From: Gammaproteobacteria bacterium
GTDB lineage: Bacteria; Pseudomonadota; Gammaproteobacteria; GRL18
Assembly: GCA_026196615.1 (NCBI GenBank)
Contig: JAPHSW010000002.1
Location: forward strand, 1-50,235
Reading direction: 5' to 3'
Length of the DNA stretch: 50,235 nucleotides
Part shown: piece after piece, positions 1 through 50,235 of the stretch
Layout of the letters: every line of letters starts with the position of its first letter
How positions within the stretch are numbered: the stretch's first letter is position 1
Notes under the pieces: generated by a model
What the model was told of the DNA's origin: nothing
What the model saw: the letters and a program-made list of their open reading frames with translations, nothing else
Database searches by the model: none
Position numbers and translations under genes: made by a program

Positions 1-71
1 CAACAAACCAGCAATTGGAAACCGTTTATGAACGTTGGGATGAGCTTGAGGAAAAGAAAGCAGGCAATTAA
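1..71 (+). CDS. 3' end of a probable ABC-F family ATPase (Uup/EttA-like)
   Basis: Reading frame 3 is open from the window edge to a TAA at 69-71 and encodes about 22 residues, ending in LETVYERWDELEEKKAGN. The 'L-E-x-x-Y-x-R-W-D-E-L-E' pattern resembles the C-terminal coiled coil of ABC-F ATPases such as Uup, which act on ribosomes or DNA and lack membrane segments. Only the last few residues are visible, so no nucleotide-binding motif can be checked. The family call is an inference from this short tail; any protein ending in a charged helix is an alternative. Confidence 0.4.
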   Translation, partial: TNQQLETVYERWDELEEKKAGN

Positions 72-152
72 ATGTAAAAATTTCTTTAATGCAATAAGTA
101 TGATTAAACTCTTTATAAATCAATAGGTTCAAGTTTTTAGATAGAAAATCAC

Positions 153-181
153 TTGATTTATTACTTCAGGTAGTTTATCCT
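153..181 (+). promoter_or_regulatory. Promoter of tRNA-Ser
   Basis: TTGATT (153-158) and TATCCT (176-181) are separated by exactly 17 bases, as expected for a housekeeping sigma factor. A GC-rich stretch (tcccgacc) follows directly, as in the discriminators of stringently controlled stable-RNA promoters. The predicted transcription start falls only a few bases before the tRNA at 192, giving a very short leader. The -10 is only a partial match to TATAAT. Confidence 0.5.
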
Positions 182-191
182 TCCCGACCTT

Positions 192-279
192 GGAGAGGTG
201 GCCGAGTGGTCGAAGGCGCACGCCTGGAAAGTGTGTAAGCGGCAACGCTTCGGGGGTTCGAATCCCCCCCTCTTCGCCA
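192..279 (+). tRNA. tRNA-Ser (anticodon GGA)
   Basis: An 88-base tRNA with the long variable arm typical of serine tRNAs. The acceptor GGAGAGG pairs with CCTCTTC (one G-T pair), the discriminator is G, and the CCA end is encoded at 277-279. The anticodon loop CTGGAAA (224-230) places GGA at 226-228, so it reads UCC and UCU serine codons. The T arm contains GGTTCGAATCC. It has its own promoter upstream and a strong hairpin terminator just after it, so it is probably a single-gene transcript. Confidence 0.97.
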
Positions 280-284
280 TACAT

Positions 285-323
285 AAAAAAAGCGTGTTTG
301 ATTTAATCAAACACGCTTTTTTT
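285..323. terminator. Bidirectional intrinsic terminator after tRNA-Ser
   Basis: An almost perfect inverted repeat. AGCGTGTTTGATT pairs with AATCAAACACGCT around a one-base centre at 304, flanked by a run of A on the left and of T on the right. It can end tRNA transcription on the + strand. On the - strand it can end transcription coming from the small genes at 360-894. Confidence 0.92.
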
Positions 324-359
324 ATGTGAGTCACTTTAATTGTTATGAGCTTCACTTAT

Positions 360-617
360 TTAATGAAAATAAAAACTATCTAGCATCTTTAATTTGTTGG
401 TTAATGCTTCAATCTGACCATTATAAATACGTATTTGAGCAGATGCGTCTTTTGAAGAGGTTAATGAGTGGTTTAGTTTGCCTGTTCTATTTAAGGAATT
501 CTTTAGAGAACTTTGGCTTAAAGAGCTTTGCTTTTCAGCAATATGATTAAGAATGGTATGCTTTTGATTTCTAAGGCTGATAATTTGCCCAACTAACTTT
601 GCTTCATAATCCATCAT
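360..617 (-). CDS. Small hypothetical coiled-coil protein
   Basis: An 85-residue reverse-strand ORF. The product is hydrophilic, rich in Gln, Ser, Leu and Lys, with heptad-like leucine/isoleucine spacing in its first 25 and last 25 residues, so a helical hairpin or coiled coil is likely. It has no signal peptide, Cys or recognised motif. The start used is the first of two adjacent ATG codons; an AGGG sequence lies about nine bases upstream. It sits between the tRNA terminator and another small coiled-coil gene on the same strand. Function unknown; a shadow ORF is possible but the position against a bidirectional terminator favours a gene. Confidence 0.5.
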   Translation of the reverse strand: MMDYEAKLVGQIISLRNQKHTILNHIAEKQSSLSQSSLKNSLNRTGKLNHSLTSSKDASAQIRIYNGQIEALTNKLKMLDSFYFH

Positions 618-726
618 GAGGTATATCCCTATTTTATTTCAAATACTCAATAATCTGTAACCTTTGCCAATACTCCTGTATTTAAAGCTAAGGTTTTTAA
701 CAATTATAATGCTAATGTTCTTGTAT

Positions 727-894
727 TTAGCATGAAAAAGCAAGTAAATGTTTCAATTTCTCTTTTTTAGACTTAATTAAGCTTTTGTACATTCTTATTA
801 AATATTGGGGTTCATTCTGTTGTTGGCCAACTTCAACTAATTGCTCTAATTCAGCAATTTCTGTTTCAAGTTGTTTTTGTAACTCCAGCTCCAT
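727..894 (-). CDS. Very small charged coiled-coil protein (55 aa)
   Basis: This 55-codon gene begins MELELQKQLETEIAELEQLV and ends with a Lys-rich helix and LAFSC. A strong ribosome binding site (AAGGAG, about 9 bases before the ATG at 894) supports real translation. The pattern of Leu/Ile every three to four residues with many Glu and Lys suggests a short amphipathic coiled coil. It lies upstream of the 85-aa gene on the same strand, and the two could share a transcript ending at the terminator near 300. I do not recognise the family; a structural or regulatory small protein is the most that can be said. Confidence 0.6.
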   Translation of the reverse strand: MELELQKQLETEIAELEQLVEVGQQQNEPQYLIRMYKSLIKSKKEKLKHLLAFSC

Positions 895-999
895 CAGAAA
901 ATAACTCCTTGTAAATAATAGGGCTATTCTAATATAACTATTATTAGATCTATGTAGGAAGTTAAAACAATATGTGTAGGAATTTAAAGAAAAAATTGG

Positions 1000-3072
1000 T
1001 CAGAATTTATTTACATGAGGTTCAAAAAGCATACAGACGAGATCGGTTGCTGCACTGATAATAAAGAGATCAGATTCATTTGGCATACCTGTTTTTTTAT
1101 AGTAAAAATCCACAGTGGCTAAAACTTTTGCATCGGTCGATAGGACTGGTTCAGAACAGCATGCCTTATAAGGAGAATCTTTATATACAGGAACAAACTT
1201 TTTCTTATTAGGTGATTGAGTGTCTAATGGTGATTTTTCTGAATCAAAATTAATACTTGAAATAATTTTTCGTTTAACGGATGTGGCGGCAATTGAGCAG
1301 GCATTATTTTCCAGGGTCACATCAAGGTGGTCAATTTTTTGTTTGAATTCTGTTGGTATGCTTGGAGCAGCACCTACTTCAAGTATATTGTTTTGATGAT
1401 CATAGATCATAATGACACAGTTGACGTCCTGAATAATCGACTCTACTCCTTTTACAAGTACATTTAGAATATTCTCATGTGAATGGCTATCAGAAATTAA
1501 TTGTAAAACCTGGCACCTGAGTTGTAATAACATTTTATCCTGACGAATTCTGGTAATATCCTGTGCCATTCCCTCAACTTGAATGATTCGTTTATTTTCA
1601 TCATATTTTGGTGTTTCTGTGACGAGTAAATATTGTATTCGACCTGATTTATTATATATTTCAACTTCAAAACTATTTTGATTTTGTTCGATGAATGTTT
1701 GTCGTGCTTTTTTGAGAACAAATTCTGTCTGGGCATTTTGGGGTAAATATTGAACCGGATTATCTAAAAATTCTTTCTTTGAAAAACCCAAAACCTGATG
1801 AACAGATGAGCTGACAAATGTGAAATTATTATCTTTATCTCTAGTATAGAAAAAGTAACTTTCGTTGATTGCATTAGCTAAATTCTTGTATTTAACTTTA
1901 TCAAGTTCAATAACTCGTTTCTGTTCCAATAATTCTTTGGTTTGTATTTTTACCTGAGCTGTTAAATGATTTGTCACTTTAAAAAAAGTAATAAAAAGTA
2001 AAAGTTCAATGATGATAAAAGCAATGATGCCATAAAGAAGATTGAACCATTGTTCTTCATTATAAATAGTCATTTGTTCATTAATATTTCGAGCAATAAA
2101 AATAGCTCCAATATCTGTTCGAGAGGGAATTTTTGTTCCAAGATAATCTCTAAATGGGTGAAAAGTATAAGAGTAATAATGTTCGTTGTACTTAATGAGC
2201 CTGGCTATACCATCAGCTTTTTTGGATTGATTCTCAGAATTTATTTTTTTGGCGATATGTGAAAGAAATTTCTTTTGATGGGGGCGAGAACTGGCTTCTA
2301 ATATACAGTTGCAACCATTAATCGTATTATTGTTATAATTTCCTGTAATAAACTCATCCCAAACGGTTTCTTTAATATGTTTGTTATTGAGTAGAACACT
2401 GAGTTCAATATTAATATTCTGATCAATGGTTTCTAATAATTTCTTATAGGATGTACCGACTTCCAAAGCACCAACATAAACGTCTTTTTGTACTTCTTGA
2501 TCCCAGGCAAAAATTGGCATTACACTACGTAATCCAGAATAAATTCTACCCGTTTCAAAACCACTTCGAGGTGTTTGTTCTGCATTAGTATCAACGATAA
2601 TGAAGCGCAAATCATCTATCCTGTCACCAAACTTTTCTGGCTTATGAACGCGTAAAAAGCTTAATGCACCTGGCCCCAGATGAAAGTGTAATTGACGAAC
2701 ATCAAACTGTTTAGTTGCGATTTGCCAGGGGGTAGCAACCAGTTGATAAAGCTGGTTTCTTATTTCTGCTGTTTTGGGGCCGCCAGTTCCTTCATTTCCG
2801 GTGGTTTTACTTTCAAGTTCAAGGGCTTTTTTCCCTTGTAAAAAAAGATCTTGAATACGCTTATCACTGGCAAAAAGGGTTGCCTGCATAGAAAGCCCAT
2901 TATAAGTGGATTCCAGAACAGTTTTATAAATAGCATAGTCGTTTTGACTGTCTTCTTGAAGGGTTACATAAAATGTATCGCGGGTAAAGAAATAGTTAGC
3001 GGTGACAAAAACTGCATCAATTAAAGCAATAGCTAAACTGAGAAAAATAAAAAATTTTTTATTTTTTACCAT
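1000..3072 (-). CDS. Membrane sensor protein with periplasmic Cache-like domain, PAS and GAF domains
   Basis: 690 aa. A first membrane segment lies at about residues 7-27, followed by an extracytoplasmic region of roughly 310 residues that resembles a double-Cache ligand-binding domain (patterns 'LRFIIVDTNAEQ', 'YSGLRSVMPIF', 'VGALEVGTSYKKLL'). A second membrane helix follows at about 342-366. Inside the cell are a PAS domain (about 395-510, with 'VSSSVHQVLGFSKKEFLDNP' and the PAC strand 'VEGMAQDITRIRQD') and a GAF-like domain to the C terminus. No histidine-kinase, GGDEF, EAL or methyl-accepting domain follows, which is unusual because such sensors normally end in an output module. It may act through protein contacts, or an output domain may have been lost. 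It stands alone on its strand with a long gap upstream. Confidence 0.8.
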   Translation of the reverse strand: MVKNKKFFIFLSLAIALIDAVFVTANYFFTRDTFYVTLQEDSQNDYAIYKTVLESTYNGLSMQATLFASDKRIQDLFLQGKKALELESKTTGNEGTGGPKTAEIRNQLYQLVATPWQIATKQFDVRQLHFHLGPGALSFLRVHKPEKFGDRIDDLRFIIVDTNAEQTPRSGFETGRIYSGLRSVMPIFAWDQEVQKDVYVGALEVGTSYKKLLETIDQNINIELSVLLNNKHIKETVWDEFITGNYNNNTINGCNCILEASSRPHQKKFLSHIAKKINSENQSKKADGIARLIKYNEHYYSYTFHPFRDYLGTKIPSRTDIGAIFIARNINEQMTIYNEEQWFNLLYGIIAFIIIELLLFITFFKVTNHLTAQVKIQTKELLEQKRVIELDKVKYKNLANAINESYFFYTRDKDNNFTFVSSSVHQVLGFSKKEFLDNPVQYLPQNAQTEFVLKKARQTFIEQNQNSFEVEIYNKSGRIQYLLVTETPKYDENKRIIQVEGMAQDITRIRQDKMLLQLRCQVLQLISDSHSHENILNVLVKGVESIIQDVNCVIMIYDHQNNILEVGAAPSIPTEFKQKIDHLDVTLENNACSIAATSVKRKIISSINFDSEKSPLDTQSPNKKKFVPVYKDSPYKACCSEPVLSTDAKVLATVDFYYKKTGMPNESDLFIISAATDLVCMLFEPHVNKF

Positions 3073-3701
3073 CTTTATGCTTTTGTGTTATGTGGTGAAA
3101 GCGAATCAAAACAGTTGTCTCATTCTTTAAGATATCAACCTGTAACTGCTAAGTTAAATTGGCATTAGCATATAGAGGTAAACCATAGGTTGAGTGATAG
3201 TATACCGCTACATATTAACCGTTTCAGCAGCTTTAAGCAATATTGATGAAAAAGTGAGATCTGAGGGGCGCTTAACATCAAGAGACTATTACTTCAAGGG
3301 AATTAGTCATGATTAATTCTTTATGTTTGTGAGAAAATAATGGATGTTATATAGGGGAAATAGTATTAACTTAAATAAGAAAGATGTCAGATAATTGCGT
3401 CATTTAATGGCAATTTAAGGTATGATAGTAACCATTCGTGATTTTTGCTAACTTGTATGAGACTGCAGAATTGAACACAAAGCGTCAACTTGGAATATTA
3501 TTCAAAATTATAGCTTTAAGACAAAATACATATAAATAGATTGAAAAAAGTTATTGAATTGCCTATCCTTAAATACAGGAAAAATTTGGTGAGATTTTAT
3601 GCACATAGCATAAATCACCTGATCACTCGTACTATTATCCGCTGTTTTTTCGGGCTAACCTGCTATCCTCCACTGTAAATAAATAATAAAGGGAATAAAT
3701 T
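3073..3701. other. Intergenic region between divergent genes; one hairpin
   Basis: No convincing ORF on either strand. It must hold the promoters of the divergent sensor and SPFH genes, but no clear -35/-10 pair stands out. The only structure I see is an imperfect inverted repeat at 3588-3619: GGTGA...TTTATGC, a five-base loop, then GCATAAATCACC, with a three-base bulge. It lacks a T run, so it is not a standard terminator. It may be a leader structure of the downstream gene. Confidence 0.35.
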
Positions 3702-4655
3702 ATGTATGTTGAAGAACTATTGGGTGTAATTTTTAACTTTTGGACAGGGCTGGCCGTATTAATTATTATCCTGGTCAAATCATCGATCAAATTTGTACCT
3801 CAGAATCGGGCATATGTTGTAGAACGATTCGGTAAGTACAATAAAACTATGGTTGCCGGGCTGAATATGCTTGTTCCCTTCATTGATAAAGTAGCTTATA
3901 ACCAGTCATTAAAAGAGCATGCTTATGATGTGCCCAGCCAGGCGGCAATCACTAAAGATAATATCTCGTTGGTGGTCGATGGTGTTCTGTATCTGAAATT
4001 ACTTGATGCTTATAAGGCATCCTACGGTGTGGATAATTATGTGTATGCCGTTACCCAACTGGCGCAGACCACGATGCGTAGTGAAATCGGTAAGATCGAT
4101 CTGGATAAGACCTTCGAGGAACGCGAAAGTCTGAATATCAATATTGTTAATGCCATCAACCTCGCTTCAGAACCCTGGGGTGTGCAGGTCATGCGTTATG
4201 AGATCAAAGATATCGAACCACCGCGTACTATCCTGGATGCAATGGAACGCCAGATGAAAGCAGAGCGTGAAAAGCGCGCCACTATTCTTGAATCTGAGGG
4301 GAATCGACAATCGGCAATCAACGTCGCTGAAGGTGCCAAACAAGCGCAGGTTTTATCTGCTGAAGCGGATAAGGCTGAACAGATCTTACGTGCTGAAGGT
4401 GAAGCACAGGCTATTATCGCAGTTGCAGAAGCACAGGCGAAAGCACTTGATACCGTCGGCAAGGTAGCTAATACCATAGAAGGTCAAAAAGCCATTCAAC
4501 TGGATCTTGCGGGTAAAGCAATCGAGGCTAAAAACGCCATTGCCAAAGATTCAACGGTGGTTTTATTGCCGGATAGCAATACTAATGCAGCCAGTGTGGT
4601 TGCTGAAGCGATGACTATTATCAACACCATAAATAGTGATAAAACTAACAATTAA
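3702..4655 (+). CDS. qmcA: SPFH/Band-7 domain protein, paraslipin (QmcA/stomatin-like)
   Basis: 317 aa. One N-terminal membrane helix (about 10-26) is followed by the conserved start of the slipin core ('VPQNRAYVVERFGKYNKTMVAGLN') and a Band-7 domain to about residue 190. An Ala/Glu-rich coiled coil ('EGNRQSAINVAEGAKQAQV') and a C-terminal 'VVAEAMTI' segment follow. SPFH proteins assemble into large membrane rings and organise membrane microdomains and protease activity. The neighbouring NfeD gene, 18 bases downstream, is the standard partner of this subclass. A ribosome binding site (AAAGGGAA) precedes the ATG. Length and order agree with bacterial QmcA; the symbol is by family resemblance. 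Confidence 0.9.
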   Translation: MYVEELLGVIFNFWTGLAVLIIILVKSSIKFVPQNRAYVVERFGKYNKTMVAGLNMLVPFIDKVAYNQSLKEHAYDVPSQAAITKDNISLVVDGVLYLKLLDAYKASYGVDNYVYAVTQLAQTTMRSEIGKIDLDKTFEERESLNINIVNAINLASEPWGVQVMRYEIKDIEPPRTILDAMERQMKAEREKRATILESEGNRQSAINVAEGAKQAQVLSAEADKAEQILRAEGEAQAIIAVAEAQAKALDTVGKVANTIEGQKAIQLDLAGKAIEAKNAIAKDSTVVLLPDSNTNAASVVAEAMTIINTINSDKTNN

Positions 4656-4673
4656 CATGTGGAGTAGGTCGAT

Positions 4674-5150
4674 ATGATTGCTGATTATATTGTCAGTCAC
4701 CAGGCGGAGTTCTGGTTGGTCTTTGGTTTTACCATGTTGGTTATTGAAGTGGTTACAGGCTTTACCACCGGTGTTTTTCTATTTGGTGGACTGGGTGCGC
4801 TGAGCACCGGGGTGTTGATGAGTTTTGGCGTACTGCCAGAAACATGGATCGCGGGTATTTCCTGTACCGGTATTAGTTCAGGAATCATTACTATGATACT
4901 GTGGAAGCCGCTTAATAAATTACAGGGCGACCGTCCAATAGAAAAAGACAATAGCAGTGACCTGATTGGACATGAGTTTGTTGTTGAAACTGATATTGCG
5001 CTGAATAAACCCGGCGTGACCGATTATTCGGGTATCCGCTGGAAAGTTGAGATTGCTAAAGATGCCGGTGTGGATTCTATAGCGGCTGGGCAAACAGTGA
5101 TTGTCAGCTCGGTTGAAGTGGGTCTGTTCAAGGTTAAACCCAATCAATAA
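4674..5150 (+). CDS. NfeD family protein (short NfeD1b-type, YbbJ-like)
   Basis: 158 aa. Two or three hydrophobic segments occupy the first 85 residues ('FWLVFGFTMLVIEVVTGF', 'GVFLFGGLGALSTGVLM', 'ISCTGISSGIITMIL'). A soluble OB-fold-like domain follows ('GHEFVVETDI...GVTDYSGIRWKVEI...IAAGQTVIVSSVEVGLFKVKP'), which is typical of NfeD C-terminal domains. It lacks the serine-protease domain of long NfeD proteins. It lies directly after the slipin gene with a GGAGTAGG ribosome site, and the pair is probably one operon acting in membrane-protein quality or microdomain organisation. Confidence 0.9.
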   Translation: MIADYIVSHQAEFWLVFGFTMLVIEVVTGFTTGVFLFGGLGALSTGVLMSFGVLPETWIAGISCTGISSGIITMILWKPLNKLQGDRPIEKDNSSDLIGHEFVVETDIALNKPGVTDYSGIRWKVEIAKDAGVDSIAAGQTVIVSSVEVGLFKVKPNQ

Positions 5151-5570
5151 AAAAGGTGGAGTACTATAAACCATCCATCAACTAAAAGCTGAATTCTTGT
5201 TTGATTTTTTGGAATTAATTCAAAAAAAATGAAAAATAGTGTTACTGGCAGAGGTTTTTGTTAACGTTCTGTATCCAACTCTGGAAGATCTTAAAAAAGT
5301 CTATTTCTGACCTATAAAAAGAATAGGGAATTCAATAGCACTTTTCACGCTACAACTCACAATTTGCAACATTTCTATATCCAAAATCAGTATGATATTG
5401 CTCATGTGAAAAATAGAGCTTTTATTATTATGAAATTACTATTAATAAGAAATGTGCCATATTTCGTCATAATTGATCATGAGAAATTCAGTAACTATTC
5501 ATTTTTTTTAGATAAGATATGACCTATCAAATAGGTAAATTCAAAAATTTATATTCAAACTGGTGTGCAC
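5151..5570. other. Intergenic region before the macroglobulin gene; small inverted repeat
   Basis: About 420 bases without a plausible ORF. It contains a perfect short inverted repeat, ACCTAT-caa-ATAGGT, at 5522-5536, some 35 bases before the likely start codon. That position suits an operator or a leader hairpin over the start of transcription. No clear terminator for the NfeD gene is visible. Confidence 0.35.
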
Positions 5571-8500
5571 ATGACACAAAATTTAATGAAAAAACTGATC
5601 AAAGCAAATAATCTCATTTTTCTAATATTGAGTATATTTTTTTTGGTCGCTTGTGAGGATGAATCGAAAAAAGCTAAATCAAATGAATTAGCCAATGATG
5701 TCCAATCCTTGACTAGTGTTAATTATGGTTCTAATCAAAATTCCAGTTCTAAATTTAAATCTGAACCCATTCATGATTATTCTAAAAGCACATTTAAAAT
5801 TCTTGATTTTTCAGAGCGTGATTATAAAGGTGTAAGTAGTCTGGGAATCGTTTTATCAGTTCCTTTAGAACCAAAAAAAGATTTTCAAAAATATTTTGTA
5901 CTTGAGAAAAGAGATGGTGGTCGAGTAGATGGTGCATGGATTTTATCAAAAAATGGTAAGGAACTCTTTTTCAAAAACATAGAACCCGAAAAAGAATATT
6001 TATTAACCGTTTATGCCAATCTTAAAGCGTCAAATGATCAGGAACTTGGAGAACGTTATAAGAATACAATAACTACAAGAGCAATAGAGTCATCCGTTTC
6101 ATTTGCACATGATGGTGGTATTCTTCCTTTGACACATTCAAAAGGACTACCTGTATACAGCACTAATATTAAACAAGTTGATATTGAATTTCATCGAGTT
6201 AACCCCGATAAGATGATGTCTTTTTTGAAGTCATGGCGTGGTGGTAAACAAGGTGCATATCGATTAGATAAGTATACAGAAAATTCTGATTTAGTTTATT
6301 CTGCTCGGTTTGACTTACCAATTGAAAAAAATAAACGTGAACGGGTTATATTATCGATCGATCATATTGACACATTAAAACATGCCGGAATATATATGGC
6401 GGTGATGAAAGTCCCTGGTCAGTATGATTATCGACAAGCGGTGACATATTTTATTCGAAGTGATATCGGTATTCATGTCAGACGTTACCCTGGGAAATTA
6501 GATATTTACACTCGTTCCTTAGTGACAGGAGCGGCCATGGAAAATGTGAAAGTCAGTTTGCTGGATGAGAACAGTCAATTATTAACATCAAATGCATCAG
6601 ATAAAAGTGGCATCGTTTCTTTTTCAACGAATCTGAAAAAATCACACCTGATTCTGTCTCAAAAAGGGACGCAGATGTCAATTGTTCGTCTTAATAGTCC
6701 CGCTTTGGATTTATCTGAATACAATCTTGGAACCCGTCCAGCTTTTGAAAATGAAGCCTTTATTTATGCGCCTCGTGATTTATATCGGCCAGGTGAGAGA
6801 GTTGAATTTAGTATGCTTTTGCGTAATTCAGACGGGCAATTAATTCCAGATATCCCATTACAAGCTACGGTAAAGCAAGAAGATGGTCAGGTCGTAGAGC
6901 AATTCACCTGGCGAGCTCAGGAATTGGGATATTATTATCATAAATATGATTTAGCGAAAAATGCTAAAACTGGTCTATGGCATATCGAAGTTAAACTACC
7001 TGGAGATGACACTCCTAGAAAATGGACTTTTCTGGTTGAGGATTTTTTACCCGAGCGGATGAAATTGACTTTAGATGAATCTGATACTGAGCGATTTGTT
7101 GAACCAGAAAAAACAATTATCGTTCAAGTAAATGGCCAATATTTATATGGGGCACCTGCTTCTGGAAATCGTTTAGAAAGCACTATTCATACTTATATTG
7201 ATCAGGAAGCCATTGAATCACTTCCTGGGTATTTTTTTGGTCTATCTGAAGAAGAAAATGCAAGAAAAAATTATGAGCTGAAGAATGAAACATTGAATGA
7301 GAAGGGACTGTTGAACCTAAACGTGCCATCTACCTGGAAGAACATCAAATCCCCAATTGTTGTAAAGTTAACCAGTAGTTTATTTGAAACTGGAGGGCGA
7401 GCAATTAAACGTCAGGCAAAGTATCGGGTTTGGCCAGATGAATCTCTAATAGGAATCAGACCTCATACTGATGAGCCACAAGCAAATACTCTTCTCAAGT
7501 TTGATGTAGTTAATGCCAACCAATTCGGGCAACTGCTAAAGGCTGATGATTTACATGTAAGCTTAATTAAGAAACGACGTGATTATTATTGGTCTTATAA
7601 TGATTCTGATGAATGGGAAATGAATTATAGTGAAAAACAATATCCAGTGTTAAATCAAACACTTTCTATAAAAGAAGGTGAAAAAAAATTGCTTGAACTT
7701 CCTGTTGAATGGGGAGAGTATCGACTGGAAGTTTTAAATCCAAAAAATCAGTTGATGACCAATATTGAATTTAATGCGGGGGGCTCCTGGTACTATGAAA
7801 ATGAACAATCAAAAATCACCCGACCAGATAAAATTAACCTGGTTTTAAATAAGAAGACTTATCGCTCAGGAGATGTTGCTCAGGTTCTCATCAAATCACC
7901 TTTTAAAGGTAATGGTATTGTTATTGTAGAGAATAATCAGGAAAAACTCTGGCAGAAAAATATTGAACTGAATGATTCAAATGAATATAAATTGGATATT
8001 CCTATTTCATCAGATTGGAAACAGCATGATATTTACATTTCCACCGTACTTTTTAATCGTATGGATGTTCAGCAAGAAAAAAGTCATATTAAACGTGCTG
8101 TAGGTTTAGCTCATTTACCTCTTGATAGAACAAACCGCCAAATCAAAATGACATTAAATGCAACAGAAAAAAGTAAACCATTCTCGAAACTTCCAGTGAC
8201 CATTCAACTGGATAATGACTCATTAAAAAATATAAATCTAACAAAAAATAAAGAAAAAAAGATTAGAGTGACCCTTGCCGCAGTTGATGTTGGTGTGCTG
8301 AATGTCAGTAATTATAGTACACCTGATCCTTTTAGCTGGTTTTTTGCCCAAAGACGATATGCAGTTGACAGTTTGGATCTCTATGGAAACATTATGGATG
8401 GTCGAAGTGGTCTTATAGGTCAACAACGTTTCGGTGGTGATATGGATGTGACCAGTGCTGGAAACTTACAAAAATCTGAAGTAAAGATTGTTTCTTTATT

Positions 8501-10637
8501 TCAACAACCTGTGTTATTTGATGAACAAGGCATGGCAACTGTTTCATTAGATATTCCTGATTTTAATGGTCAGTTACGTCTTATGGCATTAGCTTTTGAT
8601 GAAAACTCATTTGGTCAGGCAGAAAAAAATGTAACCATTGCTGCGCCTTTGGTGACTCAGCTTTCAATGCCACGTTTTCTTGCAGCTAATGATGAATCAA
8701 AAGCGACCTTAGATATTCATAATCTAAGTGGAAAAAAACAAACAATTCATATTGCTTTAGAGAGTGATGCAAAGATTGATATTTTAGAGTCTGTTAGAGA
8801 AATATCTTTAGAAGAGGGGGAAAAAACAGTACAACATTTTGTCATTAGAAGTCAGTCTCAATTTGGATTATCAGATATTAGTTTATCAATTAACTCTCTG
8901 TCTGATGAGGAGCAAGTGGAAGATTCTATGAATCAGAAAAAAGACAAAAATAATGATATTGATTTGCAGCGTCATTGGCAATTAGCAATAAGACCTGCAT
9001 GGCCTGCCGTTATTCGTAATAAAAAACAAATTATTGACTCAGGTGAGACAGCTATACTAAAGGTAAAAACCAGTGATTTGATGTCTGAAACACTTACGGG
9101 TGAAGTGATTGTTTCAAATCAACCACCTATCAATTTGTCTTCGCACTTGGAACACTTGTTGAAATACCCATATGGCTGTCTTGAACAAACGACCAGTAGC
9201 AGCTTCCCATGGCTATTTGCAAGTGAAGAAAATATCTCCTTATTGGGACTTAAAGAGCTTAAAATAAAAAACTCCCCCATTGATTTTTCTAAGCGTAAAC
9301 AATATTTGTCTCGTGGCGTTCAAAGGCTTAGTGCAAAACAACTAAGCAATGGTGGTTTTGGACTTTGGAGTAATCAGAGTAGTGAAGAGTTTTGGTTAAG
9401 TGTCTATGCCAGTCATTTTCTTATTCAAAGTAAAGATCAGGGAGTTGATGTTCCAGGTAGTGTTTTAAAGCCTGCAATTAAACGTTTGCAACAATATTTG
9501 AGATCGACAAGACCGGGTTATGATTATCGTTATAGTCAAGCACCAGAACATTTAACCTTGGCATACAAGTCTTATGCTGCTTATGTCCTTTCAATGATTA
9601 AACAGGCACCATTGGGTACTATGCGAACGCTTTATGATTATCATAAAAATGATGCACATTCTGGACTTCCATTAATGCACCTGGGTATTGCACTTAGTCA
9701 TCAAGGTGATAAGAAGCGAGGCAAAGCTGCAATCAATGAATCATTAACTATTTCTCGAAAAGAGAATAGCTATTTAGGTGATTATGGTAGCAAACTACGA
9801 GATGTGAGTTTAATGCTGGAAGTACTGGTTCTATTTAATCCCACTCATGGTGGTGTGAATCAATTGTTGAGTAATTTACAAGATGAGCTAACGAAACGAC
9901 AATGGCTTAGTACTCAAGAGCGTAACGCCTTATTTATGACTGGAGTTGCACTGAAAAGTAAAGGTAAAAAACAATGGCAGGCGATCATTTCAACTGCTAT
10001 TGAAGAAAAGAAAATCATTCATGAAGGAGATTATAAACAAAAAATATCTCAGGAAACGCTTGAATATATGGATGAAGATGGTATTGAACTTAGTTCTCTG
10101 AGTGATGAAAGACTCTATGCAAGCATAAATATTGGTGGCTATACAATTAAAGCACCAGAAGCTGACTTTAGCCACTTTAATATTAATCGTACTTACTATA
10201 ATGTCAAAGGTGAAGTGATACTGCCAGAGCAAGTGGCAGTGGGAGAATTAATGATTGTTGAGCTTTCATTGCAAGCAAAAAATCGAATTCAGGATGCTTT
10301 AGTGGTTGATTTGTTACCTGCTGGATTTGAAATTGAAAATCAAAATCTTGAGCACAGTATTAAATTGGATGAGTACCACATAGGATCAAAGGCTTTGATA
10401 GATAGAATGTCATCGAATGATATTAAATATCAAGCATGGCGAGATGATCGATATGTTGCTGCGATTGATATCAAAAGTCATACAACACAACGATTATATT
10501 ACTTACTTCGTGCTGTTACTCCAGGAACATATCAAGTACCTCCACCTTATGCAGAAGACATGTATAGACCATACATTCGAGCAATTGGTGAATCAGAAGA
10601 ACCTCAAAAAGTAATCAATCGCAGTTATAAAATGTAA
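5571..10637 (+). CDS. yfhM: Bacterial alpha-2-macroglobulin lipoprotein (YfhM-like protease trap)
   Basis: About 1688 aa. The ATG at 5571 gives a lipoprotein signal with lipobox LVAC (Cys28); a GTG at 5565 is in frame and possible. Macroglobulin repeats fill the N-terminal half, including the MG-type segment 'APRDLYRPGERVEFSMLLRN'. The thioester motif is present: 'YPYGCLEQT' with Cys1203, Glu and Gln, followed by the helical thioester domain ('GGFGLWSNQSSEEFW') and a receptor-binding-like C terminus. Such proteins trap foreign proteases in the periplasm through the Cys-Gln thioester. Residue +2 after Cys is Glu, not the Asp of inner-membrane retention. The pbpC gene follows 34 bases later, the classic pairing linking protease defence to cell-wall repair. 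Confidence 0.95.
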   Translation: MTQNLMKKLIKANNLIFLILSIFFLVACEDESKKAKSNELANDVQSLTSVNYGSNQNSSSKFKSEPIHDYSKSTFKILDFSERDYKGVSSLGIVLSVPLEPKKDFQKYFVLEKRDGGRVDGAWILSKNGKELFFKNIEPEKEYLLTVYANLKASNDQELGERYKNTITTRAIESSVSFAHDGGILPLTHSKGLPVYSTNIKQVDIEFHRVNPDKMMSFLKSWRGGKQGAYRLDKYTENSDLVYSARFDLPIEKNKRERVILSIDHIDTLKHAGIYMAVMKVPGQYDYRQAVTYFIRSDIGIHVRRYPGKLDIYTRSLVTGAAMENVKVSLLDENSQLLTSNASDKSGIVSFSTNLKKSHLILSQKGTQMSIVRLNSPALDLSEYNLGTRPAFENEAFIYAPRDLYRPGERVEFSMLLRNSDGQLIPDIPLQATVKQEDGQVVEQFTWRAQELGYYYHKYDLAKNAKTGLWHIEVKLPGDDTPRKWTFLVEDFLPERMKLTLDESDTERFVEPEKTIIVQVNGQYLYGAPASGNRLESTIHTYIDQEAIESLPGYFFGLSEEENARKNYELKNETLNEKGLLNLNVPSTWKNIKSPIVVKLTSSLFETGGRAIKRQAKYRVWPDESLIGIRPHTDEPQANTLLKFDVVNANQFGQLLKADDLHVSLIKKRRDYYWSYNDSDEWEMNYSEKQYPVLNQTLSIKEGEKKLLELPVEWGEYRLEVLNPKNQLMTNIEFNAGGSWYYENEQSKITRPDKINLVLNKKTYRSGDVAQVLIKSPFKGNGIVIVENNQEKLWQKNIELNDSNEYKLDIPISSDWKQHDIYISTVLFNRMDVQQEKSHIKRAVGLAHLPLDRTNRQIKMTLNATEKSKPFSKLPVTIQLDNDSLKNINLTKNKEKKIRVTLAAVDVGVLNVSNYSTPDPFSWFFAQRRYAVDSLDLYGNIMDGRSGLIGQQRFGGDMDVTSAGNLQKSEVKIVSLFQQPVLFDEQGMATVSLDIPDFNGQLRLMALAFDENSFGQAEKNVTIAAPLVTQLSMPRFLAANDESKATLDIHNLSGKKQTIHIALESDAKIDILESVREISLEEGEKTVQHFVIRSQSQFGLSDISLSINSLSDEEQVEDSMNQKKDKNNDIDLQRHWQLAIRPAWPAVIRNKKQIIDSGETAILKVKTSDLMSETLTGEVIVSNQPPINLSSHLEHLLKYPYGCLEQTTSSSFPWLFASEENISLLGLKELKIKNSPIDFSKRKQYLSRGVQRLSAKQLSNGGFGLWSNQSSEEFWLSVYASHFLIQSKDQGVDVPGSVLKPAIKRLQQYLRSTRPGYDYRYSQAPEHLTLAYKSYAAYVLSMIKQAPLGTMRTLYDYHKNDAHSGLPLMHLGIALSHQGDKKRGKAAINESLTISRKENSYLGDYGSKLRDVSLMLEVLVLFNPTHGGVNQLLSNLQDELTKRQWLSTQERNALFMTGVALKSKGKKQWQAIISTAIEEKKIIHEGDYKQKISQETLEYMDEDGIELSSLSDERLYASINIGGYTIKAPEADFSHFNINRTYYNVKGEVILPEQVAVGELMIVELSLQAKNRIQDALVVDLLPAGFEIENQNLEHSIKLDEYHIGSKALIDRMSSNDIKYQAWRDDRYVAAIDIKSHTTQRLYYLLRAVTPGTYQVPPPYAEDMYRPYIRAIGESEEPQKVINRSYKM

Positions 10638-10671
10638 AACTTAGAGATAAAACAAGAAATTTTATACGCTC

Positions 10672-12879
10672 ATGAAAAAAATATTATATACAAGTCGAAA
10701 TATTCTTTATATTTTTTTGTTAATCTTTCTATTGTTTGCAGTATTTGATCAGTTGGCTCCCTTACCAACACCATTTTCAAATAATAGCTCTGATAAGTTT
10801 GCAAAAATAATTGTGGCACAGGATGGCACACCCATGCGAGCATTTGCTGATCACAAGGGAGTATGGCGATACCCAGTGAGCATTAATGATGTTTCACAAC
10901 GATATATTGAAACCCTATTAGCTTATGAAGATAGATGGTTCTGGTTTCATCCTGGAATTAATCCATTGGCCATGCTCAGAGCAATGAAACAGAATCTTAT
11001 CAATGGCCGTATAATTTCTGGTGGTTCAACACTCACTATGCAAGTGGCTCGAATTATTGATCCGCATAGTCGAACTATTTCTGGAAAACTAAAGCAGGCT
11101 TTCAGAGCTTTACAATTGGAGTGGCATTATAGTAAATCAGAAATTCTAACTATGTATTTAAATTTAGCACCATTTGGCGGACCAATCGAAGGAGTGCAGG
11201 CGGCCAGTTTTGCTTATTTGAGCAAAAGTGCAAAAGAGTTGAGTTTGGCTGAAGCTGCTTTATTAAGTGTGTTACCCCAATCACCAAGTCGTTTTCGTCC
11301 GGATCGACATCCACAAAAAGCCACTAGTGCAAGAAACAAAGTACTGCAACGTTTGCATCGCTTTGGTTATATTACTCTTGATGAATTTAAAGATGCAAAA
11401 TTAGAAATTGTGGTTCCTCAATTAAATGCCAGTCCAATGTTGGCTCCAATATTAGCTCGTCGTCTAAAAAATAAATCACAACAGGGGAAACCTCTTGTAA
11501 CAACCATTGATGCTAATTTACAGTTTAATTTAGAATCTTTAGTCAAAGATTATTCTTATCAATTATCTAAAAAAAGTTCAGCGGCCGTGTTGGTTGTGAA
11601 TCATCATACTATGGCGGTTAAAGCTTATGTTGCTTCATCAGACTTCCATGATAAACATCGTTATGGTCAGGTTGATATGATTCAAGCTATACGTTCACCC
11701 GGTTCAACTTTAAAACCATTTCTTTATGCTATGGCACTGGATCAAGGTTTGATCAGTTCTCATTCAATGTTAGTGGATAAAAAAATAAATGTGGCTGGGT
11801 ACAAGCCTGAAAATTTTTCTCAATCTTTTTCTGGAGCAGTCAGTGTCAGTGAAGCACTACAACGTTCTTTGAATATTCCTGCTGTACAGGTTTTGCAATT
11901 TCTTGGGCCAGGATTTTTTCATTCTAAATTAGAAAACTCTGGATTGACTTTAAAAATGCCAATAGACAGTCGTCCTAACTTGTCCATGATCTTGGGGGGA
12001 GCCGGGACTCGTCTTGAAGAATTGGTTGTAGCGTATACTGCCTTTTCAAGAGAGGGGAAAACTAGTCAGTTGATCTTCACAAAAGATGAATTAATATCTG
12101 ATGTGAAGAAAAAAGAAACTCATCTGATGTCTCCAGGTGCTGCCTGGATCATTCATAATATTTTATCTAAAATTCCATACCGAAACAGATTTTCAGAAAT
12201 AGTTAATCATTCCAGTAATGACACCATAAATAGTAAGGATAAACTGTTAGCCTGGAAAACAGGAACCAGTTATGGATTTCGTGATGCCTGGGCTATTGGT
12301 ATGACTTCAGATTATACTATTGGTATATGGACAGGACGTCCTGATGGTACTCCGGTTCCAGGACATTATGGAGCACAAACAGCTGTTCCTTTATTAAAAG
12401 CTGTGAGTCAAAACTTATCAGTGTCAGTTGAATCCTACAAATCAGAAAAAAAACGTATGATTCGTCCTGAATCTGTGACGCAAAAATCAATTTGTTGGCC
12501 CAGTGGTGAGCTTTTAGAACAAACAGAATTGGCTCGATGTGAAAAACAAGTGAAGGCATGGATATTAGATGAAACAATTCCACCAGTACTCGCTGTTAAT
12601 CCAGAATTAGAGACTGTTTTTGATGAATTAAATATAACATCGATCAGTAACGGTGCTCATATAAAGAAACCAGAGGGCATTGATGAGGATCTATCCATTA
12701 ATCTTGAAGCACAAGGTGGACTTGGAAATATTTATTGGTTTGTTAATGGTCAGGTGGTTAATCATCAGGCAACACGTTCGATTTTAAGTTATACCTTTAG
12801 TAAAAGTGGGCAATATATCATCAATGCAATTGATAAATCAGGTCAGAGTGCTGAGGTCACTCTTTTTGTTCAAATTTGA
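10672..12879 (+). CDS. pbpC: Penicillin-binding protein 1C (bifunctional transglycosylase/transpeptidase)
   Basis: 735 aa. A membrane anchor (about 9-27) is followed by a GT51 transglycosylase domain with 'EDRWFWFHPG' (Glu86 catalytic) and 'GGSTLTMQVAR' (117-127). The transpeptidase domain has the S345-T-L-K348 nucleophile motif, S399-L-N401 and K529-T-G531. A C-terminal beta-sandwich (from about 660, 'GLGNIYWFVNGQ') matches the PBP_C domain of PbpC. It polymerises and crosslinks peptidoglycan at the outer face of the inner membrane. Its position after the macroglobulin gene is the conserved arrangement in proteobacteria, thought to pair protease inhibition with wall repair. All catalytic motifs are intact. 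Confidence 0.96.
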   Translation: MKKILYTSRNILYIFLLIFLLFAVFDQLAPLPTPFSNNSSDKFAKIIVAQDGTPMRAFADHKGVWRYPVSINDVSQRYIETLLAYEDRWFWFHPGINPLAMLRAMKQNLINGRIISGGSTLTMQVARIIDPHSRTISGKLKQAFRALQLEWHYSKSEILTMYLNLAPFGGPIEGVQAASFAYLSKSAKELSLAEAALLSVLPQSPSRFRPDRHPQKATSARNKVLQRLHRFGYITLDEFKDAKLEIVVPQLNASPMLAPILARRLKNKSQQGKPLVTTIDANLQFNLESLVKDYSYQLSKKSSAAVLVVNHHTMAVKAYVASSDFHDKHRYGQVDMIQAIRSPGSTLKPFLYAMALDQGLISSHSMLVDKKINVAGYKPENFSQSFSGAVSVSEALQRSLNIPAVQVLQFLGPGFFHSKLENSGLTLKMPIDSRPNLSMILGGAGTRLEELVVAYTAFSREGKTSQLIFTKDELISDVKKKETHLMSPGAAWIIHNILSKIPYRNRFSEIVNHSSNDTINSKDKLLAWKTGTSYGFRDAWAIGMTSDYTIGIWTGRPDGTPVPGHYGAQTAVPLLKAVSQNLSVSVESYKSEKKRMIRPESVTQKSICWPSGELLEQTELARCEKQVKAWILDETIPPVLAVNPELETVFDELNITSISNGAHIKKPEGIDEDLSINLEAQGGLGNIYWFVNGQVVNHQATRSILSYTFSKSGQYIINAIDKSGQSAEVTLFVQI

Positions 12880-12889
12880 TTTAAATCAA
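12876..12889. promoter_or_regulatory. FNR/CRP-family box, exact TTGAT-N4-ATCAA
   Basis: TTGATTTAAATCAA is an exact match to the FNR consensus and overlaps the pbpC stop codon. It lies 77 bases before the DUF3300 start. A TAGTAT hexamer at 12916-12921 is about 36 bases from the box centre, roughly where the -10 of an FNR-activated promoter at -41.5 would fall. This suggests the DUF3300 gene has its own oxygen- or redox-controlled promoter in addition to read-through from pbpC. Which FNR/CRP-family protein binds it is unknown. Confidence 0.5.
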
Positions 12890-12965
12890 TGATTGAAAAT
12901 GATTCTTTTTAAGACTAGTATTGTTGTAATTATTCAAGTTCAATTTCTGTCTTATAGAGAACATC

Positions 12966-14255
12966 ATGAAAAAATATTCATTTCACTTCTATGCATTATG
13001 TTTATCCATTCTGCTATTTTTTCCCTTACAGGTTTTTTCTGCAGCTGACAGTAAGGCATCATTTTCCCAGGCAGAATTGGATCAAATGGTGGCACCCATT
13101 GCCTTATATCCTGATTCGCTTTTATCTCAGATTCTTATGGCATCGACCTATCCCGCCAATGTTTCAGAAGCTGTTACATGGTCAAAAAATAATCCAAAAC
13201 AGCAGGGTGATGAGGCAGTGAAAGCCGTTCAAGAAAAATCATGGGACCCCAGTGTGATGTCACTGGTTGCCTTTCCTCAAGTTTTAGAAATGATGGGTAA
13301 AGAACCTGATTGGGTACAAAATTTAGGTGATGCCTTTTTAGCATCGCCTGATGATGTGATGAATACAGTACAAAGTTTACGAAGAAAAGCAAAAGAAGAA
13401 GGTAACCTCGAAACGACTAAAGAACAAAAAATAGTTATTGAACAGGCGTCCCCTGAAATTATTATTATTGAGCCTGCTGACCCTAAAGTTGTTTATGTCC
13501 CTGTTTATAATCCAACAGTTGTTTACGGTGTCTGGTGGTGGCCCGCATATACGCCGTATTACTATTATCCTCCACGCTATGGGTTTGGTTCAGCCGTTGT
13601 TGCAGGCATTGGTTTTGGTGTCGGTGTGGCAATTACCAATTCCTTATGGGGTGGTTGTAATTGGAGACGAGGTGATGTAGATATCAATGTGAATCGTTAC
13701 AATAATATTAATGTGAATAACAATAGAATAAATGCTAGTAACAAAACTACTAATTGGACACATAATAACAACAATCGACGTACACCTTATCGCGATCCTG
13801 CAAGCCAGAAAAAATATAACAAACAATTAGGTGATGCTGACAAACGTAAAGATTATCGTGGTAGAGATAATAGAAGAGACACCCAAAATGCTTTAGGCAA
13901 TACTACACGTGATGCTGAACGCCAACGAGCACAGGCTTCTTTAAAAAAACATGGTGCTGATCCAGTTGCTGCACGAAAAAATTTATCTGGAGCAGGAGGG
14001 GATCAAGTAAGAAATCAGGTGAATAAAGTTGATCAGAATCGGGGGGGGCTCAATAAATCAAGTGGTTTGTCTAATAATACATCACGACGAGATAATTCCA
14101 GGACGACAAACCTTTCGAACAATCGTTCTACTTCATCTAGTAATCGTTCCAATTCTCTTTCTGGTATACGTAATCAGGGAAAATCTTCCCAAAATTATAA
14201 CCGAGGTAGTCGTTCAAGAGGAAGTGCGAGTAGAGGAGGGCGTGGTAGAAGATGA
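12966..14255 (+). CDS. DUF3300 domain secreted protein with Asn/Arg/Ser-rich tail
   Basis: 429 aa with a cleavable signal peptide (hydrophobic 10-24, cleavage near FSAADS). The DUF3300 core is plain: 'LDQMVAPIALYPDSLLSQIL', 'TYPANVSEAVTWSK' and 'PADPKVVYVPVYNPTVVYG'. A Trp/Tyr/Pro-rich stretch and a Gly-rich hydrophobic segment ('AVVAGIGFGVGVAITNSLWGG') follow. From about residue 235 the protein is a low-complexity Asn/Arg/Ser/Gly tail, very basic and probably disordered, ending in RGGRGRR. Function is unknown; the domain is usually found next to DUF2950, as here. A basic tail could bind peptidoglycan-associated acidic polymers or nucleic acid, but that is speculation. Confidence 0.88.
   Translation: MKKYSFHFYALCLSILLFFPLQVFSAADSKASFSQAELDQMVAPIALYPDSLLSQILMASTYPANVSEAVTWSKNNPKQQGDEAVKAVQEKSWDPSVMSLVAFPQVLEMMGKEPDWVQNLGDAFLASPDDVMNTVQSLRRKAKEEGNLETTKEQKIVIEQASPEIIIIEPADPKVVYVPVYNPTVVYGVWWWPAYTPYYYYPPRYGFGSAVVAGIGFGVGVAITNSLWGGCNWRRGDVDINVNRYNNINVNNNRINASNKTTNWTHNNNNRRTPYRDPASQKKYNKQLGDADKRKDYRGRDNRRDTQNALGNTTRDAERQRAQASLKKHGADPVAARKNLSGAGGDQVRNQVNKVDQNRGGLNKSSGLSNNTSRRDNSRTTNLSNNRSTSSSNRSNSLSGIRNQGKSSQNYNRGSRSRGSASRGGRGRR
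14041..14048 (+). repeat. Eight-base poly-G tract inside the DUF3300 gene
   Basis: Eight consecutive G bases in a strongly AT-rich region encode the Arg-Gly-Gly of 'DQNRGGLNKSSG'. Homopolymer G tracts of this length are prone to slippage, and a one-base change would replace the last 70 or so residues of the protein. In this copy the frame is intact. Confidence 0.6.
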
Positions 14256-14269
14256 TTGAGGAATATAAA

Positions 14270-15277
14270 ATGTTAAAAGAAATGGAGAACATAATGAATG
14301 TTGATGACAATCATTCTTATACTCAAACAAAACAGACAGTGATTGTTTCAGGAGCCAATACCCATCAAAAGATACCATATATGACGAATTTTCGTTTAAA
14401 AATGATGACTTTTTTTAGTATAGGTTTATTCCTATTGACTTCGATAACGACGGTTGTCGCTCAACAAACTCATTTCTCAACACCTGAAGCGGCGGCAGAT
14501 AAACTGTATGATACTGTGCTTAATAAGGATTTAGATTCTGTTAAGGCACTATTTGGAGAAGATAATTTATACCTATTACCAGTCACTGAAATTGAAGAAA
14601 AGAATAAGTCACTTTTTCTTGATGCCTGGAATAAATCTCATCAACTGATTGATGGTAAAAAAGATGAAAAATTTATTGAAGTGGGTGTGCAGGGATGGAC
14701 TTTTCCTATTCCTTTAGTAAAAGGAAATGACGGTTGGTCTTTTGATACCGCTGCTGGTGCAGAAATTGTTTTGACAAGACGAATTGGTCGTAACGAATTA
14801 TCAACTATGCAAGCCTCTCTTGCCTACTATGATGCTCAAAGAGAGTATGCTGAACAGGATCGAAATAACGATGGGATGTTAGAGTATGCTCAAAAATTTA
14901 AGAGTACATCTGGAAATAAGGATGGTTTATATTGGTTTGTTGAACCAGGAGAAACTCCTAGTCCATTAGGTGCATTGTTTTCTGAAAATACTCCGGAAGG
15001 TGCTTATCATGGTTATTATTATAAAATTCTCAAGGGGCAGGGGACTCATGCACGTGGAGGAGCCTACAGCTATATGAGTGGTGAACGAATGAGCTTAGGA
15101 TTTGCATTGGTTGCCTGGCCAGCAGAATATGATGAATCAGGAGTTATGACCTTTATCATTAATCAGGATGGAGTACTCTATGAAAAAAATCTTGGACAAG
15201 ACACTCATCAGATTGTTTCTGAAATGACCCTTTTTGAACCTGGAGATGGTTGGGTTCGTTTAGAAAATGGTCAATAA
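14270..15277 (+). CDS. DUF2950 family exported protein
   Basis: The DUF2950 domain begins at 'HFSTPEAAADKLYDTVLNKDLDSVKALF' and runs to the end, with conserved segments 'GLYWFVEPGETPSPLGAL', 'GYYYKILKGQG' and 'FALVAWPAEYDESGVMTFIINQDG'. A hydrophobic signal ('MMTFFSIGLFLLTSITTVVAQ') precedes it, but about 40 residues lie before that. Possible starts are 14252 (overlapping the previous stop), 14270 (GAGGA upstream, chosen), 14294 (GGAG upstream) and 14381, which would give a standard signal peptide. The mature protein is the same in all cases. Function is unknown; pairing with DUF3300 is widespread, suggesting they act together at the envelope. Confidence 0.85.
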   Translation: MLKEMENIMNVDDNHSYTQTKQTVIVSGANTHQKIPYMTNFRLKMMTFFSIGLFLLTSITTVVAQQTHFSTPEAAADKLYDTVLNKDLDSVKALFGEDNLYLLPVTEIEEKNKSLFLDAWNKSHQLIDGKKDEKFIEVGVQGWTFPIPLVKGNDGWSFDTAAGAEIVLTRRIGRNELSTMQASLAYYDAQREYAEQDRNNDGMLEYAQKFKSTSGNKDGLYWFVEPGETPSPLGALFSENTPEGAYHGYYYKILKGQGTHARGGAYSYMSGERMSLGFALVAWPAEYDESGVMTFIINQDGVLYEKNLGQDTHQIVSEMTLFEPGDGWVRLENGQ

Positions 15278-15347
15278 TTTTCTGATTATCAATACGTCTT
15301 TTATTTCATAAATGATCTTTTTTTGATTATTAAATAAGGAATTTAAT

Positions 15348-15727
15348 GTGAGTCATACCAGACATGGACTTTCGATTGGAATTGAAAGAATGGAATTCAA
15401 TTTTTTTATGACAATGAAAGCTATTGGAAAATTGACTCATGAAGATTATGAGAGCATCGCTCCAATGATAGATTCCGCGCTCATAGGAATACAAGAAGCA
15501 AAAGTCAAATCCTAATTGATGGAACTGAAATGGAAGGGTGGGAACCACGAGCAGCCTGGGATGATTTTAAACTGAGTATGAAGCATGGCAAAGAATTTGA
15601 AAAAATTGCCATTTATGGGAATAAAAGCTGGCAGGAATTTGCTGCAAAAATCGGTTCATGGTTTGTTTCTGGCGAAGTAAAATATTTTGAAAGTTATGAT
15701 GGTGCATTACAATGGTTAAAGGAATAA
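15348..15727 (+). pseudogene. SpoIIAA/STAS-like protein (DUF3478 type), broken by a one-base frameshift
   Basis: A GTG at 15348 with an AAGGA site seven bases before it opens a 55-codon frame ('IERMEFNFFMTMKAIGKLTHEDYESI') that stops at 15513-15515. The family continues at once in another frame from about 15509 ('LIDGTEMEGWEPRAAWDDF' to 'DGALQWLKE', stop 15725-15727). Adding one A to the AAA at 15507-15509 joins the halves into a normal-length protein of about 126 residues with 'KILIDGTEMEGWEP', the usual family strand and turn. These SpoIIAA-like proteins adopt a STAS fold and may bind lipids or regulators. The rest is undamaged, so the event is recent, a sequencing error, or recoding by -1 slippage. 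Confidence 0.85.
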
Positions 15728-15729
15728 AA

Positions 15730-17109
15730 ATGGTTTTTAGTAATAGTCGATGTTTATTTGTAGTTTTTATAATTTTATTTATCAGTGGTTGTTCATCGAT
15801 TGGTAAAATAGAGAATGAACCTTTAACACAATTACCCGAAGGTAAAAATCGATACACCGTCAGTAATTATTTAGAACAGCATCCAGTTGGTGATACTCTC
15901 TTTGTAATGGCTTTTTCCGGTGGTGGAACACGTGCTGCTGCATTGTCGTATGGTGTTTTGGAAGAATTAAGAGATACTCACTATCAAGTGGATGGTAAAG
16001 AAGTTCGTTTACTTGATGATGTAGATCGCATTAGTTCAGTTTCTGGAGGAAGCTTTACTTCTGCTTATTATGGATTGTTTGGTGATCAAATTTTTGATAA
16101 TTTCAAAGATGAATTTTTGTATAAGGATGTGCAAGGAGATTTGAGTAGCTTATTAATGGGTGTTTTTGATCTGATTGGAAGAATGTTTACAACGAGTAGT
16201 CGGACTGAAGTGGCTATTGATTACTATGATAAAAACATTTTTAAAGGAAAAACATTTGCTGATTTTCAGCGTTCAGGTGGACCGATGATTATCATCAATG
16301 CGACTGATTTAAATTCGTATAGTCCATTTATCTTTTTACAAGCACAGTTTGACTTTTTGTGTTCTGACCTGTCAGAGTTTAAAGTGGCAAGAGCCGTAGC
16401 AGCATCTTCTGCAGTTCCCATCCTGTTCCCACCCATTTTAATTGAACGTCATGATGACTGTCATTACCAGAAACCTGAATGGTTGAGTCGTGCTGAAAAT
16501 AAAGCAGAAAGAGAAAGTAATCTACGCTTAAAAGAGTCCGTCAGTGCCTTAAACTTTTATTTAGATAAGGATAACCCTCCTTATGTCACACTACTGGACG
16601 GTGGTGTGACTGACAACTTGGGGTTAAGAACCATTCTTAAAACTGTGAATTTCACTGGAGGAGCTAAAAAAGCTTTTGATAAAGTCTCTCAGATTCAAAA
16701 GCCTCCCAAACGTTTAGTCGTTATTGTTGTTGATGCTTCAACAACCTCTGAAACAGATATTGGTAAAAGCACGACTTTACCTTCAATTGGTGATACTTTA
16801 GCAGCAGTGACTGATATTCAATTACATCTTTATAATACGGAAACGAATACACTATTAAAAGAAAAGCTGAAGCAATGGTCAAAAAAAATATCAACAGAAG
16901 AACATCCAGTGACTCCCTATTTTATTGATTTAAATGTTACCAGCATTGAAGAACAAGCTGACCGATTATTTTTTAATCGAGTACCGACTAGCTTTTCAAT
17001 AGAAAAGTCACAGGCAGATAAACTAATTGAACTATCAAAACAGATGCTACGTCAAAATCCTGAGTACCAAAAATTGTTACAACAATTGGGTGCTAGTAAC
17101 AAAAATTAG
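15730..17109 (+). CDS. Patatin-like phospholipase lipoprotein
   Basis: 459 aa from the ATG at 15730, which has AAAGGA seven bases upstream; an in-frame ATG at 15712 overlaps the previous gene and is less likely. The lipobox is ISGC (Cys21), +2 Ser, so an outer-membrane lipoprotein is expected. The patatin fold is shown by the oxyanion loop 'FSGGGTRAAALSYGVLEEL', the nucleophile elbow 'SSVSGGSFTSAYYG' (Ser in S-V-S-G-G, the first Gly of GxSxG replaced by Ser) and the catalytic 'LLDGGVTDNLGL' Asp. It should hydrolyse acyl esters of membrane lipids on the periplasmic side. It follows the STAS-like gene with only two bases between, implying co-translation. Confidence 0.9.
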   Translation: MVFSNSRCLFVVFIILFISGCSSIGKIENEPLTQLPEGKNRYTVSNYLEQHPVGDTLFVMAFSGGGTRAAALSYGVLEELRDTHYQVDGKEVRLLDDVDRISSVSGGSFTSAYYGLFGDQIFDNFKDEFLYKDVQGDLSSLLMGVFDLIGRMFTTSSRTEVAIDYYDKNIFKGKTFADFQRSGGPMIIINATDLNSYSPFIFLQAQFDFLCSDLSEFKVARAVAASSAVPILFPPILIERHDDCHYQKPEWLSRAENKAERESNLRLKESVSALNFYLDKDNPPYVTLLDGGVTDNLGLRTILKTVNFTGGAKKAFDKVSQIQKPPKRLVVIVVDASTTSETDIGKSTTLPSIGDTLAAVTDIQLHLYNTETNTLLKEKLKQWSKKISTEEHPVTPYFIDLNVTSIEEQADRLFFNRVPTSFSIEKSQADKLIELSKQMLRQNPEYQKLLQQLGASNKN

Positions 17110-17139
17110 ACATTAATAACTCATTTCTATAGGAATAAT

Positions 17140-17649
17140 ATGTTGTATTTAAAAAAATATTTCTCGTTTCATTTTCAATCTTTTATTTTGATTTTTGTTA
17201 TTGCACTAACGACTATTTCATGCTCTAAAACACCAGATGTTCGCCTTACTTTATGCCAGGATTTAACCGTATTATTTCTTAATGCACCAGAAACAATTGA
17301 GTGGAAGGAACATAAACCTATCATGAATGGTTTAGATGATCTTGAAATGCAAATTTCTTTTTCTTTGAATAACTCAGATGTTCAAACAATTCAAAAAGCT
17401 TCATGTTTTTATAAGCATGAACAAGAAGACATTGAAGCAGAAACGTTTAATGCGCCGACTTCAGCCTATTCCGCTTATCCTAATAAAATGATTGTGGACG
17501 GCAAGGTGGTTAAGAAAAAAGTGCTGGCTGATGGTGTTAATCAGGTTATGCTTGTTCAAGGAAAAAGAGCCATCATAAATACACAAGAAAAAGTAAAAGA
17601 GGGTATAGAGACAATTAACAAAGAAGTCCAGGAACGATTAGATAAATAA
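17140..17649 (+). CDS. Hypothetical lipoprotein
   Basis: 169 aa. A hydrophobic signal ends in the lipobox TTISC (Cys28). The mature part has three further Cys residues at most and no domain I recognise; its C terminus is charged and helical ('VKEGIETINKEVQERLDK'). It lies 30 bases after the patatin gene with a possible AGGAA ribosome site and is the last gene before a hairpin terminator, so it is likely the final member of the envelope operon. Whether it is a partner of the lipase is unknown. Confidence 0.72.
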   Translation: MLYLKKYFSFHFQSFILIFVIALTTISCSKTPDVRLTLCQDLTVLFLNAPETIEWKEHKPIMNGLDDLEMQISFSLNNSDVQTIQKASCFYKHEQEDIEAETFNAPTSAYSAYPNKMIVDGKVVKKKVLADGVNQVMLVQGKRAIINTQEKVKEGIETINKEVQERLDK

Positions 17650-17677
17650 TCTAGCAGAAATTTTTTTATACACTTAA

Positions 17678-17717
17678 CTTATTTCACCTCTGATTCATTA
17701 TCCAGTGGTGAAATAAG
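17678..17717. terminator. Hairpin between convergent genes
   Basis: CTTATTTCACC (17678-17688) pairs perfectly with GGTGAAATAAG (17707-17717); the 18-base loop can extend by CTG/CAG. It lies between the stop codons of the lipoprotein gene and of the convergent repeat-protein gene, the right place for a shared terminator. T runs are not immediately adjacent, so efficiency is uncertain. Confidence 0.6.
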
Positions 17718-17738
17718 AGTAGTGAAAGAAATGTTTTT

Positions 17739-17981
17739 TTATTTCATCATTGCTTCAGCTGCTTTTTTCATATCCACTGATTCAGAAGCCTTTTGTTTGT
17801 CAACAGAGTCATATGCTTTTTGATAATCCACGCCATCTGTACCAACTGCTTCCATTGCTTTTGTTGTATCAACTGATTCAGCAGCCTTTCCCTTATCAAC
17901 AGAGTCATAAAGTTTGCCATAATCAACTGCATAAGCTGATGTTACAGAAAATATGCTAAGAGCTAAAAGTATTTTTTTCAT
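17739..17981 (-). CDS. Small secreted repeat protein with two 'VDYxKxYDSVDKxKAxESVD' repeats
   Basis: 80 aa. A standard signal peptide ends near TSAYA-VDY. The mature part is two near-identical units of about 30 residues: VDYGKLYDSVDKGKAAESVD... and VDYQKAYDSVDKQKASESVD..., each followed by a 'KAxEA' helix. The smaller theme SVDxxKAxE occurs within each unit. No Cys, no membrane anchor. An AAAGGAAA ribosome site precedes the ATG. It faces the envelope cluster and has its own promoter region. I do not recognise the family; a helical periplasmic or extracellular protein is the best description. Confidence 0.8.
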   Translation of the reverse strand: MKKILLALSIFSVTSAYAVDYGKLYDSVDKGKAAESVDTTKAMEAVGTDGVDYQKAYDSVDKQKASESVDMKKAAEAMMK

Positions 17982-18382
17982 GTTTTATTTCCTTTCTAAC
18001 GGTCATTTTTTTGTACAACAGTAATCATGTTTGAATTATATTGAGTTTAACTCTTTTAGTCTAATGAAAAGAGAGCTTCATATATCACTTTCTTGATATC
18101 AGCCTTATATGTGGGATATGTCTTACAATGTAAGAATGTCTGTGATTTTTTTAAAATAAATCACGTTTCCTTGTACTATACATAATTTTTTCAATGTATT
18201 ATCAAGTGCAATAAAATTTGCATAAATTGAGTGGGACGATTATAAATAACCCTTTATTTATAATGTTATTTCATTGTTCAAACAATTTGCATTAAGAAAG
18301 AATAGTCAAAATAGACGCTAATTTATTATTTTAAAATATAATTTGAGTTCTGTTTCATAAAATCAAGGTTAAAGGAACATAG
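17982..18382. other. Intergenic region between divergent genes
   Basis: About 400 very AT-rich bases with no ORF. It should carry divergent promoters for the repeat-protein gene and the cytochrome genes. An AAAGGA ribosome site sits just before the cytochrome start. I see no FNR-type box, terminator or repeat. Confidence 0.4.
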
Positions 18383-19015
18383 ATGAAAAAAATTTCTTTT
18401 TTTTTATTCATATTAAGTCTATCGTCGTTAGTTATTGCACAACCAAAGCATGATGATATTATTAACGCTTGCTCTGCATGCCATGGTTTAGATGGCAATG
18501 GAATATCAGAAGGTATTCCCAATTTGTGGCAGCAACCAGAAGCCTATCTAAAAGCACAAATCGAAGCGTTTCGTGATTACACTCGAATTAATCCTAGTAT
18601 GGATGCTGTATCTCATGAATTGCCTGATGCAGATATTCTCTATGCTGCTCAATATTATTCAAAGCAACCCGATAGCAGTTCTCGCTCAAAAGAACAGCCT
18701 CAATTACAATGGCGAGGAGATAAATGGCCAGGTGATATGATGTTGGGCGAAAAAATTGCCTACACAGGAAAAATCTCGGATAAAATCCAGGCCTGTGTCG
18801 CATGTCATGGTCCTAGTGGTATTGGCGTAGCTCCTTTTTTTCCTCGACTTAAGGGACAAGACAAAACTTACCTGATTAAACAATTAAATGCCTGGAAAAC
18901 GGCTGATCGCCCACCTGGAGTGATGGGTGTGATGGTCAGTATTGCTGTTTCATTAACTGATGAAGAAATTAATGCGGTAGCAGATTATTTTGCTAATCAA
19001 GGGGAGAAAAAATAA
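18383..19015 (+). CDS. tsdB: Diheme cytochrome c (c4-type, TsdB-like electron acceptor)
   Basis: 210 aa with a signal peptide (cleavage near VIA-QPK). Two heme c motifs are present: C30-S-A-C33-H34 and C138-V-A-C141-H142, each followed by a 'GxxGxG' type loop. Met residues in 'NPSMDAVSHELPDADI' and 'PGVMGVMVSIAVSLTDEE' are likely distal ligands. Two half-domains of about 100 residues are typical of cytochrome c4. Its stop codon overlaps the start of the TsdA-like gene by one base, so the two are co-translated. The context suggests a TsdB role, taking electrons from thiosulfate oxidation in the periplasm and passing them to an oxidase. Confidence 0.85.
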   Translation: MKKISFFLFILSLSSLVIAQPKHDDIINACSACHGLDGNGISEGIPNLWQQPEAYLKAQIEAFRDYTRINPSMDAVSHELPDADILYAAQYYSKQPDSSSRSKEQPQLQWRGDKWPGDMMLGEKIAYTGKISDKIQACVACHGPSGIGVAPFFPRLKGQDKTYLIKQLNAWKTADRPPGVMGVMVSIAVSLTDEEINAVADYFANQGEKK

Positions 19016-19932
19016 TGAAATATTATTTATTTATTACGTTGACATTTTTTTCTTCGTTGGCTTTTTCTGAAGCATTTCATGACTTGTATGAGGTTGATCC
19101 AGGTGAAATGATTAAAGGCAATGGTGAGCACAAGTTGCCGCAGTGGAAAAATGTAAAAAAAGGAGAAGTAAGTGATTCGGTTAAACATGGTTATTCAATA
19201 TTTATGAATGGTGGCCAGTTAAAACCAACAGGTGTCGTAAATAATGGCATGTCCTGTACTAATTGCCACTTGAGTGCTGGGCGTCTGGCTCATGCCGCGC
19301 CGATGTGGGCTGCAGAGCCGGCTTATCCCGCTTATCGAAAAAAGAATAAGAAAATCAATACTTTCGAAGATCGAATCCAGGGATGTTTTCTCTATTCAAT
19401 GAATGCTAAAGATGGTAAGCCACCACTTCTGGACAGTAAAGAAATTCTGGACTTAACCGCTTATTCACAATGGTTAACCGGGAATATTCCAAAAAATAAG
19501 TCTATTCCTGGGAGAGGCTTTGTTAAACTGGAGAAACCCGAACACTCACCAGAGTATCAGCGTGGAGAAATAGTCTACAATAAACAATGTGCTCTGTGTC
19601 ATAATGTGGATGGTTCTGGGCGGCAAGTAGCAGAGCGCTATGTATTTCCTCCTTTGTGGGGGAAAGACAGCTTTAACTGGGGTGCAGGTATGCATCGTGT
19701 TAATACCGCTGCTTCATTTATTAAAGCCAATATGCCTTTGGGAATGGGTAACTCTCTTACTGATCAAGAGGCCTGGGATGTTGCTTTTTTCATTAATAGT
19801 CATGAACGGCCGCAAGACCCAAGATTTAAAAATGATTTAGATAAAACTAAAAAAGAGTTTCATCAACATGATTGCCAGTATGATCAACTTTCACCGGTTG
19901 ATAATCATAAGTTGGGCTCAACAGCGTATTAA
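19015..19932 (+). CDS. tsdA: Thiosulfate dehydrogenase, tetrathionate-forming diheme cytochrome (TsdA-like)
   Basis: 305 aa with a signal peptide (near AFS-EAF). Heme 1 is bound at C81-T-N-C84-H85 ('NGMSCTNCHLSAGR'), followed by the TsdA-typical 'YPAYRKKNKKINTFEDRIQGC'. Cys124 in that segment is where the unusual His/Cys heme ligand of TsdA is expected. Heme 2 is at C192-A-L-C195-H196 with 'KANMPLGMGNSL' supplying Met240 and Met244 (and a Lys) as ligand candidates. The enzyme interconverts thiosulfate and tetrathionate in the periplasm. Direction here is unknown, but the adjacent diheme acceptor favours oxidation. No sox genes are seen in the window. Confidence 0.88.
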   Translation: MKYYLFITLTFFSSLAFSEAFHDLYEVDPGEMIKGNGEHKLPQWKNVKKGEVSDSVKHGYSIFMNGGQLKPTGVVNNGMSCTNCHLSAGRLAHAAPMWAAEPAYPAYRKKNKKINTFEDRIQGCFLYSMNAKDGKPPLLDSKEILDLTAYSQWLTGNIPKNKSIPGRGFVKLEKPEHSPEYQRGEIVYNKQCALCHNVDGSGRQVAERYVFPPLWGKDSFNWGAGMHRVNTAASFIKANMPLGMGNSLTDQEAWDVAFFINSHERPQDPRFKNDLDKTKKEFHQHDCQYDQLSPVDNHKLGSTAY

Positions 19933-19953
19933 CAGAATAATAAAGGTTTAAAA

Positions 19954-21093
19954 ATGGAGCTGGAAAAAAATCAGATAAGAGAGATGATCAAAAAAGATCT
20001 CACTGATATTTTAATTCGTGTCGCACTTGTCGGATTTTTAGTTTACATGAGTTTGAAAATTTTTGATCCTTTTATGGGGATAATGCTCTGGGCATTGATT
20101 CTAGCAGTGATTATGTTTCCTTTGCATCAAAAATTAGCCAATAAACTGGGTGGGAAACAAGGTAGAGCGGCTACTATTTTTGTGCTCTTTGGAATCTTTT
20201 TTTTGGTCATTCCAACAGTTATGTTGAGTGATTCTCTTGTTGTATATGTTAAGGAAACACATAGTATATTTTCAAGCGATTCCATTACCATTAAACCGCC
20301 GAACCCAAGTATTGCAGAATGGCCGATTATAGGTGAAAAAGTGTATGGTGCCTGGGAGCAGGCCGCAATAAATTTACCAGAATTTCTACAAAAAATGCGT
20401 CCACAACTGGAAAGCTTTGCTAAAGGGGCATTGGAATTTGCGGCAGGTCTGGCTGGAGGTTTGCTGCAATTATTAGCTTCGATGATTATTGCTGGCATCA
20501 TGCTGGCTTATGGACAATCTGGCAGTGACAGTATGTTGAAAATCATTAGTCGCCTGGCAGGACATAATAAAGGAATCTTCTTACATAAGCTCTCTACGGC
20601 AACCATTCGTTCTGTTGCAATGGGAGTTGTTGGTGTTTCAACGATTCAAGCCTTATTATTTGGAGTAGGCTTTATCTTTATTGATTTACCTGGCGCAGCA
20701 CTTATTGCACTCGTTATTCTGGTCTTTGGTATTGCTCAATTACCAGCAATTATATTCACCATCCCAACAGTCGCCTATATTTGGTGGAGTGGTGACTCTT
20801 CTGTTATGAACATTGTTTTTACCGTTTACTTTATTATCGCAGGCTTTGCTGATAATGTACTTAAACCTGTGTTTCTTGGGCGTGGTGTTGATGCACCGAT
20901 GCCCATCGTTTTGATTGGTGCTTTAGGTGGTATGATCTCTGCTGGACTCATAGGACTCTTTATTGGTGCAACCTTTCTTTCACTAGCCTATGTTATTTTT
21001 ATGTCGTGGGTTAATGATGAAGAGGGGGCTTCCCAAAAAACCGAATTAGAACCAGAGTTAGATAATAATAAAGTTAAAAATTTAGAGACTTAA
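19954..21093 (+). CDS. AI-2E family transporter (PerM/YdiK-like permease)
   Basis: 379 aa with about eight hydrophobic segments in the family arrangement: two near 22-75, a soluble stretch, then one near 168-185 and a C-terminal group. Family-type sequences include 'FGIAQLPAIIFTIPTVAYIWWSGD' and 'ADNVLKPVFLGRGVDAPMPIVLIGALGG'. Members are proposed exporters of small molecules or Na+(Li+)/H+ antiporters; the substrate cannot be read from sequence. The last 30 residues are acidic and cytoplasmic. AAAGG precedes the ATG. It lies 21 bases after tsdA and may share its transcript, though no functional link is evident. Confidence 0.88.
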   Translation: MELEKNQIREMIKKDLTDILIRVALVGFLVYMSLKIFDPFMGIMLWALILAVIMFPLHQKLANKLGGKQGRAATIFVLFGIFFLVIPTVMLSDSLVVYVKETHSIFSSDSITIKPPNPSIAEWPIIGEKVYGAWEQAAINLPEFLQKMRPQLESFAKGALEFAAGLAGGLLQLLASMIIAGIMLAYGQSGSDSMLKIISRLAGHNKGIFLHKLSTATIRSVAMGVVGVSTIQALLFGVGFIFIDLPGAALIALVILVFGIAQLPAIIFTIPTVAYIWWSGDSSVMNIVFTVYFIIAGFADNVLKPVFLGRGVDAPMPIVLIGALGGMISAGLIGLFIGATFLSLAYVIFMSWVNDEEGASQKTELEPELDNNKVKNLET

Positions 21094-21169
21094 ATCAAAA
21101 TTTCTTTACTCAATGGTTCCTGATTGACAATAAATAATAGTTAGAAATAAAGGTTATAGATAGTAATTA

Positions 21170-22756
21170 ATGCGTATTTTGATTCTGAGACATTTTTATA
21201 AAATCTCCCTTGTATTTGGGCTACTAACATTATCAGCCTGTACAGTGGTTGGACCAAATTACGAAGAACCTGTTGTAGATTGGTTGCAGGAATGGCAACC
21301 AAGCGTTTACAAAAACTCATCATTATCGGATACTCAAACAAAACAAAATAATACTGAGCTTGAATTCTGGTGGCATTTATTTAACGATCCTATTTTAAAT
21401 AAACTCATCAAAGAGGCAAAAAGGGAAAATCACTCACTTCGAATTGCAGGCTTAAGGATCTTTGAAAGTCGTGCACTCCTTGGCATTGCTAATAGCAGTC
21501 TCTATCCGCAATTGCAGCAAGTCAATGGTAGTACTAGCTATGTTAACAACCAATCACATGGTGGTAACGCACCCAAAAGCCAAAGTTTTACGAATTATCA
21601 GGCAGGTTTTAATCTAGGATGGGAACTGGATTTCTGGGGACGTTTTCAGCGAGGAATTGAATCGGCTGATGCTTCATTCTTTGCTTCAATTACCAACCAG
21701 CAGGATGCTCAGGTGTTGTTAACTGCACAAGTTGCCAGTGCCTATTTTTCTTATCGAACGACTCAAGCTCGTATCGAAATAGCCCGTCAGAATGCTAAGA
21801 TTCAAAAACGCAGTTATGAAATTACCGATAATGTTTTTAAAAGTGGAGAAGGTTCTGAGCTGGATTTACAGCAGGCAAAAACACAATATCTTGCAACTTT
21901 GTCGACGATACCTGAATTTGAAATTTCATTGGCTCAGACTCGTAATGCGATTGCTATCCTACTAGGTAAACAACCTGGTGAACTGCCAGAGTTGGATATC
22001 ACAACATCAAAGTATGAATGGCCTGTTATTTCACCAAAATATTTTCAATATATACCAGCAAAATTACTCACTCGTCGTCCTGATATTCGTACTGCCGCAT
22101 GGCAAGTTGCTGCTCAGTCTGCTCAAATTGGTCTTGCTGAAGCTGATTTTTATCCTGCTATTTCTTTGTTTGGAACAATTGGCTGGTCAGGGAGTGATTT
22201 GAGTGGTGCTTCAGATACCAGCAGTTTGGTTATTGGCCCAAGTTTTACCTGGAATATTCTGGATTATGATCGTATTGAAAATAATGTTCGTATACAAGAT
22301 GCTCGTTTACAACAGTTGATTGAACAATATCAAAATCTTGTTTTGCAAGCGGCAAAAGAAGTGGATGATGCGTCGTATAGTTTATTGAAAACTGATGAAC
22401 AAAAATTGTTAGTAGATAAAAGCCTTAAGGCTTCTAAACGAGCTTTGGCACTTGCCAATATTCGGTATCGCGAAGGTTATTCTGATTTTCAACGGGTACT
22501 TGATGCTCAGCGTTCAATGTTTTCTCAAGCAGATCGACAATTACTTACTCAAGGGGCTTATATTTCAACAATTGTTAATCTCTATAAAAGTATGGGAGGC
22601 GGCTGGGAAAAAATGTCAGGTGATGAGTTAATTTCAACTAATGTAAGAGAAACAATGCAAAAGCGCACAGATTGGGGCGATTTGTTAACAGCTCCTCTTT
22701 TCTTATCAGATGAACCATCTAGCAGCGCATCAGAGGCTTCACAGAATGAGCAGTAA
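21170..22756 (+). CDS. Outer-membrane efflux lipoprotein (NodT/OprM family)
   Basis: 528 aa. A lipobox LSAC (Cys24) is followed by the OMF hallmark 'TVVGPNYEEP'. The two long repeats of the TolC fold are visible, with 'GWELDFWGRFQRGIESADA', 'LLTRRPDIRTAAWQVAAQSAQIGLAEADFYPAISLFG' and 'RYREGYSDFQRVLDAQRSMF'. It forms the outer-membrane duct of a tripartite pump. The final 40 residues are polar and longer than usual. It overlaps the adaptor gene by 11 bases, so the two are translationally coupled. Confidence 0.93.
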   Translation: MRILILRHFYKISLVFGLLTLSACTVVGPNYEEPVVDWLQEWQPSVYKNSSLSDTQTKQNNTELEFWWHLFNDPILNKLIKEAKRENHSLRIAGLRIFESRALLGIANSSLYPQLQQVNGSTSYVNNQSHGGNAPKSQSFTNYQAGFNLGWELDFWGRFQRGIESADASFFASITNQQDAQVLLTAQVASAYFSYRTTQARIEIARQNAKIQKRSYEITDNVFKSGEGSELDLQQAKTQYLATLSTIPEFEISLAQTRNAIAILLGKQPGELPELDITTSKYEWPVISPKYFQYIPAKLLTRRPDIRTAAWQVAAQSAQIGLAEADFYPAISLFGTIGWSGSDLSGASDTSSLVIGPSFTWNILDYDRIENNVRIQDARLQQLIEQYQNLVLQAAKEVDDASYSLLKTDEQKLLVDKSLKASKRALALANIRYREGYSDFQRVLDAQRSMFSQADRQLLTQGAYISTIVNLYKSMGGGWEKMSGDELISTNVRETMQKRTDWGDLLTAPLFLSDEPSSSASEASQNEQ

Positions 22757-23930
22757 TAATCAAGAACAATTATCAGGCGAAGAACAACAATCTGCAACTG
22801 ATGAATCAAATGAAACCTCTTCTCAAGATAAGAAAGTTTCAGAAGAAAGTGCAGCAAAACAATCCGTAAAATTTGGAACCCTCATTATCATTACAATGAT
22901 TATTTTAAGTCTGGTTTGGTATCTTGTTTCTGATCGATATACGCCTTATACCCAACAAGCCCGAATTGATGGTTATGTTGTTGGTGTCAGTTCTGAAGTG
23001 TCAGGTGTGGTGAGTCAAGTATGGGTTAAAAATAATCAACGTATTGAAGTAGGCCAGAAGCTTTTTGAGATTGAACGTTCTCAATATGAAATTGCATTAA
23101 ATAAAGCTCGCTCGGATCTTGAAGATGTGAAACGTCAGATTGCTGCTGGAACAGCAGGTGTTGAGTCTGCTGAATCAAACTTGGCTGCTGCTAAAGCCAA
23201 TAAAAAGAAAGCTGAGCAAGATGTTAATCGCCTGGAAGGTTTGTATAAAAAAGATCCGGGTGCGATTTCTATTCGTCGACTTGAATCTTCACAATCATCT
23301 TACGCACAGGCTTTAGCAAAAGTCTCTGGCGCTGAAGCTGAAGTGGTACGAGCGATAGAACAGAAGGGCGGTGAAGGTGAAAATAATGCCAAATTAAAAA
23401 GTGCAACCAGTGCAGTTAATAAAGCAGAGCTCGATTTGAAACACACAACAACTTATGCTTTATCTGCAGGTATTATCACTGATTTGAGTACAGATGTGGG
23501 TCTGTACGCTAATTCAGGAGCCCCCTTAATGACTTTTATTTCTATCCATGATATTTGGATTGAAGCCCAGTTTACAGAAAATAATCTGGGACACTTGAAA
23601 CCGGGTAGCTCGGTTGAAATAGTTCTTGATTCAATTCCAGGTAAAGTTTATAGCGGTGAAGTTCGTAGCATTGGTTTAGGCGTTGCAGTAGGACAAAAAC
23701 CACCAGCGGGTACTTTACCCACAATAGAAAATAATCGAGACTGGTTGCGCCAGTCACAACGTTTTCCTGTTATTATTTCATTTGATGTGAATCAAAGTGA
23801 GTCATTTAGACATTTTATTCGTATTGGTGGGCAGGCAGAAGTCATTGGGTTCACTGAAGGTCATGACTTTTTAAATCGTCTTGCTAAGATTTATATTCGT
23901 ATTATGAGTTATTTCTCTTATGCTTACTAA
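22746..23930 (+). CDS. HlyD/EmrA-family periplasmic adaptor
   Basis: About 394 aa from the ATG at 22746 (AGAGG upstream); an in-frame ATG at 22710 exists but lies deep in the previous gene. A polar Gln/Glu/Ser-rich N-terminal tail (about 45 residues) precedes one membrane helix ('FGTLIIITMIILSLVWYLVS'). The biotinyl-lipoyl half-motif ('ARIDGYVVGVSSEVSGVVSQVWVKNNQRIEVGQKLFEIE'), a coiled-coil hairpin ('AKANKKKAEQDVNRLEGLYKK') and the beta-barrel ('DIWIEAQFTENNLGHLKPG') follow. It bridges the inner-membrane DUF2955 protein and the outer-membrane duct. Confidence 0.92.
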   Translation: MSSNNQEQLSGEEQQSATDESNETSSQDKKVSEESAAKQSVKFGTLIIITMIILSLVWYLVSDRYTPYTQQARIDGYVVGVSSEVSGVVSQVWVKNNQRIEVGQKLFEIERSQYEIALNKARSDLEDVKRQIAAGTAGVESAESNLAAAKANKKKAEQDVNRLEGLYKKDPGAISIRRLESSQSSYAQALAKVSGAEAEVVRAIEQKGGEGENNAKLKSATSAVNKAELDLKHTTTYALSAGIITDLSTDVGLYANSGAPLMTFISIHDIWIEAQFTENNLGHLKPGSSVEIVLDSIPGKVYSGEVRSIGLGVAVGQKPPAGTLPTIENNRDWLRQSQRFPVIISFDVNQSESFRHFIRIGGQAEVIGFTEGHDFLNRLAKIYIRIMSYFSYAY

Positions 23931-23985
23931 GCTTCTGTATCATAATCATAATCATAACTTATTGCATATGATGGTCATTGTCTAA

Positions 23986-25035
23986 ATGCCTATTCAAGCA
24001 AGACGTATATTTCGCTTAAGTTTTGCTCCTGCTTTAGCATTAGCTTTGGCTTATGCCATACCGATACCGTTGCCTTTTATTGCTCCTTTATTTGCTTTTG
24101 TTCTGACGGTAATGGGACCTCCTTTAGGTGTTAAGAAGTTGTTGGGCTTAATACTATTGATCATGATGACATTAGGAATGGGCTTATTACTTGTTCCACT
24201 TCTCTTTCATTTTCAGATGACTGCATTATTGCTCGTCCTAATTGGCTTGTATTTAAGTTCTTATCTGATGGTTAATCTGAATAAAAATTTACCAGGCACT
24301 TTCCTTGCAATGGGAGTGACTATGATTTCTGCTGCAGGAACAGTTAATTTTAGCCTGTCAACAATGATTATTCAGGCTCTGATTTTGGGTATTACCATAG
24401 CGACCATCTGTCATTCATTTTCATTCTTGATTTTTCCTGAAGATCCACCTTCTCCAAAAAATCAATTAGATGAAAAAGAAAGCTCGGAAATAAATGACCC
24501 AGAAATAAAAACAGCTGCTCAGTCAAACTGGATAGCCATTCGAAGTACTTTAATCGTATTTCCAGCTTATTTAATGCTTTTAAGCAATCCTCTTGCTTAT
24601 ATGCCAATTGTTATGAAAGCGGTTTCACTCAGTCAACAAGCTTCTACTATCGACGCTAAAAGTGCAGGTAGTGAATTAATCGGCTCGACAATTTTAGGTG
24701 GTGTTTTTTCAGTACTTTTCTGGTTTGCTTTAGGAATGTGGACAAACTTATGGATGTTTTTTTTATGGATGCTTGTAATTAGCCTTTATTTTGCATGCAA
24801 AATCTATCAGCTAATAGAAACCCGATTTCCAGCTTCATTTTGGCTTAATACAGCAATCACCATGCTCATTATGTTAGGGCCGGCTGTTGAAGATAGTGCT
24901 ACTGGTAAAGATGTCTATGCCGCTTTTTTTAGTCGTTCTGTTTTATTAATTTTAATTACGCTTTATGCAATCGTAGCAATTTATTTCTTGGAGTATTTAA
25001 ATACACGATTTAGAACGAAAAGTTTGGCTTCTTAG
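23986..25035 (+). CDS. DUF2955/FUSC-like inner-membrane efflux component
   Basis: 349 aa, a polytopic protein with two groups of about five membrane helices separated by a cytoplasmic loop (about 160-180, rich in Glu/Asp/Lys). The N terminus 'FRLSFAPALALALAYAIPIPLPFIAPLFAFVLTV' and the 'GSTILGGVFSVLFWFALGMW' segment fit DUF2955, related to aromatic-acid exporters (AaeB/FUSC). With the preceding duct and adaptor it makes a complete three-part exporter, probably for an aromatic acid or a similar toxic compound. No clear ribosome site is visible; it begins 55 bases after the adaptor, where a short tandem repeat (ataatc x3, about 23940-23957) lies. Confidence 0.83.
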   Translation: MPIQARRIFRLSFAPALALALAYAIPIPLPFIAPLFAFVLTVMGPPLGVKKLLGLILLIMMTLGMGLLLVPLLFHFQMTALLLVLIGLYLSSYLMVNLNKNLPGTFLAMGVTMISAAGTVNFSLSTMIIQALILGITIATICHSFSFLIFPEDPPSPKNQLDEKESSEINDPEIKTAAQSNWIAIRSTLIVFPAYLMLLSNPLAYMPIVMKAVSLSQQASTIDAKSAGSELIGSTILGGVFSVLFWFALGMWTNLWMFFLWMLVISLYFACKIYQLIETRFPASFWLNTAITMLIMLGPAVEDSATGKDVYAAFFSRSVLLILITLYAIVAIYFLEYLNTRFRTKSLAS

Positions 25036-25376
25036 TGTATTATTTGACTTGAGGGAATAATAATTTTCTATTTTTTATACTTTTAGGTATAAAGTATCTT
25101 CTTTTGTTTATAGAAAGTGTCTACTAAAGCGGGGGAAGGTCTCATTTTACGAGACAAATGATGGTTAGGTTTTGTGAAAATCGTATAAATTGATGGAGCT
25201 AATTGTCAAGTAAAGACATAGTGTAATAATTATTATTACTTGTATCTTAATAAATATGTGTGAGGTGGTGTCAAGAAAATAATAAAATAAGTCGATGATA
25301 TATTATGTTTTTTTACAATGTTGAATTATTCTCAATCGTCACGGGGCTCTTTAATCCTTTTAATTTCAGTGTACTA
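25036..25376. other. Intergenic region between convergent genes
   Basis: About 340 AT-rich bases. TTTATAC-ttttag-GTATAAA (25074-25093) forms a short weak hairpin shortly after the efflux operon. GTCTC-attttac-GAGAC lies near 25140. Neither is followed by a strong T run. I see no ORF, tRNA or insertion-sequence end. Confidence 0.35.
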
Positions 25377-27254
25377 TCACGCAAGATTAGGTAGTAAACT
25401 CTGTATTTTATCAACCGAGCCCAATATATTAGAAACAAATCCAGCTGCATCTTTTATGCCATCTGTACTATTATTGTTTGTAACTACTGTCTGTTTAAAT
25501 TTTTCACTTGTCTCAACTAGGGTGTCAACATCACTAGATTCAATAATTGCAGATTCTAAATTTTGATATGCATCCATAATTTTGATGTCACCCTCCAGTC
25601 GAGCAAAATTAAATTGATCCCGAGTGAATCTCAGTAACGCTAAGATTTCGTGTTTATTAGACCATGTTTTTCCATGACCAACAATAACTCCTCTAACTGG
25701 TGCGTATGAACTATTTCCATTAATAATCTTAATATAATAATCCATGGCAGGGTGAAGCAAATAAATACTACTGTCAGGAATAACACCCTCAGGAATAGAG
25801 CCTGGTGCTTGAAAATTCTGAACTAAATCACCACTGTCAGTTCCATGATGCTTCTCAATAATATTTCCGATTATTCCGATTCTATAAAGGTCACTAAAAA
25901 TTTTATTTGCGCCCTTACAGTCAACACAAGACTGGCCTTTCTTAGCAATGCAATCTGTTTTTTCACGGTTGTATTGTGCACATATTTCTATTAGTTCTGA
26001 CTTAAATAAAACATTTTTTCGCATCAGTGACCACACCCTAACCAAGCTTGTATCTTTTAAAGTCTCAGTAAATCTAAATGCCTCCATGAAATACTGATTT
26101 GCAACATGAGTTGCAGGTATTTCATTTACAATTTCAACAAATTTATTCAAAGTAAGGTTACCTTCAACCGCAGCATTATGAATATGACGTCCTAATACAA
26201 TTAGATCTCTCGGTCGAGGTACTATATGTCTAAGCATATAGTCAAAAGGTTGTTCATTCTCGTTACCATATGGGTTTTCGACCTCTGTAAATCCAATAAA
26301 CTTTTCTACTGTAGAGTTTAATTGTCGCCCGTTTCTCATCAATGTTTTTTCATCTTCGTAAACTCTAATAGCGTGCTCAAAAATATCCTTAAGCTCAATG
26401 TTTGTATAACTTAATTCTACGACGTTATCACAGTACTGCCCTTTCTTTTCATCTTTACAAGCATCCCATGCCTCTTTTCTAATCGAGGCGAATACTTTAA
26501 TTTGTCCAGTTGACCGTGTTAAATTAAATACAGCTCCAACAATACCATTCTGCGCGTTATTCCAAATCTCACGTTCTGGATAATCAGTAATTCCCTCATC
26601 AGTTCTGTCAATAAATACATAAACAGGTCGCTTGACTGACAAACATGCCTGATGAGTTGCACGTAGAACCACTTTTAAATATTTATCTAATAAATTGGGG
26701 CTAATATCAAGTAAGGAAGAAAGTGTTTCTGATGGATTGACTGTCAATAATGTATTACTGGATATTTCTTTATTAGGCTGGCTAAGCAGGTTAGAAATTT
26801 TCTTTATCTCACGATGACACTTAATCTGATCAAATCGATTATCAGTACATTCCTCTAATATTTGTACTAACAGAGTAGAGTCCTTTAATTTGTTACAATA
26901 AGCTGCAATAACAGAAAAACCAATTGATACTTCCCATAGCTGAATCCAAATAGAATAATCATGTAAACATTCTGATAGTTTATGATTATAAGGGAGTGAA
27001 CAGGGGAATGAATCAAGCTCAATAGCGCTTGGAATTGCTATAACTGATCTAGCTGAGCTGCTATTTACAATTTTTCGTCTTGCATATTTCAGCAACAAAG
27101 TTTTACCAAATCCTTTAGGTGCAGAAACAATGCTTCTCGTAAGGGTTATAAAGTTATCAACTTTATCTGTTTTAGCAATATATTCATCTAGATTCTTCAT
27201 GGTCTCAGATGTGAAACTATCAGCATCTGCATACCATTGACCATTATGCGACAT
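25377..27254 (-). CDS. P-loop ATPase of unknown function with Cys cluster; candidate defence protein
   Basis: 625 aa, soluble. Walker A is A45-P-K-G-F-G-K51-T52; Walker B is 'VYVFIDRTDEG' (211-221, with D216, D219, E220), followed by a sensor-like 'KVFASIRKEAWD' (253-264). 'RPRDLIVLGRHI' (347-358) resembles the lid of KAP/STAND-like and related P-loop proteins. A C-terminal winged-helix-like part ('ELIEICAQ...IFSDLYRIGIIGN') is interrupted by Cys425, Cys435, Cys443 and Cys446, a possible zinc site. An AAGGGTG ribosome site precedes the ATG. It lies after a small winged-helix gene, between unrelated operons. The layout resembles anti-phage ATPase modules, but no family or target is recognised. 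Confidence 0.75.
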   Translation of the reverse strand: MSHNGQWYADADSFTSETMKNLDEYIAKTDKVDNFITLTRSIVSAPKGFGKTLLLKYARRKIVNSSSARSVIAIPSAIELDSFPCSLPYNHKLSECLHDYSIWIQLWEVSIGFSVIAAYCNKLKDSTLLVQILEECTDNRFDQIKCHREIKKISNLLSQPNKEISSNTLLTVNPSETLSSLLDISPNLLDKYLKVVLRATHQACLSVKRPVYVFIDRTDEGITDYPEREIWNNAQNGIVGAVFNLTRSTGQIKVFASIRKEAWDACKDEKKGQYCDNVVELSYTNIELKDIFEHAIRVYEDEKTLMRNGRQLNSTVEKFIGFTEVENPYGNENEQPFDYMLRHIVPRPRDLIVLGRHIHNAAVEGNLTLNKFVEIVNEIPATHVANQYFMEAFRFTETLKDTSLVRVWSLMRKNVLFKSELIEICAQYNREKTDCIAKKGQSCVDCKGANKIFSDLYRIGIIGNIIEKHHGTDSGDLVQNFQAPGSIPEGVIPDSSIYLLHPAMDYYIKIINGNSSYAPVRGVIVGHGKTWSNKHEILALLRFTRDQFNFARLEGDIKIMDAYQNLESAIIESSDVDTLVETSEKFKQTVVTNNNSTDGIKDAAGFVSNILGSVDKIQSLLPNLA

Positions 27255-27345
27255 AATTCACCCTTATAATTTATGTAATTGAAAAAAATGTATTTTGATT
27301 AATTCTAATTTATAAGACAACTTCTATACCAATGATTCTCATTTG

Positions 27346-27732
27346 TCACAGCCCTTTTATTAATGACAAGATGAAGCTCCTTTCTTGTTGTAGAAGACTT
27401 TCATCAATAATGGTATTGTGAGCAAATATCTCTTCTGATGTTTTAGTTAGGCTTGGGAACTCACTATCAAAGGGTTCAACAGTTATCGGGTGAATACGAT
27501 AACTATCTTTTCCTTTTCCTGAAATAAATAGTTTAGATTTTTTTATATTAGTTTTTAATCTTGTCTGATTAGGATGAGGGTACCCAAGCTTTGTTAACAA
27601 CTCATAGACTGTAGCGGTGGTAAAATGATCAATACTTTGCTGTCGTAAATGATAAAAGCTTAATAGAAGGAGTTTGCATAATTCCTTTTGCGATGAAAAT
27701 TGTGAGATTTTTATAAATTCTTTTATGTTCAT
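27346..27732 (-). CDS. Small probable winged-helix protein, partner of the ATPase
   Basis: 128 aa from the ATG at 27732; an in-frame TTG lies one codon earlier, and no good ribosome site is seen for either. The first 85 residues are helical with a winged-helix pattern: 'ELCKLLLLSFYHLRQQSIDHFTTATVYELLTKLGY' followed by 'LKTNIKKSKLFISGKGKDSYRIHP', where 'FISGKGKDSYRIH' would be the wing. The C terminus is a short acidic then helical segment. It is the first gene of a two-gene reverse-strand unit, 91 bases before the ATPase. A DNA-binding regulator or specificity subunit is plausible; the family is not recognised. Confidence 0.65.
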   Translation of the reverse strand: MNIKEFIKISQFSSQKELCKLLLLSFYHLRQQSIDHFTTATVYELLTKLGYPHPNQTRLKTNIKKSKLFISGKGKDSYRIHPITVEPFDSEFPSLTKTSEEIFAHNTIIDESLLQQERSFILSLIKGL

Positions 27733-28185
27733 CAATTTTATTTTTTTGGCTAAGAGTGGTATAGGTTGCTGTCACAGATACCCATAATTATTACCAATTA
27801 AAGCTGATGGTATAATAATTTATTCCATCAGCCAACTAATTCATAATAACTGATTAAGAAAAATTGTTTAAGTGTTGAAAACACTACACAAAGTAAGAAT
27901 AAACCTACAAATATATAAAATACTGAATGTTGAAATCGCTCTCCTCTTATTATATATCACAGGCCAAAGTTATTAATTAATATTCTAACTCAAGTTGAAT
28001 TGAGACATATGCATTCAAGAGAAGATATTTAAAAGGGGGAGAGAGGCATTTCATTTCTATTTAGAATTTTTAGAGTGTTTCATCACTGTGATTGATTAAA
28101 TGTCATCTGTTTTCGCATGATCAGATTTAACTCGTTATAATACGACTCCTTACAAATTATAGTTTCAGACGATTGTGGTATATTT
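27733..28185. other. Intergenic region between divergent genes; possible promoter for the EamA gene
   Basis: About 450 bases without an ORF. A TATAAT hexamer at 28136-28141 lies 45 bases before the EamA gene start and could be its -10; the -35 position is poor. The upstream half should contain the promoter of the reverse ATPase module. No attachment-site-like repeat was recognised by eye. Confidence 0.35.
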
Positions 28186-29064
28186 ATGATGAGTCATCGT
28201 GAAGGGCTTTTATCAGTTCATGCATCCGTTTTAATATTTGGTTTAACGGCTCTTTTTTCAAAATTAATTGCTTTAAATGCCATTGAAATAACACTGGTTC
28301 GAAGTGTTTTTGCAGCGCTCACTATCGCACTCTATATCTTGTTTCTTAAAGAAAGCCTGCTTCTTAATAGTAAGCGTGATTACCTTATTGCCATGATACT
28401 GGGGCTTTTCCTTGGTACTCACTGGGTGACTTATTTTCATGCTATGCAAGTGTCCTCGGTATCCATTGGTATTATTGCTCTTTATACCTATCCCGTTATT
28501 ACTGTTTTTCTTGAACCCTTTTTTCATGGGGAAAAGCCACATCTCAAGGATATCATCAGTGCACTTGCCATTTTATTCGGGATTTATTTACTGGTTCCTG
28601 AATTTTCGATAAATAATCAAACCGCGCAGGGTGTCTTTTGGGGAGTACTCTCAGCCTTTTTATTTGCAATGCGAAATATTATTCATGGCCGCTATTTTAA
28701 ACAATATCCAGCAAGACATGCCTTGTTGTATCAGACTTTATTTATTATAGCCTTACTTTTACCATTCTCCGGTCAGGTTGTTATAGAGATTGATTCAAAA
28801 CAATGGTTACAATTAATACTGCTGGGTATTTTTTTTACGGCATTACCACATACATTATTTGCCAATAGTTTATTACACCTTAAAGCAAAAACAGTGGGAC
28901 TCATTGGATGTCTGCAGGTATTATATGGCACCGTATTCGCTGCGATTTTTCTGGCTGAACTACCGGGATGGGAGACTATAGCTGGAGGAATAATTGTTAT
29001 TTGTGCTGCGGCTTATGAAACAATTTCAACGGTTAAACAGAAAAATAAATTGAATATTGAATGA
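28186..29064 (+). CDS. DMT superfamily EamA-type transporter
   Basis: 292 aa with ten hydrophobic helices in two EamA repeats. The first repeat opens 'LSVHASVLIFGLTALFSKLIALNAIEITLVRSVFA' and ends 'ALAILFGIYLLVP'. The second runs from 'AQGVFWGVLSAFLFAMRNI' to 'WETIAGGIIVICAAAYET'. Such carriers usually export amino acids or other small metabolites across the inner membrane; the substrate is not predictable here. It stands alone, about 150 bases before the next gene. The start could be either of two adjacent ATG codons. Confidence 0.9.
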   Translation: MMSHREGLLSVHASVLIFGLTALFSKLIALNAIEITLVRSVFAALTIALYILFLKESLLLNSKRDYLIAMILGLFLGTHWVTYFHAMQVSSVSIGIIALYTYPVITVFLEPFFHGEKPHLKDIISALAILFGIYLLVPEFSINNQTAQGVFWGVLSAFLFAMRNIIHGRYFKQYPARHALLYQTLFIIALLLPFSGQVVIEIDSKQWLQLILLGIFFTALPHTLFANSLLHLKAKTVGLIGCLQVLYGTVFAAIFLAELPGWETIAGGIIVICAAAYETISTVKQKNKLNIE

Positions 29065-29218
29065 TTTTATTTGTGATACTGATCATGCTATCTCTATAAT
29101 TGTCAGTATTTCAAGTGCTATTTTAATGAGATTTGCTATTATTTATAGAGAAAAAATTTTCAAAATCTAAATATTAGGTTTATTGCAATAATTTGTCGAG
29201 TAAACAGAGGTCATACAA

Positions 29219-29581
29219 ATGAAAATCTCCAAAACACAGCAGGGTAAATCATCGGTTATATTAATTATTATCCTGGCACTTATTGGTGTGGGTGTATATG
29301 TCGGGCTGCAATATATTCCTCATAAGATGGAGTTTAGTTCTGTTGATTCTATTCTCAATGATGTTGAAAAAAAATATATGGAAACTCAGCCCAAGAATAT
29401 AGCAGAGATACAAGATACACTTGATAAATATTTAAATGTAAATCAAAAAGAAGGATTAAAAGAGAGTTTCGAAATAACGAAAGAAAATGATGAATATCTT
29501 ATTAAGGTAAATCTTGTTCGTGAGTTAAATTTAATCTATAAGAAAACATCAATTAAATATGATAGAGAAATCTACTTATAA
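29219..29581 (+). CDS. DUF4845-type single-pass membrane protein
   Basis: 120 aa. A short basic N terminus ('MKISKTQQGKSS') and one membrane helix ('VILIIILALIGVGVYVGLQYIP') are followed by a soluble domain of about 85 residues. It has the pattern of DUF4845: 'HKMEFSSVDSILNDVEKKY', a helical middle, and a C-terminal sheet 'FEITKENDEYLIKVNLVRELNLI'. Family members are usually encoded beside lepB/rnc in gammaproteobacteria, whereas this copy is elsewhere. Function is unknown. Confidence 0.68.
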   Translation: MKISKTQQGKSSVILIIILALIGVGVYVGLQYIPHKMEFSSVDSILNDVEKKYMETQPKNIAEIQDTLDKYLNVNQKEGLKESFEITKENDEYLIKVNLVRELNLIYKKTSIKYDREIYL

Positions 29582-29629
29582 TGGGTAGATTGTAATATCA
29601 TTTGTGCTTTATAGTGGTTTAAATAGACA

Positions 29630-30724
29630 ATGTTTTTAGCAAACTTATACTGGAAGAAAATTGTGAACCAAACACCTAAACTAATTGCTCAATGCTTTTC
29701 ATTATTTTTATTAGTTACTCTAAACTCTATCAGTAATGATTCATTGGTGCATGCTGACACTGCCACATCAACTCCAAACAAGCCAGGTGTGATATTAGGA
29801 GGAAAGATTTCAGAGCATCCGGACTGGTTTAAAGAAAGCTTTCTAGATATTACAGAAGATCTTGAAGAGGCTGCTGAAAGCAATAAACATGTGATGCTTT
29901 TCTTTCATATGAATGGTTGTCCATATTGTTACAAGATGGCCGAGGAAAATATTAAAAATGCACCTTATACAGACTTTATTAAAGCAAATTTTGATGTTAT
30001 TTCGTTAAATGTTCAAGGTGACAGGGAAGTTGTGTTCGATGAGGAAACGACTCTTACTGAGAAAGAGCTATCGGAAAAATTAAAAATTATTTATACACCG
30101 GCGGTCATCTTTTTTGATAAGAATAATGAGGTAGTTGCTAGAGTTAATGGTTACAGAGGTGTTGAGCAATTCAAACATGTTCTCGATTATGTACAACAAG
30201 GTGCTTATCAAAAGCTATCTCTTGCGCAGTATGTTGCCCAAAAGAAAAATAAGTCATATGCTTTTCTTCCTCACCCACAACTGATTCAGAGCACGGATCT
30301 AAGTGCAACAAATGGCAAACCTTTAGCTGTTTTATTTGAAAGTAAAAGTTGTACGGATTGTACTGTATTGCATAAAGAGCATCTAAATGACCCTGAAGTC
30401 ATTGAAGTATTAAAAAGCTTCAATTTTGTACGCTTTGATGCTGAATCATCTGAAAAAATGATTGATACTAATGGCAAAGAAACGACTCCACAGGAGTTCG
30501 CAAAAAACTTGAAGGTTTCATATCATCCAACGCTTGTGCTTTTTGACAAAGGCAAAGAAATTTTACGCATTGAAAGCCAGCTTTATCGTTATCACTTTAT
30601 TGAATCTCTTCGATATGTTGGTGAGCGTCATTATATTCAATATCCAGACAGTGTGTTTGATTATGTGAATAATAAAACTGAAAAATTACTCCAGTCTGGT
30701 CAGGATGTGAATATTGGCGAATAA
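29630..30724 (+). CDS. Exported protein with two thioredoxin-like domains (CPYC and CTDC)
   Basis: 364 aa. A long N-terminal signal region has its hydrophobic core at about 19-31. Two thioredoxin folds follow. The first has 'FFHMNGCPYCYKMAEENI' (C97-P-Y-C100) and the cis-Pro loop 'IIYTPAVIFFDKN'. The second has 'FESKSCTDCTVLHKEHL' (C241-T-D-C244) and 'VSYHPTLVLFDKG'. It resembles SoxW/thioredoxin-like periplasmic reductases, duplicated in tandem. Likely roles are thiol reduction or isomerisation in the periplasm, for example cytochrome c maturation or repair of sulfur-oxidation proteins; no gene nearby decides this. Confidence 0.82.
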   Translation: MFLANLYWKKIVNQTPKLIAQCFSLFLLVTLNSISNDSLVHADTATSTPNKPGVILGGKISEHPDWFKESFLDITEDLEEAAESNKHVMLFFHMNGCPYCYKMAEENIKNAPYTDFIKANFDVISLNVQGDREVVFDEETTLTEKELSEKLKIIYTPAVIFFDKNNEVVARVNGYRGVEQFKHVLDYVQQGAYQKLSLAQYVAQKKNKSYAFLPHPQLIQSTDLSATNGKPLAVLFESKSCTDCTVLHKEHLNDPEVIEVLKSFNFVRFDAESSEKMIDTNGKETTPQEFAKNLKVSYHPTLVLFDKGKEILRIESQLYRYHFIESLRYVGERHYIQYPDSVFDYVNNKTEKLLQSGQDVNIGE

Positions 30725-30801
30725 TTACTGATGATTTTAGTGCTTCTTTTATAAATTAAATTCTAAAAAAGTTGGGAAATTGAGAAGGTAGTTAAAATTG
30801 G

Positions 30802-31482
30802 CTATCTTCTTAGCAACGCAATCCACCGCCAAACATTTAATAGTTCTGCTAAAGCCGCTGCGACATAGGTTAGAGCTGCGGCTTTTAATACTTGATGAAC
30901 TGCAACTAAATCCCTTTTCGTGACATAATTGCCTTCTTTTAATACAGGCAGAGCTTTGTTGAAACTGGCATCAAATTCAACAGGTAAACTGATTAGATGA
31001 ACCAGCACAGATGAAGCAATACTCATCAATCCAATTAAAGCAATGAAGATTCCTGCAATTGGGGAATGGGTAAAAGCACTTAATAGTGGAGCAACAAAGA
31101 TAACGCCTGCGCCAAACTTTTGAAATCGCTGTGATATCAGAACCATTTTTCCACGCATAATCAAGAACTCATCATTGTGAAAGTCCTGTATGGCATGACC
31201 CACTTCATGGGCAGCAATGGCAATTGATGTGAGTGATTTGCCATTAAAGTATTGTGGGCTGAGTCGAACCACTTTATCTTGTGGATCATAATGATCGCCA
31301 TCTTCTGTGGTTTCTAATGTGACCGGTAACTGATAGCGTTCAATTAAGTGTTGAGCTAGCTCACCACCTGTTCCAGGAAGTGCATTAATGGTCTTGTGGT
31401 GGCGTTTCATGACATATTGAACCCACCATTGCGGAACAAAAATAATGATGACTAAAATGAGAATAAGAAGTATATAAATCAT
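30802..31482 (-). CDS. Membrane zinc metallopeptidase (YugP-like, Zn_peptidase_2)
   Basis: 226 aa. An N-terminal membrane helix (2-19) is followed by the family signature 'GTGGELAQHLIERYQL' and the zinc motif H92-E-V-G-H96 ('AAHEVGHAIQDFH'). Two or three more hydrophobic segments follow ('FGAGVIFVAPLLSAF', 'IAGIFIALIGLMSIASSVLVHLI') and the 'FDASFNKALPVL' segment that can supply the third ligand region. It probably degrades membrane or misfolded proteins at the inner membrane, by analogy only. A hairpin with an imperfect 9-bp stem (30783-30810) overlaps its stop codon but lacks a T run. Confidence 0.9.
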   Translation of the reverse strand: MIYILLILILVIIIFVPQWWVQYVMKRHHKTINALPGTGGELAQHLIERYQLPVTLETTEDGDHYDPQDKVVRLSPQYFNGKSLTSIAIAAHEVGHAIQDFHNDEFLIMRGKMVLISQRFQKFGAGVIFVAPLLSAFTHSPIAGIFIALIGLMSIASSVLVHLISLPVEFDASFNKALPVLKEGNYVTKRDLVAVHQVLKAAALTYVAAALAELLNVWRWIALLRR

Positions 31483-31663
31483 AGATTGAATATCTGTCCC
31501 ACCAGTTGTTTCAAAGTTATTAATAATTGGTTATTTTATCTGATTTTTGACGCTGAGAAACGCATTATTTAAGCTTTAATCTATCCGTAAATGAAAAGAA
31601 TGATAGTTCGTATCGAGCCTGTGTTATTATTAAATGATTATTGATAATCAAGGGATACCTTAA

Positions 31664-32053
31664 ATGAGTGATTCTAAAACAAAAAAACAAACGGTGGTTG
31701 TTTTAGGAGCAAGTGTGAAACCTCAGCGGTACTCTTATAAGGCGATTAAACTTCTGTTACAAAATAATCATACCGTAATCCCTGTACATCCTAAATTAAC
31801 TCATATTGATGAACTGGTGGTTGTCACAGATTTAACTGATATTGATGTTCCAGTTGATACATTGACCTTATATGTTGGGTCAGAAAGAAGTCATCCAATG
31901 ATTGATGACATTATTAGCCTGAATCCAGGTCGTGTGATTTTTAATCCTGGAACAGAGTCAAAGCCGTTAGAAGAAAAATTATCTAGTGAAGGCATTCCCT
32001 ATATTTTTGATTGTACTCTAGTCATGTTACAGTCAAATCAATTTAATAATTGA
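31664..32053 (+). CDS. CoA-binding domain protein (YccU-like)
   Basis: 129 aa covering one CoA_binding_2 Rossmann domain. The nucleotide loop is 'VVLGASVKPQRYSYKAIKLL', followed by 'HTVIPVHPKLTHIDELVV', 'VDTLTLYVGSERSHPMID' and 'VIFNPGTESKPLEEKL', all in family order. The length agrees with single-domain YccU proteins of unknown role. It is a stand-alone gene with AAGGGATACC before the ATG. Confidence 0.88.
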   Translation: MSDSKTKKQTVVVLGASVKPQRYSYKAIKLLLQNNHTVIPVHPKLTHIDELVVVTDLTDIDVPVDTLTLYVGSERSHPMIDDIISLNPGRVIFNPGTESKPLEEKLSSEGIPYIFDCTLVMLQSNQFNN

Positions 32054-32174
32054 TAGACACTTTTCTTAAATATAATCCTTATAATTTAATGGCTTACATT
32101 AATGTCCCTATAGTTAACTTAACAAATCCTCCTTGATAAACTAAGCCTATTAGTATATTATGATGCGCTTTTTA

Positions 32175-32188
32175 TTGACTTATATCAA
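32175..32188. promoter_or_regulatory. FNR/CRP-family-like box upstream of the SLC13 gene
   Basis: TTGACTTATATCAA matches TTGAT-N4-ATCAA with one change (C for T) and lies 47 bases before the permease start. The spacing leaves room for a short leader if it is an activator site near -41, or it could overlap the promoter as a repressor site. A related box precedes the glutamate dehydrogenase gene. Confidence 0.4.
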
Positions 32189-32234
32189 TTTTTGGATAGG
32201 TGAAATAGATTAGGTATCAGAGGTAGGTTGTAGA

Positions 32235-34196
32235 ATGAGAGACAAAATTAAAGCGCAGAAAAGAAAAATTGGGGCGGGGATTTTTTTCCTTATTCTTGCT
32301 CTGATTATGGAAGTTATTGTTCCAACGATTGAAATTGCCTGGGTAATGGGCTTGTTATTTTTAACCATTTATCTGTTTGCGTTTGAAGTTTTGGATGTCG
32401 ATGTCACAGCAATATCCATTATGGTTCTTCTGGGGTTATCCACTTTATTTGCTCCCATCATGGGGTTGGAAGCAGGTTTGGTTTCAACAGATAAACTGTT
32501 TAATGGTTTCTCCAGTAATGCGGTTATGTCTATTATTGCAGTGATGATTATTGGTGCTGGCTTAGATAAAACCGGCATTATGTCTAAAGTTGCTGCTTTT
32601 ATATTACAAGCTGGTGGCACTTCAGAAAAACGTATCATTCCAATTGTTTCCAGTACTGTGGGCATTATTTCTTCGTTTATGCAAAACGTTGGTGCTGCTG
32701 CTTTGTTTATTCCTGTTGTCAGTCGAATTTCAGCTCGTTCTGGTTTACCAATGTCGCGTTTACTTATGCCAATGGGCTTTTGTGCCATTCTTGGTGGTAC
32801 GGTCACTATGGTGGGTTCATCACCTCTGATCCTTTTAAATGATTTAATTTTGACCTCAAATGAGGCACTACCTGAAGCACAGCAAATGGACACATGGGGT
32901 TTGTTTTCTGTGACGCCTATTGGTTTGGCCCTGGTTTTTACTGGGATTATTTATTTTGTTGTTGCTGGTCGTTTTGTTTTACCTAAAGGAGATGATAAAG
33001 CAGATGCCAGTAAAGCAACCAATACAATGGATTATTTTCAAAATATCTATGGTATTGATTATGCGATGTTTGAACTAGTGGTTCCTGCTAATAGCCATTT
33101 GGTTGGTCATGTTTTAAATGATATTGAAACTGAAGGTAAGATTCGTATTATTGCTGCAATTAAAGGTAATACCAAAGACGTGACAATTGGCGCTAATGGT
33201 GTTGCCAGAGATTATACCATTGAAGCGAATACTGTTTTGGGTATTCTTGGTACAGAACAACATATCAAAGAATTTGCAAAGGACTATAAACTGGACATAA
33301 AAGGGGATCTGGAGCATTTCTCTGATTCATTATCGGCGTCGCGTTCAGGTGTTGCTGAAGTGGTTATTCCCCCAGGCTCTCAGCTTATTGGAAAATCAGC
33401 AAGAGATGTCTGGTTAAGAAAAACTTATGGTTTGGCAATGGTTGCTTTGCATCGTGAGGGTGAAACTTTAAGCTCAGGAGAGGGGATTAGAGATTTACCA
33501 TTTCAGGCAGGTGATACTCTTGTTGTTCATACCTTGTGGGAGAATTTAACGCATTTATCAACGGATAAAAACTTTGTTGTTGTTACGACTGAATACCCTC
33601 ATGATGAAAGTCGCCCTCATAAAGTGGGATTTGCAGGCTTTTTCTTTGCAATTGCCCTGACAATGGTTTTATTTACTGATTTAAAATTATCAGTAGCCTT
33701 ATTAACGGGGGCAATTGGTATGATTTTATCGGGTGTTCTTAAAATAGATGAAGCCTATGAAGCAGTTTCATGGAAAACCGTATTTTTATTAGCCAGTTTG
33801 ATCCCTCTCGGTTTGGCTGTTGAAACATCAGGTACTGCAAGCTGGATTGCTGAACAGACTTTGAAAGTGGTTGGTGATATGCCAATCTGGGTGATTCAAG
33901 CCTCTATTGCTGTTTTGGCAACTTTCTTTACTTTGGTCATGTCTAATGTGGGAGCAACGGTTTTATTGGTTCCTCTGGCTGTTAATATTGCTTTGGGTGT
34001 TGGTGCAAATCCTGCGGTATTTGCTTTAACGGTTGCAATAGCAACGTCCAATTCATTTTTAATACCAACTCATCAGGTGAATGCATTGATCATGGGCCCT
34101 GGTGGATATAAGGTTCCAGACTTTATGAAAGCTGGCGGCATAATGACGGTATTATTTTTGGTAGTTATGATTGCCATGATGAACCTTATTTTTTAA
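32235..34196 (+). CDS. SLC13/DASS family anion permease with two TrkA-C (RCK-C) domains
   Basis: 653 aa. Two membrane halves (about 18-240 and 455-653) flank a cytoplasmic region. That region holds two RCK_C modules: 'FELVVPANSHLVGHVLNDI' and 'AEVVIPPGSQLIGKSARDVW...FQAGDTLVVHTLWENL'. The repeat motifs 'QNVGAAALFIPVVSRIS' and 'SNVGATVLLVPLAVNIAL' are the DASS transport signatures. Such two-RCK-C proteins take up sulfate, dicarboxylates or other anions with cations. The substrate is not fixed; sulfate or a sulfur oxyanion is an option given the tsd genes. GAGGTAGG precedes the ATG. Confidence 0.9.
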   Translation: MRDKIKAQKRKIGAGIFFLILALIMEVIVPTIEIAWVMGLLFLTIYLFAFEVLDVDVTAISIMVLLGLSTLFAPIMGLEAGLVSTDKLFNGFSSNAVMSIIAVMIIGAGLDKTGIMSKVAAFILQAGGTSEKRIIPIVSSTVGIISSFMQNVGAAALFIPVVSRISARSGLPMSRLLMPMGFCAILGGTVTMVGSSPLILLNDLILTSNEALPEAQQMDTWGLFSVTPIGLALVFTGIIYFVVAGRFVLPKGDDKADASKATNTMDYFQNIYGIDYAMFELVVPANSHLVGHVLNDIETEGKIRIIAAIKGNTKDVTIGANGVARDYTIEANTVLGILGTEQHIKEFAKDYKLDIKGDLEHFSDSLSASRSGVAEVVIPPGSQLIGKSARDVWLRKTYGLAMVALHREGETLSSGEGIRDLPFQAGDTLVVHTLWENLTHLSTDKNFVVVTTEYPHDESRPHKVGFAGFFFAIALTMVLFTDLKLSVALLTGAIGMILSGVLKIDEAYEAVSWKTVFLLASLIPLGLAVETSGTASWIAEQTLKVVGDMPIWVIQASIAVLATFFTLVMSNVGATVLLVPLAVNIALGVGANPAVFALTVAIATSNSFLIPTHQVNALIMGPGGYKVPDFMKAGGIMTVLFLVVMIAMMNLIF

Positions 34197-34198
34197 AT

Positions 34199-34233
34199 AA
34201 AAAAGCCCCCAGACCAAAGTGGTGTGGGGGCTT
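34199..34233 (-). terminator. Intrinsic terminator for adk
   Basis: AAGCCCCCA (34203-34211) pairs with TGGGGGCTT (34225-34233); the stem extends by ACC/GGT around an AAAGT loop. On the - strand the stem is followed by TTTTTATTT, so it ends adk transcription. On the + strand it lies seven bases after the permease stop and may also slow that transcript. Confidence 0.88.
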
Positions 34234-34269
34234 ACTTATAGCACATCAAATATAAGTTTTAAGTCGAGC

Positions 34270-34947
34270 TTAGAGTGCTTTCATTATTTCCTCAGTGACT
34301 TCACCGATTGATGGGCCACCATCGACAGAAAGAACCTTAGTATCACCACCAAGTCCTTTAAAGAAGTTAACTGCGGCCATAGTTCCAGTATTTTCGTCAT
34401 AATAGATGTCATGGCGCTTATCAATGGCTTCATCATCCTGATCATCTGCGCGAGCAGATAGTTCACCACCACAAACGCGACAAACAATACCGCCATCTTT
34501 TTCAGCAGGCTTAATGGCATCAAAAGCAATATGGTTTGGATGGTTATTATCATTTGCACATAAGCGACGTCCTGTAATACGAATCTTTGCTACTTCACGA
34601 TCCAAAACAATTTCTATGACGTAGTCTAGTTTAATATTGGCATCAGATAATGCTTTAGCCAGAGTTTCAGCCTGAACTTTATTACGTGGGAAGCCATCTA
34701 GTAACCAGCCATCTTTACAGTCATCTTCTTTTAAACGGTCAAGAATCATCGGGATTGTAATGTCATCCGGCACTAAATCGCCACGATCAATGTATTCTTT
34801 TGCTTGTTTACCCAGTTCAGTACCACCGCCAATGTTTTTGCGGAAAATTGCGCCAGATTCAATGTGAGCAATATTGTATTTTTCTTGTACAATCGCGCCT
34901 TGAGTACCTTTACCACTACCGTTTGGTCCAAAGATTAATATATTCAT
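34270..34947 (-). CDS. adk: Adenylate kinase with Cys-containing (probably zinc-type) LID
   Basis: 225 aa. P-loop 'FGPNGSGKGTQ' (7-17), AMP-binding 'SGAIFRKNI' and 'GWLLDGFPRNKVQAE', and LID arginines in 'ITGRRLC' and 'ARADDQDDEAIDKRHDIYY' are all present. It converts ATP + AMP to 2 ADP in the cytoplasm. The LID carries 'LCANDNNHPNH' and 'CRVCGGEL': the second CxxC of zinc-type kinases is kept, while the first is C-x-x-D with His nearby, so zinc binding by C/D(H)/C/C is likely. A GGGAA ribosome site precedes the ATG. It is not next to secY here, its common location in many bacteria. Confidence 0.94.
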   Translation of the reverse strand: MNILIFGPNGSGKGTQGAIVQEKYNIAHIESGAIFRKNIGGGTELGKQAKEYIDRGDLVPDDITIPMILDRLKEDDCKDGWLLDGFPRNKVQAETLAKALSDANIKLDYVIEIVLDREVAKIRITGRRLCANDNNHPNHIAFDAIKPAEKDGGIVCRVCGGELSARADDQDDEAIDKRHDIYYDENTGTMAAVNFFKGLGGDTKVLSVDGGPSIGEVTEEIMKAL

Positions 34948-35145
34948 TTATTTCCCTTCTGTTATTAATAAGTACATTGAGTTGTCATTTCTTGCATTAA
35001 TTTATCATATATAAATTCATTTTTGGAAAAACTTTTTTTCATCAACTGAATTTTCTGCCATACTGTATTAAATGGTGGAAGCCCTGAGTCTTCAGTATTT
35101 ATTATTAGTAATCAGATAATGTACCATTATAAGTAATGAATGACG

Positions 35146-35159
35146 CTGATCTATATCAA
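35146..35159. promoter_or_regulatory. FNR/CRP-family-like box upstream of glutamate dehydrogenase
   Basis: CTGATCTATATCAA differs from TTGAT-N4-ATCAA at one position and lies 52 bases before the dehydrogenase start. The core TATATCAATTT is shared with the box at 32175-32188. This could be an FNR/CRP-family operator; it would need a binding or deletion test. Confidence 0.38.
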
Positions 35160-35210
35160 TTTAAGTTTTCCCAATTTTTACTGATCATTTTAATTAGATA
35201 GGATGGATAG

Positions 35211-36632
35211 ATGATTAAAGCATTTAATGAACCCAGTTTTCGCGATGGTGTCAACTTGATGGTTGACCGGGCTATGAGTGTAATGGGTCTGGATGAAGGT
35301 ATCGCCAAAGCAATTAAATCTTGTAATGCTGTCCTGCAGGTACAATTTCCAGTCAATATACGTGGAAAAGTGGAAGTTTTTACTGGCTGGCGTGCGACCC
35401 ATAGTACTCATCGTTTACCTTCCAAAGGTGGTATTCGTTATGCGCCTTATGCTGATCAAAATGAAGTAGAAGCGCTTGCTGCGCTCATGACCTATAAATG
35501 TGCCATTGTCGATGTGCCTTTTGGTGGTTCAAAAGGGGCATTGCTCATCGACCCGAGTCAATATTCTCGTGATGAATTAGAAATGATTACCCGTCGATTT
35601 ACACTGGAACTGATCCGTAAAGGCTTTTTAAGTCCCTCAACCAATGTGCCTGCTCCGGATATCGGTACTGGTCAGAGAGAAATGGCCTGGATGGCAGATA
35701 CTTATAAGCATTTACATCCTGATGATATAAATTATGTTGCCTGTGTAACTGGCAAACCTGTCCATCATGGCGGAATTCAGGGGCGTGTTGAGGCAACAGG
35801 ACGTGGTGTCCAATATGCCATAAAAGAATTTTTCAGACATGCTGATGATGTCAAAAATGCTAATATGAGTGGTTCACTTGATGGTAAAACCTGTGTTATT
35901 CAGGGACTGGGGAATGTAGGCTATCATGCGGCGAAATTTTTATCAGAAGAAGATGGGGTAAAAATAACCGCTGTGATTGAACATAATGGTGCTTTGATTA
36001 ACGATGAGGGAATTGATATTGAGCAATTGCGTCAGCATGTTGAAGAGCATGAAGGCATTCAAACCTATCCCTGTGCCACTTTTGTTGAAGATGGACAGGC
36101 TGTTTTGGAAAAAGAGTGTGATATTTTGATTCCTGCAGCTTTAGAAAGCCAGATCACTATGGAAAATGCGGAGCGGATTAATACTAAATTGATTGTCGAA
36201 GCTGCTAATGGTCCCATTACTTTTGGTGCAGATGAAATACTAAATAAAAAGGGAATTATCATTATTCCTGATGCTTATGCTAATGCGGGTGGTGTGACGG
36301 TTTCTTATTTTGAGTGGATACGAAATATTTCTCATATTCGTTTTGGTCGCATGCAACGTCGCCATGATGAAATGCGTGGAGCCGAAATGACAAGAGTTCT
36401 GGAAGAAGCAACAGGGCAGGCTGTATCTGATAAAATGCGTAATAGCATCAGTCGAGGAGCTGATGAACTGGATCTGGTTCGCTCTGGTCTGGATGATACT
36501 ATGCGTCTTGCATATCAACAGATTCGTACCACACGGGAGAATAATGAGAATATTAAAGATTTACGTACGGCAGTGTATGTGACTTCTATTGAAAAAATCT
36601 CACGCTCCTATTTAGAAGTGGGTGTTTTTTAA
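35211..36632 (+). CDS. Glutamate dehydrogenase (Glu/Leu/Phe/Val dehydrogenase family)
   Basis: 473 aa. Substrate-domain signatures are 'PSKGGIRYAPYADQNEVEALAALMTYKCAIVDVPFGGSKG', with Lys72, Lys96 and Lys108 as the conserved lysines, and 'NVPAPDIGTGQREMAWMADTY'. The NAD(P) Rossmann loop is 'VIQGLGNVGYHAAKFL', and 'IIVEAANGPITFGADEIL' and 'IIPDAYANAGGVTVSYFEW' complete the family. It interconverts glutamate and 2-oxoglutarate plus ammonia. Coenzyme preference is not certain. The gene has a GATAGGATGG ribosome region, a possible FNR-like box upstream and a hairpin downstream. Confidence 0.95.
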   Translation: MIKAFNEPSFRDGVNLMVDRAMSVMGLDEGIAKAIKSCNAVLQVQFPVNIRGKVEVFTGWRATHSTHRLPSKGGIRYAPYADQNEVEALAALMTYKCAIVDVPFGGSKGALLIDPSQYSRDELEMITRRFTLELIRKGFLSPSTNVPAPDIGTGQREMAWMADTYKHLHPDDINYVACVTGKPVHHGGIQGRVEATGRGVQYAIKEFFRHADDVKNANMSGSLDGKTCVIQGLGNVGYHAAKFLSEEDGVKITAVIEHNGALINDEGIDIEQLRQHVEEHEGIQTYPCATFVEDGQAVLEKECDILIPAALESQITMENAERINTKLIVEAANGPITFGADEILNKKGIIIIPDAYANAGGVTVSYFEWIRNISHIRFGRMQRRHDEMRGAEMTRVLEEATGQAVSDKMRNSISRGADELDLVRSGLDDTMRLAYQQIRTTRENNENIKDLRTAVYVTSIEKISRSYLEVGVF

Positions 36633-36649
36633 ACTTTATCAGCATCACT

Positions 36650-36684
36650 TTCTCTTGTTCTATAAAATACATAGAACAAGAGAA
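36650..36684. terminator. Perfect 14-bp hairpin after glutamate dehydrogenase
   Basis: TTCTCTTGTTCTAT (36650-36663) and ATAGAACAAGAGAA (36671-36684) are exact complements around a seven-base loop. It begins 18 bases after the gdh stop. There is no T run, so it may act as an mRNA 3'-end stabiliser or a weak terminator rather than a classic one. Confidence 0.55.
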
Positions 36685-36738
36685 GACCTTTCAAAATCAA
36701 CTCTTTAACTCAGCAACATAAAATTAAATGATACTATT

Positions 36739-37923
36739 ATGACCAAAAGCGCTATGAACTTTATCGATCAATCACCTCTTGGAGATATGTCAGTAGACGT
36801 TTTTTTACAGGAATATTGGCAAAAAAAACCGCTATTAATCAAACAGGCTTTTCCTGATTTTGAGCCACCCATCGCACCAGATGAATTAGCAGGACTTGCA
36901 TGTGAGGAAGATGTTAATTCAAGAATTGTTATTGAAAAAGGAGGGGAACACCCCTGGCAGGCTATTCATGGTCCAATGGATGAAGATACCTTTGCTAAAA
37001 TGCCAGAAACACATTGGACTCTGGTGGTGAATGATCTAGAAAAATATATTCCTGAGCTGGTCTGGATTACTGATCAATTTCGTTTTATTCCAGAATGGCA
37101 TCTGGATGATTTGATGAGCAGTTATGCCGCACCTGAGGGTTCTGTTGGACCACATGTTGACTTATATGATGTTTTCATTCTGCAAGGTGAAGGTAAGCGG
37201 CGATGGCAAATCAATACTCAGCCAGTGGCTGAAGATAATGTTATTCCAGATATTGCTATTCGCTTGCAAAAACATTTTACCCCTGAAGTGGAGTGGATTC
37301 TTGAACCTGGAGATATGATGTATTTACCTGCTGGTGTTTCTCACCATGGTGTCTCTATTGGTGAAAGTATGAGTTATTCCATTGGATTTCGAGCCACCAG
37401 TCATACTGATTTAGTGAATGATTTTATTGCTCACATTACCAATGACTTATCAATTAATAAAACCTATAAACTTCCTTACAATAAGCAGCACCCACACTCC
37501 AATGAAATTTCTTCTGATGCCATTGAAGAATTGCGACGTGTTTTTAGTCAATACCTTGATCCTCAACATCCTGAATTAGCTCGTTGGTTTGGTTGTTATG
37601 TCAGTGATTCAAAAATAGATTATCTTCATCAATGTGAAGAACCTGTTGAAGATTTAACAGAGTTAAAACAACTGATGTTAGATAGGGATGCTTTGTTAAT
37701 GCGTTATCCATCCAGTCGATTTGCTTTTACAAATATGAACAATTATTGTCTGTTATTTGTTGATGGTCAGGATTTTAATGTGTCAGAAAATTTTGCCCAT
37801 CAATTATGTGATAATCGAATACTAGATATTGACGAACTGGAAAAAAATGCTTCTGAGGGTGAGAAGGATTTTATTATTAACCTCTATAATTCAGGAAAAT
37901 TGTATTTGTCTGATGACGAATGA
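36739..37923 (+). CDS. roxA: JmjC ribosomal oxygenase, 50S protein L16 arginine hydroxylase (RoxA/YcfD)
   Basis: 394 aa. The cupin/JmjC iron site is H139-V-D141 in '[21 protein letters not shown]', plus a distal His (202 or 203) in '[15 protein letters not shown]'. The N-terminal '[17 protein letters not shown]' is typical, and the C-terminal winged-helix-like part is present ('[12 protein letters not shown]'). The enzyme uses Fe(II), oxygen and 2-oxoglutarate to hydroxylate an arginine of ribosomal protein L16. It overlaps the following ABC ATPase gene by 11 bases. Its oxygen and 2-oxoglutarate dependence next to glutamate dehydrogenase is suggestive only. Confidence 0.93.
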
Positions 37924-38647
37924 GAACACATTAAAATCTTCAGGTGAGAAAGTCTTTCTTACAAAAGGGATTACTCGAACCTATCAAATGGGAGAAGTAC
38001 AGGTTCATGCGCTCAGAGGGATTGATCTTGAATTATACGCGGGTGAATTTTCAGTTATTTTAGGCTTATCAGGCAGTGGTAAATCCACTTTGCTTAATAT
38101 TCTCGGTGGTTTGGATATTCCTACAACTGGACAAGTTTTTTATAAAGAACTGGAACTCAGTCATGCTACGGAAGAGCAGTTGACCAATTATCGGCGACAT
38201 CATGTTGGTTTTGTTTTTCAATTTTATAATTTGATTCCCAGCTTGACGGCACTGGAGAATATCTCTGTGGTGACTGAAATTGCTGATGATCCAATGAAAC
38301 CTGAGTATGCTCTTGAATTAGTAGGGCTTACTGATCGTATGAATCATTTTCCTGCACAATTATCTGGTGGACAGCAACAACGAGTTGCTATTGCACGAGC
38401 CATTGCAAAAAATCCAGCGGTTCTTTTGTGTGACGAACCAACGGGTGCTTTGGATATTGAAACAGGAGTCACTGTATTGGAAACATTAAATCGTGTGAAT
38501 CAAGAGCTGGGAACGACAATATCAGTTATTACTCACAATGCTTCAATTTCTGATATGGCTCACCGTGTGATTTATTTAAATGATGGCCAAATCAGTAGTA
38601 TTAAACAGAATGATATTCGAAAAACACCACATGAACTCTCATGGTGA
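37913..38647 (+). CDS. ABC transporter ATP-binding protein (LolD/MacB-like)
   Basis: 244 aa from the ATG at 37913, inside the end of roxA; a longer in-frame ATG at 37829 is unlikely. All ABC motifs are intact: Walker A 'GLSGSGKST', Q-loop '[18 protein letters not shown]', signature 'LSGGQQQR', Walker B '[12 protein letters not shown]' and switch His in 'VITHNAS'. It belongs to the MacB/LolD class that powers FtsX-type permeases without moving substrate through a channel. With the next two genes it forms a complete exporter. Confidence 0.93.
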
Positions 38648-38684
38648 ATGGTGCTTTGTAAATTTTATATTTTCAGGAATATAA

Positions 38685-41117
38685 ATGAAAACCCTGGATA
38701 GAAAAATCTTTCGAGAGCTATGGATGATAAGAGGGCAAGTAATTGCGATTGCACTTGTCGTGGCTTGCGGGCTTTCTACTGTTATCATGTCTTATAGTAC
38801 TCTGGAATCTTTACAGCAAACTCGAGAGCAATACTATCAGGAATATGGTTTTGCTCATGTCTTTGCATCACTTAAACGTGCTCCAAATACTTTGTTAGAA
38901 CGTATAGCACAAATTCCAGGTGTTGATAAAGTCGTATCAAGAGTGTTAGCACCTGCTCGCATTAGTTTAAAAGACTTCGTAGAACCAATTCAAGGTTTGC
39001 TTGTATCTGTTGATTTTCAGAGTATATCAAATCCTGATTCTTTGAATCGAATCTATCTTCGTGAAGGACGTATGCCTAAAACTACCACGTCCGCTGAAAA
39101 GATGTCTCAGTCCAATCAAAAAATTGAAATCATAATCAATGAAGCCTTTGCACAACCTCATGATTTACATCCTGGTGACCAAATAAAAATTATTGTCAAT
39201 GGTCATGAGAAACAATTAATCATTGTTGGTATTGCTCTTTCTCCTGAGTTTATCTATCAAATTGCACCAGGTTCAATTATTCCTGATTTTTCTCGATATG
39301 GTGTTATCTGGATGGAAGATAAAATACTGGAAGAGGCTTATGATATGGATGGTGCTTTTAATGATTTGAGCATAAAACATCGTTCTGATATTCAAAGTCA
39401 TGTCATTATAGAAAAGCTAAATGTGATTTTGAAACCCTATGGTGGACTGGGCGCTTATGATCGCTCCCTTCAAGTATCTCATCAATTTTTATCTGAAGAA
39501 TTTAAACAACTGGATGGAATGGGGCGTACGTTTTCAATGATTTTCTTGTCAGTGACTATTATTCTACTGAATATGGTTGTTGGAAGAATTATTGCGAGTC
39601 AAAGAGATATTATTGCATCACTAAAAGCATTTGGTTATAGCAATTGGGCGATTGGTTTCCACTATAGTAAATTAATTGTTTTAATTGTTATGGTCGGTAT
39701 TGTCTTTGGCGTTTTATCGGGATTATTTTTGGGAAAAAATCTGGCTTTGCTTTATATGGATTACTATCGACTCCCTTTTCTTGATTATCAATTACAAGTT
39801 GGAACAATCTTATACAGTATTAGTATTACACTAATTGTTACACTGCTTGGAGCGTTATTTTCAGTGCGAAAGGCAACTCAATTGCAGCCTGCTGAAGCTA
39901 TGAGACCAGAAATTCCACAACGTTATAGTATTACATTTATTGAGCGTTTAGGCTTAAAAAAATATTTATCTCAATCAAGTCGGATGATTTTACGGCATTT
40001 TGAACGCCATCCTTTAAAAGCATTTATGTCTGTTTTTGGAACAGCTTTTGCCTGCGCTATTATGATTGTGGGTACATTTTTTATGGATGCAATGAATTAT
40101 ATGATGGATATAGAGTTTAATCGTTCCCACCGTGAAGATTTGATGGTGACATTTGTTAATCCCTTATCATATAAAGCAGTTTATGAACTGAGAAATCTGG
40201 ATGGGGTTTTACAGGTAGAACCCTATCGTTCAGTGGCTGTAAAAATGCAATCAGGCTCACGCAGTCACCGCACAGCTATTCAAGGGTTTATGCCAGATAA
40301 TCGTTTATATCAGGTGCTTGATACTAAAAATAGAGTTGTTAAAATTCCTGAATCAGGTATTTTATTAACTGAATTCCTGGCCAAAAAATTAAATGTGACA
40401 TCAGGTGATATGATTGAAATTGAGTTTTTAGAAGGAAAACACCAGGATCAACAGGTTCAAGTGGCTGGCGTGAGTAATCAATATATTGGTTTGTCGGGTT
40501 ATATGAATATTAATTCTTTAAATCATTTATTGCAGGAAGATTCACTTATTTCAGGTGCCTATTTAACGATTGAAAAAGGACATTCAGAAAAAAGTTCAAA
40601 TGAGATTTCAGAACATTTTTTTGAACAAACTCAACTAAAATCAATGCCCCAAATTGCAGGCGTATCTGAAAAAAAATCTTTAATTGATAGTTTTCAAAAA
40701 ACAGTGGGTGATTTTATGTTGACCTATATTGTTTTCATTACGGTACTATCAGTTGCAATTGCTTTTGGAGTTATTTATAACAATACGCGAATAACACTAT
40801 CTGAAAGAAGTCGTGAACTCGCCAGTTTGAGAGTTTTGGGATACACTCAGTCAGAAATAGCTTATATATTATTGGGGGAATTAGCCATTATTACTTTTTT
40901 TGCTATTCCTGTGGGTGTGCTGATTGGTTATTGGATGAGCTATGGTTTTATTCTTGGTATTCAGCAAGATTTATTTCGTATTCCATTAATTATTAACCTT
41001 CAAACCTATATTTTTTCTGTTTTGGTGGTTATTGGTTCTGCAGTTATTTCAGGTCTGTTTGTTCAACGTAAACTCAATCAAATTGATTTAGTTTCTGTTT
41101 TAAAAGTAAAGGAGTAA
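38685..41117 (+). CDS. FtsX-family ABC permease, double FtsX domain
   Basis: 810 aa. An N-terminal helix ('QVIAIALVVACGLSTVIMSY') leads to a large periplasmic domain (about 45-270). A three-helix FtsX domain ends at about residue 400 ('LGALFSVRKATQLQPAEAMRPE'). A second helix, second periplasmic domain and C-terminal FtsX domain ('IAFGVIYNNTRITLSERSRELASLRVLGYTQSEI') follow. This ten-helix-like layout belongs to large lipoprotein/lipid-type ABC permeases. Together with the ATPase and the HlyD adaptor it may export a lipid, peptide or similar molecule. Confidence 0.92.
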   Translation: MKTLDRKIFRELWMIRGQVIAIALVVACGLSTVIMSYSTLESLQQTREQYYQEYGFAHVFASLKRAPNTLLERIAQIPGVDKVVSRVLAPARISLKDFVEPIQGLLVSVDFQSISNPDSLNRIYLREGRMPKTTTSAEKMSQSNQKIEIIINEAFAQPHDLHPGDQIKIIVNGHEKQLIIVGIALSPEFIYQIAPGSIIPDFSRYGVIWMEDKILEEAYDMDGAFNDLSIKHRSDIQSHVIIEKLNVILKPYGGLGAYDRSLQVSHQFLSEEFKQLDGMGRTFSMIFLSVTIILLNMVVGRIIASQRDIIASLKAFGYSNWAIGFHYSKLIVLIVMVGIVFGVLSGLFLGKNLALLYMDYYRLPFLDYQLQVGTILYSISITLIVTLLGALFSVRKATQLQPAEAMRPEIPQRYSITFIERLGLKKYLSQSSRMILRHFERHPLKAFMSVFGTAFACAIMIVGTFFMDAMNYMMDIEFNRSHREDLMVTFVNPLSYKAVYELRNLDGVLQVEPYRSVAVKMQSGSRSHRTAIQGFMPDNRLYQVLDTKNRVVKIPESGILLTEFLAKKLNVTSGDMIEIEFLEGKHQDQQVQVAGVSNQYIGLSGYMNINSLNHLLQEDSLISGAYLTIEKGHSEKSSNEISEHFFEQTQLKSMPQIAGVSEKKSLIDSFQKTVGDFMLTYIVFITVLSVAIAFGVIYNNTRITLSERSRELASLRVLGYTQSEIAYILLGELAIITFFAIPVGVLIGYWMSYGFILGIQQDLFRIPLIINLQTYIFSVLVVIGSAVISGLFVQRKLNQIDLVSVLKVKE

Positions 41118-41123
41118 TGATTT

Positions 41124-42341
41124 ATGTCGAATAAAAAACTCATTCGATATTTAATTTTTATTGTGGTGATTATTGCTTTCTTTTTTATGGCGATACAAAG
41201 TAAACCAATAACTGTTGATTCAGCAAAAGTTGCTTATAAACCAATGAAAGTGATTTTTGAAGAAGAGGGTAAAACTCGAGTTATTGATCGATATGTTGTT
41301 ACTGCACCCATCGATGCGTACATGCAGCGTATTACTTTAAATATAGGTGATACTGTTCAAAAAGGACAAAGCTTATTAACACTTGAACCCTTACCATCAT
41401 CTATTCTTGATCCACGAAGTCGTTCCCAATCTGTTGCATCATTAGGTGCTACTAAAGAATTAGAAAATATCATTCAGGAGATGACTGAGGCAGCTAAAGC
41501 AGATAAAGAATTGGCAGATATTACTTTTCATCGAAGTTCTCAATTATATGAAGATAAAGTCATTGCACAATATGAAATGGATATTGCAAAAGCTGAAAAA
41601 AGAAGAGCTGATGCGGTTTATCGAGCTTCTCAGTTTGGCAATGTTTTTACTCAATATCTAACGCAAATGTCACGCTCTGCATTGGATTTTGAAGATGTTA
41701 GACAAATGAATGATGACCAACGTAAATTTAATGTTACAAGTATTAGCAATGGTCAAGTTTTAAAGATTGCAGATAAAAGTGAACGGGTTATTTCAATGGG
41801 AGAAGTCTTAATTGAAATAGGGGATATCAAACGACTTGAAATCGAATCTGATGTGCTTTCAAGTCTTGCGATTAAATTAAAATCAGGTATGCCTGTTGAA
41901 ATATCTCGTTGGGGTGGAAAGCAAATTTTACATGGCATTATTCAGCGGATTGAGCCTTCTGGTTTTACTAAGCTTTCAGCTTTAGGTGTTGAAGAACAAA
42001 GAGTCAAAGTTATTATCAAGATGGACTCTGAACGTGATTCTAAATCGATTATGCCTTCTGGGTTAAAAGATGGATTTAGAGTGGTTGCTCGTTTTGTTGT
42101 TTGGCAGTCGGACAAAAATGTACTGCAAATTCCTAATAGTGCTTTATTTAAAGATCGAGTTGATGAACAGTGGGCAGTTTATGTGATTAAGGATAATTAC
42201 TTACAAAAAAGAAATATTAAAATTGGTCATAAAAATAATTTGATGGTGGAAGTCATTGAAGGTCTAAAAGAAAATGAGCAATTGGTGTCCTATCTTTCAA
42301 ATGATTTAAAAGAAGGAATAAAAGTGACCATTAGAAAATAA
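41124..42341 (+). CDS. HlyD/RND-type periplasmic adaptor of the ABC exporter
   Basis: 405 aa. One membrane helix ('LIRYLIFIVVIIAFFFMAI') leads to a lipoyl half ('TRVIDRYVVTAPIDAYMQRITLNIGDTVQKGQSLLTLEP'). A coiled coil of about 100 residues (roughly 95-190), a second lipoyl strand ('FNVTSISNGQVLKIADKSERVISMGEVLIEIGD') and a beta-barrel domain follow. It starts six bases after the permease gene with a GGAG site, so the three genes are one operon. No outer-membrane factor is encoded here; the one at 21170 belongs to another pump. Confidence 0.92.
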   Translation: MSNKKLIRYLIFIVVIIAFFFMAIQSKPITVDSAKVAYKPMKVIFEEEGKTRVIDRYVVTAPIDAYMQRITLNIGDTVQKGQSLLTLEPLPSSILDPRSRSQSVASLGATKELENIIQEMTEAAKADKELADITFHRSSQLYEDKVIAQYEMDIAKAEKRRADAVYRASQFGNVFTQYLTQMSRSALDFEDVRQMNDDQRKFNVTSISNGQVLKIADKSERVISMGEVLIEIGDIKRLEIESDVLSSLAIKLKSGMPVEISRWGGKQILHGIIQRIEPSGFTKLSALGVEEQRVKVIIKMDSERDSKSIMPSGLKDGFRVVARFVVWQSDKNVLQIPNSALFKDRVDEQWAVYVIKDNYLQKRNIKIGHKNNLMVEVIEGLKENEQLVSYLSNDLKEGIKVTIRK

Positions 42342-42407
42342 CTAAATAAACTTTGTTTTTTTATAGCTGTTTAAACCTGCCTAAAAATCAAAAAAGGAAC
42401 TATTCGA

Positions 42408-44192
42408 ATGAATATAAAAAACAAATTATCTGGTTTAATTTTTCTTTCTTTATTATTTTTTACATGGGCCGTTAGTTCTTCAGCAGGTGTACCAATGGCT
42501 GGTGCTTCAATACCAGAAGAATCTATTGATTGGCTGCAAGTGGGGATGGGACTATTTGGTGGACTGGCACTTTTTCTTGCTGGGTTGGATATGCTTTCTG
42601 AAGGCTTGAAAAAAGCAGCAGGAGAAACCTTAAAAATATTATTATCCAAACTCACGACTAACCGTTTTATGGGGGCTATTACAGGTGCCTTCGTGACGGG
42701 CGTTTTAAACTCATCTTCTGTGACAACGGTTCTTGTGGTGAGCTTTATTACCGCAGGTGTTATGACTTTAAGTCAATCGGTTGGGGTGATCATGGGTGCT
42801 AATATAGGCAGTACAATGACTGCTCAACTTCTGGCCTTCAATCTTGCTGCTTATGCTTTACTTCCCATTGCTATTGGCTTTTTCATGACATTTACTGCGA
42901 AGCGTGAAAAAGTAAAATATTACGGTATGATGTTGATGGGGTTGGGCCTGGTTTTTTTTGGTATGGGCTTGATGAGTGATGCAATGAAACCTTTGCGAAC
43001 TTTCGAACCCTTTATTGAATTTCTGGAATCAATGAAAAATCCAATGATTGGTGTTTTTGCTGGAGCACTATTTACTGGATTGGTGCAATCTTCTGCAGCG
43101 ACAGTGGGTATTGCCATTGCGATGGCAAGTGAAGGTTTACTTAGTTTGCCCGCAGGTATTGCGCTTGCTTTAGGGGCTAATATTGGAACCTGTGTTACGG
43201 CTATGTTGGCTGCATTGGGTAAGCCTGTAGAAGCTGTTCGAGCAGCGATAGTTCATGTCTTGTTTAATGTCATGGGGGTTCTTTTATGGATTATGTTTAT
43301 CCCTCAGTTAGCTGAATTTGCAGTGACAATGTCACCCGTGACACCTGATGTCGCAGGGCAGGTAAGTGGTTCAGATGTGCCTCGTCAGATAGCAAATGCT
43401 AATACTTTATTTAATGTCATTAATACCATTGTATTTCTAGGTTTTGCTGGCTGGTTTGCTAAATTGGCTACTCGCCTGGCTCCGACACCCACAAAGAAAA
43501 AAGATGTTATTGTCGAGCCAAAGTTTATTATTTCTGATGCTATTGAAACTCCTTCTTTGGCACTTGAACAAGTGCGAATGGAATTAGGACATTTAGGAAG
43601 TATAATTAATTCAATGATACATACAGTTCAGCCTGCAATTGCTAATAAAGATAAAAAACAAATTGAAAAAATTACTTCAGCTGATAATAAAGTTAAGATT
43701 TTAGTTGAAGCCATCCTCAGCTATTTGAGTTTACTTAGAAAAGAGACTTTAACTATCAAAGAAAGTTCTGATTTTCAGGCAATGATGACGGCTACGACTC
43801 ATTTAGATGAAATTTCTGATGTGATCACTAACGAACTGTCTGATATTGCTCTTCATTATATAGAGAGTGAACACATGCCAAGTGAGATCACTCGTGAATT
43901 ATTAAGAACTTATTATCAGGATGTTTGCCATTCTGTAAATGAAGCTGTAAAAGCAATTAGTGAAGAAAATCAATTAATTGCTGAAAAAGTGATTAATAGA
44001 AAAGCTGAAATAAAGTCTTATCAGAATGCTCTCTTAATTAGAAAATCAAGTAACTTAGGCAGTGAAGAGCCTAATTATCTTGAAAAAGCACGTTTAGAAA
44101 TGTCGCTGATGGAAAAACTCTATCGAATTTATTTTTATTCAAAAGGCATTGCTAAAGTTGTACTTCCAGTTGCACTTGATAAAGCTGATTAA
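42408..44192 (+). CDS. Na/Pi-cotransporter II-related protein with PhoU-like domain
   Basis: 594 aa. A signal-like N-terminal helix is followed by the NptA fold with paired repeats: 'GLFLALFLAGL'-type 'GGLALFLAGLDMLSEGLKKAAG' and 'GVLNSSSVTTVLVVSFITAGVM', then 'GALFTGLVQSSAATVGIAIAMA' and 'IALALGANIGTCVTAMLAALG'. The QSSAA and NSSSVTT motifs mark sodium/phosphate binding. The last 220 residues are a helical PhoU-like domain ('LGHLGSIINSMIHTVQPAI'). It probably moves phosphate with sodium across the inner membrane, likely outward in some family members. AAGGA precedes the ATG. Confidence 0.9.
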   Translation: MNIKNKLSGLIFLSLLFFTWAVSSSAGVPMAGASIPEESIDWLQVGMGLFGGLALFLAGLDMLSEGLKKAAGETLKILLSKLTTNRFMGAITGAFVTGVLNSSSVTTVLVVSFITAGVMTLSQSVGVIMGANIGSTMTAQLLAFNLAAYALLPIAIGFFMTFTAKREKVKYYGMMLMGLGLVFFGMGLMSDAMKPLRTFEPFIEFLESMKNPMIGVFAGALFTGLVQSSAATVGIAIAMASEGLLSLPAGIALALGANIGTCVTAMLAALGKPVEAVRAAIVHVLFNVMGVLLWIMFIPQLAEFAVTMSPVTPDVAGQVSGSDVPRQIANANTLFNVINTIVFLGFAGWFAKLATRLAPTPTKKKDVIVEPKFIISDAIETPSLALEQVRMELGHLGSIINSMIHTVQPAIANKDKKQIEKITSADNKVKILVEAILSYLSLLRKETLTIKESSDFQAMMTATTHLDEISDVITNELSDIALHYIESEHMPSEITRELLRTYYQDVCHSVNEAVKAISEENQLIAEKVINRKAEIKSYQNALLIRKSSNLGSEEPNYLEKARLEMSLMEKLYRIYFYSKGIAKVVLPVALDKAD

Positions 44193-44424
44193 AAGAGAGT
44201 AAAGCGTTTAACAGATTTTTCATTCAGAGACTAAAAAGAAGTGAGTTCTGGTGGAAGAAATAGTGGATTATATTATTTTTTTCTTATTTTTAGAGATAGG
44301 TTGAATTATTGGTCATTATTTACTATTAAAATGATGTGGTGTTGATTTATTTAGAGATAATTTTTAATAAAACATAATAAAGGTAAAACGGGTGATCATT
44401 CTGATTTTGCCGCACAGGAATTAA

Positions 44425-47400
44425 ATGGATATTATTTGCCCGAAATGTCAGACTCAGTATCGAAATTTACCTGAAAAGTATGCCAATAAGTCTTTGCGCT
44501 GTAAAAAATGTAACCATCGTTTTAAAGCAAACGAACCACCAAAATCACAGACACAAGAACCACAAGAGACACAGTTATCACCATCAATGCCTCAGGAAAC
44601 TCAGTTGGCGCCTTCTAGTGAGTTTGTGACAGAACCCACTGTTTCTCCTCAAGCCAGTAGTCCTCAGGAAACACAGCTTGCACCTAACCCATCAAATGAA
44701 AGTCATTCTTCCCAGCAAACTGGCCCTCAGGAGACGCAATTAGCACCGTCGGAATCACTTAAAGATAAAGTTTCTGTTCAAACGCCTTTGCCTCAGGAGA
44801 CTCAACTTGCTTCAGTTGAACAATTGTCTGATGAGCAGGGAAAAGACAAAGGTTTGACACCCCAGAAATCAAAACTTTCTGAAATTATAGGCCTGGGTTC
44901 GGAACAATTTTCTTCAGAATTAAACTTATCAAAACATTCAATTCATGATTGGAATGTGGGTGATGTTTTATTAGAGTTGTATGAAGTTATCGCTGTTTTA
45001 GGAGAAGGTCAGTTTGGCAAGGTCTTTCAAATAAGGCATCGTGATTGGAATTTGGATTTGGCTTTAAAAACGCCGAAGCAAAAAGCAATGAATTCTGGTT
45101 ATGAAAATATTGAAACAGAAGCTGAAACCTGGGTGAATCTGGATCTGCATCCCAATATTGTTAATTGCTATTATGTTCGCCGCATCGATGATGTACCACA
45201 AATTTTTAGTGAATATGTTGATGGTGGTGATCTCAAAGACATGATAGCTCAAAGAAAACTTTATCAATCTGATGATGGCTTATCAAAAGAAGAAAACAAC
45301 AAACAGTCTTTACTGAAAATTTTAGATATTGCCATACAATTTGCCTGGGGGTTAGGCTATGCGCATGAGCAGGGATTGATTCATCAGGATATCAAGCCAG
45401 CTAATGTTATGATTACATCTGATGGTGTGGTAAAAATTACTGACTTTGGCTTGGCTAAAGCAGGAGCAATGGCAATGGTGTCTGCGCCTGAAAATTCAAC
45501 GCAAGATATGAAGCAGACAATGATTATTGCCGGTATGGGGATGACTCCTGCTTATGCTTCACCTGAACAGCTTGTGGGTAAACCTTTAACTCGACGTACA
45601 GATTTATGGAGTTGGGGTGTTTGTGTTTTAGAAATGATTCTGGGATATTGTTCCTGGGAAGCAGGTCCTGTGGCTCCAGGAATTCTAGAAGCATTTAATT
45701 CAAATATGCTTGATGATGAGCCTGCTTTGGGTTCAATTCCTGAGGAATTATCAGAATTATTATCTCATTGTTTCGAAGAAGATGAAGGTAACAGACCCGA
45801 TAATCTAAATGATGTTGCCCGATCATTATTACAAATTTACAATCAAGAATCTGAAACAGTTTATTCTAGACAACAACCTCAAGCAGGTAGTGGTACTGCT
45901 TCCAGTTTAAATAATCAAGGTATATCTCTATTAGATCTAGGACAAACTGATGAGGCGATCCAGGTATGGAATAATGCGTTGCATATTGATCCGGAACATT
46001 TTGAAACAAATTTTAATTTATCTTTATTTCGTTGGAAAAATGAAGGTCTTGGTGAAACAGAACTTTTGGAACAAATCGAATCAACTCTATTGAGGGAGAA
46101 AGAGCATTCACAAATTGAGCGAATAAAATATGCTTTGGCTAAATTGTATCTTCAGTTTGGTCAATATGCTCAAGTGATAAAATTATTTAATAATGATTCT
46201 AATAAGATGAGCCAGTTACCTTCTGCAATAGATAGCGATGTTTGTAAAGAACTGGGACTGGCTTTATGCGCAGATTATCGATTAGTAAAAGATATATCAC
46301 ATTGGCAGCTTGTTGTTGATTGTTTAAAAAAAGGTATTGGAAACAGACTGGCTGATCCTTATTTGATTTCTGCTTATACACTTGCATTACAGCGCATTGG
46401 AAATAAAGCTGCTGCATCAAGGTTTTTTAAAGCCAGCACTATAACAGGTCTTATTCCAAAACAATTGAAGCAGGCTGTAGCACTTTTTTTGCCGGGTTAT
46501 GAAGTGTTATACAGAATAGGTCAAAAAAATATTGATATTGCTCAGTTTGTTAATGATGGTGAAAATATTGTTTTTAATCAAGGGAAAAATCTTGTTCTCT
46601 GGAGTCTGAAAGATAAGCAAGCGATTATTGAAATCAAAGGGCATCTTGGAAAGGTAACGGCTTTGTGTCTTAGCTCAGATGAAAAAAGACTTTTTTCTGG
46701 TTCAGAGCAAGGTGATGTTCGAATATGGGATTTGTCAACGGGTGAAATGTTATCGGTTTGGTCAGCGATTAATGGCAAGATTAATGCGTTGCAACTATCA
46801 CTATGTGAAAAGTATCTTTATATTGCTTCGAGTGAAAATCAACTCTCATTATGGGATTATGATAATAAATTAAGACTTAATAGTTTTAGTGGTGAAGGAC
46901 ATAGTGCCGAAATAATTAATATTCATATCTCACCGTTAACTGGTCAAATTGTCTCTGCTGGTGCTGATAATATTATTCGGGTTTGGGATAAAGACTCAGA
47001 TCGTACCAGCTGTATTCTTTCAGGGCATGACCTGGCAATAAGCTGTGTGCAATGGTTGGATACTACTCATGTGTGTTCTGCGAGTCAGGATAAGACAATA
47101 CGCTTATGGGATGTGGTGACAGGAGAATGTCTTCGAGTTTATAAAGGTCATCAGGGCAGAGTCAATGCAATGCGAGTCAGTGAAACCCAGGGATTTATTT
47201 TATCAGGTGACAGTAATGGTATCGTTCGCTATTGGAATATTAATACAGGTTCATCTTATGTGGTTTCAAAATTTTCTGGTGCGATTCGCTTTATCTCTTT
47301 AGATGAGTCAAGATTATTTGCTTCGATTGTAACATCGTCTAGTGTCAATATTATTGAAACAAATAATGAGTTTCGATACCATGCTACATACCTGTTTTCT

Positions 47401-49473
47401 TTGCCGGAATCTGCAATAGAAGTGGATGAGTTATCACGTGAATATCAACAAATTATTGCCCGAGCTGAATCTGTTTTTAATGAAGATAAAGTTAAATCCA
47501 TGGAAGAAGTTGAGCAGGCTCGATTTATCAAAGGCTATGAACGTGATTATTCAGCGTTTAAATACTGGTCAAAGTTCTATACTTTTTTTCCAAAATTAAA
47601 ACTGAAAGATATATGGAAACATGGTGTTTTAAAAGCACATGATGACCGTATTATGTCATTAGATGTTTCACCTTATAATGATTATGTTTACTCTGCTAGT
47701 AAAGATAAAAATATCTATCAATGGGATCTTGAAACTCAACAAAAGAATATAATATTTCCAAGTTTTGAAAAACAAATATCTTTGATAAAAGTGACTGATG
47801 ATGGTGCTGGAATACTGATCGCCTGTGATGAAAATATTCTACTGATGGATATAAAAAGTGGTAAACAACTTTCATTGTTCAGTCATCATCAAGGTAGTAT
47901 TATTGCAATGTCGGTGACTGCAGATGGACGCTTTGCATTATCCAGTGATGATAAAGGTCATTTTTATTTATGGCGTTTATTGACAGGTGAACTCATGGCT
48001 GATTTCACTGATATAAAAAACACGGTGACAACCATTACTGTGACACCTGATGGATGCTATGCACTAACTGGGCAGCGTAATAATTATTCAGTTTGTCTCT
48101 GGGATTTGGCAACTGGAAAAATCATATCAGACTTAGAAGGACATGAAAATATTGTCACCAGTATTTCGGTGACTTCTGATGGTAATTATTTTATATCAGC
48201 CAGTGCTGATGCTTGTTTGAGATTATGGAAAATTGAGTCCAGTCGAAAACAATCAGTACGAGTTATGAAAGGGCATACGAAGCGAATAAATCAGGTTGCA
48301 ATTGATTATCAGGGGAAAATAGCTGTTTCCGTAAGTGAAGATAAAACTATTAGAGTATGGGATTTAATTAATGGTGATTGTCTTCATAGTTTTGAAAATA
48401 CGAATGTGAGTTATACAACAGCAATCCTTAGTTTTGATGGTCAATATGTTTTTTCTGGAGATGCCCAAGGTCAGGTTGTTGTTTGGTGTCTTGATTGGTT
48501 ATTGAAGAAAAAAGTTTATAAGGAATGGGATAATAGTGCAGATAGATATATTGAAAACTATTTTACCACTCATAAAACAAAAGAACCTCATAAGGAGTTA
48601 AATAATACTTATCGTTTATTACAATATGCTGGTTTTGGTAGTTTAAGTGAAGACGTTGTTAGAGAACACTTAATTGGATTGTCACAGGAAAATCTTGATA
48701 TTATTTTACCAGGTAGTAAGCTAAATCGTACCAGATCTATTGAAAAAAATATTTCAGATAATAATCATATAATACCCTATAAGTCGATTCTTGTGATTGT
48801 TGCTCTTGCCTTATTAATTTTTAATTTATTTGATTTTAACTCTGAACCCGATATCGTCAGTGATAGTTTAGAACCTCAGGTTACAATCACAGATAAGAAT
48901 GAGCAATTAACAATTGATACGATGCTTGATATTGCTATAAAGCTGGCTAGACTCAATGAAGGTGTTAAAGTTATAGAAGGAAAGCTTGCTCGGGGTCTTC
49001 TCATTGTTCCTGCAAATGCTGAGAAATTTAAAAATTTTCTGAAACTTAATGAAGATGACATGGTTGATTCCTGGGGACATGATTTTATCTATAAAGTTGG
49101 TAAAAGTGGTGTGTTTAAAAGTCGAATTATGTTGCGTTCATCGGGTTATGATAAGGAACATAATACGGATGATGATCTTCTATTAAATGGGCTTCCACAC
49201 TGGTCATCATTAGAAATAAAAAAGAATAATCTCAGCATAATAAAACTATCATCAATCAAAAAACAAATAGAAATGGAGCTTGAAGATAGACTGTATTCTC
49301 AAATTGAAGATGATGATATTGAAGCTGTAGAGAGTTCTTTTGAAGATGAGTATCGTTCTGAACCACCTATTGAACTTGATGCAATTGAAGAAACAGAATC
49401 TAATGTTGAGGCAGTTGAAGTCATGGTTAAACCAAATTCTAAATCAAAAGTGTTTTTTGATGATAAGGAATAG
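44425..49473 (+). CDS. Giant transmembrane Ser/Thr protein kinase: zinc ribbon, kinase, TPR, two WD40 propellers, pseudopilin-like C-terminal domain
   Basis: 1682 aa. Residues 1-36 form an MJ0042-type zinc ribbon (CPKC...CKKC). A low-complexity linker with five PQETQL copies (46-128) follows. The kinase domain (about 185-475) has G193-E-G-Q-F-G198, Lys215, H320-Q-D322 with Asn327 (a non-RD kinase, Gln replacing Arg) and D340-F-G342. TPR-like helices (490-690) precede two sets of seven WD-type blades (about 705-990 and 1065-1358) joined by a helical linker. A membrane helix lies at about 1452-1470. The extracytoplasmic end has 'VDSWGHDFIYKV' and 'SSGYDKEHNTDDDLLL', like GspG C termini. An FHA-kinase gene follows at once. 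It may phosphorylate partners gathered on its propellers in response to an outside signal. Confidence 0.9.
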   Translation: MDIICPKCQTQYRNLPEKYANKSLRCKKCNHRFKANEPPKSQTQEPQETQLSPSMPQETQLAPSSEFVTEPTVSPQASSPQETQLAPNPSNESHSSQQTGPQETQLAPSESLKDKVSVQTPLPQETQLASVEQLSDEQGKDKGLTPQKSKLSEIIGLGSEQFSSELNLSKHSIHDWNVGDVLLELYEVIAVLGEGQFGKVFQIRHRDWNLDLALKTPKQKAMNSGYENIETEAETWVNLDLHPNIVNCYYVRRIDDVPQIFSEYVDGGDLKDMIAQRKLYQSDDGLSKEENNKQSLLKILDIAIQFAWGLGYAHEQGLIHQDIKPANVMITSDGVVKITDFGLAKAGAMAMVSAPENSTQDMKQTMIIAGMGMTPAYASPEQLVGKPLTRRTDLWSWGVCVLEMILGYCSWEAGPVAPGILEAFNSNMLDDEPALGSIPEELSELLSHCFEEDEGNRPDNLNDVARSLLQIYNQESETVYSRQQPQAGSGTASSLNNQGISLLDLGQTDEAIQVWNNALHIDPEHFETNFNLSLFRWKNEGLGETELLEQIESTLLREKEHSQIERIKYALAKLYLQFGQYAQVIKLFNNDSNKMSQLPSAIDSDVCKELGLALCADYRLVKDISHWQLVVDCLKKGIGNRLADPYLISAYTLALQRIGNKAAASRFFKASTITGLIPKQLKQAVALFLPGYEVLYRIGQKNIDIAQFVNDGENIVFNQGKNLVLWSLKDKQAIIEIKGHLGKVTALCLSSDEKRLFSGSEQGDVRIWDLSTGEMLSVWSAINGKINALQLSLCEKYLYIASSENQLSLWDYDNKLRLNSFSGEGHSAEIINIHISPLTGQIVSAGADNIIRVWDKDSDRTSCILSGHDLAISCVQWLDTTHVCSASQDKTIRLWDVVTGECLRVYKGHQGRVNAMRVSETQGFILSGDSNGIVRYWNINTGSSYVVSKFSGAIRFISLDESRLFASIVTSSSVNIIETNNEFRYHATYLFSLPESAIEVDELSREYQQIIARAESVFNEDKVKSMEEVEQARFIKGYERDYSAFKYWSKFYTFFPKLKLKDIWKHGVLKAHDDRIMSLDVSPYNDYVYSASKDKNIYQWDLETQQKNIIFPSFEKQISLIKVTDDGAGILIACDENILLMDIKSGKQLSLFSHHQGSIIAMSVTADGRFALSSDDKGHFYLWRLLTGELMADFTDIKNTVTTITVTPDGCYALTGQRNNYSVCLWDLATGKIISDLEGHENIVTSISVTSDGNYFISASADACLRLWKIESSRKQSVRVMKGHTKRINQVAIDYQGKIAVSVSEDKTIRVWDLINGDCLHSFENTNVSYTTAILSFDGQYVFSGDAQGQVVVWCLDWLLKKKVYKEWDNSADRYIENYFTTHKTKEPHKELNNTYRLLQYAGFGSLSEDVVREHLIGLSQENLDIILPGSKLNRTRSIEKNISDNNHIIPYKSILVIVALALLIFNLFDFNSEPDIVSDSLEPQVTITDKNEQLTIDTMLDIAIKLARLNEGVKVIEGKLARGLLIVPANAEKFKNFLKLNEDDMVDSWGHDFIYKVGKSGVFKSRIMLRSSGYDKEHNTDDDLLLNGLPHWSSLEIKKNNLSIIKLSSIKKQIEMELEDRLYSQIEDDDIEAVESSFEDEYRSEPPIELDAIEETESNVEAVEVMVKPNSKSKVFFDDKE
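44560..44814 (+). repeat. Five PQETQL(A/S)(P/S) repeats in the kinase linker
   Basis: The threonines are at residues 49, 59, 83, 104 and 126 of the kinase. At the DNA level the copies use different codons (Thr ACA, ACT, ACA, ACG, ACT; Gln CAG or CAA; Leu TTA, TTG or CTT), so they are not a recent DNA duplication. Protein-level conservation with DNA divergence points to selection on the motif itself. Spacing between copies is irregular (10-24 residues). Confidence 0.9.
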
Positions 49474-49478
49474 AACAA

Positions 49479-50235
49479 TTGATTAAAAAAATGCCCCAGG
49501 CTGTACTTAAAGTGATTCAGGGAAGTTTGTCAGGAAAAGAATTTAAATTCAATGAACGAACCACCTGTGTGATTGGTCGAGCATTAGATTGTAATATTCT
49601 ATTACCAGATGATCAAGCGCATAGCACCATTTCTCGTTATCATTGTTTGCTGGACATTAATCCCCCAGATATTTGCATTAGAGATTTTGGTAGTCTCAAT
49701 GGCACTTATGTTAATGGTGAAAAAATTGGTCAACGTGAAACAAATGCTGATCGAGATAAAGCTCAACATTTGATTTATCCTGAATATGATTTAAAAAATG
49801 GTGATCAATTTAAGCTTGGTGATAGTGTTTTTCAGGTTTCAATTGTGAGTGCTTCTGAAGACTCAAAGGACACACAGCTTGAAGCACCTGCTGCTTCACC
49901 ATTTAAAATTGATGAAGGCACATCGCCCTTACCAGAAACATCTGCAGCAGCAGTGGTCGATCCATTAGATAAAATTAATTTATTGCTATCAAAAGCAGAT
50001 AAAAATAATGACGAACTCATCAGCATTAAGGGATATGATATTGTTAAAGAATTAGGTCGTGGCAGTATGGGGGCAGTCTATCTGGCGCAAAGAACAGAAT
50101 CTGGTGTCCAAACTTCTCCAAAAATTGCTTTAAAAGTTATGTTACCAAAAGTGGAAAGTGACCCCAAAGCTCATCGTCAATTTATTCGTGAAACCAAAAA
50201 TACTCAATTGTTGAAACACCAAAATATTGTCAAAG
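49479..50235 (+). CDS. FHA-domain Ser/Thr protein kinase (5' part, cut by window end)
   Basis: 252 residues are visible. A TTG at 49479 has AAGGA nine bases upstream; the ATG at 49491 is in frame but lies 21 bases from that site, so TTG is preferred. The N-terminal FHA domain shows 'CVIGRALDCNILLPDD', 'ISRYHCLLDI' and 'DFGSLNGTYVNGEKIG', the residues that bind phosphothreonine. A linker carries DTQLEAP (49869-49889), close to the PQETQLAP repeats of the kinase upstream. The kinase domain begins 'YDIVKELGRGSMGAVYLA' with Lys in 'IALKVML'. Its 3' end lies outside the window. Only five bases separate it from the giant kinase gene, so they are one operon and probably one pathway. Confidence 0.93.
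   Translation, partial: MIKKMPQAVLKVIQGSLSGKEFKFNERTTCVIGRALDCNILLPDDQAHSTISRYHCLLDINPPDICIRDFGSLNGTYVNGEKIGQRETNADRDKAQHLIYPEYDLKNGDQFKLGDSVFQVSIVSASEDSKDTQLEAPAASPFKIDEGTSPLPETSAAAVVDPLDKINLLLSKADKNNDELISIKGYDIVKELGRGSMGAVYLAQRTESGVQTSPKIALKVMLPKVESDPKAHRQFIRETKNTQLLKHQNIVK

Follow-up and report, generated by a model that had tools for sequence, protein, structure and literature searches.

A kinase encoded near one end of a gammaproteobacterial contig carries a short threonine motif, PQETQL, five times in a linker predicted to be disordered, and the motif threonine is kept in every close orthologue. The conserved Thr motifs in the linker of a kinase encoded beside an FHA-domain kinase and a phosphatase suggest a multi-site docking strip that would join the two kinases.

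Gene A and its repeated threonine motif

The window (the whole stretch of DNA that was analysed, 50,235 nucleotides) is the entire contig G000:C67. The product of gene A consists, in this order, of a zinc ribbon, a linker with the Thr motifs, a Ser/Thr kinase domain with the HQD signature, a TPR region, WD40 propellers, a likely transmembrane helix and a C-terminal region. The features of the gene are the following:

44425–49473, + strand: gene A, 1682 aa (list of open reading frames, Pfam, orthologues)
44425–44529, + strand: MJ0042-type zinc ribbon, residues 1–35 (Pfam Zn_ribbon_4, E=8e-8)
44539–44934, + strand: linker, predicted disordered, residues 39–170 (AlphaFold2 pLDDT <50)
44560–44577, + strand: PQETQL copy 1, Thr49
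44590–44607, + strand: PQETQL copy 2, Thr59
44662–44679, + strand: PQETQL copy 3, Thr83
44725–44742, + strand: PQETQL copy 4, Thr104
44791–44808, + strand: PQETQL copy 5, Thr126
44980–45801, + strand: Ser/Thr kinase domain, residues 186–459 (Pfam Pkinase, E=9e-43)
45880–46560, + strand: TPR region (Pfam TPR_1, E=2e-8)
46582–48624 (approximate bounds), + strand: WD40 propeller region (Pfam WD40, six stretches)
48784–48834, + strand: likely single transmembrane helix, about residues 1454–1470 (alignment inspected by eye)
49012–49173, + strand: weak GspG-like region (T2SSG, E=0.1, under the cut-off)

The zinc ribbon scored above the cut-off of the TIGR02098 model (MJ0042_CXXC) and was well predicted by AlphaFold2 (pLDDT about 89). 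HRD is replaced by HQD in the kinase domain of A, which is of the non-RD type, in 14/14 close orthologues and in 51/63 distant A kinases. Past the likely membrane helix (48895–49470), a DSWG...D(D/E)DLLL pattern was seen to be conserved across orthologues. The kinases of A and B matched different parts of the NCBIfam model for MAD6, a methylation-associated antiphage system kinase (NF047741). With 121.9 bits for A and 97 bits for B both scores were under the cut-off of 460, and an antiphage reading based on this likeness was therefore dropped.

An earlier note on this DNA had described five PQETQL sites, encoded by different codons, in a flexible segment next to the kinase domain. The five sites and their differing codons were confirmed: the five copies occupy residues 46–128, between the zinc ribbon and the kinase domain and within the segment of low pLDDT, and their pairwise codon differences comprise 36 synonymous and 0 non-synonymous changes. 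In 20000 shuffles of the A linker no 5-mer occurred in five copies; the maximum of four was reached once.

The motif was then compared in 14 close orthologues, the one in the window included, which come from two genera of one gammaproteobacterial family. All 14 keep it, in 2–7 copies each and 47 in total, with the consensus P-Q-E-T-[QR]-L-A (P in 41 of the copies, Q in 44, E in 45, T in 47, L in 42 and A in 41). The position following the Thr (+1) is Q in 31/47 copies and R in 13/47, and +3 is A in 41/47. The sister genus g3 has TRL or TRM where the other genus has TQL, so that the strict TQL of the earlier note had to be widened to the family P-Q-E-T-[QR]-L-A. Mean identity in the linker was 37%, with 45% gaps, as against 73% in the kinase domain of A; the spacers turn over while the PQETQL-type motifs stay. 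The 18-residue units in the linker of G009 are near-identical and recent, and in G013, in G014 and in the two-copy genomes of g3 the repeat signal was weak when each was taken alone.

When the flanks were matched and the centre was left free, the centre was T in 46/47 windows and S in none. Serine is 2.4 times commoner than threonine in the linkers of the close orthologues, yet it never takes the centre of the motif, and the centres in distant linkers were likewise T in 42 cases and S in 0. FHA domains are the class that binds phosphothreonine, and the fact that the Thr is never replaced by Ser fits an FHA reader.

A DNA-level search of 13 genomes returned 31 matches to the motif, 29 of them inside gene A; the remaining two both lie in G015, outside any open frame longer than 80 aa. 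The same search did not find the motif in two relatives devoid of gene A. The motif is therefore essentially private to A in the 11 genomes that have the gene, and the idea of a proteome-wide element was discarded. So was that of a general trait of zinc-ribbon linkers, since no repeats of this kind occur in the second zinc-ribbon protein that was found in the genome.

The module of genes A, B and C

The FHA kinase that had been noted next door to A is indeed encoded there, by gene B, which starts 6 bases past the stop codon of A:

49479–50234, + strand: gene B, first part, with the FHA domain and then the start of the second kinase; ends at the contig end
49566–49739, + strand: FHA domain core of B (PF00498)

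Because the contig ends inside gene B, at 50234, and the remainder of the gene (G000:C5:11179-11853, − strand) was found at the end of contig C5, contigs C67 and C5 probably join at this point. Gene C, for a PP2C phosphatase, directly follows B on C5, and this genome thus has the arrangement A-B-C. The module consists of a WD40 kinase (A, HQD), an FHA kinase (B, HRD) and a Stp1-type PP2C phosphatase (C); the G007 orthologue of C scored 230.9 bits with the model of the latter, NF033484, whose cut-off is 230. The order A, B, C was found in every close orthologue whose contig reaches far enough, and the relatives that lack A also lack B.

The match of B to PF00498 reached 64 bits (cut-off 20.7), and the pocket residues G33, R34, S52, R53, H55, N74, G75 and N79 are invariant in 11 sequences. 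Judged by sequence, the FHA domain of B is intact and its phosphothreonine pocket is kept. The solved structures nearest to it in sequence are those of GarA, OdhI and DgcB (PDB); the AlphaFold model of B, with a mean pLDDT of 55, was too poor for fold searches. Among distant FHA kinases the HRD signature was present in 27/29, and the pocket residues could be seen by eye in the sequences. The second kinase had also been credited with a site of its own, DTQLEAP. This peptide is present in the B protein of the window and absent from all orthologues, and it was rejected as a conserved second site.

A scan of genome contigs yielded 79 loci of the wider family. An FHA kinase gene adjoins A or lies near it in Nitrospinota, Nitrospirota, Chloroflexota, Cyanobacteriota, Acidobacteriota, Ignavibacteriota and others. 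A PP2C gene is often close to the pair in other phyla, and the genes stand there in permuted orders, such as B-C-A in Nitrospinota. A and B form one polypeptide in two Symploca genomes (L086, 174-5372; L087, 7944-13139), in the order kinase, WD40, FHA (about residues 1252–1375) and second kinase; this fusion is a natural single-chain form of the module. In Verrucomicrobiota (L124, L128, L131) and Elusimicrobiota (L139, L141) the A-like kinase has an FHA-like region of its own in its N-terminal part, at the place where other lineages carry the zinc ribbon and the Thr linker. In Nitrospirota (L094, L096, L101, L112, L113, L123, L126) the module's PP2C protein gave a weak FHA match, and those A linkers that were read are short and have no Thr repeat. 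The Nitrospirota phosphatase with the weak FHA match represents a different wiring of the same parts.

Distant lineages and the proposed docking of B on A

Threonine repeats with other flanks were found in the A linker of distant lineages, Nitrospinota and Acidobacteriota among them. The L084 linker repeats PAET[VI][LM]A; PQETVAA occurs five times in L093 and three times in L107, and PAATVLE twice in L095. PSATVAF is present in L104, PATTVLY and similar peptides in L152, and DMTEVL/PDLTEVI in L120. The residues at +1 to +3 after the Thr vary widely in these lineages. In most distant repeat linkers the T-centred windows were more alike than in shuffles; an unbiased pattern count gave a convincing result in the gammaproteobacterial set and in L084, L093 and L107 alone, and its signal in Acidobacteriota was weak. 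Repetitiveness was weak or not significant in the linkers of Acidobacteriota, L085 and L138. On the kinase tree the motif label, assigned by eye, changed (by gain or loss) at least five times, a count that is to be taken as indicative.

Among the family loci, 14 have both two or more motifs and a nearby FHA kinase, 2 have the motif only, 18 the FHA kinase only and 19 neither (Fisher p=0.013, with loci counted without correction for relatedness). One of the two motif-only loci, L131, encodes an FHA-like region at the N-terminus of its A-like kinase. The FHA kinase is retained in many relatives from Nitrospirota and Cyanobacteriota whose A protein has a short linker or none and lacks the motif. 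The 18 loci with an FHA kinase and fewer than two motifs indicate that the FHA partner does not need the Thr strip everywhere. Retention of the FHA kinase without any TQL motif had been named in the earlier note as a refutation of its proposal; it was encountered in these distant homologues. All close orthologues keep at least two copies of the motif. That proposal, a multivalent phospho-scaffold tying two kinases together, is favoured by the invariant Thr, the neighbouring FHA kinase, the Symploca fusion and the Thr repeats of other phyla, and it has lost the DTQLEAP site and the strict TQL.

Taken together, the PQETQL copies are probably multivalent phosphothreonine docking sites on A for the FHA domain of B, reset by C; phosphorylation, binding, the direction of signalling and clustering are what we infer here. 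Several Thr between the zinc ribbon and the catalytic domain would be phosphorylated by A or by B, and the FHA domain of B could then dock on every phosphothreonine. With several copies on one strip, B would be concentrated locally around A and several B molecules could gather there, a situation expected to promote phosphorylation of B by A or trans-autophosphorylation of B; the PP2C phosphatase encoded by C would reset the strip. The C-terminal region of A (48895–49470) is possibly a periplasmic sensor.

One important question is whether the motif docks a different reader, such as another FHA protein, the zinc ribbon or kinase surface of A, or a partner of the unphosphorylated peptide. The genome has seven FHA genes, B and six others, the conservation of P, Q, E and A next to the Thr points to a complete recognition peptide for which phosphorylation would not be required, and distant relatives keep B without the motif. 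We nevertheless consider such a reader unlikely, though worth keeping in mind, given that B adjoins A in all close orthologues with a long enough contig and forms one chain with it in Symploca, that the motif Thr is never Ser and that the genome has the motif nowhere else. It is still less probable that the Thr are autophosphorylation sites tuning kinase A only, through the charge or conformation of the linker and with no FHA reader: if charge were all that mattered, Ser, Asp or Glu could take the place of the Thr, and P, Q, E, L and A would not have to be conserved, even if the sites are found in a segment, predicted to be disordered, that immediately precedes the kinase domain, a usual place for autophosphorylation, and a PP2C gene belongs to the module. 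A linker of low complexity that arose by the spread of tandem duplicates, its peptide having no selected function, would suit the copy number of 2–7 and the recent units of G009, but it is largely refuted and very improbable, as the copies in the window gene diverge only synonymously, the Thr is kept in 47/47 copies over two genera and the spacers turn over while the motifs do not.

If docking of B on the phosphorylated strip is correct, the module is a bacterial relay from one kinase to the other in which multivalent docking is built in, in its logic comparable to the MDC1/RNF8 cluster, and its short motif makes specificity directly testable with peptides. Orthologues differ naturally in copy number (2–7) and in having Gln or Arg at +1, and they already form a test series for valency and for the specificity of the FHA domain. 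We give roughly even weight to the broader view of a widespread and so far unnamed module, in which a kinase would build its own multivalent phosphothreonine strip and gather copies of an FHA-bearing second kinase, with a dedicated phosphatase, the strip having arisen or been kept repeatedly across phyla with differing flanks.

Comparison with known systems

The principle is known from PknG of Actinobacteria, whose N-terminal autophosphorylation sites anchor the FHA domain of GarA/OdhI (PMC8546545). The earlier note had called the arrangement apparently undescribed; because an autophosphorylated N-terminal Thr docking an FHA protein is known for PknG, novelty is limited to the multivalent kinase-to-kinase form, which did not appear in the literature searched. 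This search brought up no paper that links WD40, FHA, kinase and PP2C with one another in bacteria. Like A, PknG has a flexible N-terminal extension with several Thr sites before the kinase, TPRs after it and a small metal-binding module near it (PMC8546545). In PknG this module is a rubredoxin, which is present in the mycobacterial protein and absent in corynebacteria, whereas A has an MJ0042-type zinc ribbon. The FHA domain of B is closest in sequence, among solved structures, to the PknG partners GarA/OdhI. A departs from PknG in that a single motif is repeated exactly at its Thr sites, its TPRs are followed by WD40 propellers, and its FHA partner is a second kinase, whose gene belongs to the same module, as does that of a PP2C phosphatase. 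Since the metal module differs and PknG was absent among the best 60 PDB matches of the A profile, membership of A in the PknG family is not supported by these comparisons.

Bacterial kinases in which a Ser/Thr kinase is fused to WD40 repeats are common in cyanobacteria (PMC6113231, PMC2176072). PkwA and other members of this group resemble A in combining the two domains, a likeness judged from their description; neither a zinc ribbon nor a Thr-repeat linker is mentioned for them in the available part of PMC2176072.

The FHA domain of DgcB from Bdellovibrio recognises a conserved Thr that lies in a flexible tail at the N-terminus (PMC6733907). This is one site in the same protein and controls a diguanylate cyclase, whereas A offers a repeated strip that would act between two kinases.

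Among repeated strips, the one that comes nearest is the TQXF cluster of MDC1 in animals, with four conserved Thr-Gln-X-Phe motifs that are phosphorylated and read by the FHA domain of RNF8 (PMC11884936). In MDC1 it is a separate kinase, ATM, that phosphorylates the sites, whereas the scaffold formed by A carries its own kinase domain. MDC1 requires Phe at +3; in the motif of A this position is mostly Ala (41/47), and +1 may be Arg (13/47).
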